Shown here piece by piece: positions 1 to 64,000 of a DNA stretch of 64,000 nt. The stretch spans positions 1 through 64,000 of the forward strand of contig NZ_FMKA01000007.1 in the NCBI RefSeq assembly GCF_900096945.1, in the 5' to 3' direction. Source of the stretch: Anaerobium acetethylicum. GTDB taxonomy: Bacteria; Bacillota; Clostridia; Lachnospirales; Lachnospiraceae. The notes beneath the pieces were generated by a model. The model saw nothing but the letters and a program-made list of their open reading frames with translations, made no database searches and was not told the origin of the DNA. Within the stretch, counting starts at the first letter, position 1, and each line of letters begins with the position of its first letter. The position numbers and the translations under genes were made by a program.

Positions 1-97
1 AATCCAGAAACTATTCTGAATAATGACCCTTTTTCTCTCCTTATATACGGGATAGTTATCCACACAAAAGGAGAAAAACATTTATCAATTACCTATA

Positions 98-212
98 TTT
101 GTTTTAAGGTCATTTGGCGAAAAAACGCCTATTGTCATACTTATTATAATCAAACACAAAGACATTTGATTTACACGATAGTCCTTTGTTTTTGTATAAT
201 AAATACATTTTT
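98..212. repeat. Copy of the sialidase upstream region
   Basis: This segment closely matches 4862-4972: both contain TTTGTTTTAAGGT, then TTTGGCGAAAAAACGCC, then TTGTCATACTTATTATAA, and further on TTTACACGATAGTC and TTTTTGTATAATAAA. Only a stretch in the middle has diverged. The GGCG-six-base-CGCC hairpin is conserved in both. It is probably a duplicated promoter or leader region left by an ancestral gene duplication, with the paralogous gene lying left of the window. Confidence 0.75.
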
Positions 213-277
213 ACTTTTTGTAAAAAAGATTTTCTGTGCATTATTCCGAGTATTGATCAAGATGAAATTCGTTCGCC

Positions 278-341
278 GTTTATTCATTGTTTATTCATTG
301 TTTATTCATTATTTGTTCATTTTTTGTTCATTTTTGTTCAT
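278..341. repeat. 11-bp tandem repeat TTTATTCATTG
   Basis: About three tandem copies of TTTATTCATTG are followed by degenerate TTTTTGTTCA units. It is AT-rich and noncoding, next to a half copy of the dispersed GGTACC repeat. Slippage-prone sequence with no evident function. Confidence 0.7.
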
Positions 342-354
342 GGTGTCAGGTACC
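341..354. repeat. GGTACC-type palindromic repeat, half copy
   Basis: TGGTGTCAGGTACC is the right half of the dispersed hairpin repeat seen complete at 33256, 35259, 38559, 42774, 44800, 54605, 58508 and 62621. The left half is missing here. Confidence 0.8.
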
Positions 355-362
355 CCTTAAAA

Positions 363-395
363 AGCCCCTGGCGCTCTCAACAGGCGCCAGGGGTG
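363..395 (-). terminator. Rho-independent terminator of the sialidase gene
   Basis: Perfect 10-bp stem CCCCTGGCGC (364-373) and GCGCCAGGGG (383-392), followed on the minus strand by CTTTTT. It sits just past the sialidase stop codon. Confidence 0.9.
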
Positions 396-408
396 CTTTC
401 ATAATTCC

Positions 409-3400
409 TTATTCTGTAACTAATCCGAAACCACTCATGATTTCATTAAACTCAGGTGAAAAAGCAAATCCGTCCAGAATATCTTCTTTGCTTACTCCAT
501 TATCCATACGATCAAGGTGGTACTGCAATCCTCCTGCATCATATTCCCTGTCCATAAAGGTACGGTAAAGAACTTTTACATATTCCTCATCTGCAAGATT
601 TTTATCTTCGAACTCAGGTGAGAAGATAAAATTCTTTGCTACCTGGATTGGATCGATTTCTCCGGAATTTATTGCTTTTGCGTAGTATTCAATTCCTTCT
701 TCCTCTCCGGCTCTTCCCAATGCCTTTGTGTAGATCCGGTTGATGAACATGGTAAGCTGTGCATTCTGATCTCTCTCTGCAGTAAGCGTTACTGTTCCAC
801 TGATGATTCCGTAGGAATCGCAGATGTCTTTATATTCTTCTGATTCAGCAAATCCTTTGAATACATAATCCCTTGAAACGCCATTTTCAAGCATGTTCAT
901 CCAGTATGCTTTTCCGCCTTCATCAGAAGCACGGTCCATAAAGGTATTGTAGAGCACTTCGACATAGTCGGAATTATTCATGTTGCGGTTCGTGAATTCC
1001 GGGCTCTTAATGAAGCTGTATCCAAGATCTGCACCGGTGGTATCGCCCTCGGCAAGTGCTTCCTCGTAATATGCGACCCCATCATCCTCTGCTTCCCTTC
1101 CAAGAACCAACTCGTAGAGCCTGTTGATGAAGCTTACTGTTGGATCTTCTGGAACGATTATTGTTATCTCAACCAGTCCTGCTACCGCTGCATTGAGATC
1201 CATTACTGCTTTGCTGATTTCTTCCGCTGTCGCATCTGCTTTTGCATCTGCTGCATTTGCTGCTGCGAGTGCTGTCGTATATGCTCCAAAGCTTTCAGTT
1301 GTATAGTCATCTGCTATCTTTGCTCCTGCTGCTGCAATTGCCTGGGTAAGTGCTGTCTTATTGACCAGTCCTGCCACTGCTGTTTCCAGTGCTGCCTTTG
1401 CCCCATCAATTTCATCCTGGGTTGCCTGTGCATTCCCATTTACTGTATTTGCTGCTGCAAGTGCTGCTGTGTAAGCTGCAAAACTTCCACTTGTATAATC
1501 AGAAGCTGTTTTATTTCCAAGTGCAGCAATATAAGCAGCAAGTGCTGTTTTATCACCAGCCGGAACTTCTGTTCCTTCCAGAGCAAATGTTTCTGCAACA
1601 TCCGCAGGCATCTGGTTTGCATAGTTTCCGATTGAAGAAGCTGCCTGTGCAGGGTTTGCTGCCACATTTGTCACAACGATGTTTCCTGATTCTGTTCCTG
1701 CAAGTGCGTATTCAAACACAAATTCTTTTCCTGCATTTCCGGAAGATACCAAAGCGGCTGTTTGATCCACTCCGTTTAACTGGAATTTCAATACAGGAGC
1801 TTTCATGGCGATCATCGCCTGGTCGAAGGTTACATTAAATGTAAGCTTTCCATCCGCTTTTGCCATTTCCACATTGGTGATGGATGGTGCTGGTTCAATA
1901 TACTGTCTTTGTGCCGTTACCCATTCAACATTGAAATCCGCAAACATGATACGATGCCACTGGCCGTTTGCAGCCTCTCCTTCGTACAGAAGACCGATTC
2001 TTCCGTTTGGAAGTGCTGTCAGACAGGAATAGGCATATTTGCCGTTCACGATCAGCTGTTCATATGGCCATGTGAATTTGTCTGTCGCTTCATCATAGAA
2101 ACCGATCCTTACCTTACCATTCATTCTGTCGGTTACAGTTGCGTTTGCAAATACATAAGCTGTTTTACCATCAATCTTTTCAGGCCATTTGATAACCGAA
2201 AGCTGACAATATACTTCGGTTAAAGCCGGGTCAATCTGGACTGTATCATTCCATGTAGCTCCGCCATCCGTACTTGTACAGATTACCACTTTGCCACCGC
2301 CGACGCCGCTGTTCCTGCAGAACAGTTTCAGGACGCCTGAATTTCCAACTTCAACAACCTGGGATTCCGTAAGGAGTCCGCCGCCCGTCATGGTTTCTGT
2401 TACAATGCCATTTCTTCCTTCATTTGCTGACTCTCCCAACGTCCAGGTAACGCCATGGTCATCACTGTACATAACAGCTGAAGACTGGCTGGCACCAACA
2501 TTTGAATTGGTCATGTATACCGGGATGATAAGACGTCCTGCATGTTCGCCATTTTCGATCTGCATGCCAACGCCAGGGCCGGTGCCGAGGAATTTCATCC
2601 AGTCTTTTTTCAGGTATTTTGAAACATCAACAGGATCCGACCATGTCTGACCTTCATCTGAACTCTTAAACATCCACAGATAATTTGTCTTGATAATATT
2701 TAAAGAGTCATTCGTTTCTCCGTATAAGAAAATATTTCCTGCATCTGCTCCATTTCTCAGAATCGTTCCTGCCTTGAAGTCAGGTACCGTATATTCGCTT
2801 TTTGTAAGAGTTGTGCCATCACTTTCTAATAGGTAGACTGCCTGATCATCGCCTAACACATAGGAGCCTGTGCTTCCTGCAATTGTCCCGTCTCCGAATT
2901 TAAGGGTAAGATATCTCTTGTCTCCAACCTGTGTATAACCCGAATTCGTTTCGGTTGGTCCCATCAATGCACTGGATTCAGGGAAGAAATCCATCATGCA
3001 GTAGATGTCTTCTGTCGTCTGATCCTGCACCATAACCGCATCGATCAGCAATGAATTTCCACCGCTTCCCGGCGTCGTATCTGCCGGTGGATCATAGACG
3101 ATCTGCATAGGACTCCAGGTCTTTCCACTGTCCGTACTTCTTCTGACAGCAAAGGAAATGTCGCCTGAATCTCCCCAGCCACTGTTTCTTCTGTCAGCAA
3201 CTGCTAATACAGTTCCTTTTTTTGTAGTAAGAAGGGATGGGATCCTGTATGCAACTGAACCGACGCCTGGTGTATACAGGTCGACATCAGCTGCCCTGTC
3301 TGCTATTTCAGGTACCACCGTTACTGTTTTGTCTACAGTTGCTTCGTGAATGCCAGCAATCTGTTCTGCCGTGCACACATCGCCTGAAACCTGTAAAAAT

Positions 3401-4845
3401 TCGATATCGCCTTTGAATGGCCATAAGTGATCGCCTTTTGTTGCTCTGGACATATCACCGATTCTGACGCAGTTTCCTTCAGCTGAGAGTGCTGATAAGA
3501 AATCTTTCTGGGCATTCTCGCTTTTGATGACTTTTCCATCCACATAAATCACGAAAATGCTGTTCGCCTTGTCAAACACATAGGAGACCGTGTGCCATTT
3601 TGTGTTTGTAAGGTTTAAACCTGCTGAAACTCTGAGGTTGCTTACAGCCGTATCATTTTTCTGCAGTTCATATCCAACACTGTTGCCTGCAGGACTAACA
3701 AAGAAATTCATGTAAGTGCCCGAAGCGTTTTTGTCAGAGATGCTGAAAAGCGTCATAAGGTTGGCAGAGGAATTTGTCATGTCACTGTCCGAACGGTATC
3801 TTGCAGTGATAGTACCTTTTTCAAGTATTTTAACACTGTCTGCTTCCGCTGAAAGATCTACAACTGTTGCACTTGTTCCATCCAGGTGCAGATCTCTTTT
3901 TTCAAGAGCTGCTGTCAGAATTGCAACTTTTACTGCGCATACAGCCGAACTGCCATCTGCCGAAGTTGCTGTGATAGCGGCATTTCCGCTTGCAACTGCT
4001 GTCACAAGGCCTGTTTCGCTTACTGTTGCAACTGAAGTATCGCTGGATGTCCAGGTAACTGCTGACCCTGCAGGCTTTACGGTTGCCTGAAGCTGCTTTT
4101 TCTCTCCTGCCGAAGTGAAAAGTGCTGTCGGGGAATCGATGGTGATCCCTGCAGTCATAAATCCCTCCAGATCTGATGAAGAAAGTACCTGGTCATACAT
4201 TTTTATATTTCTGATAGAGCCGGTAAATGGATAGTTGTTTCCACTTACTCTTGTTCCAGAGCCAAAGCTCATATTATCCGTTGCCACGCCAAGGCTGTTC
4301 AAAAATCTCGTATTATAATCTGAACCTGTAAAGCTTCCGACTTTTATGTTATCAAGATAAACGTCATATCCTGTACCGCTTTTATAAGTCATGGCAATCT
4401 TGTGCCAGTTTCCGTCAAGGCTGTGTACATCAACCGTTGAATAGATTGCCGGATTCTTTGATCCGTCCCTGATTTCAATACCAACTTTTGTATCTGAACC
4501 AGTTGCAGTCACATTCTGCGGCCAGATATACATATTGAAATACTGGTTTGTAGTCGCACCATTTCCATCTGCAAAAAATATTGACTGGAGTCCACTGCTT
4601 GTGGTCTTATATTCCATGCAGATCGTAAAATCTGTCAGATTCTTAATACGGTTAACATCTTCGCTGCTGGTTACCGCATAGTAATTTGTACCGTTCGCTA
4701 CTGCCTGTTCGTTTCCAGCCAGATAGCTCAGAACAGGTGCCGGCAATTCTGCCGCCGATGCGCTTATTGGTGCATAACCAAAGCAGCTCGTTATGCAGAC
4801 ACAGATCAGCAGTAACATTGATAATGCTTTTCTTCCTTTTCTCAT
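409..4845 (-). CDS. Secreted multidomain sialidase (GH33) with DUF4214 C-terminus
   Basis: Exo-sialidase expected to release terminal sialic acid from mucin-type or milk glycans outside the cell. The start at 4845 is chosen because AAGGAGAG precedes it; an upstream in-frame ATG (4863) lacks a ribosome site. Order seen (1478 aa): signal peptide with a LLLICVC-type hydrophobic core; LamG-like domain about 35-225; BIG2 domain about 230-310; second LamG/CBM40-like domain about 315-500; six-bladed sialidase domain about 515-970 with YRIP near residue 533 and Asp boxes STDSGKTW, SSDEGQTW, SDDHGVTW and STDGGATW; an Ig-like segment; two FIVAR-like Ala-rich repeats about 1095-1235; and two DUF4214 units to the end. 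The segment inserted between Asp boxes resembles the extra barrel of NanB/NanC-type or intramolecular trans-sialidases, so product type is open. There is no LPXTG anchor. It is divergent from the GH20 gene, which has the same C-terminal module. Confidence 0.93.
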   Translation of the reverse strand: MRKGRKALSMLLLICVCITSCFGYAPISASAAELPAPVLSYLAGNEQAVANGTNYYAVTSSEDVNRIKNLTDFTICMEYKTTSSGLQSIFFADGNGATTNQYFNMYIWPQNVTATGSDTKVGIEIRDGSKNPAIYSTVDVHSLDGNWHKIAMTYKSGTGYDVYLDNIKVGSFTGSDYNTRFLNSLGVATDNMSFGSGTRVSGNNYPFTGSIRNIKMYDQVLSSSDLEGFMTAGITIDSPTALFTSAGEKKQLQATVKPAGSAVTWTSSDTSVATVSETGLVTAVASGNAAITATSADGSSAVCAVKVAILTAALEKRDLHLDGTSATVVDLSAEADSVKILEKGTITARYRSDSDMTNSSANLMTLFSISDKNASGTYMNFFVSPAGNSVGYELQKNDTAVSNLRVSAGLNLTNTKWHTVSYVFDKANSIFVIYVDGKVIKSENAQKDFLSALSAEGNCVRIGDMSRATKGDHLWPFKGDIEFLQVSGDVCTAEQIAGIHEATVDKTVTVVPEIADRAADVDLYTPGVGSVAYRIPSLLTTKKGTVLAVADRRNSGWGDSGDISFAVRRSTDSGKTWSPMQIVYDPPADTTPGSGGNSLLIDAVMVQDQTTEDIYCMMDFFPESSALMGPTETNSGYTQVGDKRYLTLKFGDGTIAGSTGSYVLGDDQAVYLLESDGTTLTKSEYTVPDFKAGTILRNGADAGNIFLYGETNDSLNIIKTNYLWMFKSSDEGQTWSDPVDVSKYLKKDWMKFLGTGPGVGMQIENGEHAGRLIIPVYMTNSNVGASQSSAVMYSDDHGVTWTLGESANEGRNGIVTETMTGGGLLTESQVVEVGNSGVLKLFCRNSGVGGGKVVICTSTDGGATWNDTVQIDPALTEVYCQLSVIKWPEKIDGKTAYVFANATVTDRMNGKVRIGFYDEATDKFTWPYEQLIVNGKYAYSCLTALPNGRIGLLYEGEAANGQWHRIMFADFNVEWVTAQRQYIEPAPSITNVEMAKADGKLTFNVTFDQAMIAMKAPVLKFQLNGVDQTAALVSSGNAGKEFVFEYALAGTESGNIVVTNVAANPAQAASSIGNYANQMPADVAETFALEGTEVPAGDKTALAAYIAALGNKTASDYTSGSFAAYTAALAAANTVNGNAQATQDEIDGAKAALETAVAGLVNKTALTQAIAAAGAKIADDYTTESFGAYTTALAAANAADAKADATAEEISKAVMDLNAAVAGLVEITIIVPEDPTVSFINRLYELVLGREAEDDGVAYYEEALAEGDTTGADLGYSFIKSPEFTNRNMNNSDYVEVLYNTFMDRASDEGGKAYWMNMLENGVSRDYVFKGFAESEEYKDICDSYGIISGTVTLTAERDQNAQLTMFINRIYTKALGRAGEEEGIEYYAKAINSGEIDPIQVAKNFIFSPEFEDKNLADEEYVKVLYRTFMDREYDAGGLQYHLDRMDNGVSKEDILDGFAFSPEFNEIMSGFGLVTE

Positions 4846-5060
4846 CTTTCTCTCCTTTTTCATTTGTTTTAAGGTTATTTGGCGAAAAAACGCCTATTGT
4901 CATACTTATTATAAGCAATTCCAATACCTTTTTCTTTACACGATAGTCTCTGATTTTTGTATAATAAACACACTCCTTCTTTTTATTCCGCTTCTTTTTT
5001 GTGCACTTTTACAGATACATACACAAGCATCCCTCTTGTGATTTCCAGCTATTTTTTTAC

Positions 5061-5072
5061 GCAAACGTTTGC
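5061..5072. promoter_or_regulatory. LacI/CcpA-type palindrome GCAAACGTTTGC
   Basis: This perfect 12-bp palindrome with a central CG is typical of LacI-family operators. Extended to 15 bp it fits the cre consensus WTGNAANCGNWNNCW with one mismatch. It lies about 200 bp upstream of the GH20 start. Confidence 0.55.
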
Positions 5073-5181
5073 TCACGCAGGGGTTGACCGTCGAATTCCC
5101 ACAATGCAATATGGATATGTGCAGCCTGTTTCTGATTTTTGTGTACCAATTACCATATGATTTTACCGGGGGGTATTTTTT

Positions 5182-5196
5182 ATGGAAACGATTCCA
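5182..5196 (+). promoter_or_regulatory. cre site (CcpA-type operator) upstream of GH20 gene
   Basis: ATGGAAACGATTCCA matches the cre consensus WTGNAANCGNWNNCW at every fixed position. It lies 72 bp before the chosen GH20 start codon, which fits repression of this glycan hydrolase by CcpA when preferred sugars are available. Inferred from the consensus only. Confidence 0.65.
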
Positions 5197-5267
5197 GAAA
5201 CAGTAGCCTGTACAAATGCCTGATGGAGGGCATTTCAACTTTAGGAGAAACGAAAGGAAGGTATTTT

Positions 5268-8200
5268 ATGAAATTTAGAAAAACAGCTGCCCTGTTGGCT
5301 GCAATGAGCCTGCTGATCGGCGGAATACCGGTCGGCTTTGGCAGCCCGGTCCGGGTCGAGGCCGCAGCCGGAGACACGAACATTGCACTGGGAACGACAA
5401 TCGAAGTATCAGGATCGGAAAACGCTGCCAGCTGGCCTGCATCTGCCATGGCAGACGGAATCAAGGACACTGACGCATCCAGATGGTCCTCCGCGCCAAT
5501 GTCCACTACTACCATACCCACCCAGCCATTTACAGCCCAGTGGGTGATTATGGATCTGGGAAGCACTTCTTCCCAGATAAGCGGTATCGATATCAGCTTC
5601 TATAAAAAAGTCTGGTCCACCGAATATGTGATCCAGACCTGTGATACAAAAAGCACTACAGATTCAGACTGGCAGACACTATATACAAAATCACAGCCTG
5701 CCGGCGCAACCCTGAACCTGGTGAACACCTTTGACACCCCCTCTACGGCAAAAAGGTTTCTTCGGTTCAAATTCTCCGCCATCAATACGGCGGCTGCATG
5801 GAACTGCCTTTCCATCAGGGAGATTGAAGTAACCGGCCAGAAGACCGGAGCCATTCAGACGACGGCGACAGAACAGCTGTCCAGAATCACTACGCTTCCC
5901 ACTCTCACCCTAACTTCAACAGACGTCCTGTTTCCGGAGGTGGCAGAGGGTTATACTGCTTCCCTGAGAGGAAGCGATCTGGAACCCGTCATTTCCAATG
6001 AAGGGAAAGTCACTTCCCACAACATCGGAGCCAGAAATGTAGATGTCATCGTCCAGGTAGTGAATGATTCCGACCCTTCCGATAAGGCGGAAAAGAACAT
6101 GGTCATTACTGTTCCTGACAAAACCTCCCTCTATCCGCAGATCTACAGGTCCGCAGGCACGCCGAACCAGAAGCCAGAGGTAATTCCGACCCTCCAGGAA
6201 TGGTATGGCTATGAGGGCGAGTTCCAATATACCCAGGATACCAGGATTATTTTAAATGATGCTGCCGATCTTGATATCACTGATATCGGACAGAGCATGA
6301 AAAAAGACCTGCTGGAGATTACCGGTTTTGAGCCGGCTGTCGTGACCGGAACAAGTGCGGATGTCCGTCCTAACGACATCTATATCGAATCCCAGGAGGC
6401 GGATACCTATGAGACCGGCGACAACGGCTATTATATGGTAACAGATGAAACGGGGCTGAAAATCTATTCCTCCACCCACACCGGATGCTTTTACGGAACC
6501 ATCACCGTGGAACAGATCCTGTTCCAGGACAGGGAATCCCTGACCATCCCATGCGGCGTCATCAGGGATTATCCGAAATTCCAGGTACGCGGCCTTATGC
6601 TGGATGTGGCCCGTGCGCCTTTCCGCTACCAGGCTATAAAAGACATCGCCAAAACCATGTCCTGGTACAAGATGAGCGAATTCCATCTCCACATTAACGA
6701 CAACTTTTTCCGTCCGGCGGATTCAGCCAGCCTGTCAGCATGGCAGGGAGTCGAGGCCATGTTCCGCCTTGAAAGCACTACCTTCAAGAGCCTTGGAACC
6801 GACATCCATACGGAAGCGAAATATGATTATTACAACAACGTCTATAAAAATCCGCAGTACACAAAAGAGCAATGGAAGGAGCTCCAGGCACTGGGGGCAC
6901 AGATGGGCGTCCAGGTACTGACTGAAATCGATGCGCCCGGACATTCGGCGGCATTCACAAAGTATTCCTATTATAACCCGGATGATATTTCCTGGCTTGG
7001 AACAGACAAGTCCATCCAATGCGCAAGAAACTGGGAACAGCTGTCTCTGACAGGCGACAGCGGTGCAAGGGCAAAGCAGTTCATCACCGCCCTTATGGAA
7101 GAATACACAAATCCTGCCGATCCAACCTTCACCAATGAATCCGTTCATATCGGTGCGGACGAATACTGGAATGCAACTGCTGAAGAAAAGACGGCAATGG
7201 CATCCTATATCCGGGATATGCACGACCTGCTGACAAAAAATGGAAAGACCATGAGAATGTGGGGACACATAGAACCTTATTTCGGCAACCTGCCGGAAGC
7301 GGAACGCAAAGCCTTAAAGGATATCGTACTCGACGTCTGGTGCTCTCAGGGCGAGGGCGGGGACAATGTGACAAAACGCCTTGCTGAAGGCTTCCAGATC
7401 GTCAATGTCGATAACCATAACCTTTACAACAATCCCCTCAGGAACAAAAGGGATACCGTCAATGCCGAACATCTTTATGAAAGCTGGAGCCCGTATACCA
7501 TGAGCGGCGGAGTTGCCGTTAAAAAAGGCGAACCGGGACTGCTCGGCGTCAAAACGGCAGTGTGGGCAGACGTAAACCGCAAAGGCTCTACGGAAAAGGA
7601 TTTCAGCGACCGCATCACCCGCGCTATTGCAGTAATCAGCGAAAAAACCTGGGGTGCACAGAATGAAAACAGCATGGAGGCCTATGAGACATTCACCTTC
7701 CGCTCCCAGCGCCTGAAGGAAGGCCCGGGAACAGGCCTTGGAATGAATATAGAAAGCCGTTCCTCTCTTGTTGCCGATTACGATTTTGCAAATGTAGCCG
7801 CTGCTGATCATGAAACAGAGCCTTCTACCCTGTTCGATGCCAGCGGAAACAATTATAATGCCACTGTAAATGGGGGGTCTCTCGTCAAAGAAGACGGCGT
7901 AACCTACCTGAAATTTGATTCCGATACCAGTGTAACCACGCCCCTGGAGACCTTAAGCTATCCTTATACAGTCTCCTTCGATTTGAAGGTCAAGGCAGAG
8001 GATGCTGCGAAAAACACGCCTGAATCCTCCCTCTTTTCCGGCTATGACGGAAGGCTGCAGATTGCCGCCGAGGATGGAGCCATGTACCTGAACAGGGGCA
8101 TATTTGAACAGAGTCTGCACTATCAGGTACCACAGGACCAGAAGGTCAGTGTTACCGTCGTTGGCACTTACCAGGTAACCAAGATCTACATTAACAAGAA

Positions 8201-9815
8201 GCTTTTCAGGGTCATGTACCGCCAGAATGAAGCAGAAACAGACGAGTCCCAGGACAACCTCTCCACCACCTTCTGTTTTCCGCTGAAAACCATCGGAACC
8301 GGATTTAATGGATACCTGGCAAATATCAAGGCCTATAACAAAGCCCTTTCACCGGAAGTCATTTCAGGCGCCGAGACAGGTGAATATGTAAACATTGCCC
8401 AGAACAAGGGCGCTGCGGGAGATGCCCAGCGCAAGGGACAGGGCAGCCAGGATGTAGTCGATAAGAAGCTCCATGTGGCCTGGAAGGCAGTAGACGGAGA
8501 CGGCAGAAACGTGGCACCCGGAACCTATACCGGAGCGACCACAGATCCCCACTCCCAATGGATGGGATTTTATGACGGCACCGATTCCCTTACCCTTGAT
8601 CTTGGAAAAGTTTATCCTCTGTCCAAAGCGGTGATCCAGTGGAACGCACCAGGGTATGCTTCCAGCTTCAAGATCCAGACCTCAAATGATGGAAAAACAT
8701 GGACTGACAGCATTACCGTAACAGGAAATACCAGCGACCTGAGCCGCCTGCAGTTCGAACCAGGCACCAGCGCCAGATACGTGAAAATGCAGGGAATTGC
8801 CCGAAACGGCGCAAACGGCTACTCCATCCAGGAATTCGAAGTCTATGAAGCGGTAGATAAGACGCAGCTGCGTACTGCTGTCGTGGAAGCGGAAGAATTA
8901 CTTGGGGAAAACGAAATCCAGTTTGGTATGGTCCCAGAGGGCTATGAGGATTTATTTGAAACAGCAGTTTTTGCAAAAGCCCTCCTGAACAGCCCGGTGG
9001 CTGAAGGTGCAGAGGTAGCGGCAGCCCTTTCCGGACTGACCAGAGCCATTGCTGATGCAGAAGAGATCGTCCCTGATCCGGATCTCACCGATATACAGCG
9101 CTTTATATCCAGAATTTACAACAAGATCCTGGACAGGGAACCTGATACGGATGGCATGACCTATTACAACGATCTTCTGGTGAACAATTCACTGACCGGA
9201 GCCCAGATCGGATACAACTTTATCTTCAGTGAGGAATTTACAGACCGCAGCCTGTCCAATGGCGACTATGTGGAAGTCCTTTACAATACCTTTATGGACA
9301 GAAGTTCAGATGCTGATGGAAAGGCCTACTGGGTCAATTTCCTTGACAATGGCGTTTCCAGAGAATTTGTCTTCAAGGGATTTGTGGAATCTTCCGAATA
9401 TACCGGAATCTGCAGTGAAACCGGAATAACAAGAGGAACTGTGGCATTAGACAGCTACCGGGACAAAAACCCGCAGCTGACCATGTTTATCAGCCGCATG
9501 TATCTGGAAGCGCTGGGAAGGGCTCCGGAAATACCAGGCCTTGAATACTATGCGGAAAAGCTGATTCTTGGAGAAGTATCACCAGTTCAGGTCTCACAGA
9601 ACTTCATCATCTCCCCGGAATTCGAGAGCCGGAACCTGTCAGATTCTGAGTTCATAAAGGTGCTCTACAGGACTTTTATGGGCAGGGAATTTGACGAAGG
9701 GGGACTGCAGTACCACCTGAACAGGCTTACGAATCATACAAGCAGGGAAGACATTCTTCGTGGATTTGCTTTTTCTCCTGAATTTGAGAACATTAGGAAG
9801 GGGTTCGGGCTATAG
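5268..9815 (+). CDS. Secreted GH20 beta-N-acetylhexosaminidase / lacto-N-biosidase-like, DUF4214 C-terminus
   Basis: Expected to remove GlcNAc or lacto-N-biose units from mucin O-glycans or milk oligosaccharides by substrate-assisted catalysis. The start at 5268 follows GAAAGGAAGG and opens a clear signal peptide; the longer frame from 5139 has none. Order seen (1515 aa): signal peptide; F5/8C (CBM32-like) domain about 40-190; GH20b-like domain about 285-435; GH20 barrel about 436-800 with HLHINDNFF near 471 and the catalytic pair in HIGADEYW (D631, E632); LamG-like domain about 835-1030; second F5/8C domain about 1040-1200; a FIVAR-like helical linker; and two DUF4214 units about 1280-1515. 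There is no LPXTG motif. Substrate (hexosaminidase or lacto-N-biosidase) cannot be fixed from sequence alone; size and domain set favour a complex-glycan enzyme. Confidence 0.92.
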   Translation: MKFRKTAALLAAMSLLIGGIPVGFGSPVRVEAAAGDTNIALGTTIEVSGSENAASWPASAMADGIKDTDASRWSSAPMSTTTIPTQPFTAQWVIMDLGSTSSQISGIDISFYKKVWSTEYVIQTCDTKSTTDSDWQTLYTKSQPAGATLNLVNTFDTPSTAKRFLRFKFSAINTAAAWNCLSIREIEVTGQKTGAIQTTATEQLSRITTLPTLTLTSTDVLFPEVAEGYTASLRGSDLEPVISNEGKVTSHNIGARNVDVIVQVVNDSDPSDKAEKNMVITVPDKTSLYPQIYRSAGTPNQKPEVIPTLQEWYGYEGEFQYTQDTRIILNDAADLDITDIGQSMKKDLLEITGFEPAVVTGTSADVRPNDIYIESQEADTYETGDNGYYMVTDETGLKIYSSTHTGCFYGTITVEQILFQDRESLTIPCGVIRDYPKFQVRGLMLDVARAPFRYQAIKDIAKTMSWYKMSEFHLHINDNFFRPADSASLSAWQGVEAMFRLESTTFKSLGTDIHTEAKYDYYNNVYKNPQYTKEQWKELQALGAQMGVQVLTEIDAPGHSAAFTKYSYYNPDDISWLGTDKSIQCARNWEQLSLTGDSGARAKQFITALMEEYTNPADPTFTNESVHIGADEYWNATAEEKTAMASYIRDMHDLLTKNGKTMRMWGHIEPYFGNLPEAERKALKDIVLDVWCSQGEGGDNVTKRLAEGFQIVNVDNHNLYNNPLRNKRDTVNAEHLYESWSPYTMSGGVAVKKGEPGLLGVKTAVWADVNRKGSTEKDFSDRITRAIAVISEKTWGAQNENSMEAYETFTFRSQRLKEGPGTGLGMNIESRSSLVADYDFANVAAADHETEPSTLFDASGNNYNATVNGGSLVKEDGVTYLKFDSDTSVTTPLETLSYPYTVSFDLKVKAEDAAKNTPESSLFSGYDGRLQIAAEDGAMYLNRGIFEQSLHYQVPQDQKVSVTVVGTYQVTKIYINKKLFRVMYRQNEAETDESQDNLSTTFCFPLKTIGTGFNGYLANIKAYNKALSPEVISGAETGEYVNIAQNKGAAGDAQRKGQGSQDVVDKKLHVAWKAVDGDGRNVAPGTYTGATTDPHSQWMGFYDGTDSLTLDLGKVYPLSKAVIQWNAPGYASSFKIQTSNDGKTWTDSITVTGNTSDLSRLQFEPGTSARYVKMQGIARNGANGYSIQEFEVYEAVDKTQLRTAVVEAEELLGENEIQFGMVPEGYEDLFETAVFAKALLNSPVAEGAEVAAALSGLTRAIADAEEIVPDPDLTDIQRFISRIYNKILDREPDTDGMTYYNDLLVNNSLTGAQIGYNFIFSEEFTDRSLSNGDYVEVLYNTFMDRSSDADGKAYWVNFLDNGVSREFVFKGFVESSEYTGICSETGITRGTVALDSYRDKNPQLTMFISRMYLEALGRAPEIPGLEYYAEKLILGEVSPVQVSQNFIISPEFESRNLSDSEFIKVLYRTFMGREFDEGGLQYHLNRLTNHTSREDILRGFAFSPEFENIRKGFGL

Positions 9816-9874
9816 TCATGTAGCCTTTGAGATTATACCCATACAAGGTATACAGTCAGATGCCTTATTAGCTT

Positions 9875-9931
9875 GTTATTTGCATCAAATAGTGATAAAA
9901 TGATGCAAATAACAACTATTGATGCAAATAA
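9875..9931. promoter_or_regulatory. Operator of the Fic gene: inverted repeat plus third half-site
   Basis: GTTATTTGCATC (9875-9886) and GATGCAAATAAC (9902-9913) form a perfect 12-bp inverted repeat. GATGCAAATAA recurs at 9921-9931, ending just before the ribosome site. The Fic protein has a C-terminal winged helix, so autoregulation at this site is plausible. Confidence 0.7.
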
Positions 9932-9942
9932 AAGGAGAAAAC

Positions 9943-11007
9943 ATGAGAGCATTCAACTATAAGACGCTACCTGCAGAATTAATGGATCCTGAAATATTCA
10001 ATATGATATCGCAGATTCATGAATACAAAGGCAGACAGGAATTATATATAGAAGCGGCGCCGGATGTATTGACCTCTTTACTCGAAATTGCAAAAATCCA
10101 AAGTACGGGAGCATCAAACAGAATTGAGGGGATTTATACTTCTGAAGCCAGATTAGCCGAATTGATAAAAGAAAAGGCGGAGCCAAAAAATCGCTCCGAA
10201 CGTGAAATAGTAGGATACCGGGAAGTATTGACCACAATCCACGAAAGCTATGAATATATAACTCCTAGATCCAACACCATTTTGCAGCTTCACAGAGACC
10301 TGTATTCATACAGCGAGTCTTCTGTTGGCGGATCTTGGAAAAATGCAGATAATCAGATTACAGAAGAAGATGCATCCGGCAAAAAGAAAGTTCGTTTCAG
10401 GCCAGTATCCTCTTTTGAGACACCAGACCATATGAAAAGATTATGTAACGAATTTATCTCTGCCGTAGAAGCTGGAAAATACGACCCGCTTTTGCTGATT
10501 CCAATATTTATACTAGATTTCCTTTGCGTACATCCTTTCAATGACGGAAACGGCAGAATGAGCAGATTACTGACACTGCTTTTATTGTATCGTGCAGGCT
10601 ATATTGCGGGAAAATATGTCAGTGTTGAAATGAGCATAGAGAAGACAAAAGAAACTTACTACGAGGTCCTGCAGGAAAGCTCGTTTGGCTGGCACGAAGA
10701 AAAAAACACATATCTTCCGTTTGTGCGATACTATCTTGGAATCATTTTGAAAACGTACAGAGAGTTTCAGGACAGGGTGGATTATTTGCGCTACCGCAAT
10801 TTATCGAAACCAGAAAGAGTTAAGGCTGTTTTTGAGAAGAAACTAGGGAAGATCACCAAAAAGGAGATTATGGAGCTGTGTCCGGATATCAGCGTGATTA
10901 CGATTGAGAGGGCATTGAGCGAATTGTTGAATGAGGGATATCTTGAGAAGATTGGTGCAGGACGTGGTACCGCCTATATAAAAAAGGATATTCATTCACA
11001 ACCCTGA
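9943..11007 (+). CDS. Fic family protein with C-terminal winged helix (class II)
   Basis: Fic-domain protein, 354 aa; the family transfers AMP or another nucleotide part onto hydroxyl side chains of target proteins. The start is set by AAAGGAG seven bases upstream. N-terminal helix carries the inhibitory motif SNRIEG (S58, E62, G63), which marks class II self-inhibited Fic proteins. Active-site motif HPFNDGNGR begins at H197 and is complete, so activity is likely. The C-terminal ~70 residues look like a winged helix (KKEIMELCPDISVITIERAL), probably DNA-binding. It is a single gene behind a striking inverted repeat. No antitoxin partner is seen next to it, consistent with the built-in inhibitor. 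Confidence 0.9.
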   Translation: MRAFNYKTLPAELMDPEIFNMISQIHEYKGRQELYIEAAPDVLTSLLEIAKIQSTGASNRIEGIYTSEARLAELIKEKAEPKNRSEREIVGYREVLTTIHESYEYITPRSNTILQLHRDLYSYSESSVGGSWKNADNQITEEDASGKKKVRFRPVSSFETPDHMKRLCNEFISAVEAGKYDPLLLIPIFILDFLCVHPFNDGNGRMSRLLTLLLLYRAGYIAGKYVSVEMSIEKTKETYYEVLQESSFGWHEEKNTYLPFVRYYLGIILKTYREFQDRVDYLRYRNLSKPERVKAVFEKKLGKITKKEIMELCPDISVITIERALSELLNEGYLEKIGAGRGTAYIKKDIHSQP

Positions 11008-11128
11008 TTCTCCAGTTCTCTGGCAATTATGCCAGAGTTGAAGCGGCAACAGAAGACACTTCGAAGAACGGGGGCGCTGAACAATTAGCCAATAAACAAC
11101 TTATAGCTTCATAAAACAAAAAAACAAA

Positions 11129-11428
11129 TTATCTTAGCGGCTTTATTTTACTGAACAAATCATCTATTTTATCGAAAAACTTTTTTATCAACCCCTTTTC
11201 CTTTTTATGATCCTGACATTTATAAGTAATCATAAAAAAATCGATAACACCGAATAAATGAGTGGATAGGAACGTTTCATACAAATACTTGTCATAAAAA
11301 AAGATGGTATTTATGAGCATCGCTATTAAATATAGATAGCCAATCGTCCTGATTGCAATTATGATGCTCTTTCTATTCATAAATGCACTGATGTTTTTCT
11401 TATATAGCTCTTTTTTCTTCAAGATCAT
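11129..11428 (-). CDS. Small membrane protein of unknown function
   Basis: This 99-aa protein starts at 11428 behind GAAAGGAG; a longer upstream frame runs through a dispersed repeat and is rejected. It has a basic N-terminus, a hydrophobic segment about 25-45 (IAIRTIGYLYLIAMLI), a second weaker one about 55-75, and a Lys-rich C-terminus. I do not recognise a family. It lies about 100 bp downstream of the sigma/anti-sigma fusion on the same strand, so it may belong to the same transcription unit. Confidence 0.6.
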   Translation of the reverse strand: MILKKKELYKKNISAFMNRKSIIIAIRTIGYLYLIAMLINTIFFYDKYLYETFLSTHLFGVIDFFMITYKCQDHKKEKGLIKKFFDKIDDLFSKIKPLR

Positions 11429-11461
11429 CTGTTTCTCCTTTCTGCAAGCAGGGTGTAGCGT

Positions 11462-11543
11462 TATTTGGCCGCAACCAAATTGCTGATTTTGCAATTTGTA
11501 TGCATCATTTTTAACCATTAAAGACGTAATCCTTAATGGTTAA
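11462..11543 (-). repeat. Dispersed palindromic repeat, GTAACTATTCAGGAC family
   Basis: The 33-bp imperfect palindrome 11511-11543 (TTAACCATTAAAGACG and its mirror) is followed on the minus strand by ATGATGCATACAAATTG and AAATCAGCAATTTG. This same order occurs at 19773-19850. The repeat overlaps the last codons and stop of the sigma/anti-sigma gene. Confidence 0.75.
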
Positions 11544-12873
11544 AAAATGATAATTTCACATCCTGGATATCAGCATAAACCACAGATCCGTCTTTTACCA
11601 TATTCAAGAAGTCCTGTTTTCTTATATACCCGTAAACTCCGATCGAATAAAGTCCGTCTTCCTCTATTTCAGATATTCTCAGTTCTCTTAATTCCTGTTC
11701 CCTTTCCAAATTAACCGGATCCCCAATACAGCTGTTCATAAGCTTCATAAAGTCTGGATTGTCATTCAGGATCTGAAGCCTGGAACGATAACACTCCTCT
11801 AGTTCTTCCGCAGTACATTCTGACGCATCTTTTCCCAGCATTAACGACGGATATTTTTCTTTCACCTGATTATTAAAATCATATCCTATTACCTGCATTA
11901 AATTAATTCCATCATAGGTGCCTTCAACAAACCGCTCCTTTGAGTCCAGGCCTATCCATACAAATCTCGAATCAGGGTAAACTTTCAGGAACTCTAAAGT
12001 TTCTTCAAGTGGGATACTTTCAGGAAAGCTTATGGATGCCTTTAACACTGCTGATTCCGGCAGTTTTTCGATTTCTTCTATCTTTTCTTCCGTAATGCCC
12101 AGAATCCCTTTTACATAACTTTTACTTGGGGTTTCTTTACTGTCATTATAAAACTCTGATATTTTTACTGCCAGGTTCGTCTCATCTGATATCATTTCTA
12201 TGGATAATTTGTTTCTTTTCACTTCAAAGACAGTATTATATTGCCCATTGATTACCAAAGGTGAAAAATCATCCTGAACCTTGGCTTTTACGAGATACTT
12301 ACCAAACCCTGAACTCTCGGACTCTTCTTCAACCGGATAATATACTCTTCCAGGATAATTCAACCCGATATAAATATCCATCAACAGGTTGAAATCCGAA
12401 TACGCCAATTTCGACTCCAGGTAGGGCGAACTTTTTTCAGGATTATAAAAAATCTGATCAAATAGATTGGAGATGATTAAAATAGCTCCGGCGATTCCAA
12501 GAAAGATAAGCAGGACGCTTCTGAACACTCTTTTGTTGATCTGCTTTTCCATCGTCTTTTTCAGATTCTTTTCTGCTGAAAAATCCACAGGCATTTCTTC
12601 GTCCAGGTTTAATGCTTCTTCAAATTCTTTTTCATTCATTTCTGCTCCGCTTACAAAACGCTTTCTGCCTTTATAAAGGTTTATAAATTCATTTCTGATC
12701 ACTGTATAAATCCAGGCCTTGAAATTCCCTTTTTCAAAACATAAGATTGATTTTAAGAAAGCATTCGCCACCAGATCCTCCGCATCTTCTTTGCGTTTCG
12801 TCAGGGAAAGGGCAAATAGAAATAAGGAGCGATAATGCTGCCGGTAATACTGAATAAGTTCATCGTTCTCCAT
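11533..12873 (-). CDS. Fusion of sigma-70 region 2 with a membrane anti-sigma protein
   Basis: This 446-aa open frame joins two proteins normally encoded separately. Residues 1-70 are an ECF-type region 2 (DAEDLVANAFLKS, FKAWIYTVIRNEFINLYK). Region 4, needed for -35 recognition, is absent. From M79 (position 12639) the sequence looks like a complete anti-sigma protein: a short acidic N-terminus, one membrane segment about 116-137, and a long extracytoplasmic part resembling the Sigma_reg_N/Sigma_reg_C family of Bacilli and Clostridia. A GGAG lies at normal spacing before the M79 codon, so the anti-sigma part can probably also start alone. This fits an in-frame deletion that removed sigma region 4. 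Alternatively, the fused form is a stable variant with its own role. Frame and domain order are seen; function is inferred. Confidence 0.8.
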   Translation of the reverse strand: MENDELIQYYRQHYRSLFLFALSLTKRKEDAEDLVANAFLKSILCFEKGNFKAWIYTVIRNEFINLYKGRKRFVSGAEMNEKEFEEALNLDEEMPVDFSAEKNLKKTMEKQINKRVFRSVLLIFLGIAGAILIISNLFDQIFYNPEKSSPYLESKLAYSDFNLLMDIYIGLNYPGRVYYPVEEESESSGFGKYLVKAKVQDDFSPLVINGQYNTVFEVKRNKLSIEMISDETNLAVKISEFYNDSKETPSKSYVKGILGITEEKIEEIEKLPESAVLKASISFPESIPLEETLEFLKVYPDSRFVWIGLDSKERFVEGTYDGINLMQVIGYDFNNQVKEKYPSLMLGKDASECTAEELEECYRSRLQILNDNPDFMKLMNSCIGDPVNLEREQELRELRISEIEEDGLYSIGVYGYIRKQDFLNMVKDGSVVYADIQDVKLSFFNH

Positions 12874-12971
12874 GTTTTAATCCCTCCCCCTTCTGTCTAT
12901 ACTTTTAAAACAATGATATGAAAGAAAATTTACATTCAAATTTTAATGTTTTTGATTAATTTCAAATTTTA

Positions 12972-12986
12972 TGGTACCTGGTACCA
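12972..12986. repeat. GGTACC palindrome TGGTACCTGGTACCA
   Basis: Short perfect palindrome built from the outer arms of the GGTACC repeat family. It sits just after the stop of the membrane protein gene at 12992. The same 15-bp palindrome recurs at 14298 and nearly so at 27466. Confidence 0.75.
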
Positions 12987-12991
12987 ATCAT

Positions 12992-13468
12992 TTATAAATT
13001 TGTTTTCTTAGTGCTCCAATTACTTGTTGATATAGATGCTATCACTCCAACTAATACCCAAATTAATAAATAAGGTATTTTATAAGTACTTTTCCAAACA
13101 AAATCCAGTATATAAATTGATGATATAGGTATAAAGCGAAACAAATAGGGAATGAAGCCTATTACATTTAAAAAGAATAGTAAATATCCAATAAATATTA
13201 TTCCAAGGACTATTCTGCCTATTATTGTCAAATATCTATTTACGCCTTTATTTGATAGAAAGTCAATACTTAAAAATCCCATAATCAAGTAAGTAACAGT
13301 AACGTAAGTCATTGGCAGAACTACAAATCTAGCCACTAAGGAAGCTCTTATAAATATTAGCGACTCATACATTATTGTTTGTTCTCTGTCTAAAAATAAA
13401 GCCAGAAATATAAATTCAACAATAAGAATTCCTAAATTAATTATTGTCCTTTTCTTTCTATTTTCCAT
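12992..13468 (-). CDS. Four-helix membrane protein, paralogue of 14295-14741
   Basis: 158 aa with about four hydrophobic segments. The start at 13468 has AGGTGA upstream; a GTG nine bases earlier is possible. The N-terminus (KRTIINLGILIVEFIFLA) and the segment ending in PYLLIWVLVGVIASIS closely match the protein at 14295-14741, so the two arose by tandem duplication. The gene follows the secreted protein gene by 9 bp and must be co-transcribed with it. Pairing of a secreted protein with a small polytopic partner recalls toxin-immunity or export-helper pairs, but no known family is recognised. Confidence 0.75.
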   Translation of the reverse strand: MENRKKRTIINLGILIVEFIFLALFLDREQTIMYESLIFIRASLVARFVVLPMTYVTVTYLIMGFLSIDFLSNKGVNRYLTIIGRIVLGIIFIGYLLFFLNVIGFIPYLFRFIPISSIYILDFVWKSTYKIPYLLIWVLVGVIASISTSNWSTKKTNL

Positions 13469-13477
13469 ACTTTTCAC

Positions 13478-14215
13478 CTAATGCATTTCATGTGTATATG
13501 TTAAAGTGCTAGTAGTTCCATTTGAATATATAAGCGGTATACTATATTTTACACCTTTATAATAATCAAGAACATTAGCTATAATTGGTTGCCATGAAGA
13601 CGGAACCGAATAAAGTTGTCCATAATTTATAGATGAAAAACTTAATGTTTGACCATATAATTCTGATGCATTACCAGAATCACCAATAGTTCCTATCTGT
13701 TGAGCTTTTGCAGATGCATTTCTAAAACCATCGAATGGGGCAGAAGTAATTATTTCTCTTTCTAATTTAAAAGAAATCAAATCCACCAGAGGTTGAGAAT
13801 AATTTCCATTATAATAAGTTCTAGAGTAGTTCAAGGTACTTGTAAAATAGATGTAGCCATATTGTGAAGTAAAAGATTCAGAAGAACCTTTAGCAGCTTT
13901 TATGTCAGAGATAACTTTATCATTATTTTCTTTTGCTTCTTCAGTATAAGGAATATATACTGTACATGAATCATTAGATGCTTTTGTATCACTATTTATT
14001 TTAGAATCACTACTTGTCTTGGTTTCTGTAGTGTAAAGTGATTTAACATCAATACTCATTGGTACTTCAATCATTTTATCGTCTATCATAACTGTTGTAG
14101 TTGTTAAAATTTTTGTATCATCAGATTTTGATTCAGCTGCAAAACAATTTGCTGGAGCTATTAACATAGAGGATACTAAAATCAAACTAAATAATTGTGC
14201 AATTACTTTTTTCAT
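13478..14215 (-). CDS. Secreted protein of unknown family, intact tandem copy
   Basis: 245 aa with a clear signal peptide (MKKVIAQLFSLILVSSMLIA, cleavage near CFAAES). The start follows AAGGAAGG. After a Ser/Thr/Lys-rich linker (about 65-90), a conserved C-terminal domain begins near GYIYFTSTLNYSRTYYNG and ends in STLTYTHEMH. It is rich in aromatic and beta-type residues and has no cysteine cluster. The C-terminal half is strongly similar to the fragment at 14751-15136, and the signal peptide to 15738-15841. Function unknown; it is tightly linked to the membrane protein downstream. Confidence 0.8.
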   Translation of the reverse strand: MKKVIAQLFSLILVSSMLIAPANCFAAESKSDDTKILTTTTVMIDDKMIEVPMSIDVKSLYTTETKTSSDSKINSDTKASNDSCTVYIPYTEEAKENNDKVISDIKAAKGSSESFTSQYGYIYFTSTLNYSRTYYNGNYSQPLVDLISFKLEREIITSAPFDGFRNASAKAQQIGTIGDSGNASELYGQTLSFSSINYGQLYSVPSSWQPIIANVLDYYKGVKYSIPLIYSNGTTSTLTYTHEMH

Positions 14216-14294
14216 AATTTTCCTTCCTTTCGCTAATTACATTTTTTTAATACAATATGGTATCCATTGCAGCAGTATTATTTACAGAGAAATT

Positions 14295-14741
14295 TTATGG
14301 TACCTGGTACCAAGATATAGAAGTTATCGCTCCAGCTCCCACCCAGATCAGGATGTAAGGTATTTTATATGTGCAATTCCAGAAAAATACCACCATACTA
14401 ACTGCTGATACAGGCTTAAATAAATAAGGAATGACGCCAAGCAAATTTCCCAGGAATATAAAATATACAGCCAATAATACACCAATTACAATTCTACCTG
14501 TTCTTTTTAAGTATCTGTTTATACCTTTTTTTAATGGGAAAACAACACTCAAAAGTTCCATGACCAGATATGTTGCAGTGAAGTAAGTCATTGGCAGAAA
14601 TAAATATCTTGCTAATAAAGAACAATACCTAAATATCAGATAATTAGCAGTTGCCATTTTATCGCCTAAAAATATAGCCAGGAATATAAATTCAACAATT
14701 AGAATACCTAAATTAATGATAGTTTTTCTCTTTCTAATCAT
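14295..14741 (-). CDS. Four-helix membrane protein, second tandem copy
   Basis: 148 aa with about four membrane segments, starting behind AGGAG. It shares KTIINLGILIVEFIFLA and the IPYLLIW/IPYILIW region with the protein at 12992-13468. Its last residues (WYQVP) and stop are encoded by a GGTACC palindrome at 14298-14312, so the native 3' end was probably replaced when that repeat arrived. It still follows the secreted-protein gene by about 10 bp, although that partner is now broken. Confidence 0.75.
   Translation of the reverse strand: MIRKRKTIINLGILIVEFIFLAIFLGDKMATANYLIFRYCSLLARYLFLPMTYFTATYLVMELLSVVFPLKKGINRYLKRTGRIVIGVLLAVYFIFLGNLLGVIPYLFKPVSAVSMVVFFWNCTYKIPYILIWVGAGAITSISWYQVP
14298..14312. 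repeat. GGTACC palindrome TGGTACCTGGTACCA
   Basis: Identical to 12972-12986. It lies inside the 3' end of the membrane protein gene and supplies its final codons. Confidence 0.8.
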
Positions 14742-14750
14742 AATTTTCTC

Positions 14751-15136
14751 CTATCTCATACTATGAATATAGGTACAAGTGCTTGTCGTTCCATTTGCAT
14801 ATATGATCGGTATGGAATATTTCACGCCTTTAAATCCCTCAACATAATCACTTAAAACTGCTAACCATTCCGAAGGAGCAGCATAAAGTGTCCCATAAGA
14901 AATATTCGAATATGTTTTTAATTGATTGTTTAATACTGCAGGATTTCCAGGACCTCCAATAGTACCTACTTGACTAACTAAGGCCGTTGCTCTTCTAAAA
15001 CCGTCAAAAGGAGCACTAGTATATATTTCTCGTTCTAATTTAAAAGAAATCAATTTTACCAAAACATAGTCATAAGAGCCATTGTAATAACTTCTATTAT
15101 AATTCAATGTACTCGTAAAGGTAATATACCCATTTA
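14751..15136 (-). pseudogene. 3' fragment of duplicated secreted-protein gene
   Basis: It encodes the C-terminal domain homologous to residues ~115-245 of the intact copy (GYITFTSTLNYNRSYYNG to STCTYIHSMR). The frame continues upstream only into the inverted end of an inserted element, giving an artificial MRDLVQ start with no signal peptide. The matching 5' fragment lies at 15738-15841. About 80 codons of the ancestral gene are missing between the two. The product could not be secreted as it stands. Confidence 0.85.
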
Positions 15137-15657
15137 TTTGAACCAAATCACGCATGCTGCGTGATAGCCCTCTCTATTTTTTGCTGTTCCATATTGCCTT
15201 GGAGCAGCTTTTCTTTTACAATTAACTCATCTTAGATAAAGGAATAGCCCCACAGATGAGTGCTTTGTTTGCCGACGTCGCGTCTCATACTGTAGGGCTT
15301 CTACGTGTATGAGTATATCGTCTTTTTCAGCTTTTTTCAAGTCTATTCGTGCTCCGCCTGTAAAGATTTTTGTTACTTAACAACCATCTTTTACAGGAGG
15401 GCTCATTTCATGAATGAAGCAAATACAAACTATCTGAAACAGCATATTGACATCCTTACAACTCTGATAATGACAAACCGAAAAGTCGCCTGAAACAGGA
15501 CGGCTTATGAAGCATACCATAAACAGGATATATTTTTGCTATATCATCCTCCAACAGAAGATTTATCTGAGCTGTCTGTCTGATAAATGGCATATCCACA
15601 TCTGTTGGCAGACCTTCAAAACTGCATATACCGTCCGCATGCGTGACTTGGTTCAAA
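15137..15657. mobile_element. 521-bp insertion with 21-bp inverted ends
   Basis: The ends are TTTGAACCAAATCACGCATGC (15137-15157; 21 bp counting both edges) and its inverse at 15637-15657 with one mismatch. It interrupts the second copy of the secreted-protein gene. No direct target duplication is seen. Inside are a CCTGTAAAGA/TCTTTTACAGG inverted repeat and a 27-codon reading frame at 15410-15493 behind ACAGGAGG (MNEANTNYLKQHIDILTTLI...), which could be the remnant of a transposase N-terminus. No full transposase is present, so it looks like a deleted insertion sequence or MITE. Family not identified. Confidence 0.65.
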
Positions 15658-15659
15658 GG

Positions 15660-15729
15660 AAAAGTACTAAATCAGGGGCTTGAAGTATTTCTCAAGCTCT
15701 TGATTTTGAGCCCCTGACTTAGAACTTTT
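15660..15729. repeat. 21-bp inverted repeat hairpin beside the insertion
   Basis: AAAAGTACTAAATCAGGGGC (from 15660) pairs with GCCCCTGACTTAGAACTTTT (to 15729) with two mismatches around a 28-base loop. It abuts the 521-bp element and may be part of a larger composite insertion or its terminator. Confidence 0.65.
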
Positions 15730-15737
15730 CTAATCTA

Positions 15738-15841
15738 TTCGTCTCATCAGATTTTGACTCAACCGCAAAACAATTTGCTGGAGCTCTTAACATAGAGAAT
15801 ACTAAAATCAAACTAAATAATTGTGCAATTACTTTTTTCAT
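15738..15841 (-). pseudogene. 5' fragment of duplicated secreted-protein gene
   Basis: It encodes a signal peptide nearly identical to that of the intact copy (MKKVIAQLFSLILVFSMLRA) and about 33 codons in total, with the same upstream AAGGAAGG and leader. The frame ends at the hairpin and inserted element. With 14751-15136 it defines one disrupted gene. Confidence 0.85.
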
Positions 15842-16480
15842 AATTTTCCTTCCTTTCGCTAATTACATTTTTTTAATACAATATGGTATCCATTGCAGCA
15901 GCATTATTTACAGAAGAATGAACAATGTATGTCTCAGTAGAATTTACATATAGCTTTGATACGTTCATTCTTTCGACAAATTATCCCAATTATTATATTC
16001 ACTCTTAACTTCACCAATAATTGGTGCGCTTAAACTGATATACATATAAACAGTTAATGGATCAATATAAATTCACCCCCAGTCTAAACTATACGCATTA
16101 GATGTTATAAAGAAAAACATCGTCCTAACTGTAACTGAAAAAAGAAAATATCCGTTTATTAAAGAACATGATTGTATTATCATATTTATTGTAATCAAAA
16201 TCAAATTCTTTTTATTTGCACTATAATGCTCTTTTTTTGCACAAAAAATCAATTTCATATCATTTTACAAGCAATTTTAACTGAAAACTTATCACATTTC
16301 CCACCAGAATACTGTCAATATATTCATGCAAGTGAAGCACCTCGTACCCTTTACGAGACAGCCCTTGCCCAAGCATCAACTTCTCGCAGGTGCTCCTGGA
16401 GGCTCGGCTGACAAGAATTGCAGGATAATGACAAATATTTTATTAAAATCAGTATTTACAACGAATCATGCTACACAAAA
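15842..16480. other. AT-rich gap with no supported gene
   Basis: Bases 15842-15925 repeat the leader of the intact secreted-protein gene (14216-14280). The rest is AT-rich without a convincing gene. A GC-richer patch at 16329-16412 can fold: AGCACCT (16336-16342) pairs with AGGTGCT (16388-16394), and CTCGT (16341-16345) with ACGAG (16353-16357). It could be a structured RNA or a gene scrap. Confidence 0.5.
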
Positions 16481-16513
16481 AGAACTGCCTTTTGATTCCT
16501 CAAAGGCAGTTCT
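16481..16513 (-). terminator. Terminator after the GtrA/GH3 operon
   Basis: Perfect 12-bp stem AGAACTGCCTTT / AAAGGCAGTTCT with an 8-base loop. On the minus strand it is followed by a T-run, about 110 bp past the GtrA-like gene. It could also work on the plus strand. Confidence 0.75.
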
Positions 16514-16624
16514 TCTCTATTTTTATACATCAATCTAAGCTCTCTGAATCGCTCCCGGATTTTCCATCACCTAATTCTCAACGATCCTGGATCTTATGTC
16601 ATCCCTGTTCCCAGATATTCATTC

Positions 16625-17224
16625 CTATTTTTCCTTAAAAATAATCTTCAATATCGGGAAAAACACCCAGAAGGAAATCACGCAGTTGATCAGCATCGTA
16701 ACGATGTCCGCTGCCGTCATGCCTGCTTTCTGTCCCATCAGGTCCATGAGCATTGTGTAGATCGGCGTTTTGTAAAGTCCCTGCAGTGCCGCGGCGCCTA
16801 TGGAAATGATGACCCAGGCAATGAAGTACCATGCTGCGGCTTTTTTTATGTTCGTCTTCGACTTGAAGGTCACATTTCTCTGCAGGAAGAAGTTGATGAC
16901 CTGAGCGACCAGAAGGGTGATCTCCACTGCCAGGAAGTAGGCAAGGCCTCCGCCGCCGCCTTCCGTCATGCTCCCTGCCGCATAATCAAATATGTAGTAG
17001 ATGCTTCCGTCCAGGTTATGTCCCACTGAAAGGGCCTGGAAATTCGTGCTTACCAGTGATGTGAAGCTGAAGATGTATTTGATCAGCGGCATCATCACCA
17101 TCTGGAGCACCGTTACCCCGTTGCTTATCATAAAGAACAGGACAAATTGGGCAATCCCCGGATGCTTTTCTTCAAAACGGTTCCATGCTCCTGTTTTCAG
17201 TTCTGTATCTGTTGTTTTTTCCAT
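16625..17224 (-). CDS. GtrA-like four-helix membrane protein
   Basis: 199 aa with four predicted membrane helices and a GtrA-type core (QFVLFFMISNGVTVLQM..., then LAYFLAVEITLLVAQVINFFLQRNVTFKSKT). GtrA family proteins are linked to moving lipid-linked sugars across membranes. The start follows AGGAG. It lies directly downstream of a GH3 glycosidase and is closely similar to the GtrA-like protein at 28966-29589, which also follows a GH3 gene. Compared with the usual ~130-aa GtrA it has an extra Gly-rich loop (EGGGGGLAYF). The substrate is unknown. Confidence 0.85.
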   Translation of the reverse strand: MEKTTDTELKTGAWNRFEEKHPGIAQFVLFFMISNGVTVLQMVMMPLIKYIFSFTSLVSTNFQALSVGHNLDGSIYYIFDYAAGSMTEGGGGGLAYFLAVEITLLVAQVINFFLQRNVTFKSKTNIKKAAAWYFIAWVIISIGAAALQGLYKTPIYTMLMDLMGQKAGMTAADIVTMLINCVISFWVFFPILKIIFKEK

Positions 17225-17290
17225 CTTTATTTCTCCTGTTCCCGTTATTTCTTTGAAGGCCAGATATTTCTTCCTGGCCCGTTATTCCTA

Positions 17291-17344
17291 CCAGTCCTGT
17301 CATTTCTTCCAGTCCTGTCATTTCTTCCAGTCCCGTTATTTCTT
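17291..17344. repeat. 18-bp tandem repeat across the GH3 stop codon
   Basis: Three units of CCAGTCCTGTCATTTCTT (third with two changes) lie end to end; the GH3 stop codon is inside the last unit. Degenerate units continue toward 17250. Copy number changes here would alter the gap between the GH3 and GtrA genes. Confidence 0.8.
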
Positions 17345-19735
17345 CCTGTTCCTGAAAAATCCTCTGATCAGGTTTTTCATCCCCCTGAAGAAATGTCCGT
17401 TCACGACCTCAAGCAGCGCCTCCGCCATCTCCATGCTGACCATTCCGCCCGTCATCTTGGCGATTCCGCGGAAAGGCATGTTATAAATGAACAGGACGTT
17501 CAGATTCGGATTTCCTTTTTGCATGCTGCGGTTTTTGATGCCTGTCAGTATCCGGCATACCAGTCTGGCCAGCCCGCTTTTTGCGTAATACATCTGGCAG
17601 AAGGCGTCGTTGATTTCCAGGAGGCCGTCTTTATTCCATCTGCTGTCTGGGATCGGATGTCCAAGCAGCTTTTCGAATTCAGAATCCGGCACCTGCCTGA
17701 TGTCGTGATTGTAGTAGGATGGAAGCTCTTCCCTGCTATATGGAAGCGGGGCTCCGGTTCCTTCCACTTTCACTTCGGCCGTCAGCCTGATGTCCCTGAC
17801 GTTTGCGCCAGCCATGATCTCGTAGGTTCCGGCTTCCACTTCCCAGCTTCCGGTGCCGCTGTTGTAATAGCGGAATGCTTTGTCGTCCAGTTCGATTGTC
17901 ACTGTTTTTGTTTCCTTCGCCTTCAGGAATACCTTCCTGAAGCCTTTCAGTTCCTTTGCAGGGCGGAACAGCATGCTGTCTTTTGCCGCGATGTAGATCT
18001 GCACCACTTCCGCGCCATCCATCTCTCCGGTGTTCGTCACCTTGAGGCTGACCTGTGTCCTGTCGGCTTTTATATCTGAGTAGGCAAATGTCGTGTAGCT
18101 GAGCCCGAATCCAAAGGGGAACAGCACCGGAATATCCGCGCTTTCATAATAGCGGTATCCCACATAGAGGCCTTCCCGGTATTCGGCTGTTTTTTCTTCT
18201 CCAGGATAATACCGGAAGGCAGGCGTATCCTCGTATTTTACAGGGTAGGTTTCGCTGAGTCTTCCGGATGGGCAGACCTTTCCCGTAAGGATGTTCAGTA
18301 CTGCCACTGCTCCTGCCTGGCCGGAAAGGTATCCGTGGACGACTGCTTTCGCTTTTGAGATCCATGGCATTTCCACGGCGGCTCCTGCGGACATCACTAC
18401 GATGATATTCGGATTCACCGCTGCCACTGCCTCGAAGACCTCAATCTGGTTTTTCGCCATCTGCATGTGGGCACGGTCCATTCCTTCTGATTCTGCAAGC
18501 TCGTCAAGGCCCAGATAGAGCAGTACCGCATCTGCGTTCTTTGCCAGTTCGGCTGCCCGCTGCTTCAGAACCTCATCTGGTTTTCCATTTCTCTGAAAGC
18601 CCTGTTCATATCCGGTCATCACAAGGCTGCTTTTTTCAATTGCTTCCAGGGGCGTTTCCAATTTTGTCGGATTTACCACACTCGAGCCGGCGCCCTGGTA
18701 GCGGGGCGTTTTTGCAAAGTCTCCGATGACTGCAACTTTTGTTCCCGCCTTCAGTGGGAGAGTCTTCCCATCGTTTTTCAGGAGTACGACGGACTCTTCC
18801 GCTGCTTTTTCTGCCATGGTGTGATGCTTTTCCACATCGAAGGGCTGGTTTTTCTTCTCTTTGGTCGCCTCACAGGTCTCAAAGAGAACGCTTAACAGCT
18901 CATCTATTCGTTTATCTAAAAGTTCTTCACTTAATGTTCCATTTTCAACTGCTTTGACCAGTTCCCGTATGCCGTCCATTCCGCTGGCTGGCATTTCCAG
19001 ATGGCTTCCGTTTTTCACGCCCTCTGCATGGCTGTTGCTTCCGCCCCAGTCGGACACGACAAATCCGTCAAAGCCCCATTCGTCCACAAGTATCTCCTGG
19101 AGAAGGTGCGCGTTTTCATTTGCATAGACTCCGTTGACCTTGTTGTAGGCAGACATGATGGATTTTGCTTTTCCTTCTTTTACCGCTATCTCAAATCCTG
19201 TTGTATAGATTTCCCGCAATGTCCGTTCATCCACTACGGAATCATTGGACATCCTTCTAAGTTCCTGGCTGTTTGCCGCAAAATGTTTCGGACAGGCAAC
19301 CACACCCTGGCTCTGGATGCCGCGGATATATCCTGCTGCCATCTTCCCAGATAAATAAGGATCCTCGCTGAAATATTCAAAATTCCTTCCGCAGAGGGGG
19401 CTTCTCTTGATATTCAGGCCCGGTCCAAGAAGCACGTTTACGCTCTGTGCAAGGGCTTCTGTTCCAAGATGGACGCCTATCTCTTCCCCGAGCTCCGGAT
19501 TCCAGCTGTTTGCAATTGCCGCTGCTGTGGGAAAGCAGGTTGCGGGCAGGCTGGCGTTTAATCCTAAATGATCTGCATCTCCTGCCTGTTTCCTGAGGCC
19601 GTGAGGTCCGTCAGATAATGTGATGGAAGGGATTCCAAGCCGTTCGATATCTACAGTCTGCCAGAAATCTTTTCCGGACAGCAGGCTTGCCTTTTCCTCC
19701 AGTGTCATTTGCTTTATTAGTGATTCGTATTTCAT
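17336..19735 (-). CDS. Intracellular GH3 beta-glycosidase, GtrA-linked copy 1
   Basis: 799 aa without signal peptide, so cytoplasmic. Standard GH3 order: N-terminal barrel about 1-300 with nucleophile D229 in GFVVSDWGG, alpha/beta sandwich about 310-520 (AVIGDFAKTPRYQGAGSS), and fibronectin-like domain about 560-660 ending near KAFRYYNSGTG. It then carries an extra ~140-residue C-terminal region not typical for the family (LLEINDAFCQMYYAKSGLARLV ... MPFRGIAKMTGGMVSMEMAEALLE). This tail is conserved in the GH3 at 29571. Start follows GAGGTAGAG. The likely reaction is hydrolysis of small beta-glucosides or related glycosides; specificity is not evident. It is co-transcribed with GtrA. Confidence 0.9.
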   Translation of the reverse strand: MKYESLIKQMTLEEKASLLSGKDFWQTVDIERLGIPSITLSDGPHGLRKQAGDADHLGLNASLPATCFPTAAAIANSWNPELGEEIGVHLGTEALAQSVNVLLGPGLNIKRSPLCGRNFEYFSEDPYLSGKMAAGYIRGIQSQGVVACPKHFAANSQELRRMSNDSVVDERTLREIYTTGFEIAVKEGKAKSIMSAYNKVNGVYANENAHLLQEILVDEWGFDGFVVSDWGGSNSHAEGVKNGSHLEMPASGMDGIRELVKAVENGTLSEELLDKRIDELLSVLFETCEATKEKKNQPFDVEKHHTMAEKAAEESVVLLKNDGKTLPLKAGTKVAVIGDFAKTPRYQGAGSSVVNPTKLETPLEAIEKSSLVMTGYEQGFQRNGKPDEVLKQRAAELAKNADAVLLYLGLDELAESEGMDRAHMQMAKNQIEVFEAVAAVNPNIIVVMSAGAAVEMPWISKAKAVVHGYLSGQAGAVAVLNILTGKVCPSGRLSETYPVKYEDTPAFRYYPGEEKTAEYREGLYVGYRYYESADIPVLFPFGFGLSYTTFAYSDIKADRTQVSLKVTNTGEMDGAEVVQIYIAAKDSMLFRPAKELKGFRKVFLKAKETKTVTIELDDKAFRYYNSGTGSWEVEAGTYEIMAGANVRDIRLTAEVKVEGTGAPLPYSREELPSYYNHDIRQVPDSEFEKLLGHPIPDSRWNKDGLLEINDAFCQMYYAKSGLARLVCRILTGIKNRSMQKGNPNLNVLFIYNMPFRGIAKMTGGMVSMEMAEALLEVVNGHFFRGMKNLIRGFFRNRKK

Positions 19736-19772
19736 TTGCTCTACCTCATAAACACCGAAGAATGATCGAGTT

Positions 19773-19913
19773 GACTATTCAGGACTGCGTCCTGCATAGT
19801 TACAGATGATGCACACAAATTGCAAAATCAGCAATTTGGCGCATGCATGTCTCGGGTTTTTATGCAAATTCAGCATAAAAACACCTCGCGGGACAGGCCC
19901 TCTGAATAGTTAC
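19773..19913. repeat. Composite palindromic element, GTAACTATTCAGGAC family, longest copy
   Basis: The 31-bp palindromic unit (GACTATTCAGGACTGCGTCC and mirror, to 19803) is followed by ATGATGCACACAAATTGC, an AAATTGC/GCAATTT hairpin, and a perfect GTTTTTATGC / GCATAAAAAC hairpin (19857-19881). It closes with CTGAATAGTTAC, which inverts the left end. The inverted ends and internal hairpins make it MITE-like. Shorter relatives are at 11462, 26917, 32335, 43506, 46378, 53161 and 54697. Confidence 0.75.
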
Positions 19914-19944
19914 TGATCAAATTCTCTTTCACATGCTTTTAAAT

Positions 19945-19982
19945 ATTCCAGCACCGCAGGTAACTTGCTGCGATGCTGGAAT
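19945..19982 (-). terminator. Hairpin after permuted GH3 gene
   Basis: ATTCCAGCA (19945-19953) pairs with TGCTGGAAT (19974-19982), with a further CGCA/TGCG inner stem. It lies about 65 bp beyond the GH3 stop. The T-run is weak, so terminator function is probable rather than certain. Confidence 0.55.
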
Positions 19983-20046
19983 GATTAATTGTAACTGTTT
20001 CTGTCCACAGCTGACTACGAGGGATGCAGTCATGAATGGTCTTTTT

Positions 20047-22947
20047 TTAGTTTTCTTCTGCTATTCTTCCGCTTGGAGCAATGATGCTGTCCGCATCCGC
20101 TTTCCTGCGCTTGTACCCTTTTACTACCACAAACAGTTCAAGAGAAACAAGGAGTCCCACGATCAGGATATCTGCACCTGCAAGCATAATCTTCCACTGT
20201 GGAATCTTGCTGCTTTCCGCGATTGCCGCTGCGCTGTAAGCGCGGCTGTTGACAACCGTGAACATGATGTTCTTGCATGCCTGACGCATTGCGATTACGG
20301 AGGTAGCGCTTGTATCGTCTACATAGTTCGTCTTTGCATCATAGTTTGCAAGACAGATGTCATTTCCGTTTCTGATCAGCTGATCAGCGTCCTGGTATCC
20401 GTATACGCCGTAGTAGTCAGTCAGTACGAATCCCTGGAATCCCCATTCATCACGGAGAACTGATTTCAGGAGGGCGCTGGATGCACCTGCATAGGTGGTT
20501 CCGATGTAGTTGAAGGAAGACATGACTGCCATAGCGCCGCCTTCTTTTACTGCCATTTCAAAAGGTTTCAGATAGATTTCACGGATTGCCTGTTCGTTTG
20601 ACCATGTACAGAGCATGCTCAGACGGTTGGTTTCCTGGTCATTGAGTGCAAAATGTTTCATGTAAGCATATACGCCGTGTTCCGCTGCGCCTGCGATTGC
20701 CTGCGAAGCAATCTCGCCGCTTAAAAGTCCATCTTCTGAATAGTATTCAAAGTTTCTTCCTGCAAAAGCGGAACGGTGGATGTTCATAGCTGGTGCATAC
20801 CATCCGGATACGCCCATTTCATCTGCCATTGTTCCGATGCTGTCACCGAACTGTGCTGCAATGTCTTTGTTCCATGTTGATGCGATCATAACTGCGGATG
20901 GGAATCCGATGGATCCTACTCCGGTGAAGTTGTTGTTGATGGAAGCTGGTCCGTCGCAGTCGATTGTGGAGACCTTTCCAACGGAATCTGCTGCTGCAGT
21001 CTGGTATCCACCTAATGCGATCATGGTCTTCATTTCATCGATTGTAAGCTGGTCTAACAGTTTATCCCAGTTTGCATCATCAAATTCTGCATCGCGCATA
21101 TCTGCGAGAGAGAGGCCGTTGTCTGCGCCTGTTACAGGCATTTCGTCGGCATCGTTGTTGTAATCTGCCGGATCATAGTTCGAGTTGTTTACGAAGGTAT
21201 CTTTATATTCCTGCGCAAGAGTCAGGGATGGTGCTGCAGTCGCTTCTGCATAGTTTGCAAATCCGTTGGCACGTGATAAGTAGGTTGCATCGCCTGCTGC
21301 ATTGTCAAACTGGTTTTCAGCAGCCACTTCGTCAGTGGAACGCTGATTGCTTTCGTCATAAACTATCTTTTCTTCTACTGTGTAGGTTTTTGAATCGATT
21401 GCAGTGTGTGAATCTGCGTTGATGGAGACCGTATAGTCGCCTGCATCCAGCACGTAGCATCCTTCACCGGCTGCGTCGTAGGAAGCCATGTCTTCAGCCG
21501 CGAACGTAACAGTGATTGTCTGGGATGCCCCAGCCTCTAACATATCTGTCTTTTCAAATGCAACAAGATTTGCCGTTGCTTTTTCGATTCCGCCATCCGT
21601 GTATGGAGGATTGTAATATACTTCTACCACATCCTTGCCGGCAACAGAACCTGTATTGGTGACTGTCACGTCGAACGTGATGTTTCCGTCTGCATCTTCT
21701 TTCATCTCTCCCATTTCCTGTGTAAAGGAAGTATAGGAAAGGCCGTGTCCGAAAGGATATAATACTGCTTCGTCATAATTGATCAGGCCTTCTGCCGCTG
21801 CCGTCTCATAGAAACGGTATCCCACATAAATGCCTTCTGTGTAGTTTACGAAAGTCGGTAAGGTCGGAGCTCCGAACGCATTTCCTTCGAACTCGCTCAT
21901 GTTGTCATATACTAAATTTCCAAAGTTGTTATAGGTTGGAGCTGCTGTCAGATCTGACACGAAGGTATCTGCGGCTTTACCGGATGGATTTACGGTACCA
22001 TTCACGATGTCGCCTAAAGCGTTAAAGCCTGACTGTCCTGTACCCGGACACCAGATGAGACCTTTGATCTGGCTGTATTCCTTCACGAAATTCAGTTCCA
22101 TGGCATTCGCGCCGTTGTATACGACTACGACGTTGTCGAAATTGCTGCAGACAAGGTCGATCATGTCTTTTTCGCTCTGGCTCAGTTCAAGGTAATGAGC
22201 GCCATCAGGAAATTCTTTGTAATCTTCCGTATTATCTGTGAATGTGATTGCATCCATATCAGTCGGGAGGTCTGCACCTTCACCGCCGACTCTTGTGATG
22301 ACTACCATTGCTGTGTCTGAAAATGATTTTGCATTTTCCATCAGCTCAGCCGGATAGGTGTCTGCCGCTGGTTCCGGAAGTGTCCAGTCCTGTGCGAACA
22401 TGCTTACGACCGGACGGTCCGCACGGTAAGTGGTATAAAAATCCGATATTTCCTTGTTTAAGCTGTATCCTGCATTTTCAAGTCCCTGCAGTAACGAAAC
22501 TGTAGGATATGCATCTGATAAGGCTCCTGATCCTGTTCCGCCGTAGCATGGATTCGTGGAAGCCCATCCGAATACGTTCAGTTTGGTGGTATCCTGTATC
22601 GGTAAAATGTTGTCTTTATTTTCCAGAAGAACAATTCCCTCTTCGGCAACCGTTTCACACAGTGCTTCTGCTTCTGCTGAAGTTTCTTCTGTAATCGTTC
22701 CGTTCCCCATTGCGAGAGATACGATCGTCGACATAGGTCCGAGAACGACTGCGTTTATCGTAATGACCAGTCCCAATAAGATGGCAATACCTGCCTGTGT
22801 TCTTACCACATATTTCTTGTGTTTCTGCATTTTCCTGCAAACAACCATTGCAACGATTGCTGCTACCAACACGACGGCAAAAAATATCAGCTGTGGTTTA
22901 CAGTTATTTAAGATATTCATTACGTCTGCAATATTAATATTCAACAT
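20047..22947 (-). CDS. Membrane-anchored GH3 glycosidase with reversed domain order
   Basis: 966 aa. Two N-terminal membrane segments (about 17-35 and 50-75) are followed by what is normally the GH3 C-terminal alpha/beta domain (ETVAEEGIVLLENKDNILPI, NVFGWASTNPCYGGTGSGALSD) and a fibronectin-like domain (GLSYTSFTQEMGEM). Only then comes the catalytic barrel (about 610-900) with nucleophile D844 in GFVLTDYYG and FAGRNFEYYSEDG before it. A last membrane helix (about 915-940) and a basic tail close the protein. The catalytic part is therefore flanked by membrane anchors, probably on the outer face. The reversed order is known in some rumen and gut GH3 enzymes. Start follows AAGGAGG. Substrate unknown; linkage to AgrC/AgrA-like genes upstream is only positional. 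Confidence 0.88.
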   Translation of the reverse strand: MLNINIADVMNILNNCKPQLIFFAVVLVAAIVAMVVCRKMQKHKKYVVRTQAGIAILLGLVITINAVVLGPMSTIVSLAMGNGTITEETSAEAEALCETVAEEGIVLLENKDNILPIQDTTKLNVFGWASTNPCYGGTGSGALSDAYPTVSLLQGLENAGYSLNKEISDFYTTYRADRPVVSMFAQDWTLPEPAADTYPAELMENAKSFSDTAMVVITRVGGEGADLPTDMDAITFTDNTEDYKEFPDGAHYLELSQSEKDMIDLVCSNFDNVVVVYNGANAMELNFVKEYSQIKGLIWCPGTGQSGFNALGDIVNGTVNPSGKAADTFVSDLTAAPTYNNFGNLVYDNMSEFEGNAFGAPTLPTFVNYTEGIYVGYRFYETAAAEGLINYDEAVLYPFGHGLSYTSFTQEMGEMKEDADGNITFDVTVTNTGSVAGKDVVEVYYNPPYTDGGIEKATANLVAFEKTDMLEAGASQTITVTFAAEDMASYDAAGEGCYVLDAGDYTVSINADSHTAIDSKTYTVEEKIVYDESNQRSTDEVAAENQFDNAAGDATYLSRANGFANYAEATAAPSLTLAQEYKDTFVNNSNYDPADYNNDADEMPVTGADNGLSLADMRDAEFDDANWDKLLDQLTIDEMKTMIALGGYQTAAADSVGKVSTIDCDGPASINNNFTGVGSIGFPSAVMIASTWNKDIAAQFGDSIGTMADEMGVSGWYAPAMNIHRSAFAGRNFEYYSEDGLLSGEIASQAIAGAAEHGVYAYMKHFALNDQETNRLSMLCTWSNEQAIREIYLKPFEMAVKEGGAMAVMSSFNYIGTTYAGASSALLKSVLRDEWGFQGFVLTDYYGVYGYQDADQLIRNGNDICLANYDAKTNYVDDTSATSVIAMRQACKNIMFTVVNSRAYSAAAIAESSKIPQWKIMLAGADILIVGLLVSLELFVVVKGYKRRKADADSIIAPSGRIAEEN

Positions 22948-23029
22948 TTTTTCATTTCCTCCTTATTTGTGCATCTGAAATCCTCCGGCGCCTTGAAAGA
23001 ATTCCTTAAGATGTATCTATCATAATACA

Positions 23030-23070
23030 AAAACAACAGCTTGCGCCACGTGTGACACAACCTGTTGTTT
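23030..23070 (-). terminator. Terminator after the sensor kinase gene
   Basis: AAACAACAG (23031-23039) pairs with CTGTTGTTT (23062-23070); on the minus strand the stem ends in TTTTTGT. It lies just beyond the kinase stop at 23092. Confidence 0.75.
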
Positions 23071-23091
23071 ATTTAGCATTTTTTGAACATT

Positions 23092-24489
23092 TTATGTGTT
23101 TGAATCTTCTTTTTTGTGCATATTGTATGTTTTTTCATTTGCCGTTTTGTTGATATTGCCTAACGTTTTTCCCTTGTCCTGCCTGGGAATTGGAAGCAGT
23201 ATCCTAAGGACAAACCAGTTGTCTTCCGTATTGATGGTCATGGTTCCGCCATATTTCCTGGTAATCATGTCAATGCTCTTGAGGCCGTATCCGTGATAGT
23301 CCTTGTTCTTTTTTGTCGTATCCGGAAGCCCCTGCTCCAGCACCGGCAGCTCCGCGCTGTAGTTCTCGAACCGTATCATGGCCAGCTGGCCTTTCCTGTA
23401 GACAGCAGTCTTGACGAGACGCTTCTCGATGTCTTCCTGCTTTTCCACGCTTTCGATTGCATTGTCAAGGGCATTCCCGAAGACAGAGCAGATATCCACC
23501 GTGTCCATGAATTTCAGCACCGTTCCGTCCGCCACGCAGGTGAAATTGATGTTGTTCATGGTGCAGTATGCGCTTTTCATGGTCAGCAGGATGTCCAGCA
23601 CATGGTTCCCCGTCTTGAATTCCGATTCGTACAGCTTGATCCTGTTCTCCATCTCCAGCAGGTAATGGTCCCGTTTCTCAAGGTCCGTCTCCTGGCGGAT
23701 CGCGATGATCTGGTGCTTCAGGTCGTGGTATTTCTGATTCAGCACCTCGATGTTGTTTCGGGACATCTCGTACTGGTTATACTGTCTGAGCAGCATCTCA
23801 TTGATCGCTTCCATCTCATAGGCCAGCTGGCGCTTCTGCCGCTCGTCCTGCTGGGAGTAGAGAAGCAGGACGCCGCACAGGTCCACCAGGGTGCGGATGT
23901 AGAAAATCTCCTGCAGGTTCGTCCCGCTGAAGGGGGTGTTGATGTTCACAAAGCTGATGTTGCTGAACATGAAGATGGTCAGGGCAATGATCGTCGTGCT
24001 GACCAGCTCCGTGGATTTTACCCCGAGGCCCTTGTCATGGGGCAGCTTCCTGATTTCAAGCAGGTAGTCCCCCAGGAAGATCGCTCCGTAGATGACCAGG
24101 CAGAACAGGTTTCTCCGCCAGTTATCCCGGGGCATTCCCTGGTTCACAAAAAAGCTGTAGATCTGCCATTCCAGGGCAGCCGCAAACTCGGCAAGCACGA
24201 ATATCCTCGCGCAGCAGAAGCCGATGTCTGCCTTCGGTATGTCGCAGGTCGTATATAGATAGAAAAACATGGAAGCCACTGCAAGCATCATGACCGGTAT
24301 CCAGAACACGATGGGCGCATTGCCGGTCAGGCCCAGCAGCATGCCCTGCAGCAGAAGCCAGAAGCCCGCGATGACAGCCAGCTTCCCGTTTCCGACCTTC
24401 CTTTTCAGGGACAGGATATAGATCGTGCAGGCCCCCCATTCCGCCAGCGCCGTATAAAGGCGGGGAATCTCCTCGGTCAGGTACATCAA
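23092..24489 (-). CDS. AgrC-like GHKL sensor histidine kinase
   Basis: 465 aa. About six membrane helices fill residues 1-200, followed by a coiled region and a dimerisation/phosphoacceptor segment (NQKYHDLKHQIIAIRQ) with the likely phosphorylated His in YHDLKH. The GHKL ATPase domain has the N box (GNALDNAIESVEK) and G box (GYGLKSIDMI). It overlaps the response regulator gene by 4 bp (ATGA), so both are made together. This architecture is used by peptide-sensing kinases such as AgrC, but no AgrB or AgrD-like gene lies nearby, so the signal is unknown. A basic Lys/His-rich tail ends the protein. Confidence 0.9.
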   Translation of the reverse strand: MMYLTEEIPRLYTALAEWGACTIYILSLKRKVGNGKLAVIAGFWLLLQGMLLGLTGNAPIVFWIPVMMLAVASMFFYLYTTCDIPKADIGFCCARIFVLAEFAAALEWQIYSFFVNQGMPRDNWRRNLFCLVIYGAIFLGDYLLEIRKLPHDKGLGVKSTELVSTTIIALTIFMFSNISFVNINTPFSGTNLQEIFYIRTLVDLCGVLLLYSQQDERQKRQLAYEMEAINEMLLRQYNQYEMSRNNIEVLNQKYHDLKHQIIAIRQETDLEKRDHYLLEMENRIKLYESEFKTGNHVLDILLTMKSAYCTMNNINFTCVADGTVLKFMDTVDICSVFGNALDNAIESVEKQEDIEKRLVKTAVYRKGQLAMIRFENYSAELPVLEQGLPDTTKKNKDYHGYGLKSIDMITRKYGGTMTINTEDNWFVLRILLPIPRQDKGKTLGNINKTANEKTYNMHKKEDSNT

Positions 24490-25193
24490 CGTCCACCTCC
24501 CACGTAATCCGCCACGGCATCGATGAACTGCTTTTTCCTTGGACGTGAAATCTGCAGCTCCTCGCCATTGACGATCACATTATTCTGGACTACCCCGTCC
24601 ACATAGCGGAGATTGACCAGGTAGCAGTTGTTGCACCGGACGAACTTATATTCCGCAAGCATCTGCTCCACATTTTTCATGGAATCCCTGGTGCTGTAGG
24701 AATCGCTGGTGGTATGGACGATGATCTGGTGGCGCTTGCTTTCCACATAGACGATCTCTTCCACATTAAGCCGCAGCATGCCGCTTTCGACCCGGATATA
24801 GAAGTATGCCTTTTTCCTGGTCTTCACATAGCTGATTGCTTTGTGGATCTCCTGGGAAAAGGCGAAGTAGCTGACCGGCTTCAGCAGGTAGTTCATCGCC
24901 TGGACCTCGTAGCCCTTCAGGGCGTACTGGGCCATATTCGTGATGAAGATCAGGATGACATCGGAATCCATCTTCCTGATCAGCTCTGCCGCGCGCATGC
25001 CGTCCATGAAACGCATCTCGATGTCCAGAATGATGATGTCATATTCTGCCTTATACTCTTCTGCGATGTCCGCCCCGTCCGTAAAGGTGGTGATTTTCAG
25101 TTTCTCATTATATTCTTCCTGATATCTGTCCGTATACTCACGCAATGTCATCCTGCTTTTTTCGTCATCATCAACAATGGCTATATGTACCAT
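24486..25193 (-). CDS. LytTR-family response regulator, AgrA-like
   Basis: 235 aa: receiver domain about 1-120 (VDDDEKS acidic pocket, DIIILDIEM phosphoacceptor, LKPVSY) and LytTR DNA-binding domain about 135-230 (VEEIVYVESKRHQIIVHT, FVRCNNCYLVNLRYVDGV). Start follows GGGGGAA. It is the first gene of a two-gene operon with a strong promoter (25254-25282) and is the partner of the kinase. The targets are not visible; the neighbouring GH3 and GH43 genes are candidates by position only. Confidence 0.92.
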   Translation of the reverse strand: MVHIAIVDDDEKSRMTLREYTDRYQEEYNEKLKITTFTDGADIAEEYKAEYDIIILDIEMRFMDGMRAAELIRKMDSDVILIFITNMAQYALKGYEVQAMNYLLKPVSYFAFSQEIHKAISYVKTRKKAYFYIRVESGMLRLNVEEIVYVESKRHQIIVHTTSDSYSTRDSMKNVEQMLAEYKFVRCNNCYLVNLRYVDGVVQNNVIVNGEELQISRPRKKQFIDAVADYVGGGR

Positions 25194-25253
25194 CTTCGTT
25201 CCCCCGTCTTATGATTTCTAAATGGTGGCTGAAAGCTGTTCTCAAATAGTTGT

Positions 25254-25282
25254 ATCATAACTTTTCGGTGGGGTTTTGTCAA
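25254..25282 (-). promoter_or_regulatory. Sigma-A promoter of the AgrA/AgrC-like operon
   Basis: On the minus strand TTGACA (25277-25282), 17-bp spacer, TATGAT (25254-25259). It is about 60 bp before the response regulator start. Confidence 0.8.
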
Positions 25283-25302
25283 GGTGGGGGTGGGCTTTGG
25301 AA

Positions 25303-26757
25303 TCACTTCCCTGCTAAACCAAAAGCAAAAAAATCAATCCTCCCCCGCCCGGAAACCTTAAAATAGAGCGCCTTTTTCCCCTGTCCAATCTCCAAGGCTC
25401 CCACAAAAGTCCTGATCCTTCTGCCCTTGACCTCAAATGGAATACGTGCGTTGATGCTTCTGAACTCCCGGTCTTCTGATACCAGCATTTCTCCCGTTCC
25501 CTTTCCACGTATCTGTATGCTGATCTCATCTGCACCTGTCATTTGGAAGTACTTGAAGCCTGTGGCTGATCCATTCCTCATGTTGGCGATATATTGTGCC
25601 GGATAACTGTCCCTTCGTTCCCTTCCATCCTGCGTGAAATACGGATGCTTCCAGTATTTCAGCCATGGCAGTTTCACATCATATCTTCCTGTCCCCGACT
25701 CTGCCCACAGGCTGCATGCCGTCCTTGCCTCATACACACCCAGGCCTGCCAGGGGTTTCCCGTTCAGTCCGCTGCTGGTCATCTCCGCCTGTCTGAAGCT
25801 GCCATCTTCATTTTTCTGCAACGCTTCCGCGCAGGCCTGCCTTGAATAGGAGTGCCGGTTTGTATGCCTGTGATAAAAGATATAATACTGCCCATCGAGC
25901 TTCAGCATGCCGCCATGGTTATTGCCGATATAGTTGGATGCCCTGTTTTCATCCCTGTTGTCTTCCAGAAACAGATCCCCGTTGCTGACCAGCGTGCCGC
26001 CAAAACGGAATCCTTCCGTCGGTTTCTCGCTGACCGCATAGCACAGCTCATGATTGTGCCTTGATGAATATACAAAATAATACAGCCCGTCGTATTTTCG
26101 TATGGAACTGGCTTCAAAAAACTCATGCCCAAAAAATGCACCTTCTCCCGACTTTGGGAACAGCAGTTTTTCCGGCTCCCTGATGGTGACCATGTCCTGC
26201 TCCAGCTCAAGGACATATCCTCCCCCTGACTGAAGCCTGCGAAATCCCGTCATAACTGCGGGAACCGGGTGGCTGAATCCCGAATACAGATAGATCCTCC
26301 CATCATCGTCCGTCAGCACACCCGGATCAAAGGGAAAGGAATCTCCATTTTTCCGTCCCCATAGTCTCCCATCGGCATGCCGGACATGCCCCAGAAACCG
26401 GAAGCTCCCATTCGGTGTGTCGCAGACCGCAACCCCCATGATCCCAATAAAATCCAGGGCATAATACAGATAGTACCTTCCATCGGCGCCCTGCACCACA
26501 TCCGGCGCAAACAGCAGACGCAGCCCCAGAAGGTTTTTCGGATCCTGGCTTTTCCTAAAAATGACGCCTTCGTATTTCCAGTCGCTCAGGTCGCTGACCG
26601 GCGCCGACCAGCACACGTAATCGTTCATGCAGAACATGGGGGCTCCAAACCGGTCATGGGACCCATAGACGTACAGCCGGCCGTCAAAGATATAGGGCTC
26701 CCCGTCCGGAATATATTCGTAGCCTGGTAAATACGGATTAAAGATCTGTCTGTTCAT
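25303..26757 (-). CDS. Intracellular GH43 family glycosidase
   Basis: 484 aa, no signal peptide. Five-bladed propeller of the GH43 type about 1-310: base in NPYLPGYEYIPDGEPY, pKa-modulating Asp in FDPGVLTDDDG, and probable general acid Glu in FFEASSIRK. A C-terminal beta-sandwich about 370-484 resembles a CBM6-like domain (ISIQIRGKGTGEML). The family removes arabinofuranose, xylose or galactose from plant-type oligosaccharides; a cytoplasmic enzyme would act on imported short chains. Start follows AGGGAAG. It appears to be a single-gene unit. Confidence 0.88.
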   Translation of the reverse strand: MNRQIFNPYLPGYEYIPDGEPYIFDGRLYVYGSHDRFGAPMFCMNDYVCWSAPVSDLSDWKYEGVIFRKSQDPKNLLGLRLLFAPDVVQGADGRYYLYYALDFIGIMGVAVCDTPNGSFRFLGHVRHADGRLWGRKNGDSFPFDPGVLTDDDGRIYLYSGFSHPVPAVMTGFRRLQSGGGYVLELEQDMVTIREPEKLLFPKSGEGAFFGHEFFEASSIRKYDGLYYFVYSSRHNHELCYAVSEKPTEGFRFGGTLVSNGDLFLEDNRDENRASNYIGNNHGGMLKLDGQYYIFYHRHTNRHSYSRQACAEALQKNEDGSFRQAEMTSSGLNGKPLAGLGVYEARTACSLWAESGTGRYDVKLPWLKYWKHPYFTQDGRERRDSYPAQYIANMRNGSATGFKYFQMTGADEISIQIRGKGTGEMLVSEDREFRSINARIPFEVKGRRIRTFVGALEIGQGKKALYFKVSGRGRIDFFAFGLAGK

Positions 26758-26887
26758 TTGATTGCTTCCCTTTCTATCTGTTTTTCCTGACTATAGCATA
26801 CCTGTGCCGGGATTTATCACGGTGGGCACAACCTGATGATTGGGACGCATAATCTGCAAATCATTCTACTACTTATTTCATACGCAA

Positions 26888-26906
26888 TAAACGCACGCAT
26901 GCGTTT
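26888..26906. repeat. Palindrome AAACGCACGCATGCGTTT
   Basis: Near-perfect palindrome. A close relative, AACGCACGCGTGCGTT, lies at 27396-27411, so the two flank the AlbA_2-type pseudogene. They may mark the ends of a decayed element. Confidence 0.6.
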
Positions 26907-26916
26907 ATGACGCATT

Positions 26917-26964
26917 TTTCGTGCATCATATGTGACTATGAAGGACGTAGTCCTGAATAGTTAC
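26917..26964 (-). repeat. Dispersed palindromic repeat, GTAACTATTCAGGAC family
   Basis: On the minus strand GTAACTATTCAGGACTACG and its mirror CGTCCTTCATAGT are followed by ATGATGCAC, matching the order at 19773. Confidence 0.8.
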
Positions 26965-26966
26965 AT

Positions 26967-27339
26967 TTATTTTATTAACTCGTATCTTGCAGATCTTCCC
27001 TTACCTATTAGAATAAACTTTTTCTTTTCCGCCAGTCTTTTCAATACTCGATACGCCTGGCTATCACTTATATTTAAAAGTTCTCTTACATTATCTCTTG
27101 TAACACTTCCCTGCTGTTTTGCAAGCTTTAAAACCAATTCTTCATATTTCAGCCTGTCAATTCCTGTTTGCCTTACATAACCCACAGAATTATCCTGTTC
27201 TCTATATACCTTTGCACTTAAAATATATACTCTTGCCTTGCCATTTCCGTTTGCTTCAACAAGTCCACTTTCAATCAATTTTTCGACATTCGCTTTTAAA
27301 TTCTATCGTTAGTGTTTCTTTCTCTGGTATTGTTCTCAT
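26967..27339 (-). pseudogene. Remnant of AlbA_2-type ATP-binding/transcriptional regulator
   Basis: The first 16 codons (from 27339) read MRTIPEKETLTIEFKS, the usual opening of AlbA_2/Schlafen-like regulators. The frame then shifts straight into a C-terminal winged-helix part (NVEKLIESGLVEANG ... YRVLKRLAEKKKFILIG) ending at 26967. Several hundred central codons are missing and the two parts are in different frames. The C-terminal 103 codons alone form an open frame but lack a sensible start. It is flanked by paired palindromes. Confidence 0.8.
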
Positions 27340-27395
27340 CTAAACACCTCTATAATTGCGCTTTAACACATCTCGTGTCTTTGTTCAATACTTTA

Positions 27396-27411
27396 AACGC
27401 ACGCGTGCGTT
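27396..27411. repeat. Perfect palindrome AACGCACGCGTGCGTT
   Basis: 16-bp perfect palindrome, partner of 26888-26906 across the AlbA_2-type pseudogene. Confidence 0.7.
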
Positions 27412-27465
27412 ATCTTTGCTTTTTAAATTCCAAATATAGTAAAGAGACATGTAAAGCAGCACAGC

Positions 27466-27478
27466 GGTACCTGGTACC
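27466..27478. repeat. GGTACC palindrome GGTACCTGGTACC
   Basis: Same short palindrome as at 12972 and 14298. Confidence 0.75.
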
Positions 27479-27508
27479 ATAACTCATTTCCTAAAAAGGA
27501 GATACAAC

Positions 27509-27552
27509 AGATTGAGCCAACATTTACCTTCCGGAAAATGCTGGCTCAATCT
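27509..27552. terminator. Strong hairpin after the GH3-GtrA-GT2-HPr operon
   Basis: AGATTGAGCCAACATTT pairs with AAAATGCTGGCTCAATCT (one bulge) around CCTTCCGG. It lies about 90 bp past the HPr-like stop. T-runs are short on both strands, so it is a probable terminator or RNA stabiliser. Confidence 0.6.
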
Positions 27553-27640
27553 TTATAGTCCTGTATCTTGTATATTACCTTTTCTATGTCCTGAAATGGA
27601 TATCAAAAATTTTTACGAAATTGCTAATCCTTCTGTTCTT

Positions 27641-27868
27641 TTAACAGCAGTACTTTGAAATCCTCTCCATCAATGCATCTGCCTTATCTGCATGCACCAC
27701 CAGTTCCACATTGGAAGAACCCTGAAGGGTAATTACGCCCATCAATGATTTCGCATCTACAAAATATCTTCCGCAACGCAGATCGCAATGATAATCGAAT
27801 TTATTGATCGCTTCTACAAACTGTATGATTTGTTCCATTCCTGAAAAACGCACTGGTATTCTCTGCAT
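27641..27868 (-). CDS. HPr-like protein without the active-site histidine
   Basis: 75 aa, start set by AAAGGAGAG. The pattern DAKSLMGVITL matches the Ser46 region of HPr (KSIMGxxxL), and the C-terminus (VELVVHADKADALMERI) fits the last beta strand and helix. The His15 loop is absent: where HPr has GLHARPA this protein has SGMEQIIQFVEAI. So it cannot carry PTS phosphate like HPr. A Crh-like regulatory role through the Ser is possible; a structural or sugar-sensing role is equally open. It sits downstream of GH3, GtrA and GT2 genes. A second such protein is at 46420-46653. Confidence 0.75.
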   Translation of the reverse strand: MQRIPVRFSGMEQIIQFVEAINKFDYHCDLRCGRYFVDAKSLMGVITLQGSSNVELVVHADKADALMERISKYCC

Positions 27869-27935
27869 TCCTACTCTCCTTTCCCTGTTCACTCTGTGAA
27901 CATCTACCTTTCTTTTTATCCCGTCAGCACTTCTA

Positions 27936-28961
27936 TTAATTGAACCCAACCGCCATCCTCGCCAACCGGTATGCCGCCTCCGCTATCTTTCTCCCGCTTC
28001 TCCCCGGCAGATTCATGGTCTGTCCAAGGACGCCTAATTTTAAGATATAGTAGGTCCTGGCGTCTTTCTGCTTCAGGTATTCCCATAATTCCTGCTTTTT
28101 CTTCAGGTTCTCTTCTGTTCCTGAACGGATCAGCATAATGGAGGAGACCGCCATGATGATTTCCAGATAATTTCTCATATAACGGCGCAGCTTCCTGTTT
28201 TCCCGCAGTATGAAATATGCTGATTTATATTCATTGATCATAAGCGAATTTACCCTGAGCTGCTGGTCGATCCGTGAAATCATAACCTTTTCATTTACGG
28301 ACTGGTCTTCCCGGCCGATATAGTAGCGGTAGAAATCCACATTGAGATAGTATATGGTCTTGACATGGGGCAGGGGCTGGTAGACAAAAATATTGTCCAC
28401 ATAGAAGGTGTGTCCGGGCAGCTCCAGGTTGCATTCCCGCAACAGTCTGGTCCGGAAAATCACGGAATGCATGAGAATGTAACGGCCTTTTCGCAGGAAC
28501 TTTACATCCTCCCAGGTGAAAATCCGGTTTTGCGGGAATACGCCCCTGTAATTCATGACTTTCCTTCGTTTTGCGCCTTCTTTTTCGTATACGAAATTGC
28601 TCAGCAGCATATCCAGAGGCTCACGCTCCACTGCCAGCTCCATCAGCGTCTTCAGAATCTCCCGGAAGGCCGAGATGCATACCCAGTCGTCGCTGTCGAC
28701 CACCTTGAAATATAGTCCCGTGGCGTTGCGGATGCCGGTATTAACGGCCTCGCCGTGCCCGCCGTTTTCCTGATGGATCGCCTTGATGATGGTGGGATAT
28801 CTGCGGGCAAATTCATCTGCGATTTCTCCGGTCCTGTCTTTGGAGCCGTCGTCTACGATTATGATTTCGACCTTTTCTCCCCCTGTCAGCAGGGAATGGA
28901 TGCAGTTCGCCATATACGCTTCCGAGTTATAACAGGGGATTACGATGGATAATAGTTTCAT
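27936..28961 (-). CDS. Family 2 glycosyltransferase
   Basis: 341 aa with the start at M of MKLLSIVIPCYNSEAYM, preceded by AGGTGA. GT-A fold about 1-230: NTP-sugar binding VDDGSKDRTGEIAD and the metal-binding DxD-type VVDSDDWV. No multi-helix membrane domain is present. It starts 5 bp after the GtrA-like stop, so the pair is co-translated. GT2 plus GtrA is a known pairing for lipid-linked sugar transfer (GT2 charges the lipid, GtrA helps flip it). The sugar and acceptor are unknown. Confidence 0.88.
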   Translation of the reverse strand: MKLLSIVIPCYNSEAYMANCIHSLLTGGEKVEIIIVDDGSKDRTGEIADEFARRYPTIIKAIHQENGGHGEAVNTGIRNATGLYFKVVDSDDWVCISAFREILKTLMELAVEREPLDMLLSNFVYEKEGAKRRKVMNYRGVFPQNRIFTWEDVKFLRKGRYILMHSVIFRTRLLRECNLELPGHTFYVDNIFVYQPLPHVKTIYYLNVDFYRYYIGREDQSVNEKVMISRIDQQLRVNSLMINEYKSAYFILRENRKLRRYMRNYLEIIMAVSSIMLIRSGTEENLKKKQELWEYLKQKDARTYYILKLGVLGQTMNLPGRSGRKIAEAAYRLARMAVGFN

Positions 28962-28965
28962 ACTG

Positions 28966-29589
28966 TCACCTTGCTTTTTCTTCTGATTTTTCATTGAATA
29001 TGATTTTTAAAATCGGGAAAAATACCCAGAACGAAATGATACAGTTGATGAACATTGTCACAATATCTGCCAATGCTGTTCCCAGTGATGTTCCGAATGC
29101 TCCCATCAGGAATGTATAGATCGGCGTCTTATACAGACCCTGCATCGCTGATGCTCCCACGGAAATCAGGAGCCATGCCACGAAATACCAGAATGCCGCT
29201 TTCCCGATTCCTGTCTTGGACTTGAAGGTCACATTCCTCTGCAGGAAGAAATTGATTACCTGTGCAATGAACAGGGTGATCTCCACAGCCAGGAAATAGG
29301 CCAGGCCGCCTCCGCCTCCGCCGGCAATCGCCCCGGAGCCGTAGTCGAAAATATAATAGGCGCTTCCATCCAGATTCTGTCCTACCGGCCAGATCTGGAA
29401 ATTCGTGCTCACCAGAGGGGTGAATCCGAATATGTATTTGAGAAGCGGCATCATGATCATCTGGAGCACGGTCACCCCGTTGCTGATAATAAAAAATACC
29501 AGAAACTGTGCAATTGCCGGGTGCTTATCTTTCAGGCCGTTCCACTTTCTTACAATAGCCCTCTGCTGTTTTACGATTGAGTCATCCAT
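28966..29589 (-). CDS. GtrA-like four-helix membrane protein, copy 2
   Basis: 207 aa, four membrane helices, same framework as 16625-17224: QFLVFFIISNGVTVLQMIMMP, a Gly-rich loop GGGGGGLAYF, QVINFFLQRNVTFKSKT and VTMFINCIISFWVFFPILKIIF. Start follows AGGAGG and overlaps the end of the GH3 gene by 19 bp, so translation is coupled. The GT2 gene follows directly. It is probably part of a membrane complex that moves a lipid-linked sugar. Confidence 0.87.
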   Translation of the reverse strand: MDDSIVKQQRAIVRKWNGLKDKHPAIAQFLVFFIISNGVTVLQMIMMPLLKYIFGFTPLVSTNFQIWPVGQNLDGSAYYIFDYGSGAIAGGGGGGLAYFLAVEITLFIAQVINFFLQRNVTFKSKTGIGKAAFWYFVAWLLISVGASAMQGLYKTPIYTFLMGAFGTSLGTALADIVTMFINCIISFWVFFPILKIIFNEKSEEKAR

Positions 29590-32033
29590 TTGTTATCCTC
29601 CTGTTCCTTTCCCGCATCTTTCATTTTCTGCGAGAGCTCTTTGTTCGCCTTCGTTAATCTTCTTTTCGCACCAATCAGATTGGCCAGGCCTCTGAAGAAA
29701 TGCCCGTTGACAATCTCCAGTATGCCCTCCACCATCTCCATGCTGATCGCGCCGCCGGTCATTTTTGCAAGCCCCCTGAACGGCATGTTGTAGATGAACA
29801 GAATGTTCAGGTTCGGTTTCCCTTTTGCCTCGCTCCTGTCCTTTATGATTGTCATGATCCGGCATGCAAATCTTGCAAGCGGACTCTTTGCATCATACAT
29901 CTGGCAGATCGCATCATTGATATCCAGAATGCCATTCGAATTCCAGCTGCCATCAGGTATTTCATGTCCTAACAGCTTCTCATATTCGGCATCTTCCACA
30001 TTCCGGATAGTACCGGAAAAATAAGCGGTCAGATCTGTCCTGAGATCCGGAACCTCGCCTGCCGTTCCCTCTGCAGTGACCTGGGCCTCAAGCCTGATAT
30101 CCTGCACGCTGGCCCCGACCAGGACCTTATAGCTTCCGGCCTCTACTTCCCAGGTATTCGTACTGGTATTGAAGTAGCGGAAAGCCTTGTCGTCCAATGG
30201 AATCGTGACTCTTCTGCTTTCTCCCGCCCTCAGGAACACCTTCCGGAATCCCTTCAGTTCCTTTGCCGGCCTGTAGATTTTCTGAGAATCCGCGGATATG
30301 TAAAGCTGGGCGATTTCGGCTCCGCTGCAGCTTCCGGTGTTTGCAAGGGTAAAGGATACCGCCTTGTCTGCCGCCTCTATATCGGAATAGGCAAACTGCG
30401 TATAGCTCAGGCCAAACCCGAACGGAAACAGTACCGGTATGCCGGCTGTCTCATAATACCGGTAACCCACATACAGCCCTTCCCTGTACTCCGTGCTTCT
30501 TTCCCGGCCCGGATAATAATTGTATGCCGGGGTATCTTCATACCGCAGGGGATAGGTCTCGTTCAGCTTTCCACTTGGGCACACCTTTCCGGTGATTACA
30601 TCCAGCATTGCGCCTGCTCCTGCCTGCCCGCCCAGATAACCATGCAGCACCGCTTTCACGGAACCGATCCAGGGCATTTCCACTGCGGAACCGGCTGACA
30701 TGATCACGATAATGTTTTCATTTACCTCTGCAACCGCCTCCAATAAATCTGTCTGGTTCTTCGGCATCTTCATGTGGATCCTGTCCATGCCTTCCGATTC
30801 GCTGATTTCGTCAAGTCCGATATACAGCAGGACTGCCTGGGCACTTTTGGCCAGATTCACCGCTTCTTCAAGCAGGCCAGGATTTGTCTTTCCTGTTCTT
30901 TCATATCCTTTTGCATATCCGGCATAACTGATGTTATATCCGCCGATCAGCTGGAGAGTCGTATCCAGTTTTGTCGGATTTACCACAGAAGATCCCGCTC
31001 CCTGATAGCGCGGCGTCTCTGCAAAATCACCTATGACCGCCGTTGATACCTTTCCGTCCAGGGGAAGGATCTGATCCGCATTCTTCAGCAGCACGATGCT
31101 TTCGGCTGCCGCCCTTTTCGCTGCCTCATGATGCTTCTTCATATCGAATTTCTCAGGCCTTTTCTCCATATGGGTGTCAAAAACGACCTGCAGCAGTTCG
31201 TCAAGCCTTTCATTCAGAATGCTTTCTTCCAGTGTCCCGTTTTTGACGGCGTCGATGATTTCCTTCGCTCCTGCTGCGCTGGTGGACGGCATCTCAAGCT
31301 GGCTTCCGTTCTTCACGCCCAGGGCATGGTCATTGCTGGCTCCCCAGTCCGAAACCACAAAGCCGTCGAATCCCCATTCATCCACCAGGATCTCCCGCAG
31401 CAGATGGCTGTTTTCATTTGCGTAGACGCCATTGATCTGGTTATAGGAAGACATGATGGACTTTGCCTTTCCTTCCTTCACAGCGATTTCAAAGCCCGTC
31501 GTATAAATCTCACGGAACGTCCGTTCATCTATGACGGAATCGCTTGCCATCCTTCTCAGCTCCTGGCTGTTCACGGCAAAATGCTTCGGGCATGCCGCCA
31601 CTTTCTGGCTCTGGATTCCCCTTACATATCCTGCTGCCATCTTTCCTGCCAGGTACGGATCTTCGCTGAAGTATTCGAAATTCCTTCCGCAGAGAGGGCT
31701 CCTTTTGATATTCAGCCCCGGTCCGAGCAGGACCTGCACATCCTGCACCACAGCCTCTTCTCCCAGGCATCTCCCGATCTCTTCTCCCAGGTCTTCATCC
31801 CAGCTGTTTGCAATGGTTGCCGCCGTTGGAAAGCAGGTAGCCGGAAGGCTTCCGTTCAATCCCAGATGATCCGCAGCCCCTGCCTGACGTCTGAGGCCAT
31901 GAGGGCCATCCGACAGGAACATGGATGGAATCCCATATTTTTCATAGCCTACCGTCTGCCAGGTACCTTTTCCCGACATCATGAACGCCTTTTCTTCCAG
32001 TGTCATTTTTTCGATTATACTTTGATATTTCAT
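29571..32033 (-). CDS. Intracellular GH3 beta-glycosidase, GtrA/GT2-linked copy 2
   Basis: 820 aa with no signal peptide. Start at MKYQSIIEKM behind AAAGGTG, equal in position to MKYESLIKQM of the 17336 paralogue. Nucleophile D229 in GFVVSDWGAS; sandwich domain with IGDFAETPRYQGAGSS; fibronectin-like domain; and the same unusual C-terminal extension (ILDINDAICQMYDAKSPLARFA ... MPFRGLAKMTGGAISMEM), here longer with a Lys/Glu-rich tail. High similarity along the whole length shows that GH3-GtrA was duplicated as a unit. Whether the extension docks onto GtrA at the membrane is a guess based on its conservation in both loci. Confidence 0.9.
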   Translation of the reverse strand: MKYQSIIEKMTLEEKAFMMSGKGTWQTVGYEKYGIPSMFLSDGPHGLRRQAGAADHLGLNGSLPATCFPTAATIANSWDEDLGEEIGRCLGEEAVVQDVQVLLGPGLNIKRSPLCGRNFEYFSEDPYLAGKMAAGYVRGIQSQKVAACPKHFAVNSQELRRMASDSVIDERTFREIYTTGFEIAVKEGKAKSIMSSYNQINGVYANENSHLLREILVDEWGFDGFVVSDWGASNDHALGVKNGSQLEMPSTSAAGAKEIIDAVKNGTLEESILNERLDELLQVVFDTHMEKRPEKFDMKKHHEAAKRAAAESIVLLKNADQILPLDGKVSTAVIGDFAETPRYQGAGSSVVNPTKLDTTLQLIGGYNISYAGYAKGYERTGKTNPGLLEEAVNLAKSAQAVLLYIGLDEISESEGMDRIHMKMPKNQTDLLEAVAEVNENIIVIMSAGSAVEMPWIGSVKAVLHGYLGGQAGAGAMLDVITGKVCPSGKLNETYPLRYEDTPAYNYYPGRERSTEYREGLYVGYRYYETAGIPVLFPFGFGLSYTQFAYSDIEAADKAVSFTLANTGSCSGAEIAQLYISADSQKIYRPAKELKGFRKVFLRAGESRRVTIPLDDKAFRYFNTSTNTWEVEAGSYKVLVGASVQDIRLEAQVTAEGTAGEVPDLRTDLTAYFSGTIRNVEDAEYEKLLGHEIPDGSWNSNGILDINDAICQMYDAKSPLARFACRIMTIIKDRSEAKGKPNLNILFIYNMPFRGLAKMTGGAISMEMVEGILEIVNGHFFRGLANLIGAKRRLTKANKELSQKMKDAGKEQEDNKWMTQS

Positions 32034-32270
32034 AATCCACACCTTTCACACCACCCGAACATGATTCCTTTTCCGGATGCTTCACCGTTTCTATTTTTTT
32101 TGACTGAATGTCACCGTTTTTCTCTCCATAAACTTATCACAAATGCAGTCCTGTTTTTCATTTCTGACATAACTGGTCGATTTTTTAACGTATCTTGTCA
32201 AATAACTGTTCAGGACCTCTGTCTCGGGAGGTGTTTTTTATATCATAGGACAAACTTTCCTGAGATAAAA

Positions 32271-32313
32271 AGAGACTGCGGACGGGATTTCATAAAATCC
32301 GTCCGCAGTCTCT
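32271..32313 (-). terminator. Strong terminator downstream of the Imm5-like gene
   Basis: AGAGACTGCGGACGGGATTT pairs with AAATCCGTCCGCAGTCTCT (one bulge); the minus strand continues with TTTTT. It is placed to end transcription from the Imm5-like gene. Confidence 0.8.
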
Positions 32314-32334
32314 TCTGCATCTATTGTTATTATT

Positions 32335-32357
32335 GTAACTATTCAGGACTACGACCT
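32335..32357. repeat. Dispersed repeat, GTAACTATTCAGGAC family, short copy
   Basis: GTAACTATTCAGGACTACGACC; the mirror half is lost. Confidence 0.7.
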
Positions 32358-32599
32358 TCTTCTCGCAATAACCGTTTCATCATTTTTCACCGTTTCATCA
32401 TTTTTCACCCTTCGCTCATGCGAACCATTTCATACAAACTTTCCAGTACGTTCACTTAATTTTCAAAATACGTTCATAGTTTTAACACATTCCATGGATA
32501 TAATAAAAACATCAAAAAGAACACAAACTTTCCAAACAAATGACAATTACATGATTCGTTCATTTTTCATATATTCTTTTTCATAATAGCCGGCAGGAT

Positions 32600-33220
32600 T
32601 CATTCCTGCCGGCTACTCCTTTTTCCGGGCCGCCTTTTCTCATTCAGCACCTTTTCCTTGTTCGGCCGCGCATCGTCCAACAGGAACTTTGCCCAACAGA
32701 CCTGGATCTTGTCGATATTTTCCTGCCAGTACAGCAGCCGGTCATAGTAGTACCGGAGCTTCTCCTCCACGGCAGACTCATATGATTCCAGCCCGGCACG
32801 TAATACGACGGCAGTCAGTTCATAGAACACCAGGCCCAGGGCATGTGTTTCCACATGGACAGTTGCGGAGGCATGCCCGACCGCGTGCGCCAGGGCGATA
32901 TCCGCTCTGTCCTCCATCTCTTTCGCGGCAGCATGGGCATCCAGGATCGCCCTCCTGGCCTCCGGCATCTTTACGTTTCCCCTGGCCCATGCTTCGGCCA
33001 GTTCAAGCGCCCTTCCCGGTCTGGCCTCATCCGGATATCTCTCTTTCAGCATTTCGATGGGGGCGCGGACGCAGTCGAATGCCCACATCACAAGGGTCCT
33101 GTGCTTCTGCATTTCGATCAGGCGTATCAGCTCCTGAAGGCATTCGCTGTCCCTGGAAAACAGGATCTGGTTCCCTTTTTTGTATTTCTGTTCGATTGAC
33201 GATTTCATGTCCCTGGTCAT
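32600..33220 (-). CDS. Imm5-like putative immunity protein
   Basis: 206 aa, all-helical, start set by AGGTGAG. The sequence (VRAPIEMLKERYPDEARPGRALELAEAWARG ... RAILDAHAAAKE ... AHAVGHASATVHVETHALG) resembles the Imm5 family, proposed immunity proteins of polymorphic toxin systems. No toxin or secretion gene is next to it, so it would be an orphan immunity gene or have another role. The stop codon lies within the loop of a GCCGGCAGGA hairpin. The neighbour upstream is a Gfo/Idh/MocA gene on the same strand, separated by a GGTACC hairpin repeat. Confidence 0.75.
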   Translation of the reverse strand: MTRDMKSSIEQKYKKGNQILFSRDSECLQELIRLIEMQKHRTLVMWAFDCVRAPIEMLKERYPDEARPGRALELAEAWARGNVKMPEARRAILDAHAAAKEMEDRADIALAHAVGHASATVHVETHALGLVFYELTAVVLRAGLESYESAVEEKLRYYYDRLLYWQENIDKIQVCWAKFLLDDARPNKEKVLNEKRRPGKRSSRQE

Positions 33221-33255
33221 TTTTCTCACCTGCCTCCGTCTGGTACCTACCCGTC

Positions 33256-33299
33256 TGGTACCTGACACCATTAAAAAAAGTTTATGGTGTCAGGTACCA
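33256..33299. repeat. GGTACC hairpin repeat, complete copy
   Basis: TGGTACCTGACACCA (33256-33270) and TGGTGTCAGGTACCA (33285-33299) around an AT-rich loop. A further TGGTACC lies at 33241-33247. Confidence 0.9.
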
Positions 33300-33347
33300 A
33301 TGTCCCATTCATACACCTTAAACAGTTTCCGGGGTTTCTGCAGGTTT

Positions 33348-34322
33348 TCAATGAACCTGTTTACCATGTATCTGGCCCATGACCTCCTCAAATATCCTGG
33401 CCGCAGCGGCATTATCTTTGTGCGGCATGATTTTGCTCTCTGTCTTCCCATCCCTGAAAAGCTCCGCAAAATGCTGGATCTCATAGCAGAATCCATCTTC
33501 AAATTCGGATTCGAAGGTTTCGCACAGCTGGTTGCTCTTGTCGTAAAGCTCCGTTTTTCTGGATCCCAGGAAATCATAGACCACCACGTATCCGTTATCA
33601 CCATAGACACATGCGTCCCTGTTCGTTTCCGCGCGCAGGCCGCAGCTTAACGTTGCCAGGGCTCCGCTTTCAAATCTCATCACCATGGCCACGTAGTCGT
33701 CCACGCCGGTCTCGCACAGAGTTGCTGCCGCCTTGACTTCCACCGGATTTTCGCCCAGGATTCCGGTAGTAAATTCAATCGGATAGATACCGGCGTCATA
33801 AAGGCTTCCTCCTGCAGTATCCGGATTATAGAGACGGTGCTTCGGATCGAACGGAAAATTGAAGCAGAACGACGCCTGCACAAGCCTGACACTTCCAATT
33901 CTGCCCCCGGCAATCCAATCCTTCGCTTTTTGGAAGGTCGGGATGAACCTGGACCACATGGCCTCCATCAGCAGCACGCCGTTCTCTTTCGCCAGTTCCG
34001 TAACCTCCATTGCCTGCTGCTCCGTCAGGACCATCGGCTTTTCGCACAATACGCCTTTTTTATGCTCGATACAGAGCTTTATCAGTTCGTAATGGCGGTC
34101 ATGCGTCTGGGCAATGTAGACCACATCTACGGAAGGTTCTGCCGCCAGTGCCGCATAATTCCCGAAATGCTTTTCCACCCCATATTCATCCGCGAACTGC
34201 CTTGACCTGTCTTCATCCGAAGATGCGACTGCTGTAAGTTCGACCCCTTCCAGGGTCTTCATCACCTTTGCAAACCGGTGTGCAATTCCTCCAAGTCCCA
34301 TAATACCGAATTTTATTTTCAT
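33348..34322 (-). CDS. Gfo/Idh/MocA family NAD(P)-dependent oxidoreductase
   Basis: 324 aa, start set by AAAGGGTG. Rossmann fold with the dinucleotide motif GIMGLGGIAHRFA at the N-terminus, and the family signature VLCEKPMVLTEQQA, whose Lys is catalytic. The C-terminal part is the beta-sheet substrate domain (GGSLYDAGIYPIEF, with the GxxxDxGxY motif). The family oxidises or reduces sugars, inositols and dihydrodiols; the substrate is not evident here. It is a single gene with no sugar operon attached. Confidence 0.9.
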   Translation of the reverse strand: MKIKFGIMGLGGIAHRFAKVMKTLEGVELTAVASSDEDRSRQFADEYGVEKHFGNYAALAAEPSVDVVYIAQTHDRHYELIKLCIEHKKGVLCEKPMVLTEQQAMEVTELAKENGVLLMEAMWSRFIPTFQKAKDWIAGGRIGSVRLVQASFCFNFPFDPKHRLYNPDTAGGSLYDAGIYPIEFTTGILGENPVEVKAAATLCETGVDDYVAMVMRFESGALATLSCGLRAETNRDACVYGDNGYVVVYDFLGSRKTELYDKSNQLCETFESEFEDGFCYEIQHFAELFRDGKTESKIMPHKDNAAAARIFEEVMGQIHGKQVH

Positions 34323-34576
34323 TCTCGTACACCCTTTCTCTCTTTTCCTTAAGATACGTTCTGCGGCAATTACCACTCTTTTTCATTATAGCACAAGATA
34401 TTTTTTGTGAGTGTATCGAAACTGAAATCATGAAAACCCGGGGCCTGCAGGATATAAACAGCCGCCAAAGATAGGCCGCCACGTTAAAATTGAGGCATGC
34501 ACGCCCGAATAACAGGTATGCATGCCTCAACAGTATCATATAGCTCTGCTTATTTGCCGGCTCTGACAACGATCCG

Positions 34577-35164
34577 TCAGACTAATTTTCGAAACAACCC
34601 ATGTTCCGTACAGAAGACATACATCATCCCATGTCCTGATTTCCTGAAGCGGACCTCCGCATTCTGCTCCGGGTACAATCTGTTCACATAGAGCTTGTCA
34701 CAGGTCACATAAGCCACAAACGAAATAAAGTGGCCTTTATGCATATCATGCTTCAGATGGACATAATATTCGTTGTCCACTGTCTCTACCGTCAGCTCAT
34801 GATCCTCTTCCTGCATTTTCTTTGGTTCCAATTCCCGTAAGTTCTTGCCGCAGCAGGAAAGGCTTACTTCACCTGTGCTTGCAATCATATTCCCGCAATT
34901 CGGACACGCATAGAATTTCGTCTTTTTCATATTTCCTCCATCCATATCATTCAGATTCAGATCCCCTGAGAGGAGTTCTTTCACATTTATTCCTAATAGA
35001 TCAGCCAGTTCGTTTAACAGCACAACATCCGGGCAACCAAGTCCTCTTTCCCATTTTGACACCGCTTTATCGCTGACATTCAGCTGTTCTGCCAGCTGCT
35101 TCTGGGTCATTTTCTTTTCTTTCCTGATTTTAGAAATCAGGTCTCCTGTTTTACTGCAGTCCAT
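34577..35164 (-). CDS. XRE-family regulator with zinc-ribbon domain
   Basis: 195 aa. N-terminal helix-turn-helix about 8-62 (ISKIRKEKKMTQKQLAEQLNVSDKAVSKWERG). Then a Cys-rich zinc-ribbon-like segment (CPNCGN ... LSCCGK, about 87-108) and a beta-rich C-terminal half with HDMHKGHFISFVAYV. Start follows GAGGTGA. This combination is common in Clostridia as a small stand-alone regulator; the ligand is unknown. The neighbours are on the same strand but separated by repeats. Confidence 0.88.
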   Translation of the reverse strand: MDCSKTGDLISKIRKEKKMTQKQLAEQLNVSDKAVSKWERGLGCPDVVLLNELADLLGINVKELLSGDLNLNDMDGGNMKKTKFYACPNCGNMIASTGEVSLSCCGKNLRELEPKKMQEEDHELTVETVDNEYYVHLKHDMHKGHFISFVAYVTCDKLYVNRLYPEQNAEVRFRKSGHGMMYVFCTEHGLFRKLV

Positions 35165-35258
35165 CTTTATTCACCTCATGGAAAGTATATCAGATTATAG
35201 GAGAATTACAATAAACGTTCCGTAGAGTTTGTCTGTTCATGGTTCGTTCACTGTTCAT

Positions 35259-35301
35259 TGGTACCTGACACCATAAATTTTTGTTTATGGTGTCAGGTAC
35301 C
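35259..35301. repeat. GGTACC hairpin repeat overlapping an antiporter gene end
   Basis: Complete copy TGGTACCTGACACCA ... TGGTGTCAGGTACC. Read on the minus strand, the right arm encodes RYLTP and the stop of the Ca2+/Na+ exchanger at 35285. Confidence 0.9.
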
Positions 35302-36391
35302 TGCTAACTTTTATCGCCATATAAATGATGTAGTAACTGATAAAGACAAATCCCGTTCTCTTGGAAACTTTTCCATACAGATATGTCGGTACCATAAGCA
35401 GAACAGATGCTCCAATCATGGCAAGCATATCAAAGAAGATATCCGGACCTGCCACCCTGATTGGATGCAGAAGCCCGCTGACTCCCAGCACAAACAGGAT
35501 ATTTAAAATATTGCTTCCAATAATATTGCCAACTGCAATATCCTCTTTCTTTTTTAGCGCAGCGACCAGGCAGGCAACCAATTCTGGCAGGGATGTGCCG
35601 AAGGCTATCACAGTCAGCCCGATAAACTCTTCGCTCCATCCCAGAGAATGTGCGATTTTCACCGCACTGTTTACCGCAAAAATAGCTCCGCCCACTAATC
35701 CCGCAAGACCCAGAAAAAACAAGACCGCTTGCTTTTTCATGGATTCTGCTTTCTCTTCCTCTGCCTGTTCCGGTACTCTTATCTCTTCCGGCACCCTTAC
35801 CTCTTCAGCCACCCTTATCTCTTCCGGCACCCTTACCTCTTCCGGCACATCATCCGAAGTTTCAACCAAAACCTCCTGATCTTCAAGGTACTCAAATACG
35901 TCATCCTCAAATACCGTATCAGGTTTCTCATGTTCCGATGCCTGGTTTGTTTTTACCGCAATGTAGCCCACAAACAGAAACATTCCTGCCAGCAGGATCG
36001 CCGACTCGAGTCTGGACAATGTACCTGAAGTCACTATCATAATAGCCAGCACTGTCTGAATAAGCACAGACAGCAGAAGTTCCCTTCTCGGCACCCGGGA
36101 ATCCACTTCAATTGGAAAGATCAGCGCTGTCAATCCAAGTATAACAGTAATATTTACAATGCTGCTTCCCATCACATCTCCCAGGGTAAGCAGGTTTGTT
36201 CCCTGGATTCCCGAAAATATTCCAATCGCCGCTTCTGGCGCACTGGTGCCCATTGCGACGATGAACAACCCTACGACAAAATCGGGGACCTTTAATATTT
36301 TTGCGATCCTGGATGCTGCGCTGATCATGATATCTGCTCCCTTGACCAAAACCAGCAATCCAGCTGCCAATGTCAGATATATGGTTATCAA
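35285..36391 (-). CDS. CaCA-family calcium/sodium (cation) exchanger
   Basis: About 368 aa if begun at TTG 36391, which has AAAGGAAGGTGG at ideal spacing; ATG codons at 36412 and 36451 are alternatives with poorer context. Two homologous five-helix halves with the alpha repeats GTSAPEAAIGIFSGIQGTN and GTSLPELVACLVAALKKK. The cytoplasmic loop between halves carries an acidic tandem repeat (units of PEEIRV/PEEVRV, 35770-35860) unusual for the family. Likely exchanges Ca2+ for Na+ or H+ at the cell membrane. The final residues RYLTP and stop come from a GGTACC hairpin repeat. Confidence 0.88.
   Translation of the reverse strand: MITIYLTLAAGLLVLVKGADIMISAASRIAKILKVPDFVVGLFIVAMGTSAPEAAIGIFSGIQGTNLLTLGDVMGSSIVNITVILGLTALIFPIEVDSRVPRRELLLSVLIQTVLAIMIVTSGTLSRLESAILLAGMFLFVGYIAVKTNQASEHEKPDTVFEDDVFEYLEDQEVLVETSDDVPEEVRVPEEIRVAEEVRVPEEIRVPEQAEEEKAESMKKQAVLFFLGLAGLVGGAIFAVNSAVKIAHSLGWSEEFIGLTVIAFGTSLPELVACLVAALKKKEDIAVGNIIGSNILNILFVLGVSGLLHPIRVAGPDIFFDMLAMIGASVLLMVPTYLYGKVSKRTGFVFISYYIIYMAIKVSRYLTP
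35770..35860. repeat. Short tandem repeat inside the exchanger loop
   Basis: Repeats of about 18 bp (CTCTTCCGGCACCCTTAC and variants) encode PEEIRV/PEEVRV/AEEVRV units. They are in multiples of three bases, so copy number can change without a frameshift. Confidence 0.75.
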
Positions 36392-36834
36392 TTGCTTCCA
36401 CCTTCCTTTCATGATGGTCCAAGTGTTCGGACAATTCAGTAAAGCTGTCACGCAATAATACCCTCTCTATTCAGCCACTCTATGGGACTGCTCATCAATA
36501 TCCCTTAATTATCTACTATTTTACCATGAAAACGAAAATCTCTCATCTGGAAAACAGCGCAAAAAAAGAATGCAACTTATAGAATAGAAGTATCAAAAGC
36601 ACATCTTAAACCTCGGCTTCGTCAATTTGCACATTCGCCAGCTATCACGCAGTGATGCAAAACATGATTCAATGAGCAGCTTTATGAAGACGTTGGTACT
36701 TGGGCCGCGTATTGTGCGGCCCAAGTACCACTACGTCTTCATCTAAGCGATGTTCATGGTACCTTTCATGGTACCTGACACCATAAATTTGGTACCAAAT
36801 TTGTCTTTGTTTATGGTGTCAGGTACCAAATTTG
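36392..36834. other. Repeat-rich gap between two antiporter genes
   Basis: No gene is seen. It contains the third-family repeat at 36603-36748 and the GGTACC repeat cluster at 36756-36843. Confidence 0.7.
36603..36748 (-). repeat. Third dispersed repeat family with a large hairpin
   Basis: GAAGACG-TTGGTACTTGGGCCGC (36686-36708) pairs with GCGGCCCAAGTACC-ACTA-CGTCTTC (36716-36740). On the minus strand it is followed by ATGTTTTGCATCAC and GTGCAAATTGACGAA. The same sequences occur in the same relation at 44851-45000. Confidence 0.8.
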
Positions 36835-36843
36835 TCAGGTACC
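36756..36843. repeat. GGTACC repeat cluster, expanded copy
   Basis: A complete hairpin (36769-36827) with an extra GGTACCAAATTTG inserted in its loop is flanked by a TGGTACC on the left and a TCAGGTACCAAATTTG on the right. It looks like a site of repeated local duplication. It provides the stop codon of the gene at 36835. Confidence 0.85.
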
Positions 36844-38436
36844 AAATTTGTTCATTACCAGCACGTCTCCGGCCTGAATTCTTGTGGGCCCTTTCGGAAT
36901 AATAATCTGCTCTCCGCGTTTTATCATGATGACGATCTGGCCAGGATTTGGGGAAAATTCCGAAATCATTTTCCCGATCCAGCGGTTTCCTGTCCTGATC
37001 GGCAGTTCAACCAGATGGACTTCGGTTTTCTGATCGAAAGACAGGGCACTCAATATGGCAACATCATTTTCCTGCAAGACGGAGCTTCCGTTGGGGACCA
37101 GCGTCTCGTTGTTACGGATGATCATAGCCAGAAGCGTATCCGGTGGAAATACGATTTCCTTGAGCTTCCTACCCTTCCACTGATGCTTCTCTCCTATTTC
37201 AAGCCGGATAAACTGCACCTGCGTTTCCTCAGAATAATCGTTGAAGGTCTTAAGGACATCTGTATTCTCATCAATCATATCCAGCTTACTGGCCATAAAT
37301 GGAAGCAGCGTTCCCTGGAACGCAATGGACAGAAGCACGATAAAAAATACGATATGGAAGATATCATGATTCGTACTGGCCGGATCCACCACCGTCATAA
37401 TTGCGAATACGATAGAGGCGGCACCTCTGAGTCCTGCAAATGACATGAACAGCATATGCTTCATCCTGCTCTTTGCTGGAAACAGGATCAGGAATATGGA
37501 TGCCGGTCTTGCCACAAACGTCAGAAACAGGAATATGGCAATGGCTGTTTTCAGCACTGACGGAAGCTGGGAAGGAAATGCAAGAAGGCCCAGCAGGAAG
37601 AAGATGAGCATCTGCATAATTCCAGTTACCCCGTCAAAAAAATGAATGAAAGCCTGCTTATTTTTTATATTGGAATTTCCCAGAATGATCCCTACAATGT
37701 AAGCGCTCAGATATCCGTTTCCACCTATTAGGCCTGGCACGGCGTAGGCCAGAACAGCTATGGCAAATACAAAAACAGCGTCAAACCCCTCTGTCGCGAA
37801 TTGAAAGCGACGGAGTATGAAGACAGCTGCTGCCGCGATTCCAACGCCTATGACAGCACCGTAGACCAGCTGGGCAAATACCGTGTACAGAATCGGTCCG
37901 GCGCTGGCCTGCCCATTCATGACAGAAAGCACGATGACCGTCATCATGTAGGAGCCTGGGTCATTGCTTCCACTTTCGATTTCCAACATGGATGCCGTGT
38001 TGTACTTCAGGTTCATCCTTTTTGACCGGAGTATGGAGAAAACGGAAGCCGCATCTGTCGAACTGATGACAGAGCCGATCAGAAGGCTCTCAAGAAATCC
38101 GATATGAAGCACGAAATGGCAGAACAGGCCTGTGAGGCCGGCCGTTGCCGCCACTCCTATGGTTGAAAGAAGGATTGATTTTACCGCCACTGGTCTGGCC
38201 TCGTTCCAGTTGGTGCCAAACCCGCCATAGAACATGATGAAAATCAGGGCTATGGAACAGATCTGTTCGGCAGCCCGGAAATCATCAAAAGGAATTTTGA
38301 CCAGACCGTCCGACCCGAACAGCATTCCCAGAAGAATAAATGCAAAAAGGGTCGGAATCCCGATTTTACTTGATATTTTATTGAACAGAATGCAGATTAT
38401 GATTATGACTGCGGTTATGAAAAGATAGATTGACAT
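36835..38436 (-). CDS. Potassium/proton antiporter, CPA1 type with TrkA-C domain
   Basis: 533 aa. About 12-13 membrane helices to residue ~395 with CPA1 features (VISSTDAASVFSILRSKRMNLKYN, LEIESGSNDPGSYM). A cytoplasmic TrkA-C-like tail follows about 415-530 (VQFIRLEIGEKHQWKGRKLKEIVFP, RIQAGDVLVM). The architecture equals CvrA/NhaP2-type K+/H+ antiporters, gated by a nucleotide or ligand at the TrkA-C domain. Start follows AAGGAGGG. The C-terminal residues FGT and stop TGA are read from a GGTACC repeat cluster. Confidence 0.9.
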   Translation of the reverse strand: MSIYLFITAVIIIICILFNKISSKIGIPTLFAFILLGMLFGSDGLVKIPFDDFRAAEQICSIALIFIMFYGGFGTNWNEARPVAVKSILLSTIGVAATAGLTGLFCHFVLHIGFLESLLIGSVISSTDAASVFSILRSKRMNLKYNTASMLEIESGSNDPGSYMMTVIVLSVMNGQASAGPILYTVFAQLVYGAVIGVGIAAAAVFILRRFQFATEGFDAVFVFAIAVLAYAVPGLIGGNGYLSAYIVGIILGNSNIKNKQAFIHFFDGVTGIMQMLIFFLLGLLAFPSQLPSVLKTAIAIFLFLTFVARPASIFLILFPAKSRMKHMLFMSFAGLRGAASIVFAIMTVVDPASTNHDIFHIVFFIVLLSIAFQGTLLPFMASKLDMIDENTDVLKTFNDYSEETQVQFIRLEIGEKHQWKGRKLKEIVFPPDTLLAMIIRNNETLVPNGSSVLQENDVAILSALSFDQKTEVHLVELPIRTGNRWIGKMISEFSPNPGQIVIMIKRGEQIIIPKGPTRIQAGDVLVMNKFGT

Positions 38437-38777
38437 GTTTCCCTCCTTTAGTCTTATTTGTTTATATATCCTACTTACATTGTATGATATATGGGATGTT
38501 GAGTCAAGGATGCGGGCTTTATGATGTCAGGTACCGCTATTTGTTTAGTACCTTTTCATGGTACCTGACACCATAAATTTTTGTTTATGGTGTCAGGTAC
38601 CATGAATGGATATCGAAAAAGGAGTGCACTTGATTCCCGCATCATCTTCATGTATAGTGAAAAGGCAGGGAATCTGGAAGCGTTTTTTACCATTTGAAGC
38701 CTTCAAAGATTGCTTGATTTTCCCCCGGATAGCATAATACAAATAAAGATTCTTTTTCGAAAGGCAGGATCCTCTAA
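38437..38777. other. Intergenic region with GGTACC repeats, upstream of the LytS-like gene
   Basis: A half copy of the GGTACC repeat (38524-38535) and a complete copy lie here. The remaining 170 bp up to 38777 contain the likely promoter of the sensor kinase gene, but no clear -35/-10 pair was assigned. Confidence 0.6.
38559..38602. repeat. GGTACC hairpin repeat, complete copy
   Basis: TGGTACCTGACACCA ... TGGTGTCAGGTACCA around AATTTTTGTT. Confidence 0.9.
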
Positions 38778-40475
38778 ATGGATATCGGAATTTTCAAAGG
38801 TGTAATATTTAACATTGGCATGCTCGTTCTGATTGCACAGATTCTTGGCAGGATGCGCATCGTCAAAAAATTCGTGGTGCGCCAGAAACATACGCTCCGC
38901 GAGAATATGATCATGATTCTCATCTTCGGAACCATCAGCATTCTCTCCACCCACATGGGGATCAGCGTCCACGATGCCCTTGCCAATACCAGGGTAATCG
39001 GTGTTATGGCAGCCGGGTTTATCGGCGGCCCTGTCGTCGGAATCAGCACGGCAATCATCGCCTCTATCCACCGGTACCTGATAGACATCAACGGGTTTAC
39101 TGCTTTTGCATGCGCCATCTCGACCTTGGCGGAAGGCATAATTGCCGTTTCATTTACCGGCTATGTCAAAAAAACGAAATACCAGGAATCCGACCTGTTC
39201 CTGCTAACCTTTATTGCCGAAATCCTTCAGATGGTCATCATCCTGCTGATTGCAAAACCATACTCCCATGCATTGGAACTGGTGCGCGCTATCGCAGGCC
39301 CGATGATTCTTTTCAATTCTATCGGCATGGTCCTGTTTGTAGGCGTATTCAAAAACATAATCCTGGAGCAAGAGTATGAAATCGGCAAAAAGGTCGGGCT
39401 TATATTTGATATTACAAAGAAATGCCTGCCCATCCTGCAGACCGGCCTGTATGATCAGGACAGCTGCCGCAGCATCAGCAAAATCATCCTGGAATCCACG
39501 AAGGATCTGGGCATCATTTTTACAGATACAGCGGAAATCCTCAGCTCCGAGGGCAAACATCTGATGTACATCCCCCGCCACCACGAAATCCCCGAACTGG
39601 CACGCCGAACGATCTGCAGCGGAAGCGTGTGCATCGCCGAAGAGACGGCACCTGGCGATATCCTGTCGAAGGCATTTCAAAAATCAGTCGCCATAGCCGC
39701 GCCTCTTCGAAAGAACGACAAGGTTTTCGGATGCATGATTATTTTTACAAATAAATATAAGATTTCCCTTCATTCAGATATCGAATTCGCCGACGGCCTC
39801 AGCAAGTTTCTTTCCATCCAGCTTGAACTATCCCAGATCGAGAAGCAGCAGAGGCTTTTGGAAAAGGCTGAATTTCAGGCACTGCAGTCTCAGATCAATC
39901 CGCATTTCATCTTCAATTCCCTGAATACGATCAGTGCTTTCTGCAGGGAAAAACCTGGCAAAGCCAGGGAACTCCTGATTGCACTTGCGACCTATTTCCG
40001 CAATTCCATTCAGACACAGGATGGTTTCGTAAGCATTTATGACGAGCTTGACTATGTGGAAGCCTACCTTCAGCTGGAGAAAGCACGGTTTGAAGACAGG
40101 CTTCAGATTATTACGGAAATACCGGAATCCCTGGACTGCCAGCTGCCCTGCCTGATTCTGCAGCCGGTCGTCGAAAACGCCGTCAAGCACGGGGCGATGA
40201 AGCGGAAACAGGGAACCATAAGCATAACCGCTGAAGAACAGGAAGATACCGTAATTATTTCCGTCTCAGACAACGGCCTCGGAATACCGGAAGACCTTCT
40301 CCTTCACCTGAAAGCCAATACCATGGACTGCAGGAAAATCGGATTGTCCAATGTGGAAAGACGCCTGCGCTATATTTACGGCAGAGGGCTGGATATTTCC
40401 TCAACACCGGAGGGTACGACGGTCCGTCTGCACATTCCCGTGAGAAAAAACAGCTTAAGATTGGAGGAATTTTAA
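38778..40475 (+). CDS. LytS-type sensor histidine kinase
   Basis: 565 aa. Five to six N-terminal membrane helices (5TMR-LYT type, about 1-200, with HMGISVHDALANTRVIGVMAAG), a GAF-like domain about 220-355, then the His_kinase segment with NPHFIFNSLNTISAF (phosphoacceptor His) and a GHKL ATPase domain (PVVENAVKHG, SDNGLGIPED, GLSNVERRLRYIYG). Its stop overlaps the start of the response regulator (TAATG). This family includes BtsS and YpdA, which sense pyruvate and related signals; the cstA-type gene right downstream supports a similar role here. Confidence 0.93.
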   Translation: MDIGIFKGVIFNIGMLVLIAQILGRMRIVKKFVVRQKHTLRENMIMILIFGTISILSTHMGISVHDALANTRVIGVMAAGFIGGPVVGISTAIIASIHRYLIDINGFTAFACAISTLAEGIIAVSFTGYVKKTKYQESDLFLLTFIAEILQMVIILLIAKPYSHALELVRAIAGPMILFNSIGMVLFVGVFKNIILEQEYEIGKKVGLIFDITKKCLPILQTGLYDQDSCRSISKIILESTKDLGIIFTDTAEILSSEGKHLMYIPRHHEIPELARRTICSGSVCIAEETAPGDILSKAFQKSVAIAAPLRKNDKVFGCMIIFTNKYKISLHSDIEFADGLSKFLSIQLELSQIEKQQRLLEKAEFQALQSQINPHFIFNSLNTISAFCREKPGKARELLIALATYFRNSIQTQDGFVSIYDELDYVEAYLQLEKARFEDRLQIITEIPESLDCQLPCLILQPVVENAVKHGAMKRKQGTISITAEEQEDTVIISVSDNGLGIPEDLLLHLKANTMDCRKIGLSNVERRLRYIYGRGLDISSTPEGTTVRLHIPVRKNSLRLEEF

Positions 40476-41197
40476 TGAAAGTCGCAATCATAGATGATGA
40501 AAAGCCGGCACGAAGCGAACTCAGCTACCTGATCAGGGAAGCTGCTCCCGAAGCCATCATAACAGAGATAGAAAATGGCGAAACCGCACTCGAAATACTG
40601 TCCAATGAACGTTTCGACCTTCTCTGCATCGATATCAATCTCGGAGATATCAGCGGAACCGTTCTGGCTGCTACGGCCAGGAAGATTCTACCTGATGCGG
40701 AAATCGTATTCGCCACTGCCTATAATAATTATGCAGAAAAAGCCTTTGAGATAGATGCCATTTACTATCTGCTAAAACCCTTTTCTGCAAAAAAGGTAAC
40801 GCAGATGCTTGACAAGTACAGCAGGAAGAAGCAGGCTCATTCTGCAGAGGCATCCTGCTGCCTTACCTCTAAAATCCCAGTCACCGTTGACAAGAAAATC
40901 CTCCTCCTCGACATTTCCGAAATCGTCTATATTGAGTCACAGAACCGGATATGCATCATCCATACCAGATCAGGGGAATACAGGGACTGCACCACCCTCT
41001 CCTGCTACGAGGACAAACTTTCTACCAGCGGTTTCTTCCGCATCCAGAAAAGTTACCTGATCAACATGAAATACGCTTCTGAGATATATCCCTGGTTCAA
41101 CGGAACCTTCTGCGTGAAAATGGCCGGATTTGAAACAGCAAACCTTCCCGTCAGCAGAACCCAGATCAAAACTCTCAAAAAACTATTCGGGATTTGA
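40475..41197 (+). CDS. LytTR-family response regulator (LytR/BtsR-like)
   Basis: 240 aa: receiver domain about 1-118 (IDDEKPARSEL, LLCIDINLGD phosphoacceptor, LKPFSAKKV) and LytTR domain about 135-238 (LLDISEIVYIESQNRICIIHT, FFRIQKSYLINMKYASEIYPW). Start follows GGAGGAATT and overlaps the kinase stop. Two direct repeats with 21-bp period immediately downstream, before cstA, are the probable binding site. Confidence 0.93.
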   Translation: MKVAIIDDEKPARSELSYLIREAAPEAIITEIENGETALEILSNERFDLLCIDINLGDISGTVLAATARKILPDAEIVFATAYNNYAEKAFEIDAIYYLLKPFSAKKVTQMLDKYSRKKQAHSAEASCCLTSKIPVTVDKKILLLDISEIVYIESQNRICIIHTRSGEYRDCTTLSCYEDKLSTSGFFRIQKSYLINMKYASEIYPWFNGTFCVKMAGFETANLPVSRTQIKTLKKLFGI

Positions 41198-41210
41198 TGT
41201 CTCCACTTCT

Positions 41211-41241
41211 GCATTTCGCACGGTCTTTTATGCATGTTGTA
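41211..41241 (+). promoter_or_regulatory. Candidate LytTR-type operator upstream of cstA
   Basis: GCATTTCGCA (41211-41220) and GCATGTTGTA (41232-41241) are direct repeats 21 bp apart, the two-turn spacing used by LytTR regulators such as YpdB. They lie about 75-105 bp before the cstA start. The match between halves is partial, so this is a candidate. Confidence 0.5.
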
Positions 41242-41315
41242 CCTATTTCAAAGTCTTCCCGCCCTGTTTATGTTAAAATACGCCTATAAAAAAACAACCG
41301 AAAGGCGGGAAACAT

Positions 41316-42743
41316 ATGATATCATTTTTTACATGTCTTGTATTACTGATCGGAGGATACCTTGTTTACGGAAAAATCGTGGAAAAGAATTTCACCCCTG
41401 ACGACAGGGAAACTCCGGCAATCACAATGGCAGACGGATCAGACTACGTCGTAATGGAAAACTGGAGGATATTCCTGATCCAGCTTCTGAACATCGCAGG
41501 CCTCGGACCTATCTTCGGCGCCATTGCAGGCGCTTTATGGGGCCCTGTCGTTTTCATCTGGATTACGCTCGGCACCATATTCGCTGGTGGCGTTCATGAT
41601 TATCTTTCCGGAATGATGTCCATGCGGCACGGCGGAGCCACAATCGGAGAAATTGTAGGCATCTACCTTGGCCCTGTCATGAAAAAAATCATGCGCATAT
41701 TCTCTGTCGTACTGCTCATCCTTGTTGGCGTTGCCTTCTCAACCGGACCTGCAGCGCTGCTTGCCATGCTGACTCCGGACGCATTAAACATAACTTTCTG
41801 GCTGGTTGTAATCCTTGCTTATTACTTTATTGCAACCTTTGTTCCCATTGATAAGATTATCGGAAAAATCTATCCTGTTTTCGGCCTTTCCCTGATTTTT
41901 ATGGCTTTGGGAGTTGCTGGCGGAATCATCGTCAAGGGTTATACCATTCCTGAGATATCACTTTCCAACCTGCACCCGGCTAATACACCGATCTGGCCAA
42001 TGATGTTCGTTTCTGTTGCCTGCGGTGCGATTTCCGGTTTCCACGCAACCCAGTCTCCGTTGATGGCGCGCTGCATGAAATCAGAGCGCGACGGCAGGAG
42101 GATTTTCTATGGAGCAATGGTTTCCGAAGGCGTTATCGCACTTATCTGGGCAGCTGCAGGCTGCGCATTCTACGGAACCACCGGCGGCCTCGGGTCTGCA
42201 TTAAAAGAACTCGGCGGACAGGGTCCTGTAGTCTATGACATCACCACAAAGCTTCTTGGACCTGTAGGTTCTGTTATTGCCATGATCGGCGTTATTGCAT
42301 GTCCGATTTCCTCAGGTGATACTGCATTCAGAAGCGCAAGACTGGTCATTTCAGACTGGCTGAAGATCGACCAGGCCAGCTTTAAGAAAAGACTGGCTCT
42401 TACCATTCCTATATTGGGAATCGGTGCCCTTCTGACTCAGATGGACGTTTCTATTATCTGGCGTTATTTCTCATGGAGCAACCAGACCCTGGCAATGCTT
42501 GCATTATGGGCAGGCGGTGCCTACCTTTACAAAAACAACCGCAATCCATGGATGGCCGTCATTCCTGCCACATTCATGTCAGCGGTAAGCCTTACCTATA
42601 TACTGATGGCGCCGGAAGGCTTCAAACTCAGCACAACAATTTCCTACCTTGCAGGAATTCTGTTCGCTGTGGTCTGCCTGTTTGTATTTGTTAAGAAAAC
42701 CTACCTGAATCAGGCTAACAAGAAGGCAGAGGGTACTGCTTAG
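41316..42743 (+). CDS. cstA: CstA-family transporter (pyruvate or peptide uptake)
   Basis: 475 aa, the shorter form of the family (E. coli CstA/BtsT are about 700). About 13 membrane helices. The family core is present: NIAGLGPIFGAIAGALWGP, GGVHDYLSGMMSMRHGG, SGFHATQSPLMARCM and ISSGDTAFRSARL. Family members import pyruvate or peptides during carbon limitation. Start follows AAAGGCGGG. It is directly downstream of a LytS/LytR-type system, matching BtsSR-BtsT and LytSR-linked arrangements, so pyruvate-responsive control is likely. The gene is followed by GGTACC repeats. Confidence 0.92.
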   Translation: MISFFTCLVLLIGGYLVYGKIVEKNFTPDDRETPAITMADGSDYVVMENWRIFLIQLLNIAGLGPIFGAIAGALWGPVVFIWITLGTIFAGGVHDYLSGMMSMRHGGATIGEIVGIYLGPVMKKIMRIFSVVLLILVGVAFSTGPAALLAMLTPDALNITFWLVVILAYYFIATFVPIDKIIGKIYPVFGLSLIFMALGVAGGIIVKGYTIPEISLSNLHPANTPIWPMMFVSVACGAISGFHATQSPLMARCMKSERDGRRIFYGAMVSEGVIALIWAAAGCAFYGTTGGLGSALKELGGQGPVVYDITTKLLGPVGSVIAMIGVIACPISSGDTAFRSARLVISDWLKIDQASFKKRLALTIPILGIGALLTQMDVSIIWRYFSWSNQTLAMLALWAGGAYLYKNNRNPWMAVIPATFMSAVSLTYILMAPEGFKLSTTISYLAGILFAVVCLFVFVKKTYLNQANKKAEGTA

Positions 42744-42751
42744 GGGCTGCT

Positions 42752-42817
42752 TGGTACCTGACACCACATTGCTTGGTACCTGACACCATAAATTTTTGTT
42801 TATGGTGTCAGGTACCA
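42752..42817. repeat. GGTACC repeat: half copy plus complete hairpin
   Basis: Half copy TGGTACCTGACACCA at 42752-42766, then a complete hairpin 42774-42817. More GGTACC-containing degenerate sequence runs to 42865. Confidence 0.9.
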
Positions 42818-42870
42818 AGCGGGTACCACCATGCGAGCTACCACCATGTGGTACCACTTGGTACGCCACT

Positions 42871-43479
42871 TTATTTAATATTTTCTATATTATAGATATA
42901 ATACCCCTCATAATAATAACTTGCATCAATACCCTTCATATAAACCTCATGGTCATTAATCTGATCAGTCAGTGCAGCTTTTAACAAAACCTTAATTTCC
43001 ACATCTTTTACAGGACTGCGTTCCATTGCAAGCAGATAATCTTCTTTATCAACCTGACTCCAATCTATAACGCGCTTAATCTCCTTCTTCAAAATCGCAT
43101 CAAGCCATATTCTTATACTGCGGCCATTGCCTTCACGGAATGGATGTGCAACATTCATCTCAACATATTTTTCAATAATTTCATCGAAAGTTGACTGTGG
43201 CATCTGATCAATATTTTTAAGAGCAGCTTCCAGATATATAACGGGTGCAAATCGAAACCCACCCTTTGCAATATTTACATTACGCATTTTTCCGACAAAA
43301 GGGTAAATTTCGCCAAAAAGATACTGATGGATTTCTGCAAGTCCTTCGAATGTACCAATTTCGAATTTATCCAACAATTCCTTTTCAAACAACTCAAGGG
43401 CTTTCATCTTGCTGATTTTTTCTTCCATACGGGCAAGTTCCGAAGAATCCGTTATACCCATTTTATTTTCTAATGCCAT
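42871..43479 (-). CDS. Fic family AMP-transferase, class III
   Basis: 202 aa, the typical short stand-alone Fic. Active-site motif HPFREGNGR (H112 onward) is complete. The C-terminal helix carries SYYYEG (S187, E191, G192), the [ST]xxxE[GN] inhibitory motif that defines class III, as in the Neisseria enzyme NmFic; the flanking MKGIDASYYYEGY also fits that group. Start follows AAAGGAG. It lies just upstream of another Fic gene on the same strand, separated by about 80 bp and a dispersed repeat. Confidence 0.9.
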   Translation of the reverse strand: MALENKMGITDSSELARMEEKISKMKALELFEKELLDKFEIGTFEGLAEIHQYLFGEIYPFVGKMRNVNIAKGGFRFAPVIYLEAALKNIDQMPQSTFDEIIEKYVEMNVAHPFREGNGRSIRIWLDAILKKEIKRVIDWSQVDKEDYLLAMERSPVKDVEIKVLLKAALTDQINDHEVYMKGIDASYYYEGYYIYNIENIK

Positions 43480-43505
43480 GACTTACTCCTTTCAAAATCA
43501 TCTTT

Positions 43506-43534
43506 GTAACTATTCAGGACTACTGAACAGTTAC
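43506..43534. repeat. Dispersed repeat, GTAACTATTCAGGAC family
   Basis: GTAACTATTCAGGACTACTG and mirror AACAGTTAC, between two Fic genes. Confidence 0.75.
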
Positions 43535-43557
43535 TTATCTTTTAACAACGCAAAACC

Positions 43558-44640
43558 CTAATAAGCGTCATGCCTTCCCACAAACACATCATAAATACGC
43601 TGATATCTGTACCCCTTTTTTATAACAGAACTATCTTTTACAACAATCCCCATCTTCACCAGCTGATTAATGATATTGGACACGACATTTACAGACACAC
43701 CTGATTCATCCTGCACTTCTTTTTTTGTAAATACAATCTGGCGCATGATTACAGGCATAATACGATAGACCGAATTACCTCTGAAGCATTCTATCGCCTT
43801 CATATCCTCCCTGTATATTTCCTTGATGCGATTTATTTTATAGATATATGAATTACACTGGTCAATCACGCACTGCAGGAAAAATTTGATGAATCCTGCT
43901 ACATTACCACGCCTGCTTTCCATTAAACTGCGCTGATAGGCCGGTTTGTATAATTCTATAATTTCTGATAAAAATAAAACAGGCTTTCCTTCTTCTAAAA
44001 GTGCCATTTGCACCGGAATCAGAGCTCTTCCCAATCTCCCATTTCCATCTTTGTATGCATGAATAGTCTCAAACTGTGCATGTGATATCGCTACATTTAC
44101 AAAAAGCGGATCAATAAACGCATCGTTCATATATTCAAACAAATTACCCAGCAGTTCTGGAACAGCTTCCGGCTCTGGGGGAATAAAGATTGCACCATCT
44201 ATTCCAGCTCCCCTTGGTCCAATCCAATTCTGTGTTGTTCTGATCTGTCCAGGTGTTTTTTCTGAACCCCTTACACTATTCAGCAGAATACGATGCATCT
44301 GATTTACAAAATATAAGTTTATTTTTTTCTGTTCCTGCAGCTCTTCATATGCAAATTCAACTGCTTTTTTCAAGTTCTGTATTTCCAGATTGTCATCTGT
44401 CTGCTCCAGATATTTTAAATAATACATTTCATCCTGGGATATCTGAGTGCCTTCTATCTGTGTGGATTTATAGCTTTCATTTAATAAGACGGAATCCAGA
44501 AAATATTTCGTATCAAACTCCAGGGTATTTAATAATGATTTATATTCTCCATATCTTTCATTTGATTCAGCTAGTAATCGAAGCAATTCTTTATCTATTT
44601 TATACTCTGTTGGTAACTTATCGGCTTGATATGGTTTCAT
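43558..44640 (-). CDS. Fic family protein, class II with C-terminal winged helix
   Basis: 360 aa. The N-terminal inhibitory motif STQIEG (S59, E63, G64) identifies class II. The catalytic motif is HAYKDGNGRLGR, with Tyr in place of the usual Phe and Ala for Pro; His, Gly-Asn-Gly and Arg are kept, so catalysis is still possible. The C-terminus has a winged-helix region (VFTKKEVQDESGVSVNVVSNIINQLVKMGIV). Start follows AAAGGA. It is unlike the Fic at 9943 except in architecture. No target is evident. Confidence 0.88.
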   Translation of the reverse strand: MKPYQADKLPTEYKIDKELLRLLAESNERYGEYKSLLNTLEFDTKYFLDSVLLNESYKSTQIEGTQISQDEMYYLKYLEQTDDNLEIQNLKKAVEFAYEELQEQKKINLYFVNQMHRILLNSVRGSEKTPGQIRTTQNWIGPRGAGIDGAIFIPPEPEAVPELLGNLFEYMNDAFIDPLFVNVAISHAQFETIHAYKDGNGRLGRALIPVQMALLEEGKPVLFLSEIIELYKPAYQRSLMESRRGNVAGFIKFFLQCVIDQCNSYIYKINRIKEIYREDMKAIECFRGNSVYRIMPVIMRQIVFTKKEVQDESGVSVNVVSNIINQLVKMGIVVKDSSVIKKGYRYQRIYDVFVGRHDAY

Positions 44641-44799
44641 TTTCCCGAAATTCCTTTCACTTTTTGTTATATTATATCCTGATGAAGCAAAAAAATCACT
44701 GTTTTTTTATAAAACAGTGATTTTTTGTGTTTTTCATGCTGTTTTATCACAGCAATTATCGTTTTTCATTGAAATTCTCTCATTGTTACCAGCCCCGTT

Positions 44800-44843
44800 T
44801 GGTACCTGACACCATAAACTTTTGTTTATGGTGTCAGGTACCA
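44800..44843. repeat. GGTACC hairpin repeat, complete copy
   Basis: TGGTACCTGACACCA ... TGGTGTCAGGTACCA around AACTTTTGTT. Confidence 0.9.
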
Positions 44844-44850
44844 GCACTTA

Positions 44851-45000
44851 TTGGGCCGCGTACTTTGCGGCCTTACGTACCACTACGTCTTCATCTAAGC
44901 GAGAGCGCGCTGCGAATGAACATGTTTTGCATCACGTCCTCATTCCCGAAAGCTGTGCAAATTGACGAACACTATTTTGTAAATGGGCTTTTGACACTTC
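44851..45000 (+). repeat. Third dispersed repeat family, second copy
   Basis: GGGCCGCGTACTTTGCGGCC, then TACCACTACGTCTTCATCTA, ATGTTTTGCATCAC, GTGCAAATTGACGAA and GGGCTTTTGACACTTC, matching 36603-36748 read on the other strand. The left hairpin arm is shortened. It ends at the ROK gene stop. Confidence 0.8.
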
Positions 45001-45002
45001 AT

Positions 45003-46130
45003 TTACTTCAATTCCTCCATATATTTTTTCACAAAAGGAATCGCAGCTCCTATTCCAAGCGGCATAATTACACTTTTGCTGATTTTAATATACTGTTCGC
45101 GGGAAGGGAAAGCAGAGCACTGATATGCCAGTTCCTGAAGCTCCTGAACATCTTCCTCCGTCAGATATTTTGACAGGGTACCGCCCAGAACGACATCGCT
45201 GGTGATGAACATATGCAGATTGTCGATTGCGACCGCCAGATGTTCCAGATAAGCATGCCATCGCTTTTCGATTTTCTGATCCTTATTTCGCAGTTTCTGG
45301 AAAAAGATTTCCAGACTTTCTCCCGGCTTAAGGAGGGCATTGAGCGAACAGTAGGAATTGACGCATCCCTTTTTCCCGCAATAACAAGGGTGTCCGTTAG
45401 GAACCAGCGTCATATGCTCGAAAACGCCGCTTTTCAGTTCTCCTCCACGGAAGAATTCGCCATTGATGATGACTGCACCGCTCAAATTGTCCCGGATGTT
45501 AAAGAAAATCGCATTATCCAGCTCCGGATTCAGCCACAGTTCTTCGTTGGCGACCGACTCTGCATCATGATTAAAGGTACAGGGAAGATGAATTCTGGAT
45601 GTGAATTCACTGATCGTCAGGCCTGTGCAGTTCAATATTTTTCCGTATATGACCTCTTTACCATCAGCAGAAATAAGCCCCTGAAGCGCGATTCCCACTC
45701 CAAGAATATTATCCCGGGTCGTCTGCAGGCTTTCAATGAACCTGTTTACCGATTCGCAGACCGTATCATAATATTCCTTTGTATTAGAAAAAGGGTACTG
45801 GAATTTCTCAAATTTCAGCGTATCGGCATACAGATCGATCGCCACGATTTCATAGCGGTCGCTCAGCATTTCCAATCCAATGGCGATTTTTCCCAGGCTG
45901 TTGAAAATATATTTTTTCGCCTTTCTCCCGCCTGTCGATTCCACATTTCCCTTTTGATAGATTACATCAGCCTCCTGCCATTCTTTCAAAACCTGTGCCA
46001 CCGTCGGGCGGCTCAGATTCAAATCCTCCGAAATCATCTGGGGGGAAACCTCTTTATTTTTATAGATGTAATCTAGTATATTTTTCTTGTTTTTTTCTTT
46101 TAATACCGCAACGGTAAAATTCGTATCCAT
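45003..46130 (-). CDS. ROK-family transcriptional repressor
   Basis: 375 aa. N-terminal winged helix about 15-70 (KEVSPQMISEDLNLSRPTVAQVLKEWQEADVI). Then a ROK fold with the zinc-binding motif CYCGKKGCVNSYCS (HxxxxxxxxxCxCGxxGC pattern with H in EHMTLVPNGH) and GVGIALQGLI. The ATP motif of ROK kinases is not obvious, which fits a regulator of the XylR/NagC type. Start follows GGAGG. It lies downstream of the sugar importer on the same strand and is the likely regulator of the importer and the facing dehydrogenase operon. Confidence 0.9.
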   Translation of the reverse strand: MDTNFTVAVLKEKNKKNILDYIYKNKEVSPQMISEDLNLSRPTVAQVLKEWQEADVIYQKGNVESTGGRKAKKYIFNSLGKIAIGLEMLSDRYEIVAIDLYADTLKFEKFQYPFSNTKEYYDTVCESVNRFIESLQTTRDNILGVGIALQGLISADGKEVIYGKILNCTGLTISEFTSRIHLPCTFNHDAESVANEELWLNPELDNAIFFNIRDNLSGAVIINGEFFRGGELKSGVFEHMTLVPNGHPCYCGKKGCVNSYCSLNALLKPGESLEIFFQKLRNKDQKIEKRWHAYLEHLAVAIDNLHMFITSDVVLGGTLSKYLTEEDVQELQELAYQCSAFPSREQYIKISKSVIMPLGIGAAIPFVKKYMEELK

Positions 46131-46377
46131 ACCCCACCTCCAGAACTACTTTATCTGCTGATCTGCCACTTGGAAAACAGCTTCCTTTAAACTTTGATAA
46201 CTTCTATGATAACCTAGTGAATCCGTCTTTGTCCAGTCGGAAATCCCGCTGGCAGCTCCGGGCGTTTTCTTGTTACTGATTACAGAGTGAACAGTAACGT
46301 TTTCTTTCATCTTATTACGAAGATAAGGAAAGACGCACACCCAACATGTGCATCCCTCCTTACCTTCGTCAGATCGC

Positions 46378-46408
46378 AGCAGTTCAGGACTGCATCCTTG
46401 ATAGCTGC
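46378..46408. repeat. Dispersed repeat, GTAACTATTCAGGAC family
   Basis: GCAGTTCAGGACTGCATCCTTGATAGCTGC; mirror symmetry is partial. Confidence 0.65.
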
Positions 46409-46419
46409 GTCAAATTCTT

Positions 46420-46653
46420 TTATCTTGTCACTGTCTCTCCGATAGAAGCAATATCGCGATGAAACTGTTCATCCTCACTGACTACTAAAATTGGTTCCTG
46501 AAAATCCAACGCATACATGCCGATATAGCTTTTTGCATCAATAATGATGGTGCTGTCTGTATTGTGGAATGCCACGTCCGATGCACATTGTGTTGCCAGC
46601 CGCTGGATCTTCTGTAATTCATCAATGGTCCTGATCATTTTTTTCGTAACCAC
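46420..46653 (-). CDS. HPr-like protein without the active-site histidine, second type
   Basis: 77 aa; starts at GTG 46653 behind GGAGGG or at ATG 46638 behind AGGTGG. The central DAKSYIGMYAL corresponds to the Ser46 region of HPr, and the overall length and strand pattern fit HPr. The His15 region is replaced by DELQKIQRLATQC, so PTS phosphoryl transfer is not possible. It directly follows the substrate-binding protein gene of the RbsABC-type importer (about 40 bp), so a role linked to sugar or polyol uptake control is suggested. The related but distinct protein at 27641 follows a GH3/GT2 operon. Confidence 0.7.
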   Translation of the reverse strand: MVTKKMIRTIDELQKIQRLATQCASDVAFHNTDSTIIIDAKSYIGMYALDFQEPILVVSEDEQFHRDIASIGETVTR

Positions 46654-46691
46654 CTTTCATCCCTCCATCCTGTTCCGTTCCTGTCGGGACC

Positions 46692-47705
46692 TTATTTTAC
46701 CATGGTTGCAAAATCAAGTTCTTTGTCTGCATAATCAGCAACATTATCAGCATCAATAACTACTGTTCCCGCATCTACAAATTCTTCCACTTTTTCGCCT
46801 GCCATTATTTTGATCGCAGTATCCACTGCTGTCTGTCCCAGAAGAACAGGGTCATTAGAAGCAGTACATGCATATCCGCCTTCTTCAATTTTCAATACGG
46901 CTTCCATCAGTCCATCCACGCCGCATACAAGAACATCTGCGAATCCCTGTTCCGCGCAGACCTGAGCTGCTCCCAGAGCCATGTCATCGTTATGTCCGTA
47001 AATTGCAACTACATCTTTGTTTGCCTGTAATAAATCCTGTGTTGCAGGAATCGCTTTTGATCTGTCGTAATCACAATAGGAAGATTGTACGATTTTCAGG
47101 CCTGGTGCCTCTGCAATTGCTGCGTCGAAACCGTCTCTTCTGTTCATCATAGTCGTGGAGCCAGCAGTTCCCTGGATCTCCAGGATCGTTCCCTTTGCAG
47201 CATCTTTGCCGCCAAGGAGCTCAATCAGTCTTTCTCCTACAAGTCTGCCCATCTCTTTGTTATCTCTTCCGACCCAGGCATCATATCCTTTTTTTACATT
47301 CTTATCTACAGTAATGACAGGTATGCCTGCCTTGTTGCAGGCTTCAATTCCTGCCGAAGGACCATCTTCATTCACAGGATTAACCAGAAGCACATCAATT
47401 CCGCGTGAAATCAGATCCTGAATGTCTTTGTTCTGTTTTGCAACATCATTGTCCGCATTGAGAGAAATTACCTCAAGCCCTTTTTCCTTGCCATAATCCC
47501 CGATGATCGGAGTCATGTTCGCAAAGAACGGGGTGTCCTGTGAACAGTTAGAAAATCCAATGGTAAACGTATCCTTCGTTTCCTCTGCAGACTCATTCTG
47601 GGTAGTCGTGCCGGTAGCCTCTTTTTCCGTGGTACCTCCGCATCCTGCCAAAGAAACTGTAACTGCGACTGACATTGCAATTGCTGCTAGTTTTTTCATT
47701 TTCAT
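46692..47705 (-). CDS. RbsB-type sugar/polyol-binding lipoprotein
   Basis: 337 aa. Lipoprotein signal with lipobox LAGCGG, then a Thr/Glu-rich linker and a periplasmic-binding fold of the ribose/xylose class (TIGFSNCSQDTPFFANM, ISRGIDVLLVNPVNEDG, GNKAGIPVITVDKNV-like segment). It captures the substrate outside the membrane for the permease and ATPase encoded upstream. Start follows AAAGGAG. The ligand is likely a small sugar or sugar alcohol, judged by the facing catabolic operon. Confidence 0.9.
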   Translation of the reverse strand: MKMKKLAAIAMSVAVTVSLAGCGGTTEKEATGTTTQNESAEETKDTFTIGFSNCSQDTPFFANMTPIIGDYGKEKGLEVISLNADNDVAKQNKDIQDLISRGIDVLLVNPVNEDGPSAGIEACNKAGIPVITVDKNVKKGYDAWVGRDNKEMGRLVGERLIELLGGKDAAKGTILEIQGTAGSTTMMNRRDGFDAAIAEAPGLKIVQSSYCDYDRSKAIPATQDLLQANKDVVAIYGHNDDMALGAAQVCAEQGFADVLVCGVDGLMEAVLKIEEGGYACTASNDPVLLGQTAVDTAIKIMAGEKVEEFVDAGTVVIDADNVADYADKELDFATMVK

Positions 47706-47831
47706 CTTTTCATTCTCCTTTTCGTTTTGTGCACTGATCAGATTACCATGTGTACCTGTCAGCTTATGTAAAAGCCGTCAGCTTAGAATAGAAGCCGCCA
47801 CTTTTTCATTCATGAGGATCTGAACTATTAC

Positions 47832-48794
47832 TTATTTTCTTTCTTTTGCAACAAACCTGTTCAACAGAAGCGCGCAAATGATGATGATTCCCTTTGCTAT
47901 CCTCTGGTAATAGGATGGCAGCCCTACAAGATTGAAAATATTCGTTAATATCTGGAGCAGGAATACGCCTCCGAAGGTTCCCACAACGGAACCTGCGCCG
48001 CCGCTTAAGCTGGCGCCTCCGATTACGCTTGCTGCAATCGCATCCAGTTCATATCCGTTTCCTGCAGTTGGCTGTCCGGTGGACATCCAGGATGCTGTAA
48101 GAATACCGGCAAAACCTGCAAGCATTGCACTCAGCACGTAGGTAATCGTATAATTGCGCTTTGTCTTGATTCCCGAAAGCATGGCCGCTTCCCTGTTTCC
48201 GCCAATGGCAAACAGGCTGCGCCCGAACAGGGTATATTTTAAAACAAGGGCAAACGTGATCGTTAATATGATCCAGAAAACACCGCTTATGGCAACCGTA
48301 TCAAAAGCGAAGCCGCCGCCCATTACATGGAAGGCATCGCCCAGGCCAAACACCGGGTTTCCGCTTGTCGTAAGCAATGCCGCTCCTCTTGCGATTTCCA
48401 TCATCGCCAGTGAAGCGATGAAATCCGGCAGGTTGAATTTGGAGATCAGGAAACCGGTAATGAGACCCATGGCAACACTGACCGCAAGACCAAGCAGGCA
48501 TCCCAGAATGATTCCCGCCATGCTTCCCGACATGCGGTACACGAGCATGGAAGTGACCATGCCGGCGAATGCAAGTACAGATCCTACCGACAGGTCGATG
48601 CCGCCGATCAGGATTACAAGCGTCATTCCGATCGCCACAATACCCGGAATCGAAGCCTGCTGAAGCAGATTTAAAAAGTTATTCAGAGTCAGAAAACTTG
48701 GAGACAATATTGCAGAAATAATGATAAAAACAATTAACATAACAATCAGATTATACTTCTTCAGCACTGTGCTGATACTCATTTTACTTTCCAT
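47832..48794 (-). CDS. RbsC-type ABC transporter permease
   Basis: 320 aa with about nine to ten membrane helices and the BPD_transp_2 signature (IVAIGMTLVILIGGIDLSVGSV, then AIAASVIGGASLSGGAGSV near the C-terminus, the coupling region). Start codon overlaps the stop of the ATPase gene (TAATG), with GGGAGG upstream, so the two are translationally coupled. Forms the membrane channel of the importer. Confidence 0.93.
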   Translation of the reverse strand: MESKMSISTVLKKYNLIVMLIVFIIISAILSPSFLTLNNFLNLLQQASIPGIVAIGMTLVILIGGIDLSVGSVLAFAGMVTSMLVYRMSGSMAGIILGCLLGLAVSVAMGLITGFLISKFNLPDFIASLAMMEIARGAALLTTSGNPVFGLGDAFHVMGGGFAFDTVAISGVFWIILTITFALVLKYTLFGRSLFAIGGNREAAMLSGIKTKRNYTITYVLSAMLAGFAGILTASWMSTGQPTAGNGYELDAIAASVIGGASLSGGAGSVVGTFGGVFLLQILTNIFNLVGLPSYYQRIAKGIIIICALLLNRFVAKERK

Positions 48795-50299
48795 TAGGCA
48801 ATCCTCCCTACCACTGATGCATGCAGAATCTGGTCCGAATTGAAGCTCGCTTTATTCGAGGACATGATCTGTTTTCCGTCATACATGACATGAATGTTAT
48901 CGCTTATCCTAAGCAGTTCCTGTAATTCCGAAGATACCACGATCACGCTTTTTCCCATATTTGTCATCTCGCGGATCAGTTTATAGATTTCTTCTTTTGC
49001 CATAACATCGATACCCTGAGTTGGCTCATCCAGCAGAAGGATATCGCAATCCTGCATCATCCATTTTGCCAGGATTACCTTCTGCTGATTTCCTCCAGAC
49101 AGGTTCTGGGTAATCGTATTGACAGAGGGCGTCTTCACGTTGAGCATTTCTTTATAGTTCTTACATTCTTCATTGATATCCTTATATTGTATGATTCCAT
49201 TCTTTTTGAACTTCGATAACGCCACCATGGACATGTTTTCCCATACAGGGAGCATCAGCACCAGTCCCTGGGTCTTCCTGCTCTCAGGCGCCAGTCCGAT
49301 CTTATGTCCAATCGCGTCCTGGGTATCCTTGATATTCACTTTTTCCCCTTGCAGGTACATTTCCCCGCCAGTTATGGGCGCCAGTCCGAAAATCGACTGC
49401 AGGATCTCTGTCCTGCCGGCCCCGACCAGGCCGTAGAGTCCAAGTACCTCTCCTTTATGCAGAGCCAGGTTGATATTCGAGACTTTATAGTTGCTCATAT
49501 CCTTCAGCTCCAGGACCACTTCCTCCGAAACCTTGTGTACTTCCGTCTCTTCTGTCTCGATCTGGGAAATGGTAATTCCTGTCATATATTCTACCAGCGA
49601 ATTTTCGTTTAGCTCGTCCGTTCTCTTGCATACGACGAATTTTCCATCCTTGAGAACTGTGATCCGGTTTCCTACTATAAAAAGCTCCTCCAGATGATGG
49701 GAAATATAGATGATCGTGATTCCCTTTTCCTTCAGATCCTTGATTACCTTGACGAGGATTTCAAATTCCGACTGGGACAGGGTAGATGACGGTTCATCCA
49801 TAACGATGAGCTTTGCGTCACATGCCAGTGCCTTCATGATTTCCGTCAGCTGCCGCTGCCCGATGTTCAATGACGAAACCTTTGCCCGGGCATTGATTTT
49901 GATATTCAGGTTGTCTGCAAGCTTCTGCGTGTTGTCATACACTTTTTTCCAGTCCACCGCGCCTGCCGCCGTCTTTGGAAAATTGTTAACGTAGACATTT
50001 TCGCCGACCGTCAGATCATTAAAGAGGGACAGTTCCTGATAAATAACAGAAATGCCTTCTTTCCTGCGTTCCTGGGTTCCATGTGGCTTTAAAACTTTTC
50101 CATCAAATAAAATTTCTCCCTCATCTTCCGTATAGGCACCAGACAAAATTTTCATTAATGTAGATTTCCCTGCACCGTTGGCGCCGATCAGGCAGTGTAC
50201 TTCTCCCTTTTTGACATTGAAGTCAACACCGTCAAGCGCTTTTACTCCGGGGAATATCTTACTGATTTTTTTCATTTCCAGAATATTATCACTTTGCAA
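48794..50299 (-). CDS. RbsA-type sugar ABC transporter ATPase (two nucleotide-binding domains)
   Basis: About 501 aa begun at TTG 50299, which has GGAGG at good spacing; the upstream ATG frame has no ribosome site. Two ABC domains: the first has Walker A GANGAGKSTLMK, signature LNIGQRQLTEI and Walker B LIVMDEPSST; the second has a degenerate Walker A (GLVGAGRTEILQ), signature LSGGNQQKVIL and Walker B ILLLDEPTQG, as usual for RbsA/XylG/MglA. First gene of the importer operon, with a consensus promoter at 50376-50404. Confidence 0.93.
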   Translation of the reverse strand: MQSDNILEMKKISKIFPGVKALDGVDFNVKKGEVHCLIGANGAGKSTLMKILSGAYTEDEGEILFDGKVLKPHGTQERRKEGISVIYQELSLFNDLTVGENVYVNNFPKTAAGAVDWKKVYDNTQKLADNLNIKINARAKVSSLNIGQRQLTEIMKALACDAKLIVMDEPSSTLSQSEFEILVKVIKDLKEKGITIIYISHHLEELFIVGNRITVLKDGKFVVCKRTDELNENSLVEYMTGITISQIETEETEVHKVSEEVVLELKDMSNYKVSNINLALHKGEVLGLYGLVGAGRTEILQSIFGLAPITGGEMYLQGEKVNIKDTQDAIGHKIGLAPESRKTQGLVLMLPVWENMSMVALSKFKKNGIIQYKDINEECKNYKEMLNVKTPSVNTITQNLSGGNQQKVILAKWMMQDCDILLLDEPTQGIDVMAKEEIYKLIREMTNMGKSVIVVSSELQELLRISDNIHVMYDGKQIMSSNKASFNSDQILHASVVGRIA

Positions 50300-50364
50300 T
50301 ATAATACCTCCGTTTCTGTTAAGCCTCATTACATTTCTGTTAAACCGAATTACTTTTGTTAGAT

Positions 50365-50404
50365 TGATTTACTCAAGTATACTTTCTTTATCCAAATGTG
50401 TCAA
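50365..50404 (-). promoter_or_regulatory. Promoter and operator-like motif of the RbsABC operon
   Basis: On the minus strand TTGACA (50399-50404), 17-bp spacer, TATACT (50376-50381). The -10 runs into ACTTGAGTAAATC, which resembles ACTTAAGTAAAC at the facing promoter. A shared operator for the ROK repressor is inferred. Confidence 0.75.
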
Positions 50405-50715
50405 TTGACCATTTATCACATATTTATTTTTGTTTTTTTATGCTATTTTACCATGTTTACTTGTTCGTTTATGTTTTAACCTGTTATATATTTGTCAATG
50501 TTTCATCCTTTTCACCTGTTTTTTGCAACTTTTCAACACCTTCCCCAAGCTGGGGAGTCTGTCATTTGCACTCTGACAGCAGTTTCTTCTATATAAGCGT
50601 CTTCTCCCTGCATGATTTCCTCACAGCATTTCGTCGCCCATATCCCGCTCTATTGTGCCTGATCCCGAAGAATTATACACGATTTTTGTATGTTTTATTT
50701 GTGTAACATTAACAA

Positions 50716-50759
50716 TTGACTAAAAAACATTTTGAAGTTAAACTTACACTTAAGTAAAC
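50716..50759 (+). promoter_or_regulatory. Promoter and operator-like motif of the dehydrogenase operon
   Basis: TTGACT (50716-50721), 17-bp spacer, TAAACT (50739-50744). ACTTAAGTAAAC (50748-50759) follows the -10 and matches ACTTGAGTAAATC on the facing promoter. ACTTAAGT is palindromic. Confidence 0.65.
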
Positions 50760-50845
50760 AACATTTACATAACTTTCATCTGACGCGCGTATTTTAAAAC
50801 CAAGTTCACTTAAAATTCTATTGAAAGAAAAAGGAGACCAACACT

Positions 50846-51946
50846 ATGAGTACTTTACCAAAAAAAATGAAAGCAATTATTGCCTACGCACCTGGAGACT
50901 ATCGCTTTGAAATAGTGGATACGCCAAGGGCCGGAGACGGAGAAATGATCCTGAAAGTAGAAGCATGCGGCGTCTGTGCCGGAGACACAAAAGCCTTTGC
51001 AGGAGCCGAGAGCTTCTGGGGCGGCGACGGACAGCCCCCTTACATAAAAGCACCTATGATCCCGGGACATGAATTTGTAGGTACCGTAGTAGAACTCGGA
51101 CCAAACGTAAAAGGAAGCTGGAAACTGGGCGACCGCATCTGCCCAGAGCAGATCGTTCCATGCGGAGAGTGCATGTTCTGCAAAACAGGACGCCACTGGA
51201 TGTGCGAGAAGCACGATCTGTTCGGATTCCAGAAGAACGTAAACGGCGGCATGGCTGAATACGTAAAATTGACAAAAGAAGCCCTTCCTTATCTCGTACC
51301 TGCAGATATGCCGATCGAACAGGCCGCTTTGATCGAACCATATGCCTGCTCCTTCCACTGCGTGGAACGCGCGCAGATCACAACCAGAGACTTCGTTGTA
51401 CAGTCCGGCGTTGGAACGCTTGGACTCGGCATGGTAGGCGCGATCAAGCAGGCCAACCCAAAATGCCTGGTCGTACTTGATATGAACGACGAACGTCTTG
51501 CGAAAGCCAAAGAGTTTGGCGCAGACATCGTTATGAACCCTGCAAAGGAAGACGTCGTTGCTAAAATCAAGGAAATGACCGGCGGATACGGCTGCGACAT
51601 CTATATAGAAGCAACCGGACATCCATCAAGCGTGATCCAGGGCCTTCAGGCAATCCGTAAAATGGGGCGTTTTGTTGAATTCTCCGTTTTCGGCCAGGAA
51701 GTAACCTGCGACTGGTCCATCATTTCCGACCGTAAAGAACTGGATCTGCTGGGTGCCCACCTGAGTCCTTTCTGTTATGACACTGTAATCGAATGGATCG
51801 GCAACGGCAAACTTCCAACCGAAAACGTGGTCACAAATAAATTCGCACTAGAAGACTGGGAAAAAGCTTTCGAAATTGCCAAGACAGGTGCAGACGGCGC
51901 ACTCAAGGTAATCATGGTGCCGGACATGCTTCCAGAAAGCAAGTAA
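50846..51946 (+). CDS. Zinc-dependent medium-chain dehydrogenase (erythritol/threitol dehydrogenase-like)
   Basis: 366 aa. Catalytic zinc ligands: Cys in ACGVCAGD and the GHEFVG histidine-glutamate. Structural zinc site CGECMFCKTGRHWMC. Cofactor fold with GVGTLGLGMVGAIKQ; the acidic residue after the next strand (VLDMNDER) favours NAD over NADP. The extended N-terminal part and overall sequence fit sugar-alcohol dehydrogenases such as the erythritol/L-threitol group. It would oxidise the imported polyol to a ketose for the downstream DhaK/DhaL kinase. Start follows AAAGGAG. First gene of the plus-strand operon. Confidence 0.85.
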   Translation: MSTLPKKMKAIIAYAPGDYRFEIVDTPRAGDGEMILKVEACGVCAGDTKAFAGAESFWGGDGQPPYIKAPMIPGHEFVGTVVELGPNVKGSWKLGDRICPEQIVPCGECMFCKTGRHWMCEKHDLFGFQKNVNGGMAEYVKLTKEALPYLVPADMPIEQAALIEPYACSFHCVERAQITTRDFVVQSGVGTLGLGMVGAIKQANPKCLVVLDMNDERLAKAKEFGADIVMNPAKEDVVAKIKEMTGGYGCDIYIEATGHPSSVIQGLQAIRKMGRFVEFSVFGQEVTCDWSIISDRKELDLLGAHLSPFCYDTVIEWIGNGKLPTENVVTNKFALEDWEKAFEIAKTGADGALKVIMVPDMLPESK

Positions 51947-52044
51947 CCCGAAAACAGAGTGTGTGTGCAGCTGTTCAGGACTGGGATTCTGAACAGACAC
52001 GAGAATTGATACGCCTGGCTAAAACGGCGGGAATGGAGAAAAAA

Positions 52045-53040
52045 ATGCAGAGAATATTTAATGATGCAGATGATATAGTAGATGAAATGCTGAAAGGGTT
52101 TCTAAAAACCCATAGCGATATAGTCGTAAAGACAGACAACCCTCGTGTAGTCAGAGCCGTAAAGGCTCCTGTCGACCGGGTCGGAGTGGTAACAGGCGGC
52201 GGATCAGGCCACAAGCCTGCATTTATCGGATATGTAGGAGAAAACTTATGTGACGCGGTGGCAGTCGGCGAAATCTGCTCCTCTCCTACTGCGGCAGCAT
52301 TCCTGGATGCATTCAAGGCGGCTGACGGCGGAAAAGGCGTTGCCTGCTTATACGGAAACTATTCAGGCGACAACATGAACGTGAAGATGGCTGTTAAAAT
52401 GGCGAAAAAAGCCGGACTTGAAGTAAAGACCGTAGTAGCCAATGACGACGTTGCCTCAGCGCCAAAGGACCAGCGCGAAAAACGCCGCGGCGTTGCAGGA
52501 GAAGTGCTGATGTGGAAAGTCGGAGGCGCGAAAGCAGCCAAAGGCGCAACCCTGGATGAAGTGATCGCAGCAGCCCAGAAAGCGATTGACAATACAAGAA
52601 GCGTAGGAATCGGCCTCACGCCATGTACGCTCCCAGCAGTAGGACACCCGAACTTCGAGATCAAAGACGGAACCATGGAAGTGGGAATCGGACACCACGG
52701 AGAACCAGGAATCGAAGTGTGCGCACTGGAAACAGCTGCCCAGATGGCAAAGAGGATGGTGGACGTAGTAGTGCCGGATTATCCTTTCGTGGCAGGTGAT
52801 GAAGTAGTCGTGCTGGTTTCAGGACTCGGCGCTACACCGATCATGGAATTATACGTGCTCTACGATGAAATCGACAGGCTCCTGACAGAAAAGGGAATCA
52901 AAACGCACCGCTCCTATGTCGGAAACTATTTCACATCACTTGAAATGATGGGTGCAACTCTTACCATGATGAAGGTCGATGAGGAACTGAAGGAACTGAT
53001 CGATCTGCCTGCAAACAGTATGGGATTGAAACAATTCTAG
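52045..53040 (+). CDS. DhaK-type subunit of ketose (dihydroxyacetone/erythrulose) kinase
   Basis: 331 aa, start at MQRIFNDADDIVDEML as in the family, with GGAG before it. Substrate-binding domain: GGGSGHKPAF (usually GHEPAH; the changed residues are in the sugar pocket), YGNYSGDNMNVKMA with the conserved Asp, and GIGHHGEPG with the His that covalently binds the ketose. The ATP-binding half is a separate protein (53245). Partner dehydrogenase and RpiB-type isomerase suggest a four-carbon ketose such as erythrulose rather than dihydroxyacetone. A longer frame from 51961 runs through a dispersed repeat and is not used. Confidence 0.88.
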   Translation: MQRIFNDADDIVDEMLKGFLKTHSDIVVKTDNPRVVRAVKAPVDRVGVVTGGGSGHKPAFIGYVGENLCDAVAVGEICSSPTAAAFLDAFKAADGGKGVACLYGNYSGDNMNVKMAVKMAKKAGLEVKTVVANDDVASAPKDQREKRRGVAGEVLMWKVGGAKAAKGATLDEVIAAAQKAIDNTRSVGIGLTPCTLPAVGHPNFEIKDGTMEVGIGHHGEPGIEVCALETAAQMAKRMVDVVVPDYPFVAGDEVVVLVSGLGATPIMELYVLYDEIDRLLTEKGIKTHRSYVGNYFTSLEMMGATLTMMKVDEELKELIDLPANSMGLKQF

Positions 53041-53244
53041 AACAAAATACCGCGAAATGGTAATCAGGTTATGCGCAGGCAGCTTATGCGAGTTGCGCAT
53101 AACCATTTTGACAGGGCGTATAGGTACATAAATAAGGGTGTAACTGATAAAAAAATTTTAGCAGCTGTTCAAGTATCCAGTTTCGCAAGGATGCACTCCT
53201 GAATAGTTACTAGTTTGAATCATATAGAGAAAGAGGTAATCGCT
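53041..53244. repeat. Intergenic inverted repeat between dhaK and dhaL genes
   Basis: GGTTATGCGCA (53067-53077) and TGCGCATAACC (53094-53104) are a perfect 11-bp inverted repeat, related to GGTTATGCGCAACCCGCTTATGC at 55986-56008. A GTAACTATTCAGGAC-family repeat follows at 53161-53211. The long gap inside an operon is probably due to these insertions. Confidence 0.7.
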
Positions 53245-53886
53245 ATGAGTACATTCAAAAATGCAGATGGAAAAAAAATATTGCTTAAAATGGTAAAAGC
53301 AATCCAGGACAATAAGGCATACCTTGGAGAAGTCGACGGCCTGATCGGTGACGGAGACCATGGAATGAACATGAATAAGGGCTTTTCAGTATTCGAAAGC
53401 CGTTTTGCGGACAAGGAATTTTCCTTTACCGAAGGCCTGGAAGAACTGGGAATGATCCTGCTGAACGAAATCGGCGGATCCATGGGACCGATCTACGGAA
53501 CCATCCTGATGGAAATGGCAGAAGCAGGCGAAGACCTTGAAGAGATTTCCCTTGCAGACTTCGGAAATATGCTTTCGGCAGGACTCACAGGCCTCTGCGG
53601 AATCGTAGATGCAAAAGTGGGCGACAAGACCCTTGTAGATGCACTTTCCCCTGCAGCAGACGTCATCAGATCTTCTGCCGCCGAAGGAAAAGACTACAGG
53701 GAAGCACTTCCTGCAATGAAGAAGGCAGCCGAAGCCGGAAGAGACTCGACCAAAGACATGGTGGCAAAATTCGGCCGTTCCAGCCGTTTAGGCGAACGAT
53801 CGAGAGGCGTGCTCGATGCAGGTGCAACGTCATGCAGCATCATCCTTACTGCTATGGCAGATGGGATCGAAGAAGTCATCGCATAA
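53245..53886 (+). CDS. DhaL-type ATP-binding subunit of ketose kinase
   Basis: 213 aa. Mg-ADP motif GDGDHGMNMNKGF with the three Asp/His positions kept, GGSMGPIYGTILM, and helical-barrel repeats typical of DhaL (GDKTLVDALSPAADVIR, GRSSRLGERSRGVLDAGATS). Start at MSTFKNADG behind AGAGG. Forms the kinase together with the DhaK-type protein. Whether ATP or a PTS phosphodonor (DhaM) is used cannot be told, but no DhaM is present, which favours ATP. Confidence 0.88.
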   Translation: MSTFKNADGKKILLKMVKAIQDNKAYLGEVDGLIGDGDHGMNMNKGFSVFESRFADKEFSFTEGLEELGMILLNEIGGSMGPIYGTILMEMAEAGEDLEEISLADFGNMLSAGLTGLCGIVDAKVGDKTLVDALSPAADVIRSSAAEGKDYREALPAMKKAAEAGRDSTKDMVAKFGRSSRLGERSRGVLDAGATSCSIILTAMADGIEEVIA

Positions 53887-53973
53887 AATTCGGGCTGGAT
53901 CATCGGATTTCAGCATAACAGCCTTACTGGATCATCCAGTTTCAGCAAGGCAGGATCAGGAGGAAAAAGCACT

Positions 53974-54435
53974 ATGAGAATAGCAATCGGATGTGATGAA
54001 GCAGCTTACAGTCTTAAAGTAGAGATCATGAAGCATCTTCAGTCTAAGAATATAGAAGTGGTAGATTTTGGCGCTGAAGCAGGTGATATCGTATTATATC
54101 CCGACGTAGCTATAAAGGTAGCAGAAGCCGTGGCAAAAGGGGAATTCGAAAGAGGAATCCTGGTATGCGGAACAGGCATCGGCATGGCGATAACCGCAAA
54201 CAAGGTGCCGGGCATCAGAGCCGCGGTATGCCACGATCCATTTTCAGCAGAACGCGCAAGAAAGAGCAACGATGCACAGATCATGTGCATGGGCGAACGG
54301 GTAATCGGCGTAGAACTCGCAAAATACCTGGTGGACATCTGGCTGAACTGCGATTTCGCAGGCGGCGGATCAGCACCCAAGGTAGACAGAATTATGGAAT
54401 ACGAGCAGGAATACCTGAAAAAGGGCTGCGTGTAA
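53974..54435 (+). CDS. RpiB/LacAB-family sugar-phosphate isomerase
   Basis: 153 aa. Start: MRIAIGCDEAAYSLK behind AGGAGG. Active-site Cys in CGTGIGM, the AVCHDPFSAERARKSNDAQIMCMGERVIG block and the HD motif are all typical of RpiB. Related enzymes interconvert ribulose-5-P/ribose-5-P or, in tetritol pathways (EryI type), erythrulose-4-P/erythrose-4-P. The latter fits the dehydrogenase and kinase upstream. It is the last gene of the operon, followed by a strong terminator. Confidence 0.92.
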   Translation: MRIAIGCDEAAYSLKVEIMKHLQSKNIEVVDFGAEAGDIVLYPDVAIKVAEAVAKGEFERGILVCGTGIGMAITANKVPGIRAAVCHDPFSAERARKSNDAQIMCMGERVIGVELAKYLVDIWLNCDFAGGGSAPKVDRIMEYEQEYLKKGCV

Positions 54436-54489
54436 AAAAGAACAAATGACAAGGGAGTTAATGCCAGTTAATATTCCATTGTCTTAATA

Positions 54490-54535
54490 AATAAGGATTC
54501 TGCAGGTTCAAGTCTGCGGAATCCTTATTTTTTTT
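54490..54535 (+). terminator. Terminator of the dehydrogenase-kinase-isomerase operon
   Basis: AATAAGGATTC / GAATCCTTATT stem, with an inner CTGCAG/CTGCG extension, followed by TTTTTTT. Confidence 0.9.
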
Positions 54536-54566
54536 GCATATCATCTGGCCATTCACACTTTGTTCA

Positions 54567-54669
54567 TGGTGTCAGGTACCACCACTTTCGCAGTAGCCCT
54601 CGCTTGGTACCTGACACCATAAATTTTTGTTTATGGTGTCAGGTACCGCACTTTATGATGTCAGGTACC
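54567..54669. repeat. GGTACC repeat: one complete and two half copies
   Basis: Half TGGTGTCAGGTACCA at 54567-54581, complete hairpin 54605-54647, half ATGTCAGGTACCA at 54657-54669. Confidence 0.9.
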
Positions 54670-54696
54670 AGCACTTTCATGGTATAATTATTGCAA

Positions 54697-54725
54697 TTAT
54701 GAAGGATGCAGTCCTGACATGTTAC
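54697..54725. repeat. Dispersed repeat, GTAACTATTCAGGAC family
   Basis: On the minus strand GTAACATGTCAGGACTGCAT and CCTTCATAA. Confidence 0.65.
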
Positions 54726-54761
54726 TGATTATTTTCAAAACCATTCAGAGGAGGAATTGCT

Positions 54762-55439
54762 ATGGGAACAACTAAATCCGCATTGAAATTCAATCGATTT
54801 TTTGTCACTGTTCTAATGGCTGCAGCACTTGCTGTCAGCAGCATATTTATGTTGTCAGGCTGCAGCGCTGCCAAAGACGCTGATAACGAAAACACCCAGC
54901 CTGTTCAGGAAGACACCAGCCAGACACCTGAAACCACCCAGCCCGTCGACCATAATGTCGATATGGATCCCACTCCTCTGACAGATAAAGATCAGGTTCT
55001 GTCTCTTGAAGGATACGGGGCAAAAGGCGCCCTCGTCGATAAGGATCTGACCATTCGCGATATGCTCCTGTATGCAGTTCAGGATGAATACTTAGCGCAC
55101 GGGGAGTATCTGGCCATCGTAGAAAAGTTCGGCAGCCAGAGACCTTATTCCAATATCATTCGTGCCGAGGAGACACATCTTGCATATTTGAAAGAAGTAT
55201 ACCTTTCCTATGGACTCGATTTCCCGTCCGACGGCTCTGCCGATCATATTGTTGTACCTGATGATCTGCTTGAAGCTGCACAGATCGGTGTCCAGGCCGA
55301 AATCGACAATATTGCGATGTACGAACTTTTCCTGACTTACGACTTGCCTGAAAATGTCTCCACAGTATTCTCTTCCCTGAAGAGAGGCTCCGACAGCCAT
55401 CTGCTGGCTTTTCAGAAGCAGGTTGAGAGGCTGGATTAA
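54762..55439 (+). CDS. Ferritin-like lipoprotein (DUF2202 type)
   Basis: 225 aa. Lipoprotein signal with lipobox LSGCSA, a Thr/Gln/Pro-rich linker, then a four-helix ferritin-like domain about 95-225. Helices carry EYLAHGEYLAI, IIRAEETHLAYL, QAEIDNIAMYELF and GSDSHLLAF, giving the repeated Glu and ExxH motifs of a di-metal site. Start follows GAGGAGG. The role is likely metal or oxidant handling on the outer face of the membrane; no direct evidence. It appears to be a single-gene unit closed by a perfect palindromic terminator. Confidence 0.87.
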   Translation: MGTTKSALKFNRFFVTVLMAAALAVSSIFMLSGCSAAKDADNENTQPVQEDTSQTPETTQPVDHNVDMDPTPLTDKDQVLSLEGYGAKGALVDKDLTIRDMLLYAVQDEYLAHGEYLAIVEKFGSQRPYSNIIRAEETHLAYLKEVYLSYGLDFPSDGSADHIVVPDDLLEAAQIGVQAEIDNIAMYELFLTYDLPENVSTVFSSLKRGSDSHLLAFQKQVERLD

Positions 55440-55514
55440 ATTTATTTCCTTAAATAAATTCCAGAAACCTTGGTCTCTCTGCTTTCATATCTTTCATTTT
55501 GGTTTCAATCAACC

Positions 55515-55544
55515 AAAAGGGCTGTCGCTAGCGACAGCCCTTTT
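55515..55544. terminator. Bidirectional terminator between convergent genes
   Basis: Perfect palindrome AAAAGGGCTGTCGCT / AGCGACAGCCCTTTT between the ferritin-like gene and the cupin gene. Confidence 0.85.
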
Positions 55545-55639
55545 AGTAACTACTGAATCCCCGCTGAAATTGCCAGTTTTGAACAAACGCCTGCTGCGCA
55601 TTTTGTTCTTTGTAACACCAAATACAGGTGTTCCCCAAA

Positions 55640-55954
55640 CTACTTCACTGGTGCCGGCGCTTTCACTACAATCAGCTCCAACACCGGTTCATCAAGATTC
55701 TTAACATTCATTTTCGTATCAACAGGAATTTTCAGCACAGTGCCCGCCTCGTATTTATGGATCTCCTGATCATCCAATCCGATGGAAAGCATTCCTCTTA
55801 CAACTGTCATGTACACATTGGAATTGGAAAAATGCTCCGGAAGGCCTTCTCCCTTGTTGAATACCATATGGATATAATGTACATTGTCATCCTGGATTAC
55901 TTTTTCTACGGCTTTTTCATTGCCTGTTGATATTTTATAGATCTGTTCTATCAT
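55640..55954 (-). CDS. Small cupin-domain protein
   Basis: 104 aa, a single cupin fold (VHYIHMVFNKGEGLPEHFSNSNVYMTVVRG then EIHKYEAGTVLKIPVDTKMNV). The usual metal-binding His/Glu set is incomplete: one His in PEHFSNSN, and no clear H in the second motif, so metal binding is uncertain. Start follows GAGGAGG. It lies about 55 bp downstream of the ferredoxin-type gene on the same strand and is likely co-transcribed. Confidence 0.82.
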   Translation of the reverse strand: MIEQIYKISTGNEKAVEKVIQDDNVHYIHMVFNKGEGLPEHFSNSNVYMTVVRGMLSIGLDDQEIHKYEAGTVLKIPVDTKMNVKNLDEPVLELIVVKAPAPVK

Positions 55955-55985
55955 ATTATTCCTCCTCTTCTAATCTTGGTCAAAG

Positions 55986-56008
55986 CGGTTATGCGCAACC
56001 CGCTTATG
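55986..56008. repeat. GGTTATGCGCA-type repeat
   Basis: GGTTATGCGCAACCCGCTTATGC, similar to 53067-53104, just beyond the stop of the ferredoxin-type gene. Confidence 0.65.
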
Positions 56009-56632
56009 CTACTTATTTTTATAGTGGATTGCAGTTTTCGGACATACCTGCTGGCAGTTCGTGCATTGCAGGCACAGAGCCTTGTTGATTGCCGCTTTCT
56101 TGTCATCAGCTACTTTTATCGCCTCTGTCGGGCACGTTTTTTCACAAAGCCTGCACCCTATACAGGAATTCCGGTCTACGGTTTCCGAGTATTTTGCATA
56201 CTTTCCAAAGTATTTTTGCAGTGCTCCAAAGGGGCATATGTAATTATGAAATACATATGGCCGGTACCTCAATGTCACTAATGCCGATATAACCAGCCAG
56301 ATCAGCAAGAGCGGTAAGTTCAGCCCGGCTGTCTTCTTTGCTGCCACCATAACGAGAACACTGGCCGCCAGTGAAATCCATGGTAATTTATCTGAAAGAA
56401 GCCATTTCGGAGCCGTTTTTGCCTGAAGCTTCAATTTTTTGGAGAGCCATTCCACCGGTCCCATGATCGTATTCATAGGACATGCATAACCGCAGTAAAT
56501 TCTCCCGAAAACCAATGCCAGCAAAAGGCTGATTGCAAAAATGCCAAGCCAGATCACCATTTTCCCATTCAGGACCAAAAATAAAAATATTCCCAAAAAC
56601 AGAAGCCTGACTCCTGTTGCCACATACTTCAT
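56009..56632 (-). CDS. NapH-like membrane 4Fe-4S binding protein
   Basis: 207 aa from MKYVATG, behind GAGGAGGAGG. Membrane helices about 5-45 and 80-125, with CGYACPMN and the YICPFGALQKYF motif, both classical NapH/CcoG-type Cys pairs. Two ferredoxin clusters follow: CIGCRLCEKTCP and CLQCTNCQQVCP. The family carries electrons at the membrane, for example to reductases or for redox sensing. The partner enzyme is not evident; a cupin gene follows. Confidence 0.88.
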   Translation of the reverse strand: MKYVATGVRLLFLGIFLFLVLNGKMVIWLGIFAISLLLALVFGRIYCGYACPMNTIMGPVEWLSKKLKLQAKTAPKWLLSDKLPWISLAASVLVMVAAKKTAGLNLPLLLIWLVISALVTLRYRPYVFHNYICPFGALQKYFGKYAKYSETVDRNSCIGCRLCEKTCPTEAIKVADDKKAAINKALCLQCTNCQQVCPKTAIHYKNK

Positions 56633-56835
56633 TGACCCTCCTCCTCTCTTTTCAAAATACAATTGCCTGAAACCAAAACAAATCGTAAGACAAGGTACGG
56701 AAAGCCCTCAATATGCATGGTTTACAGTTATTATACTTATCCAGACAGAAAAAAGGTGTTACCATGGTAACTATTTGTCTGATTTTGTTATATGATATCA
56801 TCTCGTGATATGCATTCGTTTTCAAATTCCCCTAA

Positions 56836-57765
56836 TCAGGTAAAATAATCCAATACCCGCATGGCTCTGAGCGTATTCCAGCGGCTGACCGTTCCAGCCT
56901 GCTCCATTTCAAAATGCACTGCCGAACCCGGATAATGTGCCGGTATTTTCCAGCGGCCATCACTTGTGCGTTTTTTACAGACCACATCCAGTGCCTCCTG
57001 CATTCTTGCATCGTAGGGAGCCTCCGCTTTACGGAGATACTCCAGTGCACGCAGAATATCGTATCTCCAGCGTGTCGGATATGCCATATGGAGCATGTCA
57101 GGATTGATAATTTCGCCTGTTCTGTCAGACCGGAATAAATGATGCCGGAGAAGGAATTCTCGTGCTTCCATTTCAATCCCGGTCAGCTCTTCCCGCCTGT
57201 AGCCGTACCCTTGAAGGATATACTCCATGATCCCCTCAAGCGTGTTAATTGTCGTATGCATGGAACTATGTCTGGCCCCGGACCTGTTCAGCAGACAATT
57301 GAAGGCGCCATCCTTCATCTGCTGGCTTATCACAAAATCCACGACGGACTTTATCTTTTCTTCCTCCAGGCCAAAATAACATGCATAGTTCAAAAACATT
57401 CCATTGATGCACAGATCACTTTGCGGCACGCTCACAAAACCGTTTATGCTGCCATCCGCAGCCTTGCAGGTCTCTACTATGGCATCAAGGGCTTTCGTTA
57501 TTTCTGCAGTACACGGGGCACATAGATTTCTCAAATCAAGAAGCGTATAATTGGTCGATGTCCATTTTGGCTGGTAAAAAGCCTTACCCCAGTGGCCTTC
57601 CGGATGCTGCCTTTTCAGAAACTCATATCCCCAGCCTTCTGTCGCTATCCTTTTCTTTAACGGAATCAATATGTCCGGCTCTGATTTCAATAAATCCCGA
57701 TGCGTCTGGTATTGGATTGACACATCACCTTCCAGCAGCCAGCTGACAATCTCATTTCGTTCCAT
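56836..57765 (-). CDS. Alpha/alpha-toroid protein (prenyltransferase/squalene-cyclase fold)
   Basis: 309 aa from MERNEIVSWLLEGD, behind GAGGAGGCGGG. It is all-helical with repeated cyclase-like segments (FLKRQHPEGHWGKAFYQPKWTS, KAADGSINGFVSVP, SQQMKDGAFNCLLNR, KKRTSDGRWKIPAHYPG). The QxxDGxW-like turns mark alpha/alpha toroids of squalene cyclases and prenyltransferase beta subunits. The DxDD motif of terpene cyclases is not seen, so it is probably not a canonical cyclase. It is in a cluster with a GyrI-like protein and a second toroid protein. Function unknown. Confidence 0.75.
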   Translation of the reverse strand: MERNEIVSWLLEGDVSIQYQTHRDLLKSEPDILIPLKKRIATEGWGYEFLKRQHPEGHWGKAFYQPKWTSTNYTLLDLRNLCAPCTAEITKALDAIVETCKAADGSINGFVSVPQSDLCINGMFLNYACYFGLEEEKIKSVVDFVISQQMKDGAFNCLLNRSGARHSSMHTTINTLEGIMEYILQGYGYRREELTGIEMEAREFLLRHHLFRSDRTGEIINPDMLHMAYPTRWRYDILRALEYLRKAEAPYDARMQEALDVVCKKRTSDGRWKIPAHYPGSAVHFEMEQAGTVSRWNTLRAMRVLDYFT

Positions 57766-57832
57766 ATCCCGCCTCCTCGTCCGATCTTCCATTTTCCGAA
57801 CTGATATCGTGACTGGTCAAAACTCTTCATGA

Positions 57833-58489
57833 TTATTTCCGGATCGGATGACGGACCACTGTCTTCATCTTTTCCGGATCCGTTTTCCGCGGATCGTTCA
57901 GGTATAGTTCATGGTGCCTCCGGATATGACCGTCTGGAAGTACTTCTGAAATGGCATTTACGTATCCATTGGATATAGCAAAATCGTCGATAGCCTTGAC
58001 AGTTACTGCTTCCGTGTCATATGGACCCAGATGCATCATCTGAACGCAGAGCCCTTCCTCGAACTCCTCAAGCCTCGCTTTTGAAGTGTCCAGCTCCGGC
58101 TTCTTTTTCTGCAGCTCATCAACCGCCCACCGAAAAACCTCTTCGGTGACAAATTCCGGTTGCCGGATCATCGCAGTCCAGATCAGTTTATCCTTCTGCC
58201 CCGTTTCAAAAGGCCTGTCCTCCTCTGTCCACCATAAGCCTTCCAGCGGAGGCACGACATAGTCGAAGAAATCCGCAGGGGCTTTCCCGCTCTTGTTGCT
58301 CATTTTGATGGTGTAGGACAGTCCGTAAAGCAATTCGATGGCTTTCGCATATTCTCCCGCTTCCTCATTTGGGTTTCCTTTGCCATCGACCATGATGAAT
58401 TTCATTTTTGGCACATCGACTATCGCTGGAACCGTCTTTGGCTGATAGAGATTCTTGTAGTGCTTTTTGTAATCTAATTTTTCCGGCAT
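57833..58489 (-). CDS. GyrI-like small-molecule-binding protein
   Basis: 218 aa, start follows GGAGG. Sequence of the GyrI-like type: KFIMVDGKGNPNEEAGEYAKAIELLYGLSYTIKMS, then VPPLEGLWWTEE and GLCVQMMHLGPYDTEAVTVKAIDDFA. Stand-alone members bind or hydrolyse small hydrophobic or cytotoxic molecules. There is no DNA-binding domain, so it is not a regulator by itself. It is flanked on both sides by toroid proteins on the same strand. Confidence 0.87.
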   Translation of the reverse strand: MPEKLDYKKHYKNLYQPKTVPAIVDVPKMKFIMVDGKGNPNEEAGEYAKAIELLYGLSYTIKMSNKSGKAPADFFDYVVPPLEGLWWTEEDRPFETGQKDKLIWTAMIRQPEFVTEEVFRWAVDELQKKKPELDTSKARLEEFEEGLCVQMMHLGPYDTEAVTVKAIDDFAISNGYVNAISEVLPDGHIRRHHELYLNDPRKTDPEKMKTVVRHPIRK

Positions 58490-58507
58490 GATATTACCTC
58501 CTTATAT

Positions 58508-58550
58508 TGGTACCTGACACCATAAACTGCAGTTTATGGTGTCAGGTACC
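58508..58550. repeat. GGTACC hairpin repeat, complete copy
   Basis: TGGTACCTGACACCATAAAC and its mirror, with a perfect CTGCAG centre. Confidence 0.9.
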
Positions 58551-58574
58551 TTTTTTCCGAACAGCTGCAATCAT

Positions 58575-59399
58575 TTATTTACTCCCCATATTCCTGACGA
58601 TTTCCAGATATCTCTCCGTGGCCGCTTCCGACGGTTCGCCCTTCCTGCAGATATCCAGCTTCTCCAGCTTGCGGTTCGGCCGTTCGACAATCAGCCTGCC
58701 GCTGCTGTCCAGCTTCCCCCTCAGGGCTGCAAACGCTTCCTTGAATCTCTTGTCCCTGCGGGCCTTCTCATAAAAAGAAAGCACATATACATAATAGAAC
58801 AGGTTGTATCTCAGAAACGGATACTCCACCTGCATGAACAGCGTCCCCATTCCATAATGGCAGGGACCGGTCGGCGCCCGGACAGTCCAATGGTCAAGAA
58901 GGGTTTCGACTGCCTGGTCAAGATCATGAGCCCCTTCGTTCATTCCCGCACACCGGAATGCGTCCAGGGCGAGAAGGGTTACCCCGGGATTTGAAAAATC
59001 CGTTTCCGGACCTCGTCCGAACAGGAATTTGCTGCATCTCCAGCCTCCATCTTCAAATCTGTTGGAAAGGAGGTATTCCAGCACCTTCTTTACGCGCTCG
59101 TCACCGGCATATCCGTTTCTGTACAGGGCTGCAGCCGCAAGCGCCATCTGGCAGGGATAGATGGAGCCCTTCGGCGAAATGCGCACCCGCCCATCATCCC
59201 TTATGGCCTGAAGGACCAGCTCCGCCGCCCCCTGGAGCGCTTCATGAGACTTATCTACTTTCAATTCACTCATGATCAACAGGGCTGTCAGGGTGCTGAT
59301 TGGCTTTTCTATGCCAATCCGCCCGTCTGGTGTCGCCCAAAAATCCGCGCCATTATCATGTCGTGTTGCGAGAATCTTTTCCAGGTCTGTTTCATACAT
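58575..59399 (-). CDS. Second alpha/alpha-toroid protein
   Basis: About 274 aa from ATG 59399 with GGTGA before it; TTG 59411 or GTG 59408 behind AAAGG are alternatives. Toroid repeats: VLQAIRDDGRVRISPKGSIYPC, LLSNRFEDGGWRCSKFLFGRG (with QxxDGxW-like DGGW), LDHWTVRAPTGPCHYG. As in the other toroid protein no DxDD is seen. The paired Cys/His pattern (CSKFLFGRG ... CHYGMGT) recalls zinc-containing prenyltransferase subunits but is not conclusive. It is downstream of no obvious promoter and precedes the GyrI-like gene with a repeat between. Confidence 0.72.
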   Translation of the reverse strand: MYETDLEKILATRHDNGADFWATPDGRIGIEKPISTLTALLIMSELKVDKSHEALQGAAELVLQAIRDDGRVRISPKGSIYPCQMALAAAALYRNGYAGDERVKKVLEYLLSNRFEDGGWRCSKFLFGRGPETDFSNPGVTLLALDAFRCAGMNEGAHDLDQAVETLLDHWTVRAPTGPCHYGMGTLFMQVEYPFLRYNLFYYVYVLSFYEKARRDKRFKEAFAALRGKLDSSGRLIVERPNRKLEKLDICRKGEPSEAATERYLEIVRNMGSK

Positions 59400-59507
59400 G
59401 CTGTTCACCAATACCTTTCAAATGATTTTAGGATTTCTTTCCGTCACTTCTATCCATGATTCTGTTATACACCTGCATGACTTTCGGCGCAATGGTTTTC
59501 CTGTTTA

Positions 59508-59562
59508 TGGTGTCAGGTACCTCTCCACGTTACCGCATTAAATCAGTGCGGTACCAGGTACC
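59508..59562. repeat. Degenerate GGTACC repeat
   Basis: Half copy TGGTGTCAGGTACC (59508-59521) and a GCGGTACCAGGTACC palindrome (59549-59562), with flanking GTTACCGCATTAA / GGTAACGCATTAA direct-and-inverted copies. Confidence 0.75.
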
Positions 59563-59597
59563 CCCTTAAGGTAACGCATTAAAACCACCAACTGCCC

Positions 59598-59642
59598 TTG
59601 AAATTTTAATCGTTGTATTATACAATCATATCATGCAACGAT
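59598..59642 (+). promoter_or_regulatory. Promoter and MarR-type operator of the MarR-B12-ABC operon
   Basis: TTGAAA (59598-59603), 17-bp spacer, TACAAT (59621-59626). Over the -10 lies the palindrome TTGTATTATACAA (59613-59625), and an outer inverted repeat ATCGTTG / CAACGAT (59609-59615 and 59636-59642). Autorepression by the first gene product is likely. Confidence 0.8.
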
Positions 59643-59665
59643 CACAAAAATAGCGAGGTGAAACT

Positions 59666-60076
59666 ATGTTCATATGTGATATCAGCGTGTTTAACAAGTA
59701 CGGGAAACAGAAGCTGGATGAAATGCTCTGTCCGCTCAAAGTCGACTGGCGCGAGCTTGTCGTGATGCTTGTCCTCGAACAGGTTCCGGGGATGGGGCAG
59801 GCTCTTTTAATTCCATTTCTGCAGACCGATAAAGCAAATGTAACAAAGCTGCTCCAGATGATGGAGAAAAAAGGGCTGATCAGACGCGAGACAGATGCAG
59901 CCGATCAGCGGAACAAGACCTGCCATCTGGCGGATCAGGGACATCTGCTGATCCCTAAGCTGCATGAGACTCTCGCGCTCTGGGAAGCGGCCTGCTTCAA
60001 TGGCCTTACCAAAGAGGAAATTCAGCAGTTCCAGAGAACCAGCGAAATCATCACCCGGAACCTGGTTAGGGATTAG
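59666..60076 (+). CDS. MarR-family transcriptional regulator
   Basis: 136 aa, start follows GAGGTGA. Winged-helix core about 30-100: LVLEQVPGMGQALLIPFLQTDKANVTKLLQMMEKKGLIRRETDAADQ, with the MarR wing signature (RRExDxxDxRxK). First gene of a four-gene operon whose promoter carries palindromes over the -10 site. It is likely the repressor of its own operon. The next gene begins about 70 bp downstream. Confidence 0.92.
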   Translation: MFICDISVFNKYGKQKLDEMLCPLKVDWRELVVMLVLEQVPGMGQALLIPFLQTDKANVTKLLQMMEKKGLIRRETDAADQRNKTCHLADQGHLLIPKLHETLALWEAACFNGLTKEEIQQFQRTSEIITRNLVRD

Positions 60077-60144
60077 AAGGCCGCAAAATGGCAATTTCAT
60101 CATGTTTTACGACTAAACAAGAAAGCGAAAGAAGAGGTGTCGAA

Positions 60145-60804
60145 ATGAACAAGAATCTAATGGACTTCCTAAGCATCATCGAAACTGAAAATCGTTATAA
60201 AGCGCTGCAGTTTGTCCTGGACAGACTGGAAAAGAAGGAGCTTTCCATCCTGGAGGTATACGAGGAAATCCTGGCCCCGGCCCTGAACCTTATGGTGCCC
60301 TCGGAAAATGAAAATGTAGATATCTGGAAGGAACACGTCAGAACCTCCATCATCAAAACGATCCTGGAGAATGCCTATCCCTATGTCATGAAGGAAAAAG
60401 AGGAAAAGGGCATCTCCATCAGCAAGACCGTGGCAGTGCTCTGTCCCCCGGAGGAATATCACAATGTGGGGGCCCGCATGGTCACCGATATTTTGACGAT
60501 TTTGGGCTATGACGCGATTTTCGTGGACAGCAACACGCCGCTGCGGGTGATCGAAGCTGGAATGGACATCCGGAAAATCGATTGCATCGCCATCAGCATC
60601 TCCAATCCCTATCATCTGGTTTCCACAAGGGATATCATAGAGGCGGTCCGCAAGAAGGATGCTTCCGTAAAAATCATCGTGGGTGGAAATGCAATCAAGA
60701 AAGCTGGCTCCCACGCCGATCTTCTCAAGGCCGACTATATCGTGACATCCTTAAAAGAACTGGAAAACCTGGAAGGAGGAACCTCTCATGAAACTATCAT
60801 TTAA
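60145..60804 (+). CDS. Cobalamin-binding-domain protein
   Basis: 219 aa from MNKNLMDFLS, behind AGAGGTG. An N-terminal helical cap about 1-90 (VYEEILAPALNLMVP, WKEHVRTSII) is followed by a B12-binding Rossmann domain about 93-215. Base-off motif is EYHNVG (E104, H106, G109; DxHxxG with Glu for Asp), followed by SIS near 151 and GG at 170-171. This is the layout of MtaC-like corrinoid proteins and of CarH-type B12 sensors, but there is no methyltransferase and no fused DNA-binding domain. It overlaps the permease gene by 17 bp. A sensor or regulator role for B12, light or redox next to an ABC exporter is inferred. Confidence 0.85.
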   Translation: MNKNLMDFLSIIETENRYKALQFVLDRLEKKELSILEVYEEILAPALNLMVPSENENVDIWKEHVRTSIIKTILENAYPYVMKEKEEKGISISKTVAVLCPPEEYHNVGARMVTDILTILGYDAIFVDSNTPLRVIEAGMDIRKIDCIAISISNPYHLVSTRDIIEAVRKKDASVKIIVGGNAIKKAGSHADLLKADYIVTSLKELENLEGGTSHETII

Positions 60805-61945
60805 CATTGCCCTTCGTTTTTTAAACTCCAGCAAGGGGCAGACCTTCCTTATTGCACTGGGCATCGCAATCGGCGTCTCTGTCCAGATTTTCATAGGCTC
60901 TCTCATCCAGGGCCTGCAGATAGATCTGGTGGACACCACCATCGGGAGCCAGCCTCAGATCACCATCACGAGCACTTCAGATGACAAACTCATCGGCGAC
61001 TACGAGTCCCGGCTTTCAGATATTTCTTCAGACTATGAAGGCGTGAAACATGTTTCTCCGTCTGCTGACGGACCTGCCCTGGTCACTTCCGACGAAGAAA
61101 ACTACAGCATCCTCGTCCGCGGCCTTTCCTTCGAAGCTGCAGAAGGGATCTATAAAACAAAAGAACGCCTGGTGGAAGGTTCCCTGCCAGAAAACAAAAA
61201 TGAAGTCCTGATCGGAACGACGCTCAAGGATGAATCAGGCATCCAAATCGGGGATGAGGTAGATGTCCTGACAAGCTCCGGCGAAAACCAGGCGCTGACC
61301 GTCACCGGCATCTTCGACTTCCAGGTGGCAAACCTGAACAGTTCCTGGGTGCTCACCACCCTGGAGACCGCCCAGTCCATGTTCTCCTATGACGACCGGA
61401 TCACCGGCATCGAAATGCAGGTGGAGGACGTGTTCCTTGCAGATACCATTTCATCCGACATCCAGGCAGACCTCCCCGAGGACCTTCTGGCTGAAAACTG
61501 GAAAGACCAGAACGCATCCCTCCTGAGCGGCCTGAATGGCCAGAGCGTCTCCAGCTACATGATCCAGGTATTCGTCATGATTTCCGTGCTCCTTGGCATC
61601 GCCAGCGTCCTGGCCATCACCGTAGTTCAGAAATCCAGACAGATCGGCATCCTCAAGGCAATGGGAATCCGCGACAGCGCAGCCAGTCTGATTTTCGTCT
61701 TCCAGGGCCTCATGCTGGGAATTGCCGGCGCGATCCTTGGAATTTTATTAGGCCTGGGGCTTGCCTATGTCTTCACCCGTTTTGCCCTGAACCCCGACGG
61801 CACGCCAGTCGTACCACTCTACATCAATCCAGGATTTATTGCACTGTCTGCAGGGTTTGCAATCGTGGTTTCCACACTGGCCGCCCTCATTCCCGCAAGA
61901 AAATCCTCTAAACTGAATCCAATCGAGGTGATCCGAAATGCGTAA
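60788..61945 (+). CDS. MacB/FtsX-type ABC transporter permease
   Basis: 385 aa. One N-terminal helix (LSFNIALRFL ... IALGIAIGVSVQIFIGSLIQG), a large extracytoplasmic domain about 40-250, then three helices with the FtsX core (QVFVMISVLLGIASVLAITVVQKSRQIGILKAMGIRD, LGIAGAILGILLGLGLAYVF, LSAGFAIVVSTLAALIPARKSSKLNPIEVIRNA). Start follows GGAAGGAGG and overlaps the B12-protein end. Such proteins work as mechanotransmission exporters, not importers; the substrate may be a lipoprotein, peptide or drug. Confidence 0.93.
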   Translation: MKLSFNIALRFLNSSKGQTFLIALGIAIGVSVQIFIGSLIQGLQIDLVDTTIGSQPQITITSTSDDKLIGDYESRLSDISSDYEGVKHVSPSADGPALVTSDEENYSILVRGLSFEAAEGIYKTKERLVEGSLPENKNEVLIGTTLKDESGIQIGDEVDVLTSSGENQALTVTGIFDFQVANLNSSWVLTTLETAQSMFSYDDRITGIEMQVEDVFLADTISSDIQADLPEDLLAENWKDQNASLLSGLNGQSVSSYMIQVFVMISVLLGIASVLAITVVQKSRQIGILKAMGIRDSAASLIFVFQGLMLGIAGAILGILLGLGLAYVFTRFALNPDGTPVVPLYINPGFIALSAGFAIVVSTLAALIPARKSSKLNPIEVIRNA

Positions 61946-62618
61946 TGTGATAGAACTGAAAAAAATAAACAAGATCTACGGCAGCCAGGTCAAGACCCAG
62001 GTTCTGTTTGACCTGGACCTGGCCATCGAGGAAGGCAGCTTCAACTCCATCATCGGGCAGTCCGGAAGCGGAAAAAGCACCCTGCTGAATATCATCGGCA
62101 CCCTGGACCAGCCCACAGACGGCGAGGTCTACATCAACGGAAAAAGGACCGACCAGATGAACAAAAATGAACTGGCCACTCTGAGAAACGAGACCATCGG
62201 ATTCATTTTCCAGTTCCACTACCTTCTCCCGGAATTCACCGCTCTGGAGAACGTCCTGATGCCTTACCGCATCCAGTACGGCAAGGTCCCGGCGGACAAG
62301 CTGAAAAGAGCCAATGAACTCATGGCTCTGGTGGGGCTCGAAAAAGTCAAGAACAACAAAGCAACCAATATGTCCGGCGGACAGCAGCAGCGTACTGCTA
62401 TCGCCAGAGCCCTCATGAACAGCCCCAAAATCATCCTGGCCGACGAGCCTACGGGAAATCTGGACTCGGAAACCACTGAGACCGTATACAATCTGCTCCG
62501 GGACATCAACAAAGAAATGGGCACCACCTTCATCATCATCACCCATGACCGGCGCATCGCAGAGACGGCGGACCGCATCATTGAGATTAAGGACGGCAGG
62601 ATCGCGCTGGATATCTAA
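61938..62618 (+). CDS. LolD/MacB-type ABC transporter ATP-binding protein
   Basis: 226 aa. Walker A GQSGSGKSTLL, Q-loop FQFHYLLPEF, signature MSGGQQQRTAIARAL, Walker B IILADEPTGNLDSET, H-loop IITHDRR. The start has GAGGTGATCC upstream and overlaps the permease stop by 8 bp. It powers the permease as a dimer. A GGTACC hairpin repeat lies right after the stop. Confidence 0.95.
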   Translation: MRNVIELKKINKIYGSQVKTQVLFDLDLAIEEGSFNSIIGQSGSGKSTLLNIIGTLDQPTDGEVYINGKRTDQMNKNELATLRNETIGFIFQFHYLLPEFTALENVLMPYRIQYGKVPADKLKRANELMALVGLEKVKNNKATNMSGGQQQRTAIARALMNSPKIILADEPTGNLDSETTETVYNLLRDINKEMGTTFIIITHDRRIAETADRIIEIKDGRIALDI

Positions 62619-62620
62619 AT

Positions 62621-62664
62621 TGGTACCTGACACCATAAACTGGAGTTTATGGTGTCAGGTACCA
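62621..62664. repeat. GGTACC hairpin repeat, complete copy
   Basis: TGGTACCTGACACCATAAAC and its mirror around TGGA, two bases after the ATPase stop codon. Confidence 0.9.
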
Positions 62665-62687
62665 TTAATTTTTCATTAATTTATCAC

Positions 62688-62724
62688 AAAAAAAACGCCA
62701 CAAGCTTGATCATTAGCCTGTGGC
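62688..62724 (-). terminator. Terminator of the minus-strand operon at the right edge
   Basis: GCCACAGGC / GCTTGTGGC stem (62697-62705 and 62716-62724) followed on the minus strand by TTTTTTTT. Confidence 0.8.
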
Positions 62725-62791
62725 ATTAATATTTTTTGAATTTTTCTGAGGCAAAAAGCTAATAATTCCTTCCTGCCTCTCATGTGATCGT

Positions 62792-63169
62792 TTATAACGA
62801 ATCAGTTATTGTATCAGCTTTTTTCTTTCCCGTAATTAAAGCTGCGACAGCCAGGATAGCGTTAATCAAACACCACACGGACCAGATAACAAGATCACTG
62901 TAATTCCCATATCCTGCAAATCCTATAAGTGCGGCTAATCCAAACAAAATAACAAGAGCAATGTTTCCACCCTTTTTAACTGATTTTCTGGATGCTACGG
63001 AGACAATTCCACCCGCAAGCATAAACGCCGCAACCAAAAAACCTACAGATCCGGAAGTACCGCCATTCTCCTCTAAGGCATTAACAACACCTGCAGCACA
63101 TGACTGAAAAGTAACAACCACAAATAAAATAATCGATAAAATTCCTGATACTAATTTCCAAGTTTTCAT
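62792..63169 (-). CDS. Small four-helix membrane protein
   Basis: 125 aa, start follows GGAGG. A first helix with lipoprotein-like VVTFQSCAAG, then three further helices (VGFLVAAFMLAGGIVSVA, IALVILFGLAALIGFAG, LVIWSVWCLINAILAVAALI) and a Lys-rich C-terminus. This type is common beside surface lipoprotein genes of Clostridia, but I cannot name a function. It lies about 20 bp downstream of the partial surface protein gene, so one operon. Confidence 0.75.
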   Translation of the reverse strand: MKTWKLVSGILSIILFVVVTFQSCAAGVVNALEENGGTSGSVGFLVAAFMLAGGIVSVASRKSVKKGGNIALVILFGLAALIGFAGYGNYSDLVIWSVWCLINAILAVAALITGKKKADTITDSL

Positions 63170-63192
63170 TTTTCTTAAACCTCCATTTAAAA

Positions 63193-64000
63193 TTATTGTG
63201 CGGAAAATTTAATAGGATCTGAGTCTGCAATTGTATCATATGTATCCACATTATAGACATGGAACTGTAATTCAACCTCATCGATACTCTCAATTCCATT
63301 ATCTTCTAAATCGCTGTCCATAATTGTAATTTCATTAAAAGCTTTCTTTCCATCATATACATCGCATGAGAAATATGGTGAAATCATAAATCCGTTGATC
63401 GACATATTGTCACACTGTACTCCTACATTGTTTCCAGATGCATTTTCAATATAAAGCAAGATAGCAGTTCCCCAGAAACTATCCTCATCGACGGTTTTAC
63501 CTACGATTTTTATGCCTCCTTCGTTGTAAAGCTCTGTTCCGGCATCATTGGGAGTCGTATCCATATTTGCATATTCTGATGTCTGTATAATCACAGCTTC
63601 TGTGGTAAAGATATCATCATATGATGCACTATCATATACATGAAAATAAACCTCAACCTGTCCAACAGAATCTATACCCGCAGCCTCCAACTCAGTGCTT
63701 GATAAATACATTGTTTCGTTGGCTTTCTTGCCAGCTGCAATATCTGATACAAATAAGTCCGTAATCATATAATCGTTTACGATTAATGCTTTACAGCCGA
63801 CCGAAACATTCTGATCAGAATTATTTTCAATAACAAGCTTAATTCCATCTCCCCAAATAGAGTCTGTTGTATATTCTGTAGCTTTAATAACAATTCCATT
63901 CTGGTCAACAAGAACCTGTTCCTCGATTGTTACATCCGTGCTGCCTGCTGCATCCTCCTCAGCAGTCTCGTCATTAGCCGCTTCATCAGCTGCTTCATCG
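63193..64000 (-). CDS. Surface or secreted protein with two repeat domains, 5' end outside the window
   Basis: The frame stays open from the stop at 63193 to the window edge, giving at least 269 residues. A Asp/Glu/Ala-rich linker (DEAADEAANDETAEEDAAG) is followed by two related beta domains of about 110 residues. Unit 1 is GIVIKATEYTTDSIWGDGIKL ... FHVYDSASYDDI; unit 2 is GIKIVGKTVDEDSFWGTAIL ... FHVYNVDTYDTI. The linker suggests a lipoprotein tail between an N-terminal anchor (outside) and the repeats. The family is not recognised. Cotranscribed with the membrane protein gene downstream. Confidence 0.78.
   Translation of the reverse strand, partial: DEAADEAANDETAEEDAAGSTDVTIEEQVLVDQNGIVIKATEYTTDSIWGDGIKLVIENNSDQNVSVGCKALIVNDYMITDLFVSDIAAGKKANETMYLSSTELEAAGIDSVGQVEVYFHVYDSASYDDIFTTEAVIIQTSEYANMDTTPNDAGTELYNEGGIKIVGKTVDEDSFWGTAILLYIENASGNNVGVQCDNMSINGFMISPYFSCDVYDGKKAFNEITIMDSDLEDNGIESIDEVELQFHVYNVDTYDTIADSDPIKFSAQ

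Follow-up and report, generated by a model that had tools for sequence, protein, structure and literature searches.

To our knowledge, the familiar B12 sensors pass on their signal by way of a DNA-binding domain, a cyclase or a similar module, or else by acting on a repressor partner. Among the described systems closest to the locus considered here, photocobilins are reported to contain a biliverdin-binding domain, to which AbDPcob adds a diguanylate cyclase (PMC11796333, PMC10979010), and AerR is a stand-alone B12 protein acting on the repressor CrtJ (PMC9144470). The light signature published for B12 photoreceptors consists of the motifs GxxW, EH, GxxH and GxxxP; in HaAI-2E (WP_052573826), a cobalamin-binding domain and a cyclase are combined with an AI-2E exporter domain, Arg replaces the His that would ligate cobalt, and its authors employ the protein as a negative control without the light signature (PMC11796333). 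In the literature searched, which takes in few subscription journals, we found no description of a gene set made up of a B12 protein, a permease and an ATPase. Such a set is present in a 64,000-nt stretch (the window) of a genome of Anaerobium acetethylicum that is listed with 4.52% contamination.

The four genes of the locus lie on one strand (Table 1), and the tight operon described in an earlier note on this DNA is exact with regard to the 17-nt overlap between the B12 and permease genes and the 8-nt overlap between the permease and ATPase genes; the MarR and B12 genes are separated by a 68-nt gap, so that overlaps are found at two of the three junctions. As the same note had it, no methyltransferase gene was recognised among the window neighbours scanned, nor was a gene for a MacA/HlyD-type adaptor. 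The label 'MacB-type' for the exporter has been replaced by LolC/E-like, which fits better in the NCBIfam, PDB sequence and fold comparisons. The predicted fold of the permease is closest to LolE (Z 32.8) and LolC (28.7), followed by HrtB (21.6) and MacB (19.9), and its nearest PDB sequences are those of LolF; by both fold and sequence it belongs with the LolC/LolE/LolF family, with a score of 178.2 bits against NCBIfam TIGR02212 that stays below the cut-off of 362.45.

Table 1. Features of the B12 protein-transporter locus in the window.
Feature	Positions	Strand	Remarks
Sigma-70-like promoter, TTGAAA-17-TACAAT	59598..59626	+	10/12 matches
Palindromic operator-like site, ATCGTTG-N20-CAACGAT	59609..59642	+	7-nt arms exact
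MarR-family regulator, 136 aa	59666..60076	+	PF01047, 40.4 bits
Sensor-type stand-alone B12-binding protein (helical cap and Rossmann domain), 219 aa	60145..60804	+	start taken at 60145
Codons of W61-K62-E63-H64 (EH motif of B12 photoreceptors)	60325..60336	+	W, E and H in 76/76
Codons of E104-Y-H106-N-V-G109 (lower-axial His motif)	60454..60471	+	E104 and H106 in 76/76; G109 in 75/76
LolC/E-like (FtsX/MacB_PCD) ABC permease, 385 aa	60788..61945	+	17-nt overlap with B12 gene
LolD-like ABC ATPase, 226 aa	61938..62618	+	8-nt overlap with permease; TIGR02211, 264.4 bits (cut-off 307.75)
20-pair stem palindrome followed by T-rich tail	62621..62664	+	probable terminator

Both the promoter and the palindrome reported earlier are present and overlap each other, the inner TTGTATTATACAA of the palindrome (59613-59625) reaching into the -10 element. 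Promoter-like sites in the region number two against a shuffle mean of 3.5, so that the promoter is weak evidence alone, and in the palindrome search 24 of 100 window shuffles gave a hit with two mismatches or fewer. The putative operator is better supported by the inner half of the palindrome, TTGTATNATACAA, two tandem copies of which stand directly 5' of the close MarR homologue at locus L186 and which occurs in none of the other loci (187 compared, window copies aside); the MarR protein may bind at 59609-59642. At the other end of the locus, the palindrome behind the ATPase gene belongs to a repeat that is dispersed over the genome. Control by a B12 riboswitch was rejected, as scans of the window and of 35 loci gave no cobalamin riboswitch match at the Rfam gathering score.

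The MarR gene itself is a local accessory outside the conserved core. It has a single close homologue among 291 genomes of the class, located 0.8 Mb from the cassette of its own genome, and with a small MarR profile, a MarR gene no more than 150 nt from the cassette turned up in just two of 84 other loci. MarR was consequently rejected as a conserved partner, and the earlier proposal that the MarR repressor is modulated by the B12 protein is not supported. A gene behind the MarR homologue in genome G470 had seemed TspO-like by eye; no match came from comparisons with Pfam, NCBIfam and PDB sequences, and the porphyrin link through that gene was dropped.

The conserved core is a three-gene cassette encoding the stand-alone B12-binding protein, the LolC/E-like permease and the LolD-like ATPase. 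Conservation was counted over 84 related loci, 82 of them with 400 nt or more of sequence downstream, and the relatives kept for analysis were the best 80 of 208. In 80 of these 82, the permease gene is the next one after the B12 gene, and in 75 of the 80 the ATPase gene comes third, the contigs of the remaining five ending 0-264 nt past the permease gene. Of the four-gene order put up for comparison in the earlier note, the B12, permease and ATPase genes are conserved and MarR is not. The reading frames of the B12 protein and the permease overlap at 63 of the 80 loci (by 4 nt in 50 and by 17 nt, as in the window, in nine) and are no more than 30 nt apart in 15 others, and the permease and ATPase genes overlap by 8 nt in 54 of 74 loci. 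The B12 proteins form a single clade (39 of 39 rows, 100/100 support, in a tree of every second cluster whose bootstrap was not fully settled).

Viewed from the side of the transporter, the permease (E ≤ 1e-50) was found in 20 of 391 genomes of the class, of which 16 also have the B12 gene, beside the permease in 15 and on a separate contig in one (G447). The permeases of the other four genomes have no B12 gene, and two of them (G648 and G667) adjoin HlyD genes. In two archaeal loci the B12 gene is paired with a giant surface protein instead of the transporter. The distance correlation is weak for the B12 protein and permease (rho 0.33) compared to the permease and ATPase (0.70), which, like these exceptions, counts against the sensor-subunit reading given below. 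Carriers include Clostridia, Mycoplasmatota, Thermotogota, Chloroflexota and archaea, Asgards among them; many are metagenome bins, as are all the archaeal ones, and one record (L146) is flagged UNVERIFIED_CONTAM. No relatives came from genome contigs scanned with a single sequence, from viral contigs scanned with an alignment or from phages, and plasmids yielded only matches of 24-26% in seven records.

The earlier note had named a B12 gene usually found beside methyltransferases as an arrangement that would speak against a link with the exporter. The reverse was observed: at 80 of the 82 loci open to this comparison, ABC genes adjoin the B12 gene, and genes of methyltransferase type seldom lie beside it, URO-D occurring in three of 114 immediate neighbours scanned (among the first 25 of 129 families listed). 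This distribution supports the suggestion made there that the B12 protein may modulate the exporter. Since the other neighbours are diverse among the families listed, the transporter is the sole constant partner of the B12 protein. The B12 protein could nevertheless act in the manner of AerR on a DNA-binding partner, MarR in the window and XRE-B12 proteins or others elsewhere, so that only transcription of the exporter would be under B12 or light control. The action of AerR on CrtJ provides a precedent (PMC9144470), the AerR fold is related (see below), and regulators do occur near some cassettes, namely, a MarR protein at L082, at L119 and in the window, and divergent XRE-B12 proteins at five loci. 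However, no regulator family is conserved beside the cassette among the neighbours listed, in contrast to the constant transporter, and the nearest upstream neighbours lie on the same strand in 37 cases versus 30 on the opposite one; we consider this route unlikely.

The predicted structure of the B12 protein (pLDDT 94.8) is closest to the photocobilin 8j2w (Z 24.2, rmsd 2.3, 203 residues aligned) and to CtMerR (8jbt, Z 21.1), with MetH (20.6) and a corrinoid protein (20.2) close behind the photoreceptors, followed by AerR (7te2, 19.1) and the SCHIC domain of AppA (18.7). Pfam recognised only PF02310 in the 219 residues and no MerR DNA-binding domain, and the CarH model matched only at its positions 115-271, with 28.6 bits against a cut-off of 400. 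The cap and Rossmann domain take up the entire protein, and a biliverdin-binding domain is absent. The B12-binding_2 cap domain PF02607 was not detected at E 0.01 in the 219-aa protein, whereas a corrinoid protein of the same genome (L187) has it at 78.4 bits. Residues E63, H64, E104, H106, T131, P132 and G181 are invariant in 76 family members, and the 219-aa protein probably binds cobalamin. The EYHNVG motif noted previously is indeed present at residues 104-109, but its Glu, singled out then as a substitution for Asp, is the family norm (76/76).

Two other assignments of the B12 module deserve consideration. The protein might load or receive corrinoid while the ABC pair moves corrinoid or a derivative across the membrane, consistent with its nearly invariable company of the cassette transporter and with the URO-D-like or MetF-like genes close to some loci. 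Given the riboswitch scan, negative for the window and 35 loci, a permease fold nearest to LolC/E and the invariance of the photosensor EH motif, we find corrinoid handling quite improbable. Alternatively, the domain might bind heme in the manner of SCHIC, in place of cobalamin, and report it to an HrtBA-like heme exporter. PefR is a MarR-type regulator. In streptococci, pefRCD brings the gene of a regulator together with a heme exporter (PMC4837585), and the resemblances to the AppA SCHIC domain and HrtB point the same way. Yet the His keeps the register of B12 proteins (ExHxxG), EH and G181 are invariant, the SCHIC His is described as shifted by two residues (PMC9144470), and the LolC/E matches of the permease are far stronger than those of HrtB, which makes heme binding very hard to credit.

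The CarH-type light signature is only partly represented in the family. GxxW, whose Trp (W131) caps the adenosyl group in CarH, is found in the photoreceptor register in none of the 76 members; ten places before E63, Trp occurs in one (L103) and the window has Ser. The Gly of GxxH is present in nine of 76 and GxxxP in 75, the window having D128 for the Gly. Neighbourhoods also bear on this question. Photolyase is encoded in 16 of 50 cassette genomes and absent from 34; among the 16, it directly follows the cassette in four and lies one gene upstream in the same run in two. At L119, the photolyase gene is 2.8 kb downstream of the cassette, and at L070 it is 4.5 kb upstream with a phytoene synthase gene in between. 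Divergent XRE-B12 regulators adjoin L072, L074, L075, L077 and L079 (Pfam was run on two); L077 and L079 belong to the cultured Proteiniclasticum ruminis. Neighbourhoods with DUF2177, DUF1722 and photolyase resemble other light regulons; the neighbour names crtI (Amino_oxidase only in Pfam) and DUF523 are assigned tentatively, as is the term type VII. The genome of the window encodes no photolyase and no XRE-B12 protein of the cassette-neighbour type. The earlier suggestion of light control is accordingly favoured by a minority of neighbourhoods and by the predicted fold, and weakened by the partial signature and by the many genomes that have no photolyase.

A pair of cap cysteines, C52 and C59 (-11 and -4 from the invariant Glu), divides the family: both are present in 51 of 76 members, neither in 22, including the window, and one in three, of which two carry both Cys one place off. 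When photolyase, XRE-B12 regulators and phytoene synthase in the fetched flanks are counted as light-linked, the inclusion of XRE-B12 being an assumption, such neighbours accompany nine of 22 clusters without the pair and none of 53 with it (Fisher p 4e-6), so that light may apply to a subset only, 53 of the 75 clusters being of the Cys-pair type. Shared descent could explain the association: on branches with support, only four pairs are independent of each other (p 1 by the sign test). The pair and its avoidance of light-linked genes would fit a protein that senses oxidants through these cysteines together with cobalamin, light being secondary or irrelevant; as a reading of most members, and with both Cys missing from the window, we judge this improbable as well.

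The pairing of the B12 gene with a pump across many bacteria and some archaea suggests a B12-controlled pump that responds to light or redox. We give an even chance to the reading in which a LolC/E-type ABC transporter has the B12 protein as its own, B12-carrying sensor subunit, with a local MarR repressor added in the window. The fuller proposal, which is tentative and in our estimate falls somewhat short of even, is a cobalamin-gated ABC transporter of Bacteria and Archaea, including Asgards, in which a sensor subunit related to CarH and photocobilins directly controls the exporter, in response to light in members without the Cys pair, such as that of the window, and to redox in Cys-pair members. 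In the even-chance reading, the 219-aa protein would be a CarH/photocobilin-type cobalamin sensor devoid of a DNA-binding domain, made in step with the permease (probably a homodimer) and the ATPase, and would most likely dock on them. A change in the state of the bound cobalamin, whether adenosylcobalamin is photolysed or the redox state or a ligand is altered, would move the helical cap and thereby switch the transporter, which would then extract a lipophilic compound lodged in the membrane; as the signal, light is the first candidate and redox the second, and a tetrapyrrole or damaged lipid would fit as substrate. In the window, the MarR repressor at 59609-59642 would add transcriptional control. 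If true, a membrane pump governed by a B12 sensor would represent a new output for the vitamin, offer a lead on the role of LolC/E-like pumps in monoderm bacteria and archaea, and possibly supply a light-switchable transporter as a tool.

The proposed sensor shares with each of the known systems some features and departs from all of them. The photocobilins SasPcob and AbDPcob (8j2w, 8j2x, 8j2y) have the nearest fold to the B12 module and are among the nearest by profile, the helical cap and Rossmann domain being common to both and the EH motifs aligned; unlike them, the 219-aa protein has no biliverdin domain, cyclase or GxxW, and it is encoded together with an ABC transporter. With CarH/LitR and CtMerR, the family shares EH (aligned to that of CtMerR), the lower-axial His, GxxxP and the two-domain B12 module, and some loci adjoin photolyase or phytoene synthase genes, but a MerR or other HTH domain is missing, the Trp of the W131 position is confined to L103, and the window has lost the Gly of GxxxP. 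Similar to AerR/PpaA, the protein is a stand-alone B12 fold without a DNA-binding domain, although its conserved partner is a transporter rather than a regulator among the neighbours listed. MtaC/MtbC-type corrinoid proteins differ in PF02607 and in the methyltransferase gene, which is not found beside the B12 gene among the window neighbours scanned. The permease has the fold of FtsX-type ABC systems, as in LolCDE/LolF, HrtBA and MacB; unlike these, the cassette has a B12 partner, contains no MacA-type adaptor and occurs in monoderm bacteria and archaea, and its permease and ATPase score below the NCBIfam LolCE and LolD cut-offs. HaAI-2E likewise joins a cobalamin-binding fold to a transporter-like membrane protein, but does so within a single fusion protein and with a different transporter family.

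Four genes occupy positions 59666-62618 of the window on one strand, downstream of a promoter-like site. The earlier note had described them as a tight operon preceded by a palindrome: the palindrome upstream of the MarR gene is real, and the overlaps of 17 nt and 8 nt are exact, but MarR is separated from the B12-binding gene by a gap of 68 nt. The conserved core of the system consists of the B12 protein, the permease and the ATPase, MarR not included. A close relative of the B12 protein (E < 1e-20) was found in 2 of 392 genomes of the order, namely, the window's own and G027, which contains the three core genes and lacks MarR, and a profile search recovered 15 further carriers among 391 genomes of the class (E <= 3.3e-37). 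Scanning a contig collection (84,980 species, per its description) with alignment A2 yielded 208 relatives, the best 80 of which, together with four loci that only the genome searches detected, constitute the set of 84 loci (75 clusters at 85% identity) compared here. Of the 82 loci that extend 400 nt or more past the B12 gene, 80 have the permease gene directly downstream in the same orientation, and the ATPase gene comes next in 75 of these 80, the remaining five sequences stopping 0-264 nt past the permease. In 63 of the 80 loci, the B12 reading frame runs into that of the permease (by 4 nt in 50 and by 17 nt in 9), and in 15 more the two are at most 30 nt apart. The permease itself was detected (E <= 1e-50) in 20 of the 391 class genomes, 16 of which also carry the B12 gene, in one case (G447) on a different contig; in the other four, the permease is an orphan (G549, G591) or is accompanied by an HlyD-type adaptor in place of the B12 protein (G648, G667).

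Judging by record titles, the cassette occurs in Clostridia, Acholeplasmataceae, Izemoplasmatales, Thermotogota, Dehalococcoidia, Lokiarchaeota, Sigynarchaeum, Thermoplasmata and Methanomassiliicoccaceae, all of the archaeal records being metagenome bins. Two loci break the permease rule: in L118 (Lokiarchaeota) and L123 (Bathyarchaeota), the B12 gene lies 3-6 nt after a gene for a protein of ~1920 aa. This protein shows weak matches to Ig-like domains and, on visual inspection, a transmembrane segment plus a cytoplasmic tail, and may be a further membrane protein with which the sensor pairs; L118 shares its bin with L104, which holds the usual cassette. In L092, an HD/YfbR-like domain is fused to the N-terminus of the B12 protein, with the permease and ATPase still downstream.

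Coordinates of the features in the window and in the compared loci
Feature	Location	Remark
MarR gene	window 59666-60076 (+)	Pfam MarR
B12-binding gene	window 60145-60804 (+)	Pfam B12-binding
Permease gene	window 60788-61945 (+)	Pfam FtsX plus MacB_PCD
ATPase gene	window 61938-62618 (+)	Pfam ABC_tran
Upstream protein	window 56836-57792	no family match in domain search
Second upstream protein	window 58575-59411	weak match only, squalene-hopene cyclase C-terminal domain (E 0.0037)
Palindromic repeat GGTACCTGACACCATAAACT...AGTTTATGGTGTCAGGTACC	window 58509-58550, 59502-59521, 62622-62663	flanks the operon
Two head-to-tail copies of TTGTATTATACAA	L186:5283-5308	immediately upstream of the G470 MarR homologue
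Genes for ~1920-aa proteins	L118:2220-7967, L123:414-6212	before the B12 gene; two archaeal bins
HD/YfbR-like fusion	L092:7413-8630	
Divergent XRE-B12 regulator	L072:1672-2529, L074:3-896, L075:6904-7782, L077:6907-7848, L079:6907-7821	Pfam on L072 and L075
Genes 3' of the cassette	L119:10554-14616	same strand

The sole close match to the window MarR among 291 class genomes, a protein in G470 with 60% identity, has two tandem copies of the inner half of the palindrome, TTGTATNATACAA, directly 5' of its gene. Because this sequence stands there and, copies of the window aside, at none of the other loci among the 187 compared, MarR most likely binds the palindrome upstream of its own gene. The gene behind the homologue in G470 encodes a 264-aa product with no family match. 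A second palindromic sequence, which flanks the operon, is a dispersed REP-like element: its half-site matches the window's genome 93 times in forward and 87 times in reverse orientation (at most two mismatches), and the reversed control not at all.

Phylogenetic analysis placed the cassette B12 proteins in one clade (39 of 39 rows, support 100/100), separate from the B12 domains of MetH-like and regulator type that were included; the tree sampled every second cluster, contains one other, very long-branched row and reached a bootstrap correlation of 0.988, just short of settled. Nine residues are invariant in 76 sequences (W61, E63, H64, P101, E104, H106, T131, P132 and G181). The structural model (69 sequences, pLDDT 94.8) is closest in fold to a photocobilin (Z 24.2), followed by CtMerR (21.1), MetH (20.6) and a methylamine corrinoid protein (20.2), these three being tied within 1 Z, and then by AerR (19.1), AppA (18.7) and CarH (18.3-18.5); the closest solved chains by sequence are CtMerR and photocobilins. 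In the window's 219-aa protein, no Pfam cap domain of the methyltransferase corrinoid type was detected, whereas it is present in the corrinoid protein of the same genome (L187). The published light signature comprises GxxW, EH, GxxH and GxxxP (PMC11796333). EH and the histidine are retained in all 76 cassette proteins and GxxxP in 75, the window (D128) being the sole exception; the Gly of GxxH is present in 9, a Trp at the W131 place in one (L103), and GxxW in the W131 register in none of the 76. Since the signature is only partly retained, a strict search with it would miss this family.

The cassette flanks are varied: no neighbour family is more frequent than ABC ATPases, which occur in 10 of 75 clusters, and no Pfam family accounts for more than 6 of 114 immediate neighbours. 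Light-linked genes recur nonetheless. A photolyase gene begins 12-21 nt past the ATPase gene in L073, L075, L077 and L079, which form one BLAST cluster (the L073 protein scores 505 bits against the class II model, cut-off 550); in L139, L151 and L065, another photolyase gene, followed by a 2-thiouracil desulfurase/DUF1722 gene, lies upstream of the B12 gene; L070 has photolyase and phytoene synthase genes upstream, and L119 a photolyase gene 2.8 kb downstream. The L119 genes 3' of the cassette encode a MarR regulator, a glyoxalase-family protein, two more products and the photolyase. Several relatives carry a divergent regulator in which a Cro/C1 (XRE) helix-turn-helix is joined to a cap and a B12-binding domain, resembling CarH but with a non-MerR DNA-binding domain. 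This protein, the window MarR and other regulators would provide transcription control specific to each lineage. Photolyase is present in 16 of 50 cassette genomes, and six of these 16 have it no more than 1 kb away from the cassette, where uniform placement predicts 0.02 genomes with a photolyase within 1.5 kb (chance 2e-4 counting only two independent arrangements). Counting against a link to light, 34 of the 50 genomes, and that of the window, have no photolyase.

The cap cysteines hint at a possible split. C52 and C59 (window numbering) are both Cys in 51 of 76 sequences, neither is in 22 and one is in 3, two of these three having both cysteines one place off. Light-linked neighbours accompany 9 of the 22 pair-less clusters (one of the 22 being L105, with a single Cys) but none of the 53 that have the pair (Fisher p 4e-6; 8 of 22 without counting L119). 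This association may reflect shared descent: a kinship-aware test found only four independent pairs on branches with support (sign test p 1). That pair-less members could be light sensors and Cys-pair members redox sensors is, on these counts, a lead. The pair is missing from the window protein, and of the five relatives closest to the window in the permease tree, three are flanked by light-linked genes.

The permease model (pLDDT 87.5) matches LolE (Z 32.8) and LolC (28.7), then the Streptococcus pneumoniae permease 5xu1 (26.2), YtrF (22.1), HrtB (21.6) and MacB (19.9); the closest PDB sequences are LolF, and the protein scores under the NCBIfam LolCE cut-off. Systems with the LolC/E fold extract lipophilic cargo from membranes. 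Because the transporter is its sole constant partner and the two are encoded in overlapping frames, the most likely role of the B12 protein is that of a sensor subunit within the pump. The protein is predicted to bind cobalamin, to form a complex with the transporter and to respond to a signal. A switch in cobalamin state, through photolysis or altered redox conditions, would shift the cap and thereby change pump activity. Gating of the transporter in this way is a bold reading.

The component parts are of known kinds, and the novelty appears to lie in the output to which the B12 sensor is coupled. No description of a B12 protein paired with a LolC/E-type transporter was found in the literature searched, and ABC transporters are not among the output domains listed in the mining section of PMC11796333. 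The nearest precedent is a negative-control protein in which an AI-2E exporter domain is joined to a cobalamin-binding fold without the histidine (PMC11796333).
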